Source: Thermoplasmata archaeon
GTDB taxonomy: Archaea; Thermoplasmatota; Thermoplasmata; Thermoplasmatales; ARK-15
NCBI GenBank assembly: GCA_038729465.1
Contig: JAVYRZ010000003.1
Coordinates: forward strand, 1-40,453
DNA length: 40,453 nucleotides
Direction of reading: 5' to 3'
The notes under the pieces were generated by a model, which worked only from the letters and a program-made list of their open reading frames with translations, did no database searches and was not told the origin of the DNA. How positions within the stretch are numbered: the first letter of the stretch is position 1; each line of letters begins with the position of its first letter. Shown in pieces: positions 1 to 40,453 of this stretch. The translations under genes and the position numbers were made by a program.

Positions 1-1761
1 CTTCTTGGTGTTGCTGCAGGGGCATCATTAGCAGGTCCTGGCGCAATACTGTCTTGGATTATCGGCGGAGTAATAGTTTTGTTCATAGCTTTGACCTTTG
101 CAGAAATTTCCAGCGCAGTTCCAAAAAGCGGTGCAATAGTAAGATATCCTCATCTTGCATTAGGTGGATATACAGGATACATAATGAGCTGGGGTTATTT
201 TTTAGGTGCTGCAAGCGTACCCCCGGTTGAAGCAGAAGCAACGTTAACTTACGCATCTACATATATTCCAAACATATTTCATACAGTTGCCGGAGTATCG
301 GTTCTGACCAGTTACGGAATTCTATATGCAATATTGCTCTTGATCGGGTTCTTCTTCCTGAATTATTTCGGGATCAGATTTTTAGGAAAATTTAACACTG
401 TTGCTACATGGTGGAAATTCATCATACCATCATTGACATTTATACTATTGCTGTTTCTATTTAACGGCTCTAACTTTACAGCATACAATGGCTTCTTCCC
501 AACTGGAATATCAAGCATTTTCTTTGCAATACCTGCTGCAGGCATATTATTTTCATATTTGGGATTCAGGCAGGCACTGGAATTTGGTGGTGAAGCTAAA
601 AATCCTAAGAGAGATATCCCGAGAGCAACAGTTTACTCAGTTGTAGCCGCAATTGTTTTATATACTGCACTGCAGATCGTGTTTATCGGCGCTATTAGAT
701 GGAGCGCTGGAGGCGTAGCGCTAGGAGCATGGACTACAATAGGACCAGCTAATGCACTGGGCTCTGCCCCGTTCTTTACGGAATTAAAATACAGTGGTAT
801 TGCAGGAATCGTCGCATTTTCTTATTTCCTGCTAATCGATGCTTGGATCTCTCCGTCCGGAACAGGCTGGATATATGAAGGAAATGCACAGAGAGTTGCT
901 TACGGTATAGCAGCAGACGGAATATTTCCAAAACTATTTCTGAGAGTAACCAATAAATACAGAATACCTCTCTTCGCTTTATTACTATCATTGTTTGTGG
1001 GAATGCTGTTTTTGTTGCCGTTTCCATCATGGTACCTTTTCGTCGGATTTATAACCAGTGCAACCGTGCTTACCTATGTAATTGGCCCACTAGCTTTATA
1101 TGCGTTTAGAAAACACTCTCCAGAACTGAAAAGGCCATATCATCTGAAAGGTGCATCTATAATAGCTCCTATTGCATTTATTGGAGCTGCATTGATAGTT
1201 TACTGGTCTGGAATAAGAACTTTAACTCTCGTATTCTCCACGATATTTGTCGGTATACCTCTGTTCTATTTCTTGTACGGTTCTGCAAAACTGGGATTAT
1301 CAAAAGCATACAGCTATGGAGTGGGAACAATAGGGTTAATTATAGCAATAATAACTGAAATATTTGCATACATCTATGTATTATATCCATCATCATCAAT
1401 ATCTCTATCCGCCAATACTGAATATTTTATAATAGTCTGGCTCATACAAATGATTCTTATAGTAAGCACAACATTAATTACGCAGAGTAAAGTAAAAGCA
1501 GAAGATAAGATCATGTTCAAATCATCATACTGGCTATTGGTACTTATATTTGGATCTTATCTCGTTTCGTACTTTGGAGCTTTCGGATATGCATTTGAGA
1601 TGTATCCAACCGCAACACCGTTACTAGCATTTCCATATGATACGCTATTGATGATAGTAGTCTTTGTGATAGTGTATATAATTGGCTTAAGATCTACATA
1701 TAAAACACTCGATATGACGGCTATAATAGAAGAACAGAAAGAACCTGAATTGTCTGGATAA
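1..1761 (+). CDS. APC-superfamily amino acid permease, 5' end missing
   Basis: The reading frame is open from the first base of the window, so the gene starts upstream; 586 residues are visible. A TTG at 79 is an internal codon, not a start. The protein is a chain of hydrophobic segments (about 12 or more membrane spans). Near its visible start is the glycine/alanine-rich stretch AGPGAILSWIIGG, followed by FAEISSAVPKSGA, the conserved membrane-span-2/3 region of APC amino acid transporters. These carriers import amino acids by proton or cation symport across the cytoplasmic membrane. The exact substrate cannot be read from the sequence. The last roughly 20 residues are charged and probably cytoplasmic. 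The gene ends in a T-rich stretch shared with a convergent small gene. The family call is firm; the specificity is unknown. Confidence 0.85.
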   Translation, partial: LLGVAAGASLAGPGAILSWIIGGVIVLFIALTFAEISSAVPKSGAIVRYPHLALGGYTGYIMSWGYFLGAASVPPVEAEATLTYASTYIPNIFHTVAGVSVLTSYGILYAILLLIGFFFLNYFGIRFLGKFNTVATWWKFIIPSLTFILLLFLFNGSNFTAYNGFFPTGISSIFFAIPAAGILFSYLGFRQALEFGGEAKNPKRDIPRATVYSVVAAIVLYTALQIVFIGAIRWSAGGVALGAWTTIGPANALGSAPFFTELKYSGIAGIVAFSYFLLIDAWISPSGTGWIYEGNAQRVAYGIAADGIFPKLFLRVTNKYRIPLFALLLSLFVGMLFLLPFPSWYLFVGFITSATVLTYVIGPLALYAFRKHSPELKRPYHLKGASIIAPIAFIGAALIVYWSGIRTLTLVFSTIFVGIPLFYFLYGSAKLGLSKAYSYGVGTIGLIIAIITEIFAYIYVLYPSSSISLSANTEYFIIVWLIQMILIVSTTLITQSKVKAEDKIMFKSSYWLLVLIFGSYLVSYFGAFGYAFEMYPTATPLLAFPYDTLLMIVVFVIVYIIGLRSTYKTLDMTAIIEEQKEPELSG

Positions 1762-1790
1762 ACACTTTTTTCCTTTTTTTATTTTTTGAA
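1762..1790. terminator. T-rich bidirectional terminator region
   Basis: Directly after the permease stop come three runs of five to seven T (1766-1771, 1774-1780, 1782-1787) and no strong hairpin. This fits archaeal intrinsic termination on the plus strand. It overlaps the stop codon of the minus-strand gene at 1779, so that gene's transcript must end further left, inside the permease gene. Confidence 0.5.
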
Positions 1791-2006
1791 TATTATCTTA
1801 TCATTTTCTGAAATCTTAAAATTTTCAGAGCGTATGTTTAATAGCATCTTGATCTTAGAAACCTGCTCTGTTATGTATCCGTTCAGATCATCTTTCTTCT
1901 CTTTGTACTCTGGAATTATTCTCTCTGCATAGTTTATGAGAGAGATATGCAGCTTTATCTCGAATTTTTTTTGAGGGTCTAGATCTGTAATATCTACCGT
2001 TTCCAT
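1779..2006 (-). CDS. small hypothetical protein, 75 aa
   Basis: I do not recognise the family. The predicted 75-residue protein starts with ATG at 2006. It is hydrophilic, rich in Lys, Glu, Asp and Ile, and looks mainly helical, with no membrane segment and no Cys. It stands alone between a convergent permease gene and the promoter region of the plus-strand gene at 2200. An AT-rich element lies just upstream, and no ribosome binding site is visible, so a leaderless transcript is likely. The balanced, protein-like composition supports a real gene, but the short length leaves doubt. Confidence 0.55.
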   Translation of the reverse strand: METVDITDLDPQKKFEIKLHISLINYAERIIPEYKEKKDDLNGYITEQVSKIKMLLNIRSENFKISENDKIIFKK

Positions 2007-2199
2007 TTTAAGAAATGTATAATATAATTGATATTTAACATTATCTGTTTTAGGCAGAAAGATCGCTTAGTATAGAAAAGCATATTAATAAAAAGGTTTT
2101 GAATATGAAATACAAAATAACAATTAAGCTCTTAACTTTCATAGAGGTAATTACCACAAAACATTTATTAATTAAGTTGATAATAATGTAAAGTATAGT
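2007..2199. other. 193-bp divergent intergenic region
   Basis: No tRNA, other RNA gene or further ORF could be recognised here. It holds the promoters of the flanking divergent genes and two short palindromes: TTAAG-CT-CTTAA at 2124-2135 and GGTAATTACC at 2146-2155. Confidence 0.5.
2164..2173 (+). promoter_or_regulatory. TATA box of the zinc-ribbon protein gene
   Basis: TTTATTAATT is centred about 32 nt before the ATG at 2200. Transcription would start about 5 nt before the ATG, giving a leaderless or near-leaderless mRNA. The perfect palindrome GGTAATTACC lies 8 nt upstream of it. Confidence 0.5.
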
Positions 2200-3027
2200 A
2201 TGAATACAGAATATCTGATAATATTGATAGTTGCGATATTAATTGCGGTCCCCATAATATCTTATGAAGCAATAATGATTATTAGGAAGATTAAGAAAAG
2301 AGAGCTTTCAGAAGATACAAATATTGAAGATAGAGCTTACAATTTACTAAAATCGACTGAAAGCCTCAATAATATCATGAAAGAACGGGGCTATGATGTA
2401 GCTTCAATTGAGAGTATACTTGACGAAGCCAGATCTGAATATTCGAATAAGAGTTACTCTAAGGTTATAGGATTATGCAGTGAAGCTCGCAGGCTCATAA
2501 GCAGATTAAATGCTGAAAATGTAGAACATGCTAAAAGCCAGCAGGTAAGTCCACAGGTAGAGGAAGAAATAAAAAAAGTGGCAGAAATCAAAGTGGAGCA
2601 GAAAGAAGTTCTTTCTCCAACATATGAGCTTAAAAAGAAATTTCCAGAAAACTATCTGTCTGCAAAATTTTCTATAAATATGGTCGAAAGCAAAATTGGC
2701 AATGTTGAAGATCAAAATACTAAAAATGCAGCATTGCAAATGCTGGAAATTGCCAAAAAAGATTTTATGGATCAGAACTATACAGAAGCACTAAAATATT
2801 CAGTTAAAGCAGACAAAATTTTAGAAAATGAAAAAGCACCTGCGGCAATAGACGATGCAGAGATATTAAGGTGCCCAGAATGTGGAAGCATCATAAACGA
2901 AAACGATAAATTTTGCTGGAACTGTGGCGCTAAGATTGTGTTTCAATATCTTTGTCCTGTATGTCAGAAAGAGGTAAAGCCTGATGATAAATTCTGCAGG
3001 AATTGTGGAGCAAAGCTGAGCCAATGA
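2200..3027 (+). CDS. membrane-anchored protein with two C-terminal zinc ribbons
   Basis: The 275-residue protein has one N-terminal membrane span (about residues 4-25), then a basic stretch and a long charged, helical middle region. The end carries two zinc ribbons of the pattern CxxC-x(11)-CxxC: CPECG...CWNCG and CPVCQ...CRNCG. The topology is probably a short outside N-terminus with the helical domain and ribbons in the cytoplasm. No catalytic motif is seen. It overlaps the next gene by ATGA (3024-3027), so the two are co-translated. Zinc ribbons of this type mediate protein-protein or nucleic-acid contacts; the function here is unknown. The architecture recalls the C-terminal part of the giant protein at 32112-36491. 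Confidence 0.8.
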   Translation: MNTEYLIILIVAILIAVPIISYEAIMIIRKIKKRELSEDTNIEDRAYNLLKSTESLNNIMKERGYDVASIESILDEARSEYSNKSYSKVIGLCSEARRLISRLNAENVEHAKSQQVSPQVEEEIKKVAEIKVEQKEVLSPTYELKKKFPENYLSAKFSINMVESKIGNVEDQNTKNAALQMLEIAKKDFMDQNYTEALKYSVKADKILENEKAPAAIDDAEILRCPECGSIINENDKFCWNCGAKIVFQYLCPVCQKEVKPDDKFCRNCGAKLSQ

Positions 3028-3401
3028 AAATAGTATCTAGATATCTTGGATTGTTGTTACTGGTTTTAGGTATAGTGATTCTTTTTATTGCAATAGCATC
3101 AGGCGCAGTTAACTTTGGTATCTTTTTGATCTTTCCTGTGCTGTGGGGCACCGGGGCGCTGGCGGCACTGAGCTTTATACTTATTTTTCTCGGAATTATT
3201 ATTTTATTTATTTCAGTTCCTTATGAAAGCATGGAATTTGATAATAGTAAAAACAGGGTAAAGTCTAAATTTGGAGGGTTTGTATTGGTTGGGCCATTTC
3301 CCATTGTATTTGGCTCAGATAAGAAAATAGTGTATATTTCCATTGTGCTGTTGATCTTATTTATTATCTTATTAGAACTCTATCTTTTTTTTAGATTTTA
3401 A
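3024..3401 (+). CDS. DUF131 family membrane protein
   Basis: Starting at the ATG at 3024, which overlaps the upstream stop (ATGA), gives 125 residues. The frame extends to a GTG-type start at 3003, but that would overlap the upstream gene by 25 nt. There are three hydrophobic segments: two near the N-terminus and one at the C-terminus. Between them is FGGFVLVGPFPIVFGSDKK, the hallmark of the archaeal DUF131 (TIGR00304) family of small membrane proteins. The function of this family is unknown. It is in an operon with the zinc-ribbon membrane protein. Its 3' end overlaps the convergent coiled-coil gene by 30 nt. Confidence 0.85.
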   Translation: MKIVSRYLGLLLLVLGIVILFIAIASGAVNFGIFLIFPVLWGTGALAALSFILIFLGIIILFISVPYESMEFDNSKNRVKSKFGGFVLVGPFPIVFGSDKKIVYISIVLLILFIILLELYLFFRF

Positions 3402-4151
3402 AATTTCGAGAGCATCATCATATTTTTCTTCAATCTCTTCTGGATTATCTTTTATGCTGTAATTATCACTATTTGTATCTCCTTTCAGTTCTATTATCTT
3501 ATCCCTCATATTCTTAATTTCTAAACTTAATTTGTCTATCTTATCGCGTATAATGTTAAATTCTTCTTTTTTTCTGGCCAACATATCATTGATGCCCTCA
3601 ATCTGCAATTTTACAACATCTATTTTTTTGTTTAACTCTTTTATGTTCTCAATACTTGCAAGCACGATCTTGTGCTCTTCATCAGCACTTTTCTTAAGCT
3701 CTTCAATATCCATTTTTTCAGGTATTTCAATGTTTTGTTCAGGAACAGTAGAATCCAGCATTTTACTCAGCGCTCTTATCTGCTCAATGATCCTGTTTTC
3801 TTCTGAAACAGAATGATAACTGGTTTGAAGCTCTAGCTCTAATTTTTCATACTCTTTTTTTAATGTTTCAAAGTTATTATCGAGGCTACTATTTTTCCTG
3901 TTTGACTGAATTTGATCCTTTACCTTTCTGTTAAAAAGATCTCTTCTGCTCTTGTGCAGATTAAGATTTGCATAAACTTCATCTTTTTGTTTTATAAGTT
4001 CATCGAATTTCTCAAATAATTCATCTTTCTTTGTATAAAACTCTTCGATCTCTTTTTTTATGAATTCTGATTTCTCAAAAAGCCGATCTCTTTTCTGTAG
4101 ATTGGATCTGTAAATCTGCTCGGCGTTATGTAACTCTAAATCTTCACTCAT
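3372..4151 (-). CDS. coiled-coil protein (COG1340-like)
   Basis: The 259-residue protein is almost entirely heptad-like and very rich in Glu, Lys, Ile and Leu. It has no membrane span and no catalytic motif. Two long coiled-coil segments (about residues 5-120 and 145-225) are separated by a short Pro-containing linker (STVPEQNIEIPEK). It resembles archaeal coiled-coil proteins of COG1340, whose function is unknown, though any coiled coil could resemble these. It is the last gene of a five-gene minus-strand operon, and its start overlaps the end of the ComB-like gene by 8 nt. The coiled-coil call is firm; the family is tentative. Confidence 0.75.
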   Translation of the reverse strand: MSEDLELHNAEQIYRSNLQKRDRLFEKSEFIKKEIEEFYTKKDELFEKFDELIKQKDEVYANLNLHKSRRDLFNRKVKDQIQSNRKNSSLDNNFETLKKEYEKLELELQTSYHSVSEENRIIEQIRALSKMLDSTVPEQNIEIPEKMDIEELKKSADEEHKIVLASIENIKELNKKIDVVKLQIEGINDMLARKKEEFNIIRDKIDKLSLEIKNMRDKIIELKGDTNSDNYSIKDNPEEIEEKYDDALEILKSKKKIEF

Positions 4152-4791
4152 TTTTATATATCACCCCTCCTTTATATATAGGCACAAAATCAATGATGTT
4201 GTTTTTCAAACAAAACAGCATGTCCTCTTCCGCATCAAGTTCTCTTAGCCGATCTGCACTTTCAGAGCTCAGAATATCATTTTTGATCTGGTCATAGTCT
4301 ACATTATCTTTATTGATTAAAGATACAATATATTCTGCACACTTAAAGTCTTCAACAGAATAGAGATCTTTTCTATTTGCAGCAATTAACGCAACATCAC
4401 TTTCATTTTTAAGTTTTTGAGAAACAGCATAGGCATTTAAAAAAGAGGCAAAATACACTTTTTCAGCCCTGATATTTTGCAGTACTCTTGTGCCATTGGT
4501 AGATACAAATATTATAATCTTATCTTTAAGGTCATGAGCATTATACTCTACTGGCGAATTTCCAAACTCAAACTCAGGCACCTTAATACCATCTTTCTCC
4601 CCTGCTAAAATTGCATTTTTATATTTTTGGGAAAGCGCATATGCCTCTTCCACAGTTGCTGCAGGAACTATGTAAGAGACTCCTTTTTTTAACATGACTA
4701 GTATACTTGAGGTAGCTCTAAAAACATCTATTAATACTGCGATATCATGAAATCTGGAATTTAGTTTATTTCCGTCAATGATCTCGATCAT
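4144..4791 (-). CDS. comB: ComB-family phosphatase (2-phosphosulfolactate phosphatase-like)
   Basis: The 215-residue protein matches the 2-phosphosulfolactate phosphatase family along its length: LIDVFRATSS near the start, then GEKDGIKVPEFEFGNSPVEY, then FVSTNGTRVL, then AANRKD. In methanogens the family removes phosphate from 2-phosphosulfolactate during coenzyme M synthesis, using Mg2+. Homologues also occur in organisms without coenzyme M, where the substrate is not settled. No other coenzyme M gene is visible here, so the family call is firm and the substrate open. It overlaps the JAMM gene upstream by 4 nt and the coiled-coil gene downstream by 8 nt, so it is translationally coupled in the operon. 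Confidence 0.82.
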   Translation of the reverse strand: MIEIIDGNKLNSRFHDIAVLIDVFRATSSILVMLKKGVSYIVPAATVEEAYALSQKYKNAILAGEKDGIKVPEFEFGNSPVEYNAHDLKDKIIIFVSTNGTRVLQNIRAEKVYFASFLNAYAVSQKLKNESDVALIAANRKDLYSVEDFKCAEYIVSLINKDNVDYDQIKNDILSSESADRLRELDAEEDMLFCLKNNIIDFVPIYKGGVIYKNE

Positions 4792-5150
4792 ATCAGCTCA
4801 ACCTCTATTCTGTTTCCATTTCTGTCATAGGCACTGAAATTTGTGATATCATATGGATAACCTACAATTATATGCAACTTTCCAGTTTTGGAAAACAGGT
4901 TTAAATCTGCTTCAGAAGGAAGTGTCACACCGGACGGATGCGAATGTACAGTACCTACAATCGTGAAATCGATAGGTTTCATATGCAGCTGATACATAGC
5001 GCTTCTAGAGCTTGATATAGTACCCGGCAACATAACAATTTCATATACAATATCGTATTTCATTCTCAAAAATGCCGCAAACTCATTTGGATATGTGTCT
5101 TTTGAAGCCTCGCATATCAGCCTCATCACATCTTTTTTTATTTTAAACAT
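4788..5150 (-). CDS. JAMM/MPN+ metalloprotease, stand-alone
   Basis: The 120-residue protein is a single JAMM (JAB1/MPN+) domain with a complete active site: Glu23 (PNEFAAF), then His69-Ser-His71 followed by seven residues, Ser79 and Asp82 (HSHPSG...PSEAD). These residues bind one Zn2+. Family members cleave isopeptide bonds of ubiquitin or of archaeal ubiquitin-like SAMPs (desampylases); some cut other small-protein or amide substrates. There is no extra domain and no signal peptide, so it is cytoplasmic. It lies 2 nt downstream of the NAD kinase gene and overlaps the ComB-like gene, so it belongs to the operon. The substrate is not readable from sequence. Confidence 0.9.
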   Translation of the reverse strand: MFKIKKDVMRLICEASKDTYPNEFAAFLRMKYDIVYEIVMLPGTISSSRSAMYQLHMKPIDFTIVGTVHSHPSGVTLPSEADLNLFSKTGKLHIIVGYPYDITNFSAYDRNGNRIEVELI

Positions 5151-5152
5151 AC

Positions 5153-5956
5153 TCAGATCATTTTCTCTCTAAATTTTCTAAAATAATCCCTGGAAAACCT
5201 TATGAATTCTGCTCGGTTTTCAGATACAGTTAACCGGATCTTATCTTTATCAGACACAACAATCTGTTGCTGGCCATCCAATACAAGCAGACTATTTTTG
5301 TTCATGTCCAGCAAATGTACATCAATAACCGCGTTGCTGGGCACAATATGCGATCTCGCACCCAGCTTAAATGGGGCAATATGTGTTATTTCAAACGCGT
5401 CCAGCCGCGGGTCTACAATAGGGCCTCCAGCACTTAATGCATATGATGTAGACCCTGTAGGAGTAGCTATGATAATTCCATCTGCTCTCAAATCTTCTGC
5501 AAGCTCATCATTTACGTAAATTGCATAAGATCTTATCTTGGCTATGTCCACTGTATGTAATACTACCTCATTAGTGCAATCTAATAGCCTTTTGTCATTT
5601 AGCATTACTTTTATCTTAGTTCTTGAATCAATCGTATAATTTCCAGATAGCAAGCGATCCATGCATCGTTCTAGATCTACAGGTATGGTTTCAGTCAAAA
5701 ATCCAACTTTTCCAACATTGATCGAAAAAATTTTACCCTTCGCATTTTGCAGAGTTCTTAGTACGGTACCATCACCCCCTACAGTGATGATTATATCTGT
5801 ATCTATCTTTTCTAGAGGAATTCCATCCAATTTTAATTTTTTTGCAGTATGTAATTCTAGTGTAACATCTGCCCGACTCTTTAAATAATCATATACTTCT
5901 TTTACCACCTCTACACTTTTTTCGAACTCTGGTTTGCCTACTATTACAAATTTCAT
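5153..5956 (-). CDS. nadK: NAD kinase
   Basis: This enzyme phosphorylates NAD to NADP with ATP or polyphosphate. The predicted 267-residue protein carries the GGDGT motif (residues 60-64), NVGKVGFLTE, the conserved NE in CTNEVVLH, and RADGIIIATPTGSTSYALSA, which together bind NAD and place the catalytic Asp. I chose the ATG at 5956. It gives the expected N-terminus (MKFVIVGKP) and is preceded by AGGTGAT at good spacing. A start at 5989 is possible but would overlap the upstream gene. It sits 4 nt after the inositol-monophosphatase-family gene; in some methanogens these two enzymes are fused as one NADP phosphatase/NAD kinase. Confidence 0.93.
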   Translation of the reverse strand: MKFVIVGKPEFEKSVEVVKEVYDYLKSRADVTLELHTAKKLKLDGIPLEKIDTDIIITVGGDGTVLRTLQNAKGKIFSINVGKVGFLTETIPVDLERCMDRLLSGNYTIDSRTKIKVMLNDKRLLDCTNEVVLHTVDIAKIRSYAIYVNDELAEDLRADGIIIATPTGSTSYALSAGGPIVDPRLDAFEITHIAPFKLGARSHIVPSNAVIDVHLLDMNKNSLLVLDGQQQIVVSDKDKIRLTVSENRAEFIRFSRDYFRKFREKMI

Positions 5957-5960
5957 CAGA

Positions 5961-6755
5961 TCACCTGGCCCTGTTTTTAAATATCTCAAATTTATCTATA
6001 AATGTTGTGTTTGAAACCGCTATGGCATTTTTTCGCTCTTTCAGGTCAAAGTTCATGTTCATTATATTACCCATTCCATCAAATACTTCTCCACCAGATT
6101 CTCTCACTATCAATGAGCTTGCGGCAATATCTATTATTCTCAGAATCTGATAAGGATAGTTATCATATATAAACATATCTGCAGTCCCTTCTGCTACCAT
6201 TATCATCTCAAGCGAGGAACAACCCATGGCTCTTACTCTTCTGCCATATTTTATTATGTTGTATATCTCTTCAGATACCTGATTTCCTATGTTTGCAACA
6301 AATAACAGTTCTCCGTTGTTTTTCTTAACACTAAGTTTTCTTTTTTCAAAATAAGCACCTTTTCCCTTTTCTGCCCAGTATGATTTTCCAGTAACTATAT
6401 TCATTACTACTGCTTCTGTCGCAGATATGAGATCATTTTTGGCTATTGCCATAGATATAGAAAAATAAGGAATATTATGTTCAGCATTGTAGGTTCCATC
6501 CACAGGATCTACGACCAGTGTCTCAGCATACCCTCTATCTAGATATCCATACTCTTCACTTAATATATTAATAGGCAAATTTTTTTCTTGAACATACTTA
6601 AATACTTCCTGTTCTGCCACAAGGTCTATTCTGGAAGTTGGCGTTCCGTCTGCACCCATTTTTACAATATCCCCAGAATGCTCATAGTTTTTTTCTAAAA
6701 ACTCCAGAGTTGCACTGCGTGCTTCATTAGCAATGTTTATGAGATCTTTAATCAT
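5961..6755 (-). CDS. inositol monophosphatase/FBPase-IV/NADP phosphatase family enzyme
   Basis: The 264-residue Mg2+-dependent sugar phosphatase of the inositol monophosphatase fold has metal ligands in LSEE (Glu67-Glu68) and DPVDGT (residues 83-88), plus the later Asp in IIDIAAS. Archaeal members hydrolyse inositol-1-phosphate and fructose-1,6-bisphosphate, and some hydrolyse NADP. It is the first gene of the five-gene operon and directly precedes NAD kinase. That favours a role in NADP turnover, while gluconeogenic FBPase or inositol lipid synthesis remain possible. The ATG at 6755 follows an AT-rich promoter element about 36 nt upstream. Confidence 0.88.
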   Translation of the reverse strand: MIKDLINIANEARSATLEFLEKNYEHSGDIVKMGADGTPTSRIDLVAEQEVFKYVQEKNLPINILSEEYGYLDRGYAETLVVDPVDGTYNAEHNIPYFSISMAIAKNDLISATEAVVMNIVTGKSYWAEKGKGAYFEKRKLSVKKNNGELLFVANIGNQVSEEIYNIIKYGRRVRAMGCSSLEMIMVAEGTADMFIYDNYPYQILRIIDIAASSLIVRESGGEVFDGMGNIMNMNFDLKERKNAIAVSNTTFIDKFEIFKNRAR

Positions 6756-6784
6756 TATTTGGTCACAGACCTTATAAGCAAAAT

Positions 6785-6797
6785 CTTATTATTTAAT
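6785..6797 (-). promoter_or_regulatory. TATA box of the IMPase-nadK-JAMM-comB operon
   Basis: On the minus strand ATTAAATAATAAG is centred about 36 nt before the ATG at 6755, predicting a leader of about 10 nt. GGTC-ACA-GACC (6761-6771), a short perfect inverted repeat, would lie at the transcription start and could be an operator; the arms are only 4 bp. Confidence 0.4.
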
Positions 6798-6837
6798 TTT
6801 TCCAGAATATTTTTGAAAAAGCCGAAATATTTCAAAA

Positions 6838-6849
6838 TTTTTAAATAAT
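6838..6849 (+). promoter_or_regulatory. TATA box of the PRC-barrel gene
   Basis: TTTTTAAATAAT is centred about 38 nt before the ATG at 6882, predicting a leader of roughly 12 nt. It lies back to back with the TATA box of the divergent operon. Confidence 0.45.
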
Positions 6850-6881
6850 AGTAATCAAATACCCTCCATAAAGGGATACCT

Positions 6882-7142
6882 ATGATGACTGAAGTTACTG
6901 AACTTGTGGGATTGGAAATTTATACAGATAAAGGATATTTACTGGGAACTATTGAAGATGTATCTATGGACGTGGATATTCAGAGTGTCGCAGGATTATA
7001 TGTGAGCAAGACAAATCCATTACTGGTAGAAGATGGAGTGCCAGTTCTTGTACCTTATAGATGGGTAAAATCGGTAGGAGACGTAATATTGTTAAAAAAG
7101 TTTCCTTCTTATGTACCATTAACCTCTTCTGAAAAAGCATAA
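6882..7142 (+). CDS. stand-alone PRC-barrel protein
   Basis: The 86-residue protein is a single PRC-barrel beta-barrel domain: the typical opening LVGLEIYTDKGYLLGTIEDV, a middle LYV segment, and VLVPYRWVKSVGDVILL near the end. There are no membrane spans or other domains. PRC-barrel proteins bind RNA (RimM), act in photosynthetic reaction centres or, in archaea, act as cell-division factors (CdpB-type) that work with SepF and FtsZ. FtsZ is encoded in this window, but 24 kb away. Two ATG codons follow each other (6882 and 6885). The gene is a single-gene unit, convergent with gltX with a 5-nt gap. The fold is firm; the role is open. Confidence 0.85.
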   Translation: MMTEVTELVGLEIYTDKGYLLGTIEDVSMDVDIQSVAGLYVSKTNPLLVEDGVPVLVPYRWVKSVGDVILLKKFPSYVPLTSSEKA

Positions 7143-7147
7143 TATTT

Positions 7148-8821
7148 CTATCTATGTGCAAAATAAGCACTATACTTTCTCTCTTTTTTTAGATTTACAA
7201 ATCCAAACCTTTCAAACTGCACTACTGAGTTAATGCAGGTGCTTGCTAAAGGTTCTAATAATCCATCAAGAACTGTGCCGTCAGGCATGTAAACTTTGCA
7301 TTTTTCTGAGTTTTCAGGAACCCAGTGCACAATTTTTGCACTTTTTCTGATAATAGATAGATCATTGCCCGAATATTCTGCATGGTTGGCATCAAGCTTT
7401 GTAACATTGCATAAATCCTTGAGCCTGAAAATTTTGCCAGGCTCAATAGCGTTCCAGTCATCGCTCGTTAAATACAGTTTAAAATCGTCAGCAAAGCTGT
7501 ACTCTCTGTTTCCAAGCTCTTTTCTGCTTGGGTGATATGGCGCTATAGATCTCAGAACTCCTTCGTGTTTGACAGTGATCTGCACAGGGTTCCATACATA
7601 AAATAATCTTCTCGCATCTTTTTCAATAATATCCCGATCATATGCGTAAAGGTTTTCCCATGAAAATTCAATATCTACATCTTTAATGCCCACATCGATC
7701 CAGTACCTGCGTATTGAATTTGGATCTATGCCTCGGGTTGCAATAGCTTTTAAAGTGCCTAACCTCGGATCGTCCCAGCCTCGAAACTGCTTTTCTTTTA
7801 TTCCTTTTTTTATAAGCGAAGTTTTTAAGAAAGTGTCTTTAATTCTTACTTTGCCGTAATGTATATACTCTGGTACCGGCCAATCAAAATATCGAAATAT
7901 ATACAATTGCCTGTAAGTGTTATTTAAATGATCTTTGCCCCTCAACACATGCGTGAGATTCAAAAGATAGTCATCTACCGCAACTGAAAAGTTCATGAGA
8001 GGGTATACAATATACCTGTTTTTCAGCAGTGGGTGATTTGCATGCTTGATAATCCTTAACGCTGCCCAGTCTCTTATAGCAGGGTTGGGATGTTCAAGAT
8101 CTGTTTTAACTACAAATACCGCCTCACCATTTTCATAGTCTCCCGCTAGCATTTTGTCCCAGCGCTCTAATTGCAGTTCTGGCTCTAAATCTCGATCTGG
8201 GCATGCTTTTTTTGAAATCTTTAGTGCGCGCCACTCTTTCTCTTTGCAAAGCGTAATGTATGCTTTGTTCATCTCTAACAATTTTCTGGCAAACTCATAA
8301 TATTTATCAAATCTCGCAGACTGTATAACCACTTCATCATATTTTACCTGCAACCAGGTTAGATCATCCTGAATCATCTGGTAAGCTTCTTTTTCTATAT
8401 TATGTGGATTTGTATCTTCTAATCTCAAAGTTAATTTTCCACCATATCTCTTTACATATTCATCATTTAAGATTGCCATTCTCGAATGCCCAATGTGAAG
8501 AGGCCCAGAAGGTGATGGTGCCAATCTCATTCTGACCGGTCCTGTGACATTTGGCAAATTTTCAAGTGTTCTATGCTCAACAATTTTCTTTTTTATCAAT
8601 AATTCTGGCGCAATTGCCTCTAACTTATCTCTTTGCTCAGAAATAGAAAGCGCATTTACTTTCTCTATTATCTCGGTTATTATTGGAGCCCACTCTCGCA
8701 TCTCTTTTTTTATAGCTGGCTCTGAGGCTATGATGTGTCCTAAAAGTGCATTAAAACTAGCCTTTCCATTGTGCTCAATAGCATTTAACAACGCTAATTT
8801 TAATATTATGTCATTATTCAT
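7148..8821 (-). CDS. gltX: glutamyl-tRNA synthetase, archaeal type
   Basis: This class I aminoacyl-tRNA synthetase charges tRNA-Glu and, where GatDE is used, also mischarges tRNA-Gln. The predicted protein is about 557 residues. After an N-terminal helical domain (about 100 residues) typical of archaeal enzymes comes the HIGH motif in APSPSGPLHIGH, then RLEDTNP. The ATP-binding KMSKS region is degenerate (FLKTSLIKKGI), as is usual in archaeal GluRS. The C-terminal part is a beta-barrel anticodon domain. I prefer the ATG at 8821, with GGAG 10 nt upstream; an in-frame GTG at 8830 is too close to that site. The start overlaps the end of the NOG1-like gene by 8 nt, so the two genes are co-transcribed. 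Confidence 0.93.
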   Translation of the reverse strand: MNNDIILKLALLNAIEHNGKASFNALLGHIIASEPAIKKEMREWAPIITEIIEKVNALSISEQRDKLEAIAPELLIKKKIVEHRTLENLPNVTGPVRMRLAPSPSGPLHIGHSRMAILNDEYVKRYGGKLTLRLEDTNPHNIEKEAYQMIQDDLTWLQVKYDEVVIQSARFDKYYEFARKLLEMNKAYITLCKEKEWRALKISKKACPDRDLEPELQLERWDKMLAGDYENGEAVFVVKTDLEHPNPAIRDWAALRIIKHANHPLLKNRYIVYPLMNFSVAVDDYLLNLTHVLRGKDHLNNTYRQLYIFRYFDWPVPEYIHYGKVRIKDTFLKTSLIKKGIKEKQFRGWDDPRLGTLKAIATRGIDPNSIRRYWIDVGIKDVDIEFSWENLYAYDRDIIEKDARRLFYVWNPVQITVKHEGVLRSIAPYHPSRKELGNREYSFADDFKLYLTSDDWNAIEPGKIFRLKDLCNVTKLDANHAEYSGNDLSIIRKSAKIVHWVPENSEKCKVYMPDGTVLDGLLEPLASTCINSVVQFERFGFVNLKKERKYSAYFAHR

Positions 8822-9782
8822 ATTTTTCACTCTCCAAAGCTTTCTCCTCGATCAATGCTATCAGTTTATCTAGCTTATAACCTGTTTTTGCAGAGATTTT
8901 TATGTTTTTGCTCTCTGTTTCTACCAGATCTGCTTTATTCTCTATCGGTATTATGCTGATCTCTAAATTAGATTTTATGCTTGAAAGTAACAATAACTGC
9001 TTTTCCATCGTATAACCACAAGTTTCAGAAGGATCCATTAAAAATAATACCAGATCTGCAAGATGCCTTAAAGCTAAAATTGCCTGCTTTTCCATAACGT
9101 TACTATCTTCAACAGGCCGGTCTAGCAAACCTGGTGTGTCTATTATCTGAACTTTAAATCTTTTGAAATTTAAATATCCGACAAGTATGCCTTTCGTTGT
9201 AAATGGATATGTCGCTATCTCTGGCTTGGCTGATGAAATCTTGGAAACTAGCTCAGACTTCCCAACATTTGGATATCCTGCTACCACTACTGTAAACATA
9301 TCCAGATTTAGGTCCGGAATCTCTCTAAACTTGTCTCTCGCATTTTTTAAAAAATTAAGGTCTTTATCTATTCCCTTTATTACTGATCCAACCCTCCCAA
9401 AATACTGGTTCATGATACTTTTCATCTTTGGCAGGTCTCTTGTCTTCTCTAGCTCTTTCACAGTTTTGGTACTTAATTCAACAACCTTGTTTTTAGCCCA
9501 GTTGAGCGAACTTAAAGAGATCTTGTATTGGTCGGTACCTACCAGTGTATCTAATAAAGACAGATGAAATATATTTAAATCCTCTGTTTCAGGAAAGCTG
9601 CTAAGGTACTTTTTTAGGGTTTTTACTAAACTGTCCTCTATTACCTTTACTTTGCTAATGTCCCAGTTTCTAGTTTTTGTAGCCTTGTCTGGATGATAAG
9701 CAATGCTAATGCTCTTTGCTTTCTTAAAAGCAGTGTCTATCAACTCTCCAGACGTACGAACAGCCTCAAGTTTTAAAAACAT
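8814..9782 (-). CDS. NOG1-family GTPase
   Basis: The 322-residue protein has an N-terminal helical domain (about 1-160), as in NOG1, followed by a TRAFAC-class GTPase domain. The domain holds P-loop GYPNVGKS, a switch region TYPFTTKG, DTPG (G3), NKAD (G4) and SAKTG (G5). NOG1 proteins help assemble the large ribosomal subunit in archaea and eukaryotes. Archaeal versions are shorter than eukaryotic NOG1 and lack its C-terminal extension, as here. It starts with ATG at 9782 and is the first gene of a two-gene operon with gltX, which links two translation functions. Confidence 0.92.
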   Translation of the reverse strand: MFLKLEAVRTSGELIDTAFKKAKSISIAYHPDKATKTRNWDISKVKVIEDSLVKTLKKYLSSFPETEDLNIFHLSLLDTLVGTDQYKISLSSLNWAKNKVVELSTKTVKELEKTRDLPKMKSIMNQYFGRVGSVIKGIDKDLNFLKNARDKFREIPDLNLDMFTVVVAGYPNVGKSELVSKISSAKPEIATYPFTTKGILVGYLNFKRFKVQIIDTPGLLDRPVEDSNVMEKQAILALRHLADLVLFLMDPSETCGYTMEKQLLLLSSIKSNLEISIIPIENKADLVETESKNIKISAKTGYKLDKLIALIEEKALESEKYE

Positions 9783-9830
9783 AGATGAATGTAATACATA
9801 CTTGATATATTATATTTTTTAGATTATCAT

Positions 9831-11165
9831 CTAAGTTATCATTATAATCCTCAGATCGCTCACATTCGTGTTTGTTTTACCTGTGTATATAGCATCTTTC
9901 AACTGCTCAAAAAAAGAGGAAGTATCATGCGTGGTCAAAAACTTTTCTGGATTCAAACCAATCTCGATCGCATTTTTAATAGTGCTTTCATCTCCTATGC
10001 TTCCAGCAAATCTTGAAGTTCCATCTATTCCATCAGTCCCTACTGAGGCGATCACTATCCCAGGATCATGGACCAATTTTAATAATGCTCCAAGCACAAA
10101 CTCTAGATTTCTGCCACCAATACCTTTTTCTTTGCCAATGTTTACAGTCGTTTCTCCGCCAATGATCAATGCGCATGGTGGCTTTAAAGGAATATGTTTC
10201 TGTTTACATTCGTTTGCAATGTTTGCGATCATCGCACCAAGTTCTCTGCTCTCTCCTTCCATGCTGGTTGATAGTATCAACGCTTTATACCCCATTTTTT
10301 TTGCAGTTACCGCTGCAGTTTTGCAGGCAGTGTAATTTGTACCTATTAAAATATTCAATGTTTTGCCATTTTTTAATTTTGAAATTTTTGTTTTTTTAAG
10401 ATAGTTCGTTATCGCCTCAGGAACTTTCTCTATAAGTCCATATTTTTTAAGGATATTATATGCATCTGCATTTGTAGTATTATCAAAAACAGTAGGTCCT
10501 GATCCTATCATTGCAGGATCATTGCTTGGTACATCTGAAAGGATCAAAGATACACATTTTGCAGGTTGGATAAGCTCTGCTAATTTACCGCCTTTGACAA
10601 GTGATACATGTTTTCTCACAGTATTAAATTCCATTATGTCTGCACCGCTGTCCAGTAAAATAGTGTTTAATTGCTGGAGATCTGTAAGCGAAATATTCTC
10701 AGGCAACAGTTCTAAAAGCGAAGATGCACCACCGGAAATGAGGCATATTACCAGATCATCACTATTGAGATCCTTTAAAAGATCTAGAATCTTAGCTGTG
10801 CCTTTTAAACTGTTGTTGTCCAGAACCGGATGAGACGCCTGAAAAATATCGATTTTTGATAATTTTGCATAATCTCCATAAGGAACATTGATTGCCCCCT
10901 TGTCTATCCTATCTCCCAGTATCTGCTCTAAAGCATAAGCCATATTATAAGTAGCTTTTCCCGCGCCTATTATAATAACTCTCTTAATCTCCCTCATTTT
11001 GAGATTTCCGATTTTTATTGTGCCATCAAAAAGAGAAACATATTTTTTTATTAGATTTTCAGGTATTACAGAATTAATGCTAGCCTCTATTATATCCAAA
11101 ACCTTGCTTCTGAGTTCTTTATTGCCATGATCCAGAATCTCAGTTCTGTTTTTGACTGTTATCAA
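9831..11165 (-). CDS. gck: glycerate 2-kinase (DUF4147/MOFRL type)
   Basis: This enzyme phosphorylates D-glycerate to 2-phosphoglycerate with ATP, the only substrate-level kinase step that feeds the lower shunt in the non-phosphorylative ED pathway. The 444-residue protein has the DUF4147 domain (IGAGKAT near residue 65, SGGASSLL near 145, SDVPSNDPAMIGSGPT) and a C-terminal MOFRL domain (GGETTVNIGK...GGRNLEF...TDGIDGTS). It starts with TTG at 11165, preceded by GGTGAG with 5-nt spacing; no nearer ATG fits. The gene is divergent from pyruvate kinase, two steps later in the same pathway (enolase lies between), across a 167-bp region with a large palindrome. Confidence 0.93.
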   Translation of the reverse strand: MITVKNRTEILDHGNKELRSKVLDIIEASINSVIPENLIKKYVSLFDGTIKIGNLKMREIKRVIIIGAGKATYNMAYALEQILGDRIDKGAINVPYGDYAKLSKIDIFQASHPVLDNNSLKGTAKILDLLKDLNSDDLVICLISGGASSLLELLPENISLTDLQQLNTILLDSGADIMEFNTVRKHVSLVKGGKLAELIQPAKCVSLILSDVPSNDPAMIGSGPTVFDNTTNADAYNILKKYGLIEKVPEAITNYLKKTKISKLKNGKTLNILIGTNYTACKTAAVTAKKMGYKALILSTSMEGESRELGAMIANIANECKQKHIPLKPPCALIIGGETTVNIGKEKGIGGRNLEFVLGALLKLVHDPGIVIASVGTDGIDGTSRFAGSIGDESTIKNAIEIGLNPEKFLTTHDTSSFFEQLKDAIYTGKTNTNVSDLRIIMIT

Positions 11166-11196
11166 TAATGCTCACCAGAACTATATAAGATACATA

Positions 11197-11207
11197 ATTA
11201 TTTAAGT
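11197..11207 (-). promoter_or_regulatory. promoter and ribosome binding site of glycerate kinase
   Basis: On the minus strand CTTAAATAATT is centred about 37 nt before the TTG start, predicting a leader of about 11 nt. GGTGAG at 11171-11176 with 5-nt spacing supports the TTG at 11165 as start. Confidence 0.45.
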
Positions 11208-11252
11208 TTTCCAGAAAATTGCAAAAAAAGATTTTAACATTTTATTTTTGTG

Positions 11253-11277
11253 TATCATAGTGAATCTCACTATTATA
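11253..11277. promoter_or_regulatory. 25-bp near-perfect palindrome, candidate operator
   Basis: The left arm TATCATAGTGA and right arm TCACTATTATA flank a 3-nt spacer and pair at 10 of 11 positions; the inner seven pairs are perfect. It sits between the divergent promoters of glycerate kinase and pyruvate kinase, about 25 nt upstream of the pyruvate kinase TATA element. This is a usual position for an archaeal activator or repressor dimer. The regulator is unknown. Confidence 0.55.
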
Positions 11278-11301
11278 ATTTTCAGGGGAGGATAAGAAAA
11301 G

Positions 11302-11311
11302 ATTAAGTATT
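11302..11311 (+). promoter_or_regulatory. TATA box of pyruvate kinase
   Basis: The AT-rich element ATTAAGTATT lies about 27 nt before the ATG at 11333, predicting a leaderless transcript. No ribosome binding site precedes the ATG, which agrees. Confidence 0.4.
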
Positions 11312-11332
11312 ATAAAGATAATAGATTTTGAC

Positions 11333-13003
11333 ATGAGCGATACAAAAATTGTAGTTACTGTTGGACCAGCTTGCGATGAAGAAATAATCTTGAAAAAATT
11401 ATTTGTTAACGGATTGTCAGCAGTAAGAATAAATACGGCACATGCAGAAAAAGGATATATAACAAAAATTAAAAACAGGGTAGAAAAACTTAATAGAGAG
11501 CTTAATACGTTCGTGGGAGTGATGGTTGATTTAAAAGGGCCAGAGCTGAGAACAGTTGATACAGATGAGTTTTTGATCAGGTCTGGGGCCACGTATGAAC
11601 TATCCAATAAAACAAAAAAAGGAGAATCTATCCAGATCAATTTCCCAAATATACTTGAGACCCTTGATGCCGGAGACAATATACTTATGAGTGATGGAAA
11701 ATTCAGGTTTCAGGTAGTGTCAAAAAGCAATAATGGTATTATCGTAAAAGCTCTGGATAGTGGAACGATCAGAGATAAAAGCAGGGTAAATGTGCCAGGA
11801 AAGTATCTGGATCTAGGTGTAATTACAAATAAGGATGAAATGTTCTTAAAAGAAAGCATAAAAGCAAACGTAGACTTTTTTGCTTTGTCATTTGTCCAGA
11901 AAAGAGAGAATGTAGAAGAACTTCAAAAAATAGTAATGGAGAATCATGGCGATCAAGCTATAATTTCAAAGATAGAGACAAAAAGTGGGTTAAGAAATCT
12001 TAACGACATTGTGAAAGTTTCAGATTTTATAATGGTGGCAAGAGGAGACCTGGGTGTTGAGCTGCCACTGGAAGAGATCGGATTGATTCAGAAAAAGATA
12101 ATTAATGAATCACACAAATATGGGGTGCCTACAATAGTGGCAACACAAATGCTTGAATCGATGGTTAATGCGAGCTCTCCTACAAGGGCTGAAGTTTCGG
12201 ATATTACCAATGCTATACTCGATAATGCTGATGCAGTAATGCTGTCTGAAGAAACAGCAATAGGAAAGTTTCCAGAGCAGGCAGTATTATATCTCAAAAA
12301 AATATTAAATTTTGTAGAGACAAAAACATTAAATTTTAATGAACCTGCAGAATTTCTGGGAAATCGTGTTGCATATTCTATAAGTAAAGCGTCAAAAGTA
12401 ATAGCTGAAGAAATTGAAGCAGACGGGATAGTCGCGTTTACCAGATCTGGAAACACCGCCAGAATGATTTCGGCGGTCAGACCGGGAGTGCCTATTTATT
12501 CTGTTATTTCTGATCAGGGTTTGGCAAGAAGAATAAATTTGTTGAGAGGCATAAAACCACTGTTAGTGTCAGATAAGCAGAATCTTGAGAGCTCTGAATA
12601 TATTGCAGAGTTAGAACGAATGTACGGAATAAAAAGAGGATCAAGATTGGTAGTAACCTCCGGAGCACCATATTTTAAATTTGGAGGAACTAATGACGTA
12701 ATGATCATAACTGCAGGCGAGTTTTTAGGGCGTGGCTATCCTTCTGGAAAATCTGTAAGAGGTTTAGTTTCAACAAATAAAAAAACTGGAGACATACTTT
12801 TTTTAGACTATGAAATTGACAAGATTCAAGAACATTTTAAGAATTTTAAAGGTATAATATTTACCAAGCCTGTTAATCACAAAATTATGGATGAGATTGA
12901 AAAGCTAGGAATAACGGGTGTGTATAATACTAAAATGCTTAAAAAAATTAAAGAAAAAGATACAGTTTTCATTGACGGCTATACTGGGATTATAACTAAA
13001 TGA
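11333..13003 (+). CDS. pyk: pyruvate kinase with C-terminal swivelling domain
   Basis: This enzyme makes ATP and pyruvate from phosphoenolpyruvate and ADP, the last step of the ED route here. The 556-residue protein is longer than the usual 450-480. The core has VDLKGPELRT, the catalytic Lys in ISKIETKSG, VARGDLGVELP and ATQMLESMV. Two usual K+ ligands are replaced: the Ser of RxNxSH by Ala (RINTAHA) and the Thr after the catalytic-site Asp by Leu (DLKGPE). The C-domain ends near residue 460 (FGGTNDVMIITAGEF). The last 90 or so residues resemble the phosphohistidine swivelling domain of PEP-utilising enzymes, as in some Bacillus pyruvate kinases, ending in DTVFIDGYTGIITK. The gene abuts the convergent aldehyde dehydrogenase gene with no gap. 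Confidence 0.93.
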   Translation: MSDTKIVVTVGPACDEEIILKKLFVNGLSAVRINTAHAEKGYITKIKNRVEKLNRELNTFVGVMVDLKGPELRTVDTDEFLIRSGATYELSNKTKKGESIQINFPNILETLDAGDNILMSDGKFRFQVVSKSNNGIIVKALDSGTIRDKSRVNVPGKYLDLGVITNKDEMFLKESIKANVDFFALSFVQKRENVEELQKIVMENHGDQAIISKIETKSGLRNLNDIVKVSDFIMVARGDLGVELPLEEIGLIQKKIINESHKYGVPTIVATQMLESMVNASSPTRAEVSDITNAILDNADAVMLSEETAIGKFPEQAVLYLKKILNFVETKTLNFNEPAEFLGNRVAYSISKASKVIAEEIEADGIVAFTRSGNTARMISAVRPGVPIYSVISDQGLARRINLLRGIKPLLVSDKQNLESSEYIAELERMYGIKRGSRLVVTSGAPYFKFGGTNDVMIITAGEFLGRGYPSGKSVRGLVSTNKKTGDILFLDYEIDKIQEHFKNFKGIIFTKPVNHKIMDEIEKLGITGVYNTKMLKKIKEKDTVFIDGYTGIITK

Positions 13004-14479
13004 TCAGTTGAAAACATCGTCTCTTATCGTATTTATTTTGAGCTCTGAGCCTGAATAATCTACATACACATTTTTCAGTTTCAAATACTCTTCAATACCC
13101 TGTCTGCTCCCTTCTCCTGCCTGCCCGGTCATCCTGAATCCAGTATGGTATCCCTGTGAAGCTTCTGGACCAGGCATGTTCACATACAACTCTCCAAACC
13201 TTACTTTTTCAGCAGCTGTAAATATGAAATCAGGGTCTTTTGTAAATAGATAAGAAGCAAGCCCATATTTAGAGTCGTTAGCTTTTTTTAAGGTTTCTTG
13301 AATGTTTGAAACTCTGGCTGAGCCTATAACAGGGCCAAAAATCTCTTCCTGAAACAGTGGAGAATTCTGTGCAACGTTTTCTATTATTGTTGGCTCGAAG
13401 AAAAAGCCATATTTGAATTTGCCTTTTAAATCTGGTTTTTTGCCACCTGTCAGGATGTTTAAACCATCCTCTTTTGCTTTTTCTACAAAGTTTTGAGTAG
13501 TTTTAAGAGCAGAATCATTTATCAGTGGCCCCACATCTGAAACTCTCGGATCCCCGATCCTGAGCTTCTTTACTATATTTTTGAATTTATTCATGAAAGA
13601 ATCATATATTTCCTCATGAACGTAAAGTCTTTCTGCAGCTATGCAGGATTGCCCGGCATTAAGAAATTTGGCCCATATTAAGGTTTTCAAAGCGTTTTTT
13701 ATGTCTGCATCTTTCCATACTATAAACGGAGCTTTGCCGCCAAGTTCCAGAATGAGTTTTGCCATGTTTTTTGAGGCGTTCTGCATAATTCTCTGACCGG
13801 TAGCTGTAGAACCGGTCATTGTAACCAATGCAACTTTTTGATGTGATACTATATAATCTCCAATTTCACTGCCTTTTCCAGTTACAAGATTGATGACACC
13901 TCTTGGAATGCCAGCCTCTTCAAATTTCTTTACGAGCCATTCTGCAGTAAACGGAGTATCACTGCTCGGCTTCAAGACAACAGTATTTCCAGTGAGCAGT
14001 GCAGGTGCCAGTTTCCTGACCACCATCGCTGCTGGAAAATTCCATGGAGTAAGGGCTACAACCACTCCGTACGGAACTTTATATTGAAAAATCTTGCGCC
14101 TGCTGTTCTCTCCTTCTACCACGTATCCATTTAACTTTCTTGCAAATTCTGCATAATACTGGATCTGATCTAATACTCCATTAACCTCATCTTCTGCTTC
14201 TCTGAGAATCTTGCCATTTTCAGCAACTAATAGCTCTTTCAGTTCCTCTCTTTCAGCAGAAATCAAGCGATGAACAGAATATAATATTTTAGATCGGTCG
14301 ACAGAAGTCAAATCTGACCATTTATAAAAACTTTCTTCAGCAGCGTCTATAGCAGCATCTACATCTTTTTTTGAGCCTGCAGGAAAAGTGCCTAATACCT
14401 CGCCTGTGCTGGGATTTATTTTTTTTATAGACTCCCCGGTTTCTGACAAAACCCATTCTCCATTTATAAACATTTTCAT
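13004..14479 (-). CDS. NAD(P)-dependent aldehyde dehydrogenase, probably glyceraldehyde dehydrogenase
   Basis: The 491-residue protein is a full-length aldehyde dehydrogenase: TPWNFP and KPSSDTP (cofactor site), MTGSTATGQ, the catalytic Glu in LELGGKAP, the catalytic Cys in NAGQSCIAAER, and EEIFGPV. It oxidises an aldehyde to the acid without phosphate. In Thermoplasma an enzyme of this family oxidises D-glyceraldehyde to glycerate in the non-phosphorylative ED pathway. The neighbours here (glycerate kinase, pyruvate kinase, KDG aldolase) make that the best guess. Lactaldehyde or succinate-semialdehyde are alternatives. It starts at ATG 14479, with a TATA element about 28 nt upstream, so it is leaderless. 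Confidence 0.88.
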   Translation of the reverse strand: MKMFINGEWVLSETGESIKKINPSTGEVLGTFPAGSKKDVDAAIDAAEESFYKWSDLTSVDRSKILYSVHRLISAEREELKELLVAENGKILREAEDEVNGVLDQIQYYAEFARKLNGYVVEGENSRRKIFQYKVPYGVVVALTPWNFPAAMVVRKLAPALLTGNTVVLKPSSDTPFTAEWLVKKFEEAGIPRGVINLVTGKGSEIGDYIVSHQKVALVTMTGSTATGQRIMQNASKNMAKLILELGGKAPFIVWKDADIKNALKTLIWAKFLNAGQSCIAAERLYVHEEIYDSFMNKFKNIVKKLRIGDPRVSDVGPLINDSALKTTQNFVEKAKEDGLNILTGGKKPDLKGKFKYGFFFEPTIIENVAQNSPLFQEEIFGPVIGSARVSNIQETLKKANDSKYGLASYLFTKDPDFIFTAAEKVRFGELYVNMPGPEASQGYHTGFRMTGQAGEGSRQGIEEYLKLKNVYVDYSGSELKINTIRDDVFN

Positions 14480-14501
14480 AATTATATTATAATAGTTCTC
14501 A

Positions 14502-14512
14502 TACTTAAATTT
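14502..14512 (-). promoter_or_regulatory. TATA box of the aldehyde dehydrogenase gene
   Basis: AAATTTAAGTA on the minus strand is centred 28 nt before the ATG at 14479; a leaderless transcript is predicted. Its TTAAGTAT core also occurs in the pyruvate kinase promoter. Confidence 0.45.
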
Positions 14513-14548
14513 GTTCTTGAAAAAATATTAGAAATGATAATCAAAATT

Positions 14549-16447
14549 TCATTTTGCTTCAGTATACTCTAAAACCGTAAGTATAAATTCAGCATGGCTC
14601 CAGATCAAAGGAGATACTGATAATACTGTATTATCATATGGATTGATCTGTTCTGATAAGACCCCAGAGTTCTGCTTGTGATTCAGTACCCATCTTATTA
14701 GTTCTACTGCTTTATCTATCTCTTTCATTCTTATAAAATATCTTGCAGCCCATAAAGTTGTAATAATCCATGGATTTCCAGGAATATGAGAATCTTCTTT
14801 CGTTTTCTGATACGTATCATTTTCATATCTTGCAAGGCCACCTACATTTTTTACCCATAATTTCTGTAATATTATGTTCATATTTGACTGCATTCTCGTG
14901 TCTTTGACATCTTTCATATCAAAAAGAAATAAGGCCATATTCTGAGAATCTACAGTGAAATCTGGAACATTGTTAATAAGCGCTCTTGCATAGTACCCTT
15001 TCTCCTCAGAATAAAAATATTTTTCGAAAGATTCAGACATCTTTTTAGCCGCAGCATTGTATTTTTCAACAAGCTCGAAATCTCCAAAAGTTCTCGCAAA
15101 ATTAGCTGCAGCTTTTAATCCAGCATAAGTAGTGGCCACAGTAAAAGTATGCACCCCGTACCTTTCCTCCCATAGATCATAAGAGCTCTTTGGCAGCCCG
15201 TTTTCATCTGTGAACTTTACTAAAAAATCAGCACTTTTTTTTATCAGAGCATCATAAAACGGAAAGAAATATTCTATATCCAGAGATTGCAAATAGTATT
15301 GCCATAATGCCCATATCACCAGTGCAGTTTCATCTTCCTGAATCGGTATGATGGGTTCATTGTTAATGATTCTTGGAATCCAGCTGCTCGCTATTTTTCC
15401 GTCTGCAGTGTATTTATGATAAAAATACCCATCTTTCGATACAGTTCCTAAAGCAAAATCAAAGAATCTTCTTGAGGCGCTGAAATGCAACGTTTTAGTA
15501 AGCGCATATGCTGCCAAGGCTGCATCTCTGGGCCAGACATAGTAATATCCATCCCTACTGTCTTTAAGTATGTCACTATCTGACGAAGCCATAATTCCGC
15601 CCTTATTATTTATATGCGTTCTGATTATAAACTGCGATTTTTTAAATAGAGACGCAATGTCAGAGTTAACAGCAATCTTCTTTTTTGCGCTCCAAACCTC
15701 CCAGTAATTATTTGTTCTTCTATACATTTCTCTCAACTGATCAATGCTGAGATTGCTCTTATCTTTTATGATCTCGTCCATATTTTCGCCACATATTAAA
15801 AAATAATAGAATGTTCTCGTTTCTCCTGGCTGTATGATTATCGTATTACTTATCACTGAATCTACGGATCCTATAGCTACAGGATTAAACGATAGCTTGC
15901 TATCTTCAGCATCTTTCCATGTGCCTTCAAATCCCCTAAAAGCCTTGATGCCTATTGCATACTGATCATTGGTATTGTTAAGATCGTCCAGTGTAGCTGC
16001 TAAAAAATATCTGCTACCTTTATAGTGGATCACTGAGTTCAATTCAGGATAGTAAAATGCAGTGTCACCTATATCATTTCCATATATGTAGAAATCATGA
16101 TGGAAAAAGAACTTTATTTCTTGAGGTGCATTGCTTTGATTAAAGATGTTAACCTTTCTGACATAAATATTCTGGTATATATCCACAAAATCCAGGTTCT
16201 CAAATTTTAACTGGTCAATCTGATACTTTACATTACCTATCATCGTATCATCCAGATAATCCATGGAAGTAATGAGAGAGTGGTCAATCCATCTAAAATG
16301 ATCATTGATGGATACACCGAACCTGAAAGGGTGGCCCACAGCATGATTATCAGACTGGTCATGAGCATAGTAAAAATCTACAATTCTATAATCTTTATCA
16401 AAGCTTACTAAAACTCTGCCATTTCCAATAGGCAAGTACCTTACCAT
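14549..16447 (-). CDS. GH15 glucoamylase, intracellular
   Basis: This enzyme releases glucose from the non-reducing ends of alpha-glucans. The 632-residue protein has an N-terminal beta-sandwich domain (about 1-250) and a catalytic (alpha/alpha)6 barrel. Visible motifs are YYYVWPRDAALAAYAL (start of the barrel), the acid Glu in YDLWEERYGVHTFT, and the base Glu in SGVLSEQINP. There is no signal peptide, so it is cytoplasmic and probably acts on stored glycogen, as known intracellular glucoamylases of Thermoplasma and Picrophilus do. It is divergent from the debranching-enzyme operon across 103 bp that hold two back-to-back TATA boxes. Confidence 0.9.
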   Translation of the reverse strand: MVRYLPIGNGRVLVSFDKDYRIVDFYYAHDQSDNHAVGHPFRFGVSINDHFRWIDHSLITSMDYLDDTMIGNVKYQIDQLKFENLDFVDIYQNIYVRKVNIFNQSNAPQEIKFFFHHDFYIYGNDIGDTAFYYPELNSVIHYKGSRYFLAATLDDLNNTNDQYAIGIKAFRGFEGTWKDAEDSKLSFNPVAIGSVDSVISNTIIIQPGETRTFYYFLICGENMDEIIKDKSNLSIDQLREMYRRTNNYWEVWSAKKKIAVNSDIASLFKKSQFIIRTHINNKGGIMASSDSDILKDSRDGYYYVWPRDAALAAYALTKTLHFSASRRFFDFALGTVSKDGYFYHKYTADGKIASSWIPRIINNEPIIPIQEDETALVIWALWQYYLQSLDIEYFFPFYDALIKKSADFLVKFTDENGLPKSSYDLWEERYGVHTFTVATTYAGLKAAANFARTFGDFELVEKYNAAAKKMSESFEKYFYSEEKGYYARALINNVPDFTVDSQNMALFLFDMKDVKDTRMQSNMNIILQKLWVKNVGGLARYENDTYQKTKEDSHIPGNPWIITTLWAARYFIRMKEIDKAVELIRWVLNHKQNSGVLSEQINPYDNTVLSVSPLIWSHAEFILTVLEYTEAK

Positions 16448-16464
16448 AAAATAGTATCTGTATT

Positions 16465-16477
16465 CTTAAATTTAAAG
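16465..16477 (-). promoter_or_regulatory. TATA box of the GH15 glucoamylase gene
   Basis: CTTTAAATTTAAG on the minus strand is centred about 24 nt before the ATG at 16447, predicting a leaderless transcript. Confidence 0.45.
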
Positions 16478-16517
16478 CTTTTGATAAACAGCCTATTTTT
16501 ATAATCAATAAAACAAA

Positions 16518-16530
16518 GATTTATTAATTA
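16518..16530 (+). promoter_or_regulatory. TATA box of the glycogen operon
   Basis: GATTTATTAATTA is centred 27 nt before the ATG at 16551, predicting a leaderless transcript for the debranching enzyme, glycogen synthase and amylase genes. Confidence 0.45.
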
Positions 16531-16550
16531 CATTATGCTAAATCAGTAAT

Positions 16551-18353
16551 ATGAACTATGATGAAGAATGGTTAATAAGCAACAGAAATGGAAGTTATGC
16601 CTCTTCCTCAGCATCGTTTTCAAATCTCCGTACCTATCATGGCTTGTATGTTAAAAATATGAACGCACAGTTTGACAGATATGTGCTATTATCAAAGTTA
16701 TTTGAAGAGCTGGAATTTGAAAATAAGAAGATAAATCTGGATACCAATTACTATCCGGACGTGATTTATCCTGAGGGCTATAAATATCTTCAGAATTTTG
16801 AGCCTGCACCAATTCCCACTTTTTATTATGATTTAGAAGACACCAAACTTGTAAAAAAGATAATAATAGACCCAGAAAAAGATATAGTAATGATAAAATA
16901 CAAAGTTACAGGCAAACTACCAAAATATTTCAGGTTATTTCCTCTGTTAGCGTTCAGAAATTATCACAACACAATGAAACGAGATGACAGAAAAATTGAA
17001 TTTGCAGAAGAACAGCTTGCTTACAAATTTTTTTCAGACAACCTGTTTTTGAAAATTGCCAAAATTGGAAGCTTTAAAGAAGATAAGCTGTGGTACTACA
17101 ATTTTCAGTATATTAGAGATAGAGAGCGTGGCTGCAATTACGAAGATGACCTGTATTTACCAGGGTACATAGAACTGGAAAATATCGAAGATACAGTGAC
17201 AGTTTCCATTTACACGGATGAAGCTCCAGATTACACATTTGAAGAAGTTGAAAAGAGATATTTATCGTCTCTATCTTCCATTCGCCTTAAAAATGAAAAT
17301 ATTAGAAAAATAGTTAGAAATTCAACATATTTTTTGACAAGAGATAACATAATTGCAGGATATTACTGGTTTACACCTTGGGCTAGGGACACGTTTATAT
17401 CATTGCCAGGGCTTGTGCTGATCCCTAAAAGGTATCAGCTGGCTAAGGAGATATTATTAAATTACACACAAAGGATAAAAAATGGATTGACACCAAAAAC
17501 TATATCTGAACCTGATAATTACAGCACTGCAGACTCATCATTATGGTACATATATGCAGTGTATAAGTATTATAAATATACACAGGACCTGAGCATTATA
17601 AAATTGGTGTATCCTAAGATCCTTGAAATAATTGAAAGCTACAGGAAAGGTAACGCTTATTTTGAGATGATAGATTCTCTGATAAAAGTTAAAAAACCAC
17701 AGTTAACATGGATGGATGCCAGCATAGGGGATATGATAATTACTCCCAGAGTTGGCTATCCTGTAGAAATTAATGCACTATGGTATAACGCTCTGGAAAT
17801 TGTCAGGTTTATGGCTAAAAAGCAGAAAGTTGAATATCCACAATATCTCGATCTCCTGATCCCAGAAGTCAGGGAAAAGTTTAAAGCTAAATTTGTAAAA
17901 GATGACATCATTCTGGATGTGGCAGAGCCTGATGACTATAGCATCCGCCCAAACTTCATATTTGCATTTTCACTGCCTTATCCAGTTCTGGATAACTTTT
18001 CAAAATATTTGGAACTGGTAAAATCTAAATTATTAACTCCTTTAGGGTTGAGAACTCTTATTCAGGATGATAAACGATACATAGGTACCTATGAAGGAGA
18101 TCAGTACCATAGAGATTCTGCATATCATAATGGATCAATATGGCCGTGGCTTGCAGGGCCATATATCACTGCATCAGTAAATGCAGGCACTAATCCTACT
18201 GAGCTCTTAGAATATTTCAAAGAGCTGTATTCATTGTCGAAAATACCAGAGCTATTTGATGGTGATGAGCCACATAAGCCACGAGGATGCATTATTCAGG
18301 CTTGGAGTTATGGTGAGTTGATAAGGGCATATTATGAAGACTTAAAGAGATAA
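16551..18353 (+). CDS. glycogen debranching enzyme (GH133, amylo-alpha-1,6-glucosidase)
   Basis: The 600-residue protein has an N-terminal beta-sandwich domain (opening EEWLISNRNGSYASSSAS, typical of the archaeal/bacterial debranching family) and a C-terminal (alpha/alpha)6 domain. Conserved blocks are FTPWARDTFISLPGL, LTWMDA, PVEINALWYNAL, IRPNFIFAFSLP, HNGSIWPWL and AWSYGELIRAYY. It would hydrolyse alpha-1,6 branch points of glycogen in the cytoplasm, so that GH15 and GH57 enzymes can finish degradation. It is the first gene of a three-gene operon; glycogen synthase follows after 3 nt. No signal peptide is present. Confidence 0.92.
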   Translation: MNYDEEWLISNRNGSYASSSASFSNLRTYHGLYVKNMNAQFDRYVLLSKLFEELEFENKKINLDTNYYPDVIYPEGYKYLQNFEPAPIPTFYYDLEDTKLVKKIIIDPEKDIVMIKYKVTGKLPKYFRLFPLLAFRNYHNTMKRDDRKIEFAEEQLAYKFFSDNLFLKIAKIGSFKEDKLWYYNFQYIRDRERGCNYEDDLYLPGYIELENIEDTVTVSIYTDEAPDYTFEEVEKRYLSSLSSIRLKNENIRKIVRNSTYFLTRDNIIAGYYWFTPWARDTFISLPGLVLIPKRYQLAKEILLNYTQRIKNGLTPKTISEPDNYSTADSSLWYIYAVYKYYKYTQDLSIIKLVYPKILEIIESYRKGNAYFEMIDSLIKVKKPQLTWMDASIGDMIITPRVGYPVEINALWYNALEIVRFMAKKQKVEYPQYLDLLIPEVREKFKAKFVKDDIILDVAEPDDYSIRPNFIFAFSLPYPVLDNFSKYLELVKSKLLTPLGLRTLIQDDKRYIGTYEGDQYHRDSAYHNGSIWPWLAGPYITASVNAGTNPTELLEYFKELYSLSKIPELFDGDEPHKPRGCIIQAWSYGELIRAYYEDLKR

Positions 18354-18356
18354 ACT

Positions 18357-19472
18357 ATGAAAATCACGGTTATAGGATGGGAACTACCACCAGCATTTTC
18401 AGGTGGACTTGGAATACATACAATTAACCTGTTCAGCATAATAAGCAAGTTTGCGGAAGTAGAGATATATATCCCAAATATGGCAAGATTATATCCTGTT
18501 TATCCGTTTTCTGTAAAAACTATCCCTCTGACATCGCAGGGATTTAAAAGTGGTTATGAACCTATTATTACAAACTTTTACGAAGCGGTTGAAGAGTATA
18601 ATCAGAAAGTTGTGAAAGCTTTTAATCCTAAAAATACAGCGGTAATTCACTGCCATGACTGGATCACGTTTAAAGCGGGCATAGAGCTTAAAGAAAAATA
18701 TGGCATACCTCTCGTGGTGACTGTTCACAGCACTGAAATAGACAGGTCAGGAAACTTTTATCCGCAAAGGGCAATAATGGACATAGAGGAGCAAGGGCTA
18801 AAAAAAGCGGATCATATAATTGCAGTGTCAGATTATACTAAAAAAATAATAACAGATACTTATGATATTCCAGATTCTAAAATCACCACAATATACAATG
18901 GATTGGGCAAACATTTCTCTTCAATTCCGCCAAAAAACTATGATTTATCGGGATATGTATTATATTTTGGCAGGGTCACTATGCAAAAAGGCCCCATATT
19001 CTTCGTAGAAGCCGCTAAAAAAGTTATTGATAAGATTCATGATGTAAAATTCATAATGGCTGGAACTGGAGAGCAATTAGAGGAAATGAAAGCTCTATCA
19101 AAAACGCTTTTCATTAATAAAAATATGATATTTACTGGCTTTGTAGAATTTAATAAAGCGATGCAATATTATCGAAATAGTGACTTATTCATCTTGCCTG
19201 CCGTTTCAGAGCCATTTGGCATAACTGTTCTTGAGGCCATGAGTTCAGGGACACCTGCTATAATAAGCAAAACTACAGGCGTAGGAGAAGTATTGAAAAA
19301 TATACTTAAGGCAGATTTTTGGGATACAGATCTCATTGCAGAGTATATAATAGGAGCAATAAAGTACAGAAGCCTTAGAAGCACTTTAGGCTCGATGGGG
19401 CAGATGGAGGCAAAGAAGTTTACTTGGGAAAAAGCAGCAATAAAAACAATGGAGGTGTATCTATCTTTATGA
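18357..19472 (+). CDS. GT4-family glycogen synthase
   Basis: The 371-residue glycosyltransferase has two Rossmann domains. The N-terminal part has WELPPAFSGGLGIH, the Gly-rich start typical of glycogen/starch synthases, and HCHDW near residue 99. The C-terminal part has YFGRVTMQKG, with Arg and Lys that bind the nucleotide diphosphate, and SEPFGITVLEAMSSG, the E-x7-E nucleotide-sugar site. It likely extends alpha-1,4-glucan from UDP- or ADP-glucose, as archaeal GT4-like synthases do. It sits between debranching enzyme and amylase, which supports glycogen. Its stop overlaps the next start by 4 nt (ATGA). Confidence 0.88.
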   Translation: MKITVIGWELPPAFSGGLGIHTINLFSIISKFAEVEIYIPNMARLYPVYPFSVKTIPLTSQGFKSGYEPIITNFYEAVEEYNQKVVKAFNPKNTAVIHCHDWITFKAGIELKEKYGIPLVVTVHSTEIDRSGNFYPQRAIMDIEEQGLKKADHIIAVSDYTKKIITDTYDIPDSKITTIYNGLGKHFSSIPPKNYDLSGYVLYFGRVTMQKGPIFFVEAAKKVIDKIHDVKFIMAGTGEQLEEMKALSKTLFINKNMIFTGFVEFNKAMQYYRNSDLFILPAVSEPFGITVLEAMSSGTPAIISKTTGVGEVLKNILKADFWDTDLIAEYIIGAIKYRSLRSTLGSMGQMEAKKFTWEKAAIKTMEVYLSL

Positions 19473-20599
19473 AAAACGTGGTGTTTTATTTTGAAGTACA
19501 CCAGCCCAGGAGGCTGAGAATCTACAGAATGAAGGAGATCGGCATCAATCATGACTATTTTTGGGAAGAGAAAAACAGAGATATTTTTATGAGAGCGGCA
19601 AAAAAATGTTATATACCGACCACTAGATTGTTTATAGAACATGGTATAAAAGCCAGTTTCTCCCTGTCTGGAACTTTTTTAGAGCAGGCAATTGAATATG
19701 AGCCGGAAGTTATAGAAACTTTCAAAGAATATTTTAAAACAGGGCTTGGAGAACTGTTAAGTGAAACATATTACCACAGTCTTGCATCTTTATGGGATCG
19801 AGATGAGTTTATGGCACAGGTAAAGGAACAAGAAGAGATGATATGGAAACTTTTCAAGATAAAACCAAAGACTTTTAGAAATACAGAATTGCTTTATAAT
19901 GACGATATTTCAAGATATGTATCTTCCATGGGCTATGCCAATATAATTGCAGAAGGCACAGATTCGTTGATATCCGCGCATAATCCAAACTATATTTACA
20001 GATCCGTATCAAACTTAAACTTGTTTTTAAGAAACTATCGGCTGAGCGATGACATATCTTTCAGGTTCTCAACATGGAACTGGCCTGAGTATCCTCTTAC
20101 AGCGGATAAGTACGCAAGATGGATAGACAGTGCCCCAGGAGACATGGCAAATCTGTTTATGGACTATGAAACTTTTGGAGAGCATCAGGTTTCAGATACT
20201 GGTATATTTGAGTTTCTTAAATACCTGCCAATAGAATTTAAAAACAGAGGAATTAAAATGCTCACGATAAACGAAGCAGCACAATCTTTTGAAAGAAGAG
20301 AGATGATAAAAGTTTCAGAGGCAATTTCTTGGGCAGATGTGAATAGAGATGTATCTCCATGGCTAGGGAACGATATGCAGAAAGAAGCATTTAAAGAGCT
20401 TCAAAAATTGAAAAGCAGTAACAATAAGCAGATATGGAGACATCTGCAGACTTCAGATCTACTCTATTATATGTCTACAGGAACTTCTCCTGATCAGATT
20501 GTACATGAATATTTTAATCCTTACAAGTCACCATACTATGCATTTTTAACATATATGGCAATACTTGAAGATTTCAGGAGGAACACTGGCATAGATTAA
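19469..20599 (+). CDS. GH57 alpha-amylase-like glycoside hydrolase
   Basis: The start is ATG at 19469, overlapping the upstream stop, with GGAGGTG at 19451-19457; a longer frame from 19424 would run far into the upstream gene. The 376-residue protein has the GH57 motifs FEVHQPRRL near the N-terminus, GELLSETYYHSL, the nucleophile Glu in FRNTELLY, and the acid Asp in FMDYETFGEHQ. GH57 enzymes cleave alpha-1,4 (some alpha-1,6) glucan bonds with retention; some act as 4-alpha-glucanotransferases or branching enzymes. It is shorter than typical branching enzymes, so amylase is the better reading. It is the last gene of the glycogen operon and has no signal peptide. Confidence 0.9.
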   Translation: MKNVVFYFEVHQPRRLRIYRMKEIGINHDYFWEEKNRDIFMRAAKKCYIPTTRLFIEHGIKASFSLSGTFLEQAIEYEPEVIETFKEYFKTGLGELLSETYYHSLASLWDRDEFMAQVKEQEEMIWKLFKIKPKTFRNTELLYNDDISRYVSSMGYANIIAEGTDSLISAHNPNYIYRSVSNLNLFLRNYRLSDDISFRFSTWNWPEYPLTADKYARWIDSAPGDMANLFMDYETFGEHQVSDTGIFEFLKYLPIEFKNRGIKMLTINEAAQSFERREMIKVSEAISWADVNRDVSPWLGNDMQKEAFKELQKLKSSNNKQIWRHLQTSDLLYYMSTGTSPDQIVHEYFNPYKSPYYAFLTYMAILEDFRRNTGID

Positions 20600-20614
20600 A
20601 AATAACATATGATA

Positions 20615-20628
20615 AATATTTAAATATG
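20615..20628 (+). promoter_or_regulatory. promoter of gluconate dehydratase with direct repeat
   Basis: AAATATTTAAATAT, centred about 28 nt before the ATG at 20650, acts as the TATA box. A 10-bp direct repeat ATATGATAAA (20607-20616 and 20624-20633, offset 17 nt) flanks it and could be a regulator site. Confidence 0.45.
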
Positions 20629-20649
20629 ATAAAAAGTACATGAGCTATC

Positions 20650-21840
20650 ATGACAAAAATTAAAAATATAGATATTTATGAATTAGGTCAGGAAAAAGGT
20701 AGTGCTACATGGGCTTCTACAATGATACTTGTAAAGATTACAACAGATGATGGGTATGTTGGATATGGTGAAGCAGTTCCAACTTTGAGAGTGTTGCCAG
20801 TGATAGAGTCCATTAAAGAGATATCGAGAGTATATATCGGAAAAGATCCATTCAACGTCGAGAAGAACAGGAGAGAATGGTACAAACACGATTTTTACAA
20901 TGCACAATCTTTTGAATCCACTACTGCATTAAGTGCAGTGGATATTGCAAGCTGGGACATAATAGGCAAAATACTAAAAACGCCAGTATATAAGATACTC
21001 GGCGGAGAATACAGAAACAGGATCAGAGCTTATGCAAACGGCTGGTATGACAACTGTGTAACACCAGATCAATTTGCTGCAAAAGCGAAAGAATGGATAT
21101 CTAAAGGATATACTGCATTGAAATTTGATCCTTTTGGATCTTACTTTGACTACATTGATGAGAAGGGCTTGACAGAGGCAGAAGCTAGGGTGAAAGCAGT
21201 CAGAGAGGCTGTTGGCGATAAAATAGAGCTGTTGATTGAACATCATGGCAGATTCAATGTTAATTCAGCAATAATGATTGCAAAAAAACTGGAAGCTCTG
21301 AATATTCTGTTTGCAGAAGAGCCTGTTCATCCTGAAGATCTTGAAGGCCTGAAAAAATACAGGAAAGCCACGTCTTTGAAAGTTGCACTCGGAGAAAGAA
21401 TAATAAATAAGGTTCAGGCACTGCAATATATGAAAGAGAACGTGGTGGATTTTTTGCAGTTGGACATCACTAACTCTGGCGGGGTAACAGAAGCGAGGAA
21501 GATAGTGGGCATGGCTGAAGCATTTGGCATAGAAATGGCGTTTCACAATGCTTTCGGGCCTGTGCAAAACGCCGTAACATTGCAGATGGATGCGTCAATA
21601 CCTCTATTCTTAGTACAAGAATCATTCTATGATGTTTTTCCACAGTGGAAAAGAGATCTGATATTTAACAGCACACCTCTAGAAAACGGGCATTTTTCTC
21701 TGCCATCCAGACCTGGAATCGGAGTGGAGATAAACGAGAAAATAATAGAAAAGTACAGTGTTAAAGGCCAGGAATACTTCAATCCAGAAGAACCCGTATG
21801 GGTCGTAAATGGAACTTGGGTCAATAAGTCCAATCTATAA
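20650..21840 (+). CDS. gnaD: gluconate dehydratase (enolase superfamily)
   Basis: This enzyme dehydrates D-gluconate to 2-keto-3-deoxygluconate (KDG), the committed step of the ED pathway; the family often also takes galactonate. The 396-residue protein is a mandelate-racemase-type enolase superfamily member. The catalytic Lys region is TALKFDPFGS, Mg2+ ligands lie in LLIEHHGRFN, LFAEEPVHP and VALGERI, and HNAFGP carries the catalytic His. Archaeal gluconate dehydratases share the KFDPF sequence. It forms a single-gene unit. Its last 20 nt overlap the convergent glucose dehydrogenase gene, which encodes the step that makes its substrate. Confidence 0.93.
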   Translation: MTKIKNIDIYELGQEKGSATWASTMILVKITTDDGYVGYGEAVPTLRVLPVIESIKEISRVYIGKDPFNVEKNRREWYKHDFYNAQSFESTTALSAVDIASWDIIGKILKTPVYKILGGEYRNRIRAYANGWYDNCVTPDQFAAKAKEWISKGYTALKFDPFGSYFDYIDEKGLTEAEARVKAVREAVGDKIELLIEHHGRFNVNSAIMIAKKLEALNILFAEEPVHPEDLEGLKKYRKATSLKVALGERIINKVQALQYMKENVVDFLQLDITNSGGVTEARKIVGMAEAFGIEMAFHNAFGPVQNAVTLQMDASIPLFLVQESFYDVFPQWKRDLIFNSTPLENGHFSLPSRPGIGVEINEKIIEKYSVKGQEYFNPEEPVWVVNGTWVNKSNL

Positions 21841-22900
21841 CTGTTTTTATTTCTCCTTCTTGTTTTTTAGCTATTGCAGCTAATGAATTTTCAGGCTTGA
21901 ATCTATCAGTGATAAGAGTATTGAGCAGAGATCCATACTTTGTGTTCCAGAGCTCTATATATTTTGCAGCGTCTTCAAAATGAGTTTTTATGGCATTTAC
22001 ACTGCCAAATAAAAGTATATTATTTTCAACAATATATGTGATCATCTCTCCCGAGATAGGGTATGAAGTGCCGCTGGTAGTGCCAAAAAATGTGACAGCA
22101 CTGTTTTTTTTCAATTTGTTAAGCAGGGGAAACACTGCGGAAGGGACTCCACTAGTGTCCAGCAATACATCCAAATCTGGTAAAGTTTCAAGGTATTTTT
22201 CAGAGTCAACATACTCTACTTCAATCCGGTCCAGAAAATTCATTTCTCGCTCGGTTGCCTCTCTCCTGTTTATAACAGATACATTAAATCCAATGGTTTT
22301 GAATAGCAGAGCGGTTAACAATCCCGTTGCGCCAGTACCTATAACCGCTGCGTTTCGGCAGTGGTAGGTGTAATCTTTACAGTTCCAAATGGTACGTTTT
22401 TGCAGGGCTTGGATCTCATCAACTGCTTTGATCATATTCGTAAGCGGTTCAATTAAAACAGCGGTATCTCTGATATAATCTGGAACTTTTACAAGGTTTG
22501 TCTCATCATCAGTGAATTCTTCTCTCATAAATCCGTGCAATCCACGTATCCCTGCCTCTGTAAATTCTCCAGTCTCACAAAAATCCTGCCTGCCATTAAG
22601 GCAGTTAGAGCATTTACCACACCCTCTTCTCACAATCGGAACAACCAGGTCACCTCTCTTTAGAATTTTACTTGACCCCGGATCTTTTACAACTCCCAGA
22701 GCTTCGTGTCCTAGTATTAGATACTCTGAATTGACAGGAGCTCTAGCAAATTTAATTTTGTCAGTGACGATTCCTCTATCAGTACCACATATGCCATTAT
22801 ACAGTGTTTTCACTACTACTTTATCTTTTTCTGTCTGGTTATCAGGTAAATCTTTAACGTAGACCCCCTCTTTGCCAGGATATACTATAATAGCTTTCAT
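21821..22900 (-). CDS. gdh: glucose 1-dehydrogenase, zinc-dependent MDR family
   Basis: This enzyme oxidises D-glucose (often also galactose) to glucono-1,5-lactone with NAD(P). The 359-residue protein has the catalytic Zn site in YNGICGTDRG and LGHEALG, and the structural Zn lobe CGKCSNCLNGRQDFC. The Rossmann motif is GTGATG, followed by INRREATE, whose arginines favour NADP binding. It closely follows the Thermoplasma/Sulfolobus glucose dehydrogenase pattern. The start overlaps the stop of the cyclase-family gene by 4 nt (ATGA), so the two are co-translated. It converges with gnaD, overlapping its 3' end by 20 nt. Confidence 0.93.
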   Translation of the reverse strand: MKAIIVYPGKEGVYVKDLPDNQTEKDKVVVKTLYNGICGTDRGIVTDKIKFARAPVNSEYLILGHEALGVVKDPGSSKILKRGDLVVPIVRRGCGKCSNCLNGRQDFCETGEFTEAGIRGLHGFMREEFTDDETNLVKVPDYIRDTAVLIEPLTNMIKAVDEIQALQKRTIWNCKDYTYHCRNAAVIGTGATGLLTALLFKTIGFNVSVINRREATEREMNFLDRIEVEYVDSEKYLETLPDLDVLLDTSGVPSAVFPLLNKLKKNSAVTFFGTTSGTSYPISGEMITYIVENNILLFGSVNAIKTHFEDAAKYIELWNTKYGSLLNTLITDRFKPENSLAAIAKKQEGEIKTVIDWTY

Positions 22901-23550
22901 TCAATCACTCCAATAACTCTTGCAGGAGCTCCGTCTCCATCCTTTACAAGCAGTGGTAAACAGAGCACGTAAAATTTTTTGTTAAAAAGCTCTTTAATGT
23001 TATTTGATATGTTTTCTATGATCAGAATATTATTGGATAATAGTGTTTTATGAACTATTCCATCGCTGGAAAGAGGTGATTCAACGCTTGGAGAATCAAT
23101 GCCTACTGCTTTTACCTTATAATTTGCAAGTTTTCTGACTGCATCAACATTAAAATATGAAAATTCTTGCATTTTCCAGTTTAGTTTCCACAATTCACTA
23201 GTGCCAGTATAAAAAAGTGCAATCTTGTCTTTTACAGAGTCATTAATATCTTCTTCTCCAATCTCTTTTTTACCAGCAACGTTTATGACAATACCTTCAC
23301 CAGAATATGACAAGAGGTCAAGCTCATTGACATGCTTTCCGTTTTCCAGAAAATGAGCGGGTGCGTCTACATGTGTGCCTGTATGAGTTCCCATCTGTAG
23401 TTTTTTAATATTCACACCATCTTTAGATATTGATTTATAGATTTCTATTTTTGGTTCTGGGTCTCCAGGATAATAGGGCATATTATTTTCAATAGTATGA
23501 CTAAGTTCAATTATTTTTTTGAAGTTCATAATGAGAACAGAAACGTTCAT
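22897..23550 (-). CDS. cyclase-family (kynurenine-formamidase-like) metal hydrolase
   Basis: The 217-residue protein carries the metal-binding signature of the cyclase family, HTGTHVDAPAHF (HxGTHxDxPxH), near residue 57. It also has the usual ELSHTIENNMPYYPGDPEP opening and GIDSPSVE later. Family members hydrolyse cyclic or linear amides and esters (N-formylkynurenine, isatin). No tryptophan-degradation gene is nearby. It is the first gene of a two-gene operon with glucose dehydrogenase, whose product is a cyclic ester, so it may act as the gluconolactonase; that is inference. An in-frame ATG at 23529 (MNFKKIIELS) fits the family N-terminus at least as well as 23550. Confidence 0.85.
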   Translation of the reverse strand: MNVSVLIMNFKKIIELSHTIENNMPYYPGDPEPKIEIYKSISKDGVNIKKLQMGTHTGTHVDAPAHFLENGKHVNELDLLSYSGEGIVINVAGKKEIGEEDINDSVKDKIALFYTGTSELWKLNWKMQEFSYFNVDAVRKLANYKVKAVGIDSPSVESPLSSDGIVHKTLLSNNILIIENISNNIKELFNKKFYVLCLPLLVKDGDGAPARVIGVIE

Positions 23551-23622
23551 AATATAAGTATATTTTCATAAAAATTGAATAAAAATAAATATGAAGTCCC
23601 AATCTATGTATGATGAATTAAT
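23551..23622. promoter_or_regulatory. 72-bp divergent promoter region, cyclase/gdh and GH15
   Basis: This AT-rich stretch has a plus-strand TATA-like element AAAAATAAATATG (23581-23593), centred about 35 nt before the ATG at 23623. Minus-strand AT elements serve the cyclase gene. TTCATA (23565-23570) and TATGAA (23590-23595) form a widely spaced inverted pair. Confidence 0.4.
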
Positions 23623-25458
23623 ATGTTTGGAAATGGCATAATAAATTTTAAGGATATAGCAGTGAAAGGCTATACAAAAATAGGTAACCACGGCATGATA
23701 GCAAATAATAGGACTGCGGCACTGGTTAGTCTCAATGGAACAATTGACTGGGCATGCTTTCCGAACTTTAACTCTCTCCCACTGTTTAGCTCTATATTAG
23801 ACAAGGACAAAGGTGGCTATTTTTCAATCAAGCCTGCAGATACCGATAGACTATCAGTGTACCAGTATTATGAAGGATATACAAACATCTTAGCCACTGA
23901 ATTCATAAAAAATAAGCGGTTAGTATTAAAACTTATAGATTTTATGCCTGCTTCAGAGTATTCTACAATTTATTTCCCTGAGGTTCACAGATTAATTGAA
24001 TCCCCTTCCTCCGATACAGAAATAGAGATCAAATTCAAGCCTGTATTCAACTATGGTCGTAATAAACCACTACTGATAAAAAATGAGAACGGTTATCTTT
24101 TTAAGTCCGGTAATGAAAATGCAGGAATAGTCTCTGACATTAACTTTGAAGAATCTGAGTTGATGGTGTCAAAAACCCTGAAAATGAGTAAGAACGATGC
24201 AAAATGGATAGTGATGGTCTATGGTGAGAAAAATCTTCATAAGTTGAAAGATTATAAATCGTATGACAGGTTAGAAGAAACGATGCTTTACTGGAAAAAA
24301 TGGGTTAATCAGGGTACCTACAATGGTCTTTACAGCAAATATATAGCGAGATCTGCGCTCGTTTTAAAAGCATTATTTTTCGAGCCTACAGGGATGATTG
24401 TTGCGGCTCCAACATCTAGCTTACCAGAATCAATTGGCGGAGAGAGAAATTGGGATTATAGGTTTATGTGGATTCGTGATTCATCATATGTAATAGAATC
24501 TCTTTCTTTGCTTGGATATAAGACAGAAGCGACCAAGTTTTTGTATGATTTTATTGATAAAGTAAACGGCCAAAAATCACTCAGGACAATTTATTCAATT
24601 AACAATTACAAAAATATGGACGAGGTGGAAATAACAGAATATGAAGGATACATGGGATCAAAACCGGTCAGGTTTGGAAATAGAGCATATAAACAATTAC
24701 AGCTTGACCAATATGGTGCAATTATAAATGCTATTTATCATTTTCATAAAATAGGGGGGCTGGTAAATGCATATTTATGGGATTTTATAATCGGGTTGTT
24801 AGCTGAACTAACTGAAAAGTGGCATCTTCCAGATTCTTCAATATGGGAGTTCAGGACCAGAAAAGAGCATTATGTTTATTCAAAAGTGATGGCATGGGTA
24901 GGCTTTGAAAGAGCCATAGAAATCGGGAAAGAGCTACAATATTCTGCACCCTATGAAAGATGGGAAAATACCGCAAAAAAAATAAAAGAGGATATATTAT
25001 TAAGAGGATACAATGAATCTATCGATTCATTTGTGCAGTTTTATGGTAGCAACGATGTGGATGGAGCATTATTAAGGTTACCAATTCTCGGTTTTCTGCC
25101 AGCAAGCGATAAAAGAATAAAAAACACGATTAAGAAGATAGAAAAAGATTTAATGTATGAAAATTCATTTTTTAGGAGATACAACAATGATGATGGACTG
25201 AAAGGAAAGGATAATCTATTTTTGCTGCTTTCATTCTGGTATACTTTGGATTTAATATTACTTGGCGAAATAGAAAAGGCTAAAAGCGTGTTTGAGGCGG
25301 TTCTTGAGAAAGCGAACCATCTCGCACTTTTTTCAGAGGAACTGGACATCAAGACTGGTGAACTAATCGGTAATTATCCGCAGGCTTTAACGCATCTAGG
25401 GGTCATAAGCGCTGCTTATCAAATCAACAAGATACTAAAGAATAGATTGGAACAGTAA
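23623..25458 (+). CDS. GH15 family glycoside hydrolase, trehalase or glucoamylase
   Basis: The 611-residue protein belongs to the GH15 subgroup with the N-terminal signature IGNHGMIANNRTAALVSLNGTIDWACFPNFNS. It has a beta-sandwich domain, then the (alpha/alpha)6 barrel beginning near SLPESIGGERNWDYRFMWIRDSS. The putative acid Glu is in SSIWEFRTRKEHYVYS and the base Glu in FSEELD, followed by GNYPQALTHLG. Enzymes of this subgroup in Thermoplasma and Sulfolobus have been shown to be trehalases. The nearby GT4/HAD pair strengthens trehalase over glucoamylase. It differs clearly from the GH15 protein at 14549-16447. There is no signal peptide; cytoplasmic. Confidence 0.88.
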   Translation: MFGNGIINFKDIAVKGYTKIGNHGMIANNRTAALVSLNGTIDWACFPNFNSLPLFSSILDKDKGGYFSIKPADTDRLSVYQYYEGYTNILATEFIKNKRLVLKLIDFMPASEYSTIYFPEVHRLIESPSSDTEIEIKFKPVFNYGRNKPLLIKNENGYLFKSGNENAGIVSDINFEESELMVSKTLKMSKNDAKWIVMVYGEKNLHKLKDYKSYDRLEETMLYWKKWVNQGTYNGLYSKYIARSALVLKALFFEPTGMIVAAPTSSLPESIGGERNWDYRFMWIRDSSYVIESLSLLGYKTEATKFLYDFIDKVNGQKSLRTIYSINNYKNMDEVEITEYEGYMGSKPVRFGNRAYKQLQLDQYGAIINAIYHFHKIGGLVNAYLWDFIIGLLAELTEKWHLPDSSIWEFRTRKEHYVYSKVMAWVGFERAIEIGKELQYSAPYERWENTAKKIKEDILLRGYNESIDSFVQFYGSNDVDGALLRLPILGFLPASDKRIKNTIKKIEKDLMYENSFFRRYNNDDGLKGKDNLFLLLSFWYTLDLILLGEIEKAKSVFEAVLEKANHLALFSEELDIKTGELIGNYPQALTHLGVISAAYQINKILKNRLEQ

Positions 25459-25470
25459 CTTATAAAAAGG
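25459..25470 (+). promoter_or_regulatory. TATA box of KDG aldolase
   Basis: CTTATAAAAAGG directly after the GH15 stop is centred 27 nt before the ATG at 25491. It predicts a separate, leaderless transcript for the aldolase-HAD-GT4 operon. Confidence 0.5.
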
Positions 25471-25490
25471 ATGAAGTATATTGTAACAGT

Positions 25491-26354
25491 ATGAAATATA
25501 ATGGAATTGTAACCCCGATGATTACTCCATTCAAAAAGACTGGAGAAGTTGATTATAGCAGTATAGATATCTTAGTAGATTTTCTTAAATCTATTGGCGT
25601 ATCAGGAATATTTCCATCAAGTTCTACTGGACTGTTTCCTTTTCTCAGCATTGATGAGAGAAAAAAAATGCTAGAGCAGGTTTTAAAAAATTCAGAGAAT
25701 TTGAAAATATTTGAAGGAATAGGTGCTGTGGACACGGATAGTGCAATTGAACTTGCCAGGCATGCCAAGGATGTTGGTGCAGATGCAGTAGTGCTAATGC
25801 CATCTTACTACATAAAATCAGATCAAAGCTGGATAATTAATCATTTTGAAAAAGTATTAGAAAAAGTGGATATTGATTTTATGATCTACAATATTCCACA
25901 ATTTACTGGAAGTACTGTGGAATTGAAAACTATTGAATATTTAAAAACTAATTTTTCTCAGATTTCCGGGATAAAAGACAGCTCTGGAGATATGCGCTAT
26001 TTTTCAAAATTAATGCGGTTTAAAGATTCTAATTTTTCAGTGTTTCAGGGTCAAGATGACCTAATGTTAATCTCTCTCACTCTTGGAGCTGATGGAGGCG
26101 TGTGCGGCACTACTAATTTCATAAAATACATTGTGGATCTCTATGAACATTATCGCGATGGGGATATTGATAAAGCCAGAATATTGCAGATAGAAAAAAT
26201 AAACAATATTATGGATGTTCTTGCGAGCTCAAATTTCCCGGCAGGCTACTATTCTGCATTTTACAATAAATTTAAAGTTAATGGAGGATATCGCAATCCT
26301 ATGCTAGCTCCTTCAAAAGAAGCATCTGAATCTATCTTAAAGTGGATTAAATAA
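25491..26354 (+). CDS. kdgA: 2-keto-3-deoxygluconate aldolase (DapA/NAL family)
   Basis: This enzyme cleaves KDG (and in several archaea KDPG) to pyruvate and glyceraldehyde, using a Schiff-base Lys. The 287-residue TIM barrel has Tyr133 in MIYNIP, Lys162 in GIKDSSGD, and PSSSTGLFPFLS at the carboxylate-binding loop. It belongs to the DapA superfamily; the position next to gnaD and glucose dehydrogenase makes KDG aldolase far more likely than dihydrodipicolinate synthase. It is the first gene of an operon: the HAD phosphatase begins 1 nt after its stop. Confidence 0.9.
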   Translation: MKYNGIVTPMITPFKKTGEVDYSSIDILVDFLKSIGVSGIFPSSSTGLFPFLSIDERKKMLEQVLKNSENLKIFEGIGAVDTDSAIELARHAKDVGADAVVLMPSYYIKSDQSWIINHFEKVLEKVDIDFMIYNIPQFTGSTVELKTIEYLKTNFSQISGIKDSSGDMRYFSKLMRFKDSNFSVFQGQDDLMLISLTLGADGGVCGTTNFIKYIVDLYEHYRDGDIDKARILQIEKINNIMDVLASSNFPAGYYSAFYNKFKVNGGYRNPMLAPSKEASESILKWIK

Positions 26355-26355
26355 G

Positions 26356-27033
26356 ATGGCAGAAATTGAGTTTAATAAGCTTAACTTAATAGTTTTAGAT
26401 TATGACAGGACAGTTACAGATTCAAGCTTGAATTTTGATAAAAGAATAGTAGCACCAATTACAAAACTGAGAGAAAGTGGTGTTAAAGTTGCTTTAGTTA
26501 CAGGCAGAGAATGGGATAGCATTTCTTCATTAAAAGACTGGTTTGATGCCATTGCTTTTGAAAATGGTGCGCTGGTATATGCAAAAAACAAGAAATATAA
26601 ATATTATGCAGAAAAAAATGATGAGATAAAAGAGCTGTTGATCGGACAAGGCATAAAATATACTGCCGGCGAAGTAATATTTTCAATATCTTTACAGGAT
26701 TTTAATAGACATCGGCAGTTATTTGAAAAATTTAATAATGTTGAATACATTAAAAATATCGGAAGTGTCATGATACTGCCAAATGGAATAAATAAAGGTT
26801 CTGCGGTTCAAAAAATTCTGAAACTTCTGAACATACAAGAAAACTACAGTTTAGCAATAGGTGATGGAGAAAACGATGTCGAAATGTTCAATGCAGTTAG
26901 ATATAGAGTAAGCATAGAAAATTCAGTTAAGGAATTAAAAGATATTTCAGATCTATGCATACACAAAGAAGCATCTGAGGGCGTTTTAGAATTTCTGAAC
27001 ATCATAATATATGAAAGGGGTGAAAACAAATGA
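26356..27033 (+). CDS. HAD-IIB phosphatase, candidate trehalose/glucoside phosphate phosphatase
   Basis: The 225-residue HAD-superfamily protein has the nucleophile motif LDYDRTVTD (DxD with Arg instead of the usual Gly), VTGRE, a Lys in GINKGSAV, and GDGENDVEMF. The cap is type IIB, as in Cof-like, phosphoglycolate, sucrose- and trehalose-phosphate phosphatases. It sits 1 nt after kdgA and overlaps the GT4 gene by 4 nt (ATGA). Coupling to a glycosyltransferase suggests it removes phosphate from that enzyme's product, for example trehalose 6-phosphate. Phosphoglycolate phosphatase is the main alternative. Family firm, substrate inferred. Confidence 0.82.
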   Translation: MAEIEFNKLNLIVLDYDRTVTDSSLNFDKRIVAPITKLRESGVKVALVTGREWDSISSLKDWFDAIAFENGALVYAKNKKYKYYAEKNDEIKELLIGQGIKYTAGEVIFSISLQDFNRHRQLFEKFNNVEYIKNIGSVMILPNGINKGSAVQKILKLLNIQENYSLAIGDGENDVEMFNAVRYRVSIENSVKELKDISDLCIHKEASEGVLEFLNIIIYERGENK

Positions 27034-28364
27034 ATATCGGGATAGTTTCGCAGACTCCGCTGATAAAGTTTAACGAAAACGCAGAAAAAGAGCATATAAT
27101 TAAATTATCTGACCTTGACAAGAAAGCATATAATTATACGATTGGCGGGGTAAGTATAATGGTCAATAATCTAATTAGAAAAATGCAGGATAGCAAGTTT
27201 GCTACTAAAGTGTACTGGTTTGCCTTAAATCCAAAAGCTCCATATAAGATAATTGTTAGAGACAATTTCGAATTATATAACATAAGCCAGCAGCCAAAAA
27301 TGCTTAAGGCATATACCAATTTTAAAGAGATTTTATGGAACAATATCCACGGATTTAAGCATGAAGAATTCGATAGAGAAGAGTATCTTGGGTTTTTAAA
27401 TTATAATTGGCTTGTTGCAAAGGGTGTGTTGGAAATGAAAGAAAACATAGATTTACTGATGATTCATGATTTTCAACAGCTGATGGTAGGTTCGATGATC
27501 GGGCCTGCCAAACCTGCAGTATTAAGGTGGCATATACCATTCATTCCAGAAAACTTTACTTTTCAGATTCGAAAATTCATAGTTAATGGTTTAGAGGGAT
27601 TTGATTCAATAATAGTAAGCACAAAAAGAGATCTAGAAGGATTAATAAGAGCAGGGTATAGAGGCATAGCATATCAGATTTATCCAAACATAGATCCAGA
27701 AAAATGGGGCAGAGAATCAAAGAAAGCCGCAGTAAGCTTTGGTGAAACTTACGGAATAAAAGAAGATGATTTTTTGGTACTGAATGTTGCAAGAATGGAT
27801 CCTATGAAATCTCAGGACATTTTGATAAAGGCGGTAGCAAGATTAAAAAAATCTATACCTAACATCAAGTTGATGCTCGTTGGCAACGGTAGCTTTACGA
27901 GCAGCTCTAATGGATTGGGATCCAGCAAAGGAGAGTTACATAAACAATATCTGAAAGAACTTGTGAAAAAACTGAGCATTGAAGATAGGATTATATTTAC
28001 AGGATATCTGCCAGATAGTGTTCTTTCTAAAGCATATGAACGCGCAGATCTGTTTGTTTTACCATCAAAAATTGAGGGGTTCGGGTTAAGTGTCGTAGAA
28101 GCATGGATATATGAAAATGTAACCATAGTGAGCAGAGGTGCGGGTGTGTCTGAACTCATTACCGATGGCGTTAACGGTTTTAAATTTAATCCGGGGGAGT
28201 ACATAGAACTTGCTAATATCATTCTAAAAGTATATAAAGAGGAACAAGAAAGAAGTGAGATAGGAAAGAATGCGCATCGGATGGCAAAGCAATGTTACAT
28301 CTCAAACGTGTACAAGCAAACTGAAAGAGTCTTAAGGATTACGCTTGATAATTTTGGAGTATAG
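27030..28364 (+). CDS. GT4 glycosyltransferase, trehalose-synthase (TreT)-like
   Basis: The 444-residue retaining GT4 enzyme resembles TreT along its length: GGVSIMVNNLI, IHDFQQL, VLRWHIPF (TreT-like), NVARMDPMKSQDILIKAV with the donor-binding Arg/Lys, VGNGSF, and LPSKIEGFGLSVVEAW (E-x7-E). TreT joins NDP-glucose to glucose to make trehalose; related GT4 enzymes can use glucose 6-phosphate and form trehalose 6-phosphate. The coupled HAD phosphatase upstream favours a phosphate intermediate. GGGGTGA (27017-27023, spacing 6) is a clear ribosome binding site. It is the last gene of the kdgA operon. Confidence 0.83.
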   Translation: MNIGIVSQTPLIKFNENAEKEHIIKLSDLDKKAYNYTIGGVSIMVNNLIRKMQDSKFATKVYWFALNPKAPYKIIVRDNFELYNISQQPKMLKAYTNFKEILWNNIHGFKHEEFDREEYLGFLNYNWLVAKGVLEMKENIDLLMIHDFQQLMVGSMIGPAKPAVLRWHIPFIPENFTFQIRKFIVNGLEGFDSIIVSTKRDLEGLIRAGYRGIAYQIYPNIDPEKWGRESKKAAVSFGETYGIKEDDFLVLNVARMDPMKSQDILIKAVARLKKSIPNIKLMLVGNGSFTSSSNGLGSSKGELHKQYLKELVKKLSIEDRIIFTGYLPDSVLSKAYERADLFVLPSKIEGFGLSVVEAWIYENVTIVSRGAGVSELITDGVNGFKFNPGEYIELANIILKVYKEEQERSEIGKNAHRMAKQCYISNVYKQTERVLRITLDNFGV

Positions 28365-28407
28365 ATCTTACAGTAAAATATAAAAAAGATTGAATAAAGA
28401 AAACAGA

Positions 28408-28436
28408 AGCAATTATATATAGGTATAGCAATTATA
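28408..28436 (+). promoter_or_regulatory. promoter of prepilin peptidase with direct repeat
   Basis: The 10-bp sequence AGCAATTATA occurs twice (28408-28417 and 28427-28436, offset 19). The first copy leads into AATTATATAT, about 29 nt before the ATG at 28446, and is the likely TATA box. Confidence 0.4.
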
Positions 28437-28445
28437 AAAACCAGC

Positions 28446-29309
28446 ATGTCAGATTCAATAAGCGTGATCAGATTCATCATCGGTGCAATAATATTACTGA
28501 TTGCAGCCTATCAGGATTATAAAAGTAGGCTGGTATCTTCAATACTTTGGGTTTTAATGGCTATTGCTGGCATCTCAATACTCTCTTATCAGCTGATATT
28601 TGTATTTGATAACAGTTTTGCACTATATTTTATTCCTGTTATCCTACTCCTGTTTTTTGAGTGGTATGTAGAGCTCAGCAAAAATGTGAGGATCTTAATA
28701 AATGGAATTGGATTCGTTTTATCGATCATGCTGTTATCTCTTTCATTTAATTTGAGCACATTTTCGGTATTCTTGATAATTTTGATAATACTTGTAGCAA
28801 AGCTATTTTATATTAAAAAGATACTAAAAGGTAAGGCTGATGCAAAAGCCCTTATGAGTATTGCAATACTTGTTCCGTATTATCCCGCATTATTTACAAT
28901 TTATTCACTACCGTCCATAAACAGAAATATCGCTCAGGTAACTTTCCCATTTGCTATAGAAGTGTTAATGAACGCTGCAGTTACAGCAGTTTTGTATGTG
29001 TTATATCTGTTTTTTTTCAATGTTTCAAAGAGAGACATTGGGTTTCCAGAAATGTTTTTAGGATACAAATTGAAAATAGGAGATTTTAAAAAGAAACATG
29101 TCTGGCTGTTAGAGAGAATTGATGATGGTGGAACACATTATCTATCTCTGACACCTGATGAAAGCGCTGAAAACTCGGAACTTGAAAAATTCAGGGTAAG
29201 AAACATAGAAAAGGTCTGGGTTCAGCCGCAAATTCCATTTGTAGTATTCATGCTAATAGGTTTCATACTAGCATTTCTATTTGATGATCTGTATCTATTT
29301 ATACACTAA
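28446..29309 (+). CDS. archaeal prepilin peptidase (A24 family)
   Basis: The 287-residue membrane aspartic protease removes the class III signal peptide from pilin or archaellin precursors. The first catalytic Asp is in IAAYQDYKSRLV after membrane span 1, and the second in GKADAKAL (a GxGD-type motif with Ala at the third position). About seven hydrophobic segments are visible, the last at the very C-terminus (FVVFMLIGFILAFLF). The soluble insertion before it (roughly residues 195-260) matches the archaeal A24 C-terminal domain type. It lies alone between the trehalose cluster and rtcB, and overlaps rtcB convergently by 4 nt. The pilus assembly operon at 36521-40453 likely uses the same pilins. 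Confidence 0.87.
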   Translation: MSDSISVIRFIIGAIILLIAAYQDYKSRLVSSILWVLMAIAGISILSYQLIFVFDNSFALYFIPVILLLFFEWYVELSKNVRILINGIGFVLSIMLLSLSFNLSTFSVFLIILIILVAKLFYIKKILKGKADAKALMSIAILVPYYPALFTIYSLPSINRNIAQVTFPFAIEVLMNAAVTAVLYVLYLFFFNVSKRDIGFPEMFLGYKLKIGDFKKKHVWLLERIDDGGTHYLSLTPDESAENSELEKFRVRNIEKVWVQPQIPFVVFMLIGFILAFLFDDLYLFIH

Positions 29310-30757
29310 CCTTTTACTACACCTATAGGTCTCATTCTGGCAACAATATTGCTGATTCCAGCTCCTGCAACAGCATTTACAACATCGTCCACATTTTTAT
29401 AAGATTCTGGTGCTTCTTCAGCAGCGCCGTCAGAGGTTGCTGATTTCACATATATCCCTTTATCATATAGCACTTTTTTCACTGATTCACCTTTAAATCT
29501 GCGCAGTGATTCCGTTCTAGACATTGCTCTTCCTGCACCATGGCATGTAGAGCCAAAAGTCTCAGACATAGCAATATCAGTGCCCACCAACAAATATGAT
29601 GCTCTTCCCATGTCTCCAGGAATCAGAACAGGTTGCCCGATTTCCTTGTATTTTTCAGGTAGCTCATCATTGTTTTTGTTGAAAGATCTCGTAGCACCCT
29701 TACGATGCACAACCACTTTTTTTCTAGTGCCATCTATCACATACTCTTCAACCTTTGCAATGTTATGTGCTACACCATAGATCAGTTCCATTTCCAGCTC
29801 TTCCGGTGTTCTTTTTAAAACGTTAGAAAAAGAGTTGCGGATCCAGTGCACGATCATTTGCCTATTTGCAAATCCAAAATTTGCAGCTGAGTTCATTGCT
29901 TTAAAATAGTTATTTGCCTCAGCACTATGAATCGGAGCGCAAGCTAATTGTTTGTCTGGCAACTCTATTTTGTATTTATAAGCAGCCTGTTCCATTACCT
30001 TAATATAATCTGTAGCAACCTGGTGCCCTAATCCTCTGGATCCAGTATGAATCATCACAGTAACCTGCCCTTCTCTGTCAATGCCCATTTTTCTGGCGAT
30101 ATCGGGTAAAAAAATCTTGTCTACAACTTGTACTTCCACAAAATGATTTCCAGCTCCTAACGTTCCAATCTGTGAAAATCCGCGATCTTTAGCTTTGTCA
30201 GATACTTTTGAGGTATCTGTATCAGGCAACTTTCCAGATGCTTCTGTGGATCCTAGATCTTTTTCCCAACCATAGCCATTAGACACGGCCCAATGCGATC
30301 CTGAATGCAAAATATCATCTAATTTTGATTTGTTTAATTTCAATTTTCCCTCAGAACCTACTCCTGAAGGTACTTCTTTAAAAATAGTATTTACTATATC
30401 TTTAATGTTTAATCTGATAGTATCTAAATTCAGGTTGGTCCTTAGCATGTTCACTCCACAGTTTATATCGTATCCTACCCCACCAGGTGAGATTATACCC
30501 GTTTCATAATCAAATGCTGCAACTCCCCCGATCGGAAATCCATAACCCCAGTGTATATCCGGCATAGCATAGGATGCTCTTATAATACCCGGCAACGTTG
30601 CTACATTTGCTACCTGTTCAGGAGCCTGATCTTTTTTAATCTGCTCTATAAGAGAATCAGAAGCAAAAATTATGCCTGGTACTCTCATCCCTTTTTTGTA
30701 AGTTTGAGGAATTTTCCATCTAAAACTATCTATTTTTTCTAGTGTACCGGTCCACAT
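29306..30757 (-). CDS. rtcB: RtcB RNA ligase
   Basis: This enzyme joins 2',3'-cyclic phosphate (or 3'-phosphate) to 5'-OH RNA ends with GTP and Mn2+, sealing tRNA halves after intron removal. The 483-residue protein shows the metal-binding Cys in GGVGYDINCGVN, GAGNHFVEVQ, MIHTGSRGLGH, and the guanylylated His in CHGAGRAMSR. There is no intein insertion. It lies 27 nt after ftsZ on the same strand. A TATA-like AATTTTTATAATTA about 23 nt before the ATG overlaps the end of ftsZ, so it may have its own promoter as well. No archease gene is seen here. Confidence 0.95.
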   Translation of the reverse strand: MWTGTLEKIDSFRWKIPQTYKKGMRVPGIIFASDSLIEQIKKDQAPEQVANVATLPGIIRASYAMPDIHWGYGFPIGGVAAFDYETGIISPGGVGYDINCGVNMLRTNLNLDTIRLNIKDIVNTIFKEVPSGVGSEGKLKLNKSKLDDILHSGSHWAVSNGYGWEKDLGSTEASGKLPDTDTSKVSDKAKDRGFSQIGTLGAGNHFVEVQVVDKIFLPDIARKMGIDREGQVTVMIHTGSRGLGHQVATDYIKVMEQAAYKYKIELPDKQLACAPIHSAEANNYFKAMNSAANFGFANRQMIVHWIRNSFSNVLKRTPEELEMELIYGVAHNIAKVEEYVIDGTRKKVVVHRKGATRSFNKNNDELPEKYKEIGQPVLIPGDMGRASYLLVGTDIAMSETFGSTCHGAGRAMSRTESLRRFKGESVKKVLYDKGIYVKSATSDGAAEEAPESYKNVDDVVNAVAGAGISNIVARMRPIGVVKG

Positions 30758-30784
30758 AGCATATCATCTCGTTAATTATAAAAA

Positions 30785-31909
30785 TTATTTGACTACATCC
30801 ACTCCATACGCTGCTTTTAGTTCTGATTCAGTCATTTTCCCCAAAATCTGCTTTGATTTTACACCCGTAGCTACAATCATGACTGATATTTTTCCTTCAA
30901 AATCAGGGTTGATTGCTGCTCCCCATATGATTCTCGCTTTGTCACCTACTCGCGTATGTACGTTTTCAACAATCTGCTGTGCCTCAGATATAGTCATCTC
31001 TGGCCCACCGGTTACATGAATAAGAATGCCTAAAGCCGTGCTTATATCTACTTCTAACAACGGAGAATTAATTGCATCTTCCAGTGCTTCTTTCGCTCTT
31101 TCATCACCCGGAGACTCACTTTCTCCAACGCCAATCATGGCAACGCCACCACTTTTCATAATTGTTTTCAGATCATTGAAATCCAGGTTCACTAATCCTG
31201 GTCTGGTAATCAGCTCTGTTAATCCTTTAATAGCTCGCATTAAGACAGTATCTGCCAGCTTAAAAGCATCGTTTAATGGGAGTCTAGGTACTATCGCCAG
31301 AAGTTTGTCATTTGGAATTGTTATCACTGTATCCGCTAAGTCCCTCAATTTTTCCAGACCCCACAAAGCATTATCTAATCTAACCCTTCCTTCTGCTGAA
31401 AAAGGTAACGTACATACCGCAATTGTGAGAGCCCCCAGTTCTTTCGCGATTTTTGCAACATACGGGGCACTGCCTGTTCCTGTTCCACCGCCTAATCCAG
31501 AGGTTATAAATACAATATCCGCACCCTGCAGTGCTTCTTTAATATTATCTTCTGCCTCTTTCGCAGCTTCTTCTCCAACACTAGGTTCTGCACCCGCACC
31601 TAATCCTCTAGTGATACGCTTTCCCAATAATATCTTTTTTTGAGATTTTGTAATTAATAAATGCTGTGCATCGGTATTAGCTGCTATAAGTTCAGCACCG
31701 ACTATTCCCTCTTCAGTAATTCTCGTGATGGTATTTGATCCAGACCCGCCACAACCAATGATTTTAATATTAGTTTTTAAACCTTTTAAAATTTCAATTA
31801 GCTCAGCATCTTCTTGATTATCTTGGCTCACAGCTGCCTGTGTTTGTTGACTTGATGTAGGAGTATATGCAGAATATTTTGCTAACGCATCTTTAACCAA
31901 AGATTTCAT
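30785..31909 (-). CDS. ftsZ: cell division protein FtsZ
   Basis: This tubulin-like GTPase forms the division ring at mid-cell. The predicted 374-residue protein has an N-terminal Gln/Ser-rich extension (about 1-45), then GCGGSGSNTITR, the tubulin signature GGGTGTGSAP, NTDAQHL, and NDKLL in the T7 region. It ends shortly after the C-terminal domain, with no obvious long tail. I chose ATG at 31909 with GGTG 7 nt upstream; the frame also contains GTG at 31915. Its presence, with no Cdv/ESCRT gene in view, supports a euryarchaeal-type division system. It probably shares a transcript with rtcB. Confidence 0.95.
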   Translation of the reverse strand: MKSLVKDALAKYSAYTPTSSQQTQAAVSQDNQEDAELIEILKGLKTNIKIIGCGGSGSNTITRITEEGIVGAELIAANTDAQHLLITKSQKKILLGKRITRGLGAGAEPSVGEEAAKEAEDNIKEALQGADIVFITSGLGGGTGTGSAPYVAKIAKELGALTIAVCTLPFSAEGRVRLDNALWGLEKLRDLADTVITIPNDKLLAIVPRLPLNDAFKLADTVLMRAIKGLTELITRPGLVNLDFNDLKTIMKSGGVAMIGVGESESPGDERAKEALEDAINSPLLEVDISTALGILIHVTGGPEMTISEAQQIVENVHTRVGDKARIIWGAAINPDFEGKISVMIVATGVKSKQILGKMTESELKAAYGVDVVK

Positions 31910-32111
31910 AACCACACACCTTTATTTAATAGTAATTTTTTGAAAGTATATGAATTTATCCATTTTATATCAGAGTATACGAGTGAAATATTCAATTTTT
32001 TTTAAATATTGAATAAAGAAAGTAGTCTTAAGTACATATAAAAGTATGAAAAATATTATATATAGCATAAATTATACATGTACAATAGTATCATAGGTGA
32101 GGTGGATAAAT
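31910..32111. promoter_or_regulatory. divergent promoter region ftsZ / giant surface protein
   Basis: About 200 bp, very AT-rich. A minus-strand TATA-like element GATATAAAATGG near 31959-31970 could serve ftsZ with a leader of about 30 nt. A plus-strand element ATTATATATAG (32054-32064) could serve the giant gene. Between them is an 8-bp perfect inverted repeat TATTCAAT / ATTGAATA (31989-31996 and 32008-32015, 11-nt spacer). Confidence 0.45.
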
Positions 32112-35100
32112 TTGAATTACCATAAGATAATGGTTTTACTTATTGTCTTGGTTATAGTGCTATCCGGATTTAGCATTATCATGAATTCTACTCAGCAAAC
32201 GTCTCAAAAAAGTTATACAATAAATCCTCTTGCGCAAACTACAAATACCTTATATATTAATAACACTTTTTACATAAATGACACAATAAAAGATCCTCTG
32301 ACAGGTAACTATGGTATGTATGGATTTGATAGCAATGTTGTGATTGGAACTACAGGGGCTCTCATAGTTACAAATGCTACTGTATACTTTTTAGAAGATA
32401 GTTTACATCCTATCACGCTTACTGTAGATGGGAGTTTGATATTAAATAAAGCCACACTTACCTCAGTGCCTGACAGGCTATATCCTTATGTGAATTTTAC
32501 ACTAAGTGCTTATAATAACGCTTTATTAGATTTTAATAACTCTAAACTTATTTACCCAGGCTGGTTTAATGTTACTAATGATGTCAATGTATTCGCAAGT
32601 AATACAATATTTGATAAGTTATCAGATCAGAATTTGAGTCTGCTGACAAATTATGGTTTTACAGGGGATATTAATGCAGTTAATAGCGGACCTACTCCTT
32701 ATTTTTATTACTCTACTGTTCATTTTACAAATGTCTCATTTCCACATTTATTTGAACATCCAGCAGGTTCTATAGCTACATTTGCTCATGGTGTGTCTAG
32801 TACTATAAACGGTACATCGATCCCAGCAACAGGATTGGTAATAAAACCAACTAACGGTGCCACTATTATTGCTAATAAATTTAGCAGCATATTGCCCAAT
32901 TATGTTTCAGACCTCACACTAACAAACGCGACAATTAATATTGTTTATAATGCTACCGGATACAATGGAACATCGTATATAACTGCGGCAATAAACAATT
33001 CTCAAGAACCGGTGCAATCCTATATGTTACCATCTTATCCAAGTGGATCAAAAAGCACGTTTTCTGCATCTATTCCGTTTAATGGCGTTAATACAATACC
33101 TGTAAGCTTAAATTTTTTAAATAAAATAAATAACCTAATAATAAAAATAACCCCACCAAAGACAGGTACTATAAAAATATATAGTTTAACTTTAAATTTA
33201 AGCACTGATACTAATCTCTTGACTTATGGCTTCTATAAATATAATTTCAATCTAATCCATTCAATTTTATATGGTAAAGATATCTTCATATCTGCCAATT
33301 ATAATTCTAATACGGGTAACACGCTATATAATGCTATTTATCTAAATCAAAGCTCTACCGCATACTTTTTGAATTTGTCTGTTACCAATACTCCAACAAA
33401 ACTTGATCCACCTTATGTTATAGATTCATCATCAAATATATATATATTCAGATATGCAAACATAAAAGTCCAAAACTTTGATGGAACACCTATCTCAAAT
33501 GCAATAATTAGTTATAACCCTTATGAAGATTCTCAGGCTTTGAATAGTTTAGTCAATAGCTTAGATCTCAATATACCAAGCTATTTTCGTTATAATCCAA
33601 GTAACATTACCAATAATTATGGAAGAGCATCAATCCCATTGTTGTCTGATATTATTCAGCTTTCATATTGGCCTAACTCAGAGTATTTAGGAAATTACAA
33701 TTTTACTGTATGGACTTCAAACTATACGAAAGTTCTAATCAGGTTCGGTGCATCGCTGTCATACTTCCCCTATTTAACAGTATCATCTAATAATGTAAAC
33801 CGAACTGTAACAGTTACTATACCTAACATAAAGGGAATAGCTATCTATACTAATCCCTATTTTGTGCAATATAGCAAATATACCATCTCTGCAACGTTTA
33901 ACATAACTGGTTCGAGTGTGTATAATGTACCGGTAACATTTTTTATAAATACACCCAGTCCAACATATTTATACACAACGGTAAATATGATAGTTGGAGA
34001 AATAAATACTGCTAATGTTTATTGGTCAGTTCCAGGGAACGTTTATGGAAATTTTACAATCACAGCTACAGCGAATCCTAACAAATCGATATTTGAGACT
34101 AATTACACTGATAATAGTGTTTCATCTTTAATTGAAATTTATCCCAAAATAGATATAGGAGTATCTCAAATCAAAGCCTCTAGTACTTTATTGTATCAGA
34201 ACACAACATTATCATTCAATATTTTTAATAATGGATGGGATAATGCAAATAATGTTTTAGTAACAGAACAGTTGTATTATCCAAATGGATCCTCCATGCA
34301 GAAGAATATAGTAATTAACGTACCGGCTAATACGACGCTTCCCGAGACCATGGTGTTTTATGCGGGTATGTCAGGCAGCTATACAGTACAAATTGATGCA
34401 CATTATTATTGGGATTATAATCAATTGAATAATATAGCTAATATAACTTTAGTATATGGTCTAGATTATTATCCAATAAGCTTTAACTATTCTATAATAT
34501 CAAATATTTCAGCGTCTAATAATATTATGACACTGAATATTTCAAGCATAATCGGTTTAAATGGAGCAAATATAGACAATGCACCTCCCATTACCGTCGA
34601 ATTTTATGATTATACAAACAATATTACAATAGGGTATAGTACCACCTCTGTAATCAATGGTAAGTTGGTCAGCTACTTGATAACTAGCTATTTTGTATAT
34701 GGACAAAATTATAGAGTCGAAGTGATAGTGAACCCTACACATACTGTCACAGAAACAAATTATAATAACAATTATCTATTTTATAATATAAGAGTGCCTG
34801 CTTTTATTGTTTATTCGATACCTTCTAGAACAGTAATTGTAAATGGCACTACTGATACAATATTTGTAAATACCACACTAATGCAAGGCCCGGCGAATAA
34901 TGTAACAATCTCTCTATTATTTATTGGTTATCCTGCTTTAACATTTACAAATTATACAGCTATAATTAATACAGGACAAACTTATAACATTATGTTTATA
35001 TTGAACACTTCAAAAATACCTGATTTAATGAACAACAGAACAAAAACTACTTTAAATTATGAAGTTCTATTGACATATAGCCAATTATCTGGATATTATT

Positions 35101-36491
35101 ATATAGTTACTACTGGCTATATTACGATTCTGGAGAAACCCATGCTCTCTATTTCATATTTTAATGTGGTCACAAACACTTATGTATCTAATATCTCAAA
35201 AATTGCGCAAGGATTAAGCTTTGATATATTTGTTAACATATATAATATTGGCGGGTCTACAGCATATGGGCCAATATTTTTAAATATTACAGATGGTTCA
35301 GCTGTACTTTATAACTCAAATATAACCACAAATCTTGTTGCTGGGGGCAATGTATCGGTATATATAAATTACATGGCCAGCTTGATAGGACCGCACACAT
35401 TAAATGCGGCAATAGTATATGCAGGAGTGCAAAAGTCTACGATTTATAATACTAAAACTTTAAATTTCATAGTTATTCCCCCAAAAATAAGGTTGATAGT
35501 AACTTCTCTTTCCACAGCTACTGTCGTACAAAAACAGACTCTGTCATTTATTGTGTATGCAGTAAATGAAAATGCATCTGCACAAAAAGGATACACTGTT
35601 TACACTCCGGGAGTAACAGTCTATGCCACAGTCGCCGGCATTTCACAGTTTTTAACAACTAACAATCTTGGATATGGGACATTCAAATTTGTACCTGAAA
35701 AAACAGGTACCTATCCATTATTAGTAAAATATAGTTATGCTGGCGTCACTTCCTCATATATACAGACTGCTTTAATTACGGTAAAATCACCTCCATTAGT
35801 AATACCTTGGCTCTTGATTATAATTATAGTTATTATAGCAGCAGTTGGTGCGTTTTTAGGATATACTTATTATTCATACAAAAAAGTTGAGAAAAATGTT
35901 ATGGTATGTGGAAACTGTGGTGCAGTAATCAAGGCAGATGCAGAGAAATGTCCAGTTTGCGGCGTAGTGTTTGAAAAAGACAAAGTAAAGTGCAGTGAAT
36001 GTGGAGAATGGATCAAGGTAGATGATAAATACTGTCCAAACTGTGGGGCTCTATTTATTAAAAAAGAAGAACCGGAATACGAGCATTTATCAGCTATGAA
36101 GCAGAAATATGATGCATATGTGCAGAGATTTAAAGATGAGGCTAAACGAGATCTCGGAGAAAAATACACGCCAGAAGAATTCACAAAGTGGTGGCAGGCA
36201 AAAAATGAATATATCTCTTTTGAGACCTGGTTAAAGCAACAGGAAGAAGAAAACAAAAAAGAAACAATCAAATGCCCAGTCTGTGGCTCATTAAATCCAA
36301 AGACTGCAAAGGTATGCAGTGTCTGTGGTGCATCGCTTGTAGCTGAGACGAAAGAAGAATCACCTCCAGAAAAACCGCCTAAAACACCGCCATCTGAGCC
36401 AGCTAAACCATCGGAAGAGAAAAAAGAAGAACAGGTTGTAAAGAAAAGAATACTAAAGAGAATTATTCCTGGAGAAGAAAAAAATAAATAA
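32112..36491 (+). CDS. giant surface protein: tandem Ig-like (CARDB) domains, membrane span, cytoplasmic zinc ribbons
   Basis: I prefer the TTG at 32112, with GAGGTGG 6 nt upstream, giving 1459 residues; GTG at 32097 and ATG at 32130 are alternatives. An N-terminal hydrophobic signal or anchor (about 5-25) precedes a huge Asn/Ser/Thr/Tyr-rich outer region with many NxS/T sequons. Residues about 595-1105 contain three or four CARDB/APHP-like beta-sandwich repeats (each ending near a PNxxxxExNYxxN pattern), then an invasin-like Ig domain. One membrane span (about 1230-1255) is followed by three cytoplasmic CxxC...CxxC zinc ribbons (near 1265, 1292 and 1387), a charged helical part between the second and third, and a Pro/Lys-rich tail. 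Function unknown; adhesion or signalling across the membrane are possibilities. Confidence 0.82.
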   Translation: MNYHKIMVLLIVLVIVLSGFSIIMNSTQQTSQKSYTINPLAQTTNTLYINNTFYINDTIKDPLTGNYGMYGFDSNVVIGTTGALIVTNATVYFLEDSLHPITLTVDGSLILNKATLTSVPDRLYPYVNFTLSAYNNALLDFNNSKLIYPGWFNVTNDVNVFASNTIFDKLSDQNLSLLTNYGFTGDINAVNSGPTPYFYYSTVHFTNVSFPHLFEHPAGSIATFAHGVSSTINGTSIPATGLVIKPTNGATIIANKFSSILPNYVSDLTLTNATINIVYNATGYNGTSYITAAINNSQEPVQSYMLPSYPSGSKSTFSASIPFNGVNTIPVSLNFLNKINNLIIKITPPKTGTIKIYSLTLNLSTDTNLLTYGFYKYNFNLIHSILYGKDIFISANYNSNTGNTLYNAIYLNQSSTAYFLNLSVTNTPTKLDPPYVIDSSSNIYIFRYANIKVQNFDGTPISNAIISYNPYEDSQALNSLVNSLDLNIPSYFRYNPSNITNNYGRASIPLLSDIIQLSYWPNSEYLGNYNFTVWTSNYTKVLIRFGASLSYFPYLTVSSNNVNRTVTVTIPNIKGIAIYTNPYFVQYSKYTISATFNITGSSVYNVPVTFFINTPSPTYLYTTVNMIVGEINTANVYWSVPGNVYGNFTITATANPNKSIFETNYTDNSVSSLIEIYPKIDIGVSQIKASSTLLYQNTTLSFNIFNNGWDNANNVLVTEQLYYPNGSSMQKNIVINVPANTTLPETMVFYAGMSGSYTVQIDAHYYWDYNQLNNIANITLVYGLDYYPISFNYSIISNISASNNIMTLNISSIIGLNGANIDNAPPITVEFYDYTNNITIGYSTTSVINGKLVSYLITSYFVYGQNYRVEVIVNPTHTVTETNYNNNYLFYNIRVPAFIVYSIPSRTVIVNGTTDTIFVNTTLMQGPANNVTISLLFIGYPALTFTNYTAIINTGQTYNIMFILNTSKIPDLMNNRTKTTLNYEVLLTYSQLSGYYYIVTTGYITILEKPMLSISYFNVVTNTYVSNISKIAQGLSFDIFVNIYNIGGSTAYGPIFLNITDGSAVLYNSNITTNLVAGGNVSVYINYMASLIGPHTLNAAIVYAGVQKSTIYNTKTLNFIVIPPKIRLIVTSLSTATVVQKQTLSFIVYAVNENASAQKGYTVYTPGVTVYATVAGISQFLTTNNLGYGTFKFVPEKTGTYPLLVKYSYAGVTSSYIQTALITVKSPPLVIPWLLIIIIVIIAAVGAFLGYTYYSYKKVEKNVMVCGNCGAVIKADAEKCPVCGVVFEKDKVKCSECGEWIKVDDKYCPNCGALFIKKEEPEYEHLSAMKQKYDAYVQRFKDEAKRDLGEKYTPEEFTKWWQAKNEYISFETWLKQQEEENKKETIKCPVCGSLNPKTAKVCSVCGASLVAETKEESPPEKPPKTPPSEPAKPSEEKKEEQVVKKRILKRIIPGEEKNK

Positions 36492-36520
36492 TTTTCTTTT
36501 TTATTTTTGTAATATAATAT
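36492..36520. terminator. T-rich convergent terminator
   Basis: The 29 bp between the two convergent stops hold T runs (36492-36495, 36497-36502 and 36504-36508) right after the giant gene. They fit archaeal T-tract termination; no strong hairpin is seen. Confidence 0.45.
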
Positions 36521-38149
36521 TTAATCAGATACTACACTTTTTACACGTTCCATAAGTCCTTCAGGATTCTTGTAATATGCAGAAACTATTCTTGCAACAT
36601 CTGTATAGTTTCTAGCTCCTATCTTTTCCATATACGTGAGAATTTGTTCTCTACGCTTTACTTCAATTTCCATTCTCCTCGGGTTCCAGTTCCTGATATT
36701 TCCAATTTTTTCATAAACATAGCTATGTCCGCTAAAACTGAACACATCATCTGCCGGGTTCCAGGTATATGCATTGTTTGTTACTAGTTCTCCTGTTTCA
36801 GGGTCAATAGTAACAATTTCAGTGATATTTTTTACTCTTCTGGTCATTTTTGTACCAACTTTTACCTGAGCTTGAAGTAGCACAATGTCCAGTGAGGTAA
36901 GCAGAGACCTTGGCAGATTTATAGGATCGTTTTCGAGCCTGTGAACCATTTTCTTCACATCTTCTGCATGAAATGTAGAATAGCAAGTCTTACCGGTAGC
37001 CATTGCCTGAAATACAGTATATGCCTCGGCGCCTCGCACTTCTCCAACCATTATATATTGTGGTCTCTGTCTTAATGCTGCTGCCAGCAGATCAAACATA
37101 TCTATTTCTCCTGCCCTTTTGCCAGATACTACATTAAATTCACCAAATCCCTCTCTTACGAGGCTGGGAATCCAGTTTTCTTGAGGTAAATTCAGCTCTC
37201 TGGTATCTTCAATGCTTACAATCTTTTGTTGTGGTGGAATAAACAATAATATCGCGTTCAAGGTTGTAGTTTTTCCAGAGGCAGTACCTCCTACTACGAT
37301 CATGCTCATCCCGTTTTCGACAGCAAGCCATACATAAGCCATCATCTCTCTGGACATAGTTTTAAAGTTTATAAGATCCAGAGGGGTAAACGGATTGGGT
37401 TTGAACCTTCTTATTGTGAATGAAGAGCCTCTCTGTGTCACGTGCTTTCCAAGTGTAGTCTGCAATCTGGAACCATCAGGTAATGTTGCATCTATCATTG
37501 GATTAGCCACTGATATATGCTTCCCGCTTTTCTGGACGATCCATATTACAAAACTGTTTAATTCTGACTCGTGTTCAAATTTTATGTTTGAGCGAATTGA
37601 GCCATAACGTCTGTGATATATGTATATAGGGATATTTAATCCATCACAAGAAATATCCTCAACGTTAGGATCGTGCATAGGGACCTGAATGAGTCCAAAA
37701 CCAATAAAATCACGAATAATATAATATTTTATTTTTTCAGCGGACATAGCAGAAAGTTTTAAATTAAGATCTCTAACTGTCTGTTCGATGAGAGAGTAGA
37801 TATATTTTATGCGTTCAGCGTCTATTTCATAATCTTTAAATTCTACAAGTGCAATCAAATGCTCTTTGATCTTTGAGATAGTTACCTCTTCTTCGCTGCT
37901 TAGCGGAGGTTCGATTATTTCGTAAGTATATTCATTATATTGATTATTAAATAATATTCGCACATAAGAGTACGGTTTTTCTATAACGTTGACTTCAATC
38001 TCACTGATATTCTTATCTGTGATCTTTGGAATGATAGTAATATTATCAATTTCTCTCTGTTCCTGAAACTTTATTTTGTGAGGTTCGTTACTATTAAGTT
38101 TTGGTTTAAATATATTAAATCCCTTCGTTTTTTCTTTGTCTGATATCAT
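36521..38149 (-). CDS. type II/IV secretion ATPase (GspE/TadA/FlaI family), second copy
   Basis: The 542-residue protein powers pilus assembly or disassembly from the cytoplasmic face. It has an N-terminal regulatory domain (1-270), Walker A GGTASGKTT (near residue 290), SIEDTRELNL (Asp box), Walker B IMVGEVRG, and the His box STFHAED. The C-terminal roughly 100 residues (from VKNITEIVTIDPETGEL) are shared with the partial ATPase at 40031-40453, so the two are paralogues. It starts with ATG immediately after the TAA of the upstream membrane gene (TAAATG) and is the last gene of the operon. Confidence 0.92.
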   Translation of the reverse strand: MISDKEKTKGFNIFKPKLNSNEPHKIKFQEQREIDNITIIPKITDKNISEIEVNVIEKPYSYVRILFNNQYNEYTYEIIEPPLSSEEEVTISKIKEHLIALVEFKDYEIDAERIKYIYSLIEQTVRDLNLKLSAMSAEKIKYYIIRDFIGFGLIQVPMHDPNVEDISCDGLNIPIYIYHRRYGSIRSNIKFEHESELNSFVIWIVQKSGKHISVANPMIDATLPDGSRLQTTLGKHVTQRGSSFTIRRFKPNPFTPLDLINFKTMSREMMAYVWLAVENGMSMIVVGGTASGKTTTLNAILLFIPPQQKIVSIEDTRELNLPQENWIPSLVREGFGEFNVVSGKRAGEIDMFDLLAAALRQRPQYIMVGEVRGAEAYTVFQAMATGKTCYSTFHAEDVKKMVHRLENDPINLPRSLLTSLDIVLLQAQVKVGTKMTRRVKNITEIVTIDPETGELVTNNAYTWNPADDVFSFSGHSYVYEKIGNIRNWNPRRMEIEVKRREQILTYMEKIGARNYTDVARIVSAYYKNPEGLMERVKSVVSD

Positions 38150-39019
38150 TTAAATCAACCCCAAAATCTTGAAAAACATATAGCCACCAAAAAACAGAGC
38201 AAAAGCAGTAATTAATCCGCTTCCATATTTTCCATCTTTCAACACTCCTGCTAGTATACCATCTCCTAGAGCACTTATCAGTGCTGAGATTACAAGCAAA
38301 AACTCTATCACAGGAATGTAAGTATAAGCAATGCCCTGGAAACTACCAGATACTGGAACACCTTTCAGACCCGCAGCGAGAGAAGTACCAGCTTTTAACA
38401 TTTCTGGCAAAAATGAGGTGGCAAGTATTACGATTGTTACAATAAATACTCCAAAGGCGATGATCATTACAAATGTATATGTTTGCATATCTATAACTCT
38501 TTCTTTCTCAACAAGCTGTGCCTCTTTCGCAGCATGTGCAACCATGGTAAGCACATCTGCAACGTTTCCTCCAGCCTCGTTAGCTTTTATTATGATAGAT
38601 ACCATCCTGTTAACCAGTGGTGTGTCTACACGAGCTCTAAAATACTCTAATGCTTGATTTACTGGAACACCAATCTGTATCTGGCCAGCCATCTTTTTTA
38701 TCTCGTCAGTTAATAAACCGTATCTACCCGTAGAAGCAACCATGATAGCATCTGATAAGGTCATGCCGAACCTGCCAGCTTCTGCAACATCTCTTAGGAA
38801 ATCAGGAAGGCGATCTTCGATCTTCTTTATTCTGCGCTGAGCATAATAAAAGTAAATCCCATAGGGCAATAAAAACACGGATATACCATACACAACGAGA
38901 TCAATAGGTCCTATAGGTCCTATCTTTATAGAGCGCACATAAAACAATAATGCTAAAGAAACCAATGCAACAGTCCCTATAATCGAGAGAGTCAAAATTA
39001 AGATCTCTATTTTCTTCAT
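38150..39019 (-). CDS. TadC/FlaJ-like pilus assembly membrane protein, second
   Basis: This 289-residue inner-membrane platform protein belongs to the type II secretion F family. Two N-terminal membrane spans are followed by a cytoplasmic helical domain (RLPDFLRDVAEAGRFGMTLSDA, IQIGVPVNQALEYFRARVDTP, IIKANEAGGNVADVL), then further spans from about residue 180 to the end. It works with a secretion ATPase to move pilins. The start overlaps the upstream stop by 1 nt (TAATG), and the ATPase follows without a gap. Archaeal Tad-like systems usually have two such proteins in tandem, as here. Confidence 0.88.
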   Translation of the reverse strand: MKKIEILILTLSIIGTVALVSLALLFYVRSIKIGPIGPIDLVVYGISVFLLPYGIYFYYAQRRIKKIEDRLPDFLRDVAEAGRFGMTLSDAIMVASTGRYGLLTDEIKKMAGQIQIGVPVNQALEYFRARVDTPLVNRMVSIIIKANEAGGNVADVLTMVAHAAKEAQLVEKERVIDMQTYTFVMIIAFGVFIVTIVILATSFLPEMLKAGTSLAAGLKGVPVSGSFQGIAYTYIPVIEFLLVISALISALGDGILAGVLKDGKYGSGLITAFALFFGGYMFFKILGLI

Positions 39020-40029
39020 TATTTGGTCACCTCGGCACTAGTGGAATGTATGAAAAACGCAAACATACCTATAAGAACAGGCAACATCAAAAATACGATT
39101 ACATAAAGAACCATCACTGAAACCGGAGCCATAGACTGATTGATAAGAGCCATTATAGCGATGATAATTATTAAGAACAAAGGAAATGCTACACCTACTG
39201 TAACAAAGGTCTCTGCAAATAAAGATAGTGTTTCCATAGTTTTTTTCATCTGCAATCTAAGCTCTTTTTCGTATTCGTCCGATTTTAAAATAAAGTACGG
39301 TTTTAGAGCACCGCCAGATGTGGAGGTGGTAACTACCCCCTGTAAAAATTCTGTCCATTTCAAGCTTGGAGAGCGTTTAGATGCATCTTTTAGTGAGGTT
39401 AAAATATCCTTTCCCAGCAATTCGGTATCTCTGGTAATCCACTCTGCCTCGTTTGCGATTTCTCCATACTCTTTTCTTCGCGCCAGTTCTTTAAATATTA
39501 TATCAGGTGTAACATTCGCAGAAGCTAAGGCAGAGATAAAATTCATTGCAGGTGAAATTTTGTTATCTATATCCTTTCCTCTCTTTTTAGCAACTGAAGC
39601 AGGCTGGGAAATAATAAGCTGATAGACTATGAACGGCACTATTACTGCTAAAACAATGGATAATACACTTAAAATTACTATTCCGATTATAGAGAAAAAT
39701 ATGGCGATTGCTATGAGCGGTAATACTGGAATAATGCTGACAAATATGCTGTATGCTATATATTCTTCAGGTCTCAACAAGATATGCGATTTAGATAGAT
39801 CTTCTTCCAGCTTCACTTTATTTTTAAAATTGTGGGTTAATATATATTTGGACAGAAGTTTCCAGGCTATTTTCTGCGTGGCATTGAACTTGATATATTG
39901 TGGAACTGATCCTTTTGGCAGTTTTATTTTATATGACCCTGTAGTTTTCTGAACAGTTCTCTTAATTTTAAAAAAATCTTTTCTCTGAACTTCGAATTTT
40001 TGAAACTCATCCTCCGGCAACTCTGTCAT
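39019..40029 (-). CDS. TadC/FlaJ-like pilus assembly membrane protein, first
   Basis: The start is ATG at 40029 with GGAGGT 8 nt upstream. A longer frame from 40065 would overlap the preceding ATPase. The 336-residue protein has a basic N-terminal region (about 1-95), two central spans (near 100-145), a helical cytoplasmic T2SSF domain (ISPAMNFISALASANVTPD, then GEIANEAEWITRDTELLGKDI) and two or three spans near the C-terminus. It has the same architecture as the next gene and probably forms a heterodimeric platform with it. It lies 1 nt after the partial ATPase. Confidence 0.88.
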   Translation of the reverse strand: MTELPEDEFQKFEVQRKDFFKIKRTVQKTTGSYKIKLPKGSVPQYIKFNATQKIAWKLLSKYILTHNFKNKVKLEEDLSKSHILLRPEEYIAYSIFVSIIPVLPLIAIAIFFSIIGIVILSVLSIVLAVIVPFIVYQLIISQPASVAKKRGKDIDNKISPAMNFISALASANVTPDIIFKELARRKEYGEIANEAEWITRDTELLGKDILTSLKDASKRSPSLKWTEFLQGVVTTSTSGGALKPYFILKSDEYEKELRLQMKKTMETLSLFAETFVTVGVAFPLFLIIIIAIMALINQSMAPVSVMVLYVIVFLMLPVLIGMFAFFIHSTSAEVTK

Positions 40030-40030
40030 T

Positions 40031-40453
40031 TTACCTAACCTCCGCCAACTCTTTAGAAATTGCATCGTAAAGTGCGAGTGGATCTTTATAATAGTTGGTA
40101 ATGACAGCCCAAATATCCCTATAATCGTCTATATCTTTCTTATATATATACTCAAGTACTTTTGTTCTTCTCGCAAATTCTTGTTCCATTTCATCATAAG
40201 TCCAGTTTTTTAGAGCCATAATCTTATCAAAAAGATAACTGTGACCTTTGTATATATATGTATCATCTTTCTGGTTCCACTCAAATACCACGTTGGTAAT
40301 TAGTTCTTCAGTTTCAGGTTCAAATCCTACGATTTCTACAACCTCTTTAATTCTTCTAACTACATTATCTTTAACTTTTGTATGTGTTAAAATAATTACA
40401 TTATTAAGTGCAGTCATCAATATTCTGGGGCAACTTATGGGCGGATTTTCGAG
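40031..40453 (-). CDS. type II/IV secretion ATPase, first copy, 5' part outside window
   Basis: The frame is open to the last base of the window, so only the C-terminal 140 residues are present. They begin LENPPISCPRILMTALNNV, which aligns with LENDPINLPRSLLTSLDIV in the complete ATPase at 36521-38149. The shared pattern continues through IVGFEPETEELITN, KGHSYLFDKI and NYYKDP. Walker motifs lie outside the window. It is the first gene seen of the four-gene operon ATPase, membrane protein, membrane protein, ATPase. An internal TTG/ATG near 40420 is not the true start. Confidence 0.88.
   Translation of the reverse strand, partial: LENPPISCPRILMTALNNVIILTHTKVKDNVVRRIKEVVEIVGFEPETEELITNVVFEWNQKDDTYIYKGHSYLFDKIMALKNWTYDEMEQEFARRTKVLEYIYKKDIDDYRDIWAVITNYYKDPLALYDAISKELAEVR

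Follow-up and report, generated by a model that had tools for sequence, protein, structure and literature searches.

Does a four-gene cluster of an archaeal genome encode both the synthesis and the degradation of trehalose by way of trehalose 6-phosphate, and if so, which enzymes enact each step? The cluster lies in a 40,453-nucleotide stretch of DNA from a member of the Thermoplasmata, here called the window; the source organism is an uncultured acid-loving archaeon. Four open reading frames of the window, all on the + strand, make up the cluster: a GH15 hydrolase predicted to be of the trehalase type (TreH, splitting trehalose into two glucoses; 23623-25458, 611 aa), a KDG aldolase of the DHDPS superfamily, an enzyme of the non-phosphorylative Entner-Doudoroff pathway (25491-26354, 287 aa), a HAD-IIB phosphatase of what we call the DYDRT clade, a predicted trehalose-6-phosphate phosphatase (TPP; 26356-27033, 225 aa), and a predicted GT4-type trehalose-6-phosphate synthase (TPS) of the Saci_1249 kind (27030-28364, 444 aa). 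The corresponding Pfam and NCBIfam families are GH15 with TREH_N, DHDPS, Hydrolase_3 and Glycos_transf_1. Successive genes are separated by 32 bp, 1 bp and -4 bp, the last being an ATGA (27030-27033, + strand), read directly from the sequence, which is common to the stop of the HAD gene and the start of the GT4 gene (AAACAAATGAAT). The overlap and the reading frames are as an earlier note on this DNA had described them. That note also placed the GH15 gene just upstream of the GT4/HAD pair; it is indeed upstream and on the same strand, but the KDG aldolase gene intervenes, so that GH15 lies two genes upstream of the HAD.

The best PDB match of the KDG aldolase is the KDG/KDPG aldolase 4uxd (E = 1.8e-72), followed by a dihydrodipicolinate synthase (E = 1.3e-39). 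Upstream of the cluster is a gluconate/galactonate dehydratase of the enolase superfamily (20650-21840, + strand; NF040790, 653 bits with a cut-off of 750), which belongs to the same pathway as the aldolase, and a divergent neighbour (21821-22900, - strand) encodes a glucose 1-dehydrogenase, for which the best PDB match is the glucose dehydrogenase 2cd9 (E = 2.3e-83). The expectation that synthesis, breakdown and KDG aldolase would share one neighbourhood holds at the level of predicted functions.

A GT4-type TPS/TPP route of Sulfolobus acidocaldarius, to which the earlier note pointed, is a real precedent: Saci_1249, a GT4 enzyme of 444 aa, accepts glucose 6-phosphate and has TPS but no TreT activity, and the HAD enzyme Saci_0016 has been shown to dephosphorylate trehalose 6-phosphate (TPP activity; PMC7688234). 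The authors of that 2020 study thought the pathway likely to be restricted to Sulfolobales, and left the in-cell role of the phosphatase unproven (PMC7688234). We located both genes by exact matches of the published primers; a HAD-IA gene lies close to Saci_0016, where gene counting is ambiguous, and the identity of Saci_0016 was fixed by its primers.

We found that the window GT4 is a full-length relative of Saci_1249 (42-44% identity, E = 4.8e-100), and that TreT forms a separate clade in the tree (support 100/100); together these place it with the Saci_1249-type enzymes. The description of this protein as TreT-like is only remotely true, as it scores 48 bits on the TreT model NF041139 against a cut-off of 775; given this score and the separate clade, identity with TreT was ruled out. 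Nor is it a canonical GT20 OtsA, as it reaches neither the PF00982 (27.7 of 32.5 bits) nor the TIGR02400 cut-off (33.7 of 564.85 bits). Its AlphaFold model (pLDDT 93.3) has structural matches to VldE, HepE and OtsA (Foldseek TM 0.79 for OtsA), and no TreT is found among the 50 best. Six residues of OtsA are associated with UDP-glucose: Gly22, Asp130, His154, Arg262, Asp361 and Glu369 (PMC1769515). In a hhalign alignment with the E. coli enzyme these pair with G40, D147, H168, R255, E349 and E357 of the window GT4, and all of these except E349 are among the columns found to be invariant, in agreement with the donor site of a retaining GT-B enzyme. On the acceptor side, the glucose 6-phosphate residue Trp85 pairs with W103 and Tyr76, to within one position, with Y95, while counterparts of Arg9 and Arg300, which bind the phosphate of glucose 6-phosphate, could not be placed by hhalign. 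We thus predict a GT4-type TPS of the Saci_1249 kind rather than a TreT.

Among the HAD proteins of S. acidocaldarius, the best forward match of the window HAD is Saci_0016 (E = 1.4e-23; next match, 7.9e-14), with which it shares 33-34% identity and the same DYDRT motif I. The two fall in one clade, the DYDRT clade (support 100/99), outside which lie the Saci_1518-type HADs and a paralogue from the same genome that is of the phosphoglycolate-phosphatase type. Best match, common clade and motif agree in assigning the window HAD to the Saci_0016-type phosphatases, and its predicted model (pLDDT 93) has the HAD-IIB fold. Two other identities were considered and rejected: a canonical PF02358 TPP (25.3 of 27 bits, and a hhalign probability with OtsB of only 3.6%), and an archaeal phosphoglycolate phosphatase (TIGR01487, 107.6 of 122.75 bits; PRK01158, 92.7 of 198). 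Against the assignment, HAD enzymes are notoriously promiscuous in their substrates. Saci_0016 itself also cleaves the 6-phosphates of glucose, mannose and fructose (PMC7688234). As relatives of Saci_1249 and Saci_0016, the two proteins support, by homology and context, the earlier suggestion of a phosphorylated intermediate formed by a GT4 and a HAD rather than by a GT20 OtsA.

These same scores bear on two other readings of the pair. Under the first, free glucose would be the substrate of a TreT-like GT4, and chance would have put into the same operon a HAD that acts on phosphoglycolate or on sugar phosphates in general. Its grounds are the weak TreT similarity and the score on the archaeal phosphoglycolate phosphatase model; however, TreT stands apart in the tree, the paralogue passes both phosphoglycolate phosphatase cut-offs, Saci_0016 too passes that model, which makes the label uninformative, and the pair recurs in unrelated lineages, so that we regard this reading as very improbable. 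Under the second, the pair would make another disaccharide or glycoside through a phosphorylated form, such as sucrose (SPS/SPP-type) or a solute of the glucosyl-glycerol or glycerate type, and GH15 would be unrelated. In its favour, sucrose-phosphate synthase and its phosphatase likewise pair a GT4 with a HAD-IIB, 6kih, the structure of a sucrose-phosphate synthase, is matched by the GT4 profile (E = 2.5e-30), and on the SPP subfamily model the HAD reaches 91.5 of 107. Against this, the GT4 is much closer to Saci_1249, an enzyme that accepts glucose 6-phosphate (PMC7688234), and a trehalase-type GH15 adjoins the GT4 here, in Sulfolobus and in family f13; we consider this second reading improbable, if less so than the first.

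Both domains of the cluster GH15 score above cut-off (PF00723, 225 bits; TREH_N, 53.5 bits), and E409 and E572, which we take to be the catalytic Glu pair, are invariant in the alignment; domains and conserved Glu pair both agree with a GH15 trehalase. The protein scores 432 bits on the TreH1 model versus 54 on that for oligosaccharide amylase, in agreement with its earlier placement in the subgroup known to include archaeal trehalases. It remains below the NCBIfam equivalog cut-offs (TreH1, 431.8 of 820, or about half; TreH2, 394.3 of 1000), and a PDB search gave no match at 0.001. Its identity is 34% to the GH15 beside Saci_1249, which passes the TreH2 and TreH1 cut-offs, and 19% to a second GH15 of the window. 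Judged by its sequence, the cluster GH15 is of the trehalase type. Alternatively, the TPS and TPP might act as proposed while the main substrates of GH15 are maltose or malto-oligosaccharides supplied through the glycogen genes nearby, giving synthesis without a trehalose cycle. The GH15 family is mixed in function, a glycogen gene cluster lies in the same window (14549-20599), and the TreH1 cut-off is not reached; however, the preference for TreH1 over the amylase model is reversed in the second GH15 (94 versus 284), which is the better dextrin candidate, and we consider this alternative unlikely.

In f12, another family of Thermoplasmata, a homologous HAD adjoins a homologous GT4 in all eight of eight genomes, and for this reason we take the pairing to be more than chance. 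At 12 of 14 GT4 loci of Micrarchaeota and relatives, the gene ahead of the synthase gene, adjoining and often overlapping it, encodes a tiny protein (114-129 aa) that has each of the four HAD motifs; this protein has no convincing match in Pfam, NCBIfam or PDB, and on its four conserved motifs only we predict a previously undescribed HAD. The association is not uniform: the nearest GT4 (ARK-15, 70% identity) has beside it not this HAD but a HAD-IA, and the closest HADs (34-37%), in two genomes of the same family as the source (G194 and G249), occur without this GT4 or the trehalase. It may be, at slightly under even odds, that GT4-type TPS is widespread in acidophilic archaea (Thermoplasmata, Micrarchaeota, Marsarchaeota and Sulfolobales) and that its phosphatase partner has repeatedly been exchanged, among a DYDRT HAD-IIB (the window and f12), a HAD-IA (ARK-15) and the capless HAD of 114-129 aa, which would be a new minimal class of TPP.

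Taken together, these results favour, with a probability of about 0.78, the reading of the cluster as a module for trehalose synthesis and degradation via trehalose 6-phosphate. With UDP- or ADP-glucose as the donor, the GT4 would glucosylate glucose 6-phosphate to trehalose 6-phosphate, as suggested by its homology with Saci_1249 and its OtsA-like site residues; the HAD-IIB, given its homology with Saci_0016 and the conserved pairing, would remove the phosphate to give trehalose; the GH15 trehalase would split this into two glucoses; and the non-phosphorylative Entner-Doudoroff pathway, through the glucose dehydrogenase, gluconate dehydratase and KDG aldolase of this neighbourhood, would oxidise that glucose. 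That synthesis and breakdown form a real cycle, with these substrate specificities, is inferred. A trehalase with a narrow acid-pH window, as reportedly found in other archaeal GH15 trehalases in a Thermoplasma study, might guard against the two running concurrently. As no match over cut-off was found in the source genome to GH13 (TreY, TreZ or TreS), TreT, GT20/OtsA or the PF02358 TPP, the cluster appears to be its only trehalose pathway.

The chemistry is already known, and so far only from Sulfolobus for a route through trehalose 6-phosphate with a GT4 synthase; the coupling of homologues of Saci_1249 and Saci_0016 in one reading unit, in a genome with no other trehalose pathway detected, supports the phosphatase independently on genetic grounds, and with recurrence in other acidophilic archaea it supports an assignment that had been left open. 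The range of the pathway would extend to Thermoplasmata and, judging by neighbourhood, to the host-dependent Micrarchaeota, at least one member of which reportedly lacks trehalose synthesis (PMC5498576). The cluster is a plausible compact store-and-burn module tied to the non-phosphorylative Entner-Doudoroff pathway.

OtsA/OtsB, a GT20 TPS and a PF02358 TPP that often form an operon in bacteria, carry out the reaction sequence proposed here, and the predicted fold and donor-site residues of the window GT4 match OtsA; in contrast, the window proteins fall short of the GT20 and PF02358 cut-offs, identity is 16-19%, and the synthase belongs to CAZy family GT4. TreT is likewise a retaining GT-B glycosyltransferase that makes an alpha,alpha-1,1 bond; it uses free glucose, needs no phosphatase, and has CHID where the window GT4 has an OtsA-like WHIPF motif. 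With the GH15 archaeal trehalases of Thermoplasma and Sulfolobus (TreH1 and TreH2) the cluster GH15 shares the GH15 and TREH_N architecture and the conserved Glu pair, but at 34% identity and below the equivalog cut-offs. The closest parallel is S. acidocaldarius, which has a homologous synthase of the same length and a homologous phosphatase, and in which tps adjoins a GH15 trehalase, as in the window, where one aldolase and the HAD lie between. In S. acidocaldarius, however, about 1.05 Mb separate tps from tpp, and the species has TreY/TreZ and TreT as well, whereas in the source genome, with no other pathway found, the overlapping GT4 and HAD genes are clustered with those for trehalase and KDG aldolase.

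On the forward strand of the window, four consecutive genes encode a GH15 enzyme (23623-25458), a KDG aldolase (25491-26354), a HAD-IIB protein (26356-27033) and a GT4 protein of 444 aa (27030-28364). The first two intervals measure 32 bp and 1 bp, and the HAD-IIB and GT4 genes overlap by 4 bp (ATGA). The anatomy in the earlier note was correct, except that the aldolase sits between GH15 and HAD-IIB. The best PDB match of this aldolase is the KDG/KDPG aldolase 4uxd (E 1.8e-72, versus 1.3e-39 for the second-best, dihydrodipicolinate synthase), and just upstream of the cluster are genes for a gluconate/galactonate dehydratase (20650-21840) and a glucose dehydrogenase (21821-22900, reverse strand; best PDB match 2cd9, E 2.3e-83). 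A PF04199 'cyclase' gene (22897-23550) overlaps the dehydrogenase gene by 4 bp, the pair spanning 21821-23550 on the reverse strand; its product might work alongside the dehydrogenase as a lactone-opening enzyme.

Reading the GT4 and HAD-IIB proteins as a putative trehalose-6-phosphate synthase (TPS) and phosphatase (TPP) is supported by their homology, by site residues and predicted fold, by the absence of the alternatives searched for and by conserved context. The GT4-type TPS/TPP route that the earlier note mentioned for Sulfolobus acidocaldarius is real: Saci_1249, a 444-aa GT4 protein, converts glucose 6-phosphate (G6P) and UDP- or ADP-glucose to trehalose 6-phosphate and lacks TreT activity, and Saci_0016 removes the phosphate, its role in the cell having been left open (Stracke et al. 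2020, PMC7688234). Both window proteins are related to this pair. We located saci_1249 by exact matches of four published primers at one locus of our genome collection (L074) and of the expression primers to the same gene at another (L091); saci_0016 was likewise located by its primers (L092:11025-11702).

The window GT4 is 42-44% identical to Saci_1249, of the same length, and falls below the family cut-offs of both GT20 and TreT. To call it TreT-like, as had been proposed, was too strong. TreTs, that of S. acidocaldarius included, are set apart from it with 100/100 support in a maximum-likelihood tree. When a profile of 30 relatives was aligned to E. coli OtsA, Gly22, Asp130, His154, Arg262, Asp361 and Glu369 of OtsA (UDP-glucose residues taken from PMC1769515) corresponded to G40, D147, H168, R255, E349 and E357; the G6P residue Trp85 corresponded to W103 (Tyr in Sulfolobales) and Tyr76, offset within one position, to Y95, and no counterpart was placed for Arg9 or Arg300. 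The AlphaFold model (pLDDT 93.3) has VldE, HepE and OtsA (TM 0.79) as its nearest solved folds, and TreT is absent among its 50 best structure matches. These results support a Saci_1249-type synthase.

The genome (97% complete) encodes neither a GT20 nor a PF02358 (canonical TPP) protein above cut-off, and no TreT, the top match being the window GT4 itself (46 bits, versus about 400 for real TreTs). It has no GH13 whatever, and therefore no TreY, TreZ or TreS.

Among S. acidocaldarius proteins, the window HAD best matches Saci_0016 (34%, E 1.4e-23; runner-up E 7.9e-14), and in the HAD tree it groups with Saci_0016-type and TPS-adjacent HADs in one clade (100/99), most of which have DYDRT as motif I. 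The genome's second HAD-IIB (C2:105466) falls in a DxDGT clade with a gene located where Saci_1518 is expected. It passes both phosphoglycolate phosphatase cut-offs; the window HAD falls below both. One of these models is also passed by Saci_0016, so 'phosphoglycolate phosphatase' as a database label carries no information here. We regard a Saci_0016-type phosphatase as the supported prediction. The closest HAD homologues (34-37%, motif DYDRV) occur in two genomes of the same family (L167:1174-1863, L168:8640-9305), adjoined by a conserved protein of ~185 aa. As both genomes lack the window-type GT4 and trehalase, the window-type HAD may have additional roles.

The GH15 enzyme has GH15 and TREH_N domains above cut-off, conserves E409/E572, and scores 432 bits with the TreH1 trehalase model versus 54 with oligosaccharide amylase; it is by sequence a trehalase-type protein, below the TreH1 equivalog cut-off of 820. 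The opposite preference (94 versus 284) is seen in the second GH15 of the window (14549-16447), which opens a glycogen cluster (14549-20599) comprising this oligosaccharide-amylase-like GH15, a GH133-type debranching enzyme, a glycogen-synthase-like GT4 and a GH57, and resembling the GT4/GH133/GH57 cluster of Picrophilus torridus (PMC11046441). In S. acidocaldarius, 36 bp separate tps from a divergently oriented GH15 gene whose product passes the cut-offs of both TreH2 and TreH1 (L091:8588-11689), an adjacency of which we found no mention in the searched text of PMC7688234. Making and degrading trehalose from the same cluster would be a futile cycle unless it were controlled; as a guess, pH gating of the GH15 could provide such control.

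Elsewhere in the archaea, a DYDRT HAD directly adjoins the GT4 gene, convergently, in all eight genomes of another Thermoplasmata family (f12) with a window-type GT4. GH15 adjoins GT4 in Sulfolobus (L006, L091, L099) and in family f13 (L036, L038, L039), where one locus (L102; genome G065, contig 73) brings together a trehalase-type GH15, GT4 and a gene resembling gluconate dehydratase, a further link between trehalose and the Entner-Doudoroff route. The nearest GT4 relative, also from ARK-15 (70% identical), has a HAD-IA gene 112 bp downstream on the same strand (L094:10967-11590 = L002:4876-5499), an apparent replacement of the DYDRT HAD-IIB partner. No HAD is linked to GT4 in families f4 and f13; f4 encodes a canonical PF02358 enzyme elsewhere in the genome. 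A synthase whose product carries a phosphate would be expected to show just such repeated coupling to phosphatases, whatever their class.

The lead with the greatest novelty comes from outside the window. In Micrarchaeota and relatives (Marsarchaeota), 12 of 14 distinct loci encode a protein of 114-129 aa directly upstream of GT4-TPS (L184, L186-L192, L194, L196-L198; e.g. L003:7624-7989), frequently with gene overlap, of exactly 4 bp in three cases. It carries four capless-HAD motifs (GIDFDxTIT, YIISS, NKA and MIDDD), accompanies two separate GT4 clades in the tree and has no convincing match in Pfam, NCBIfam or PDB; such proteins are a possible new phosphatase class.

By its sequence, the window cluster would belong to the GT4-type TPS/TPP kind of S. 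acidocaldarius, and what is new is the coupled arrangement.
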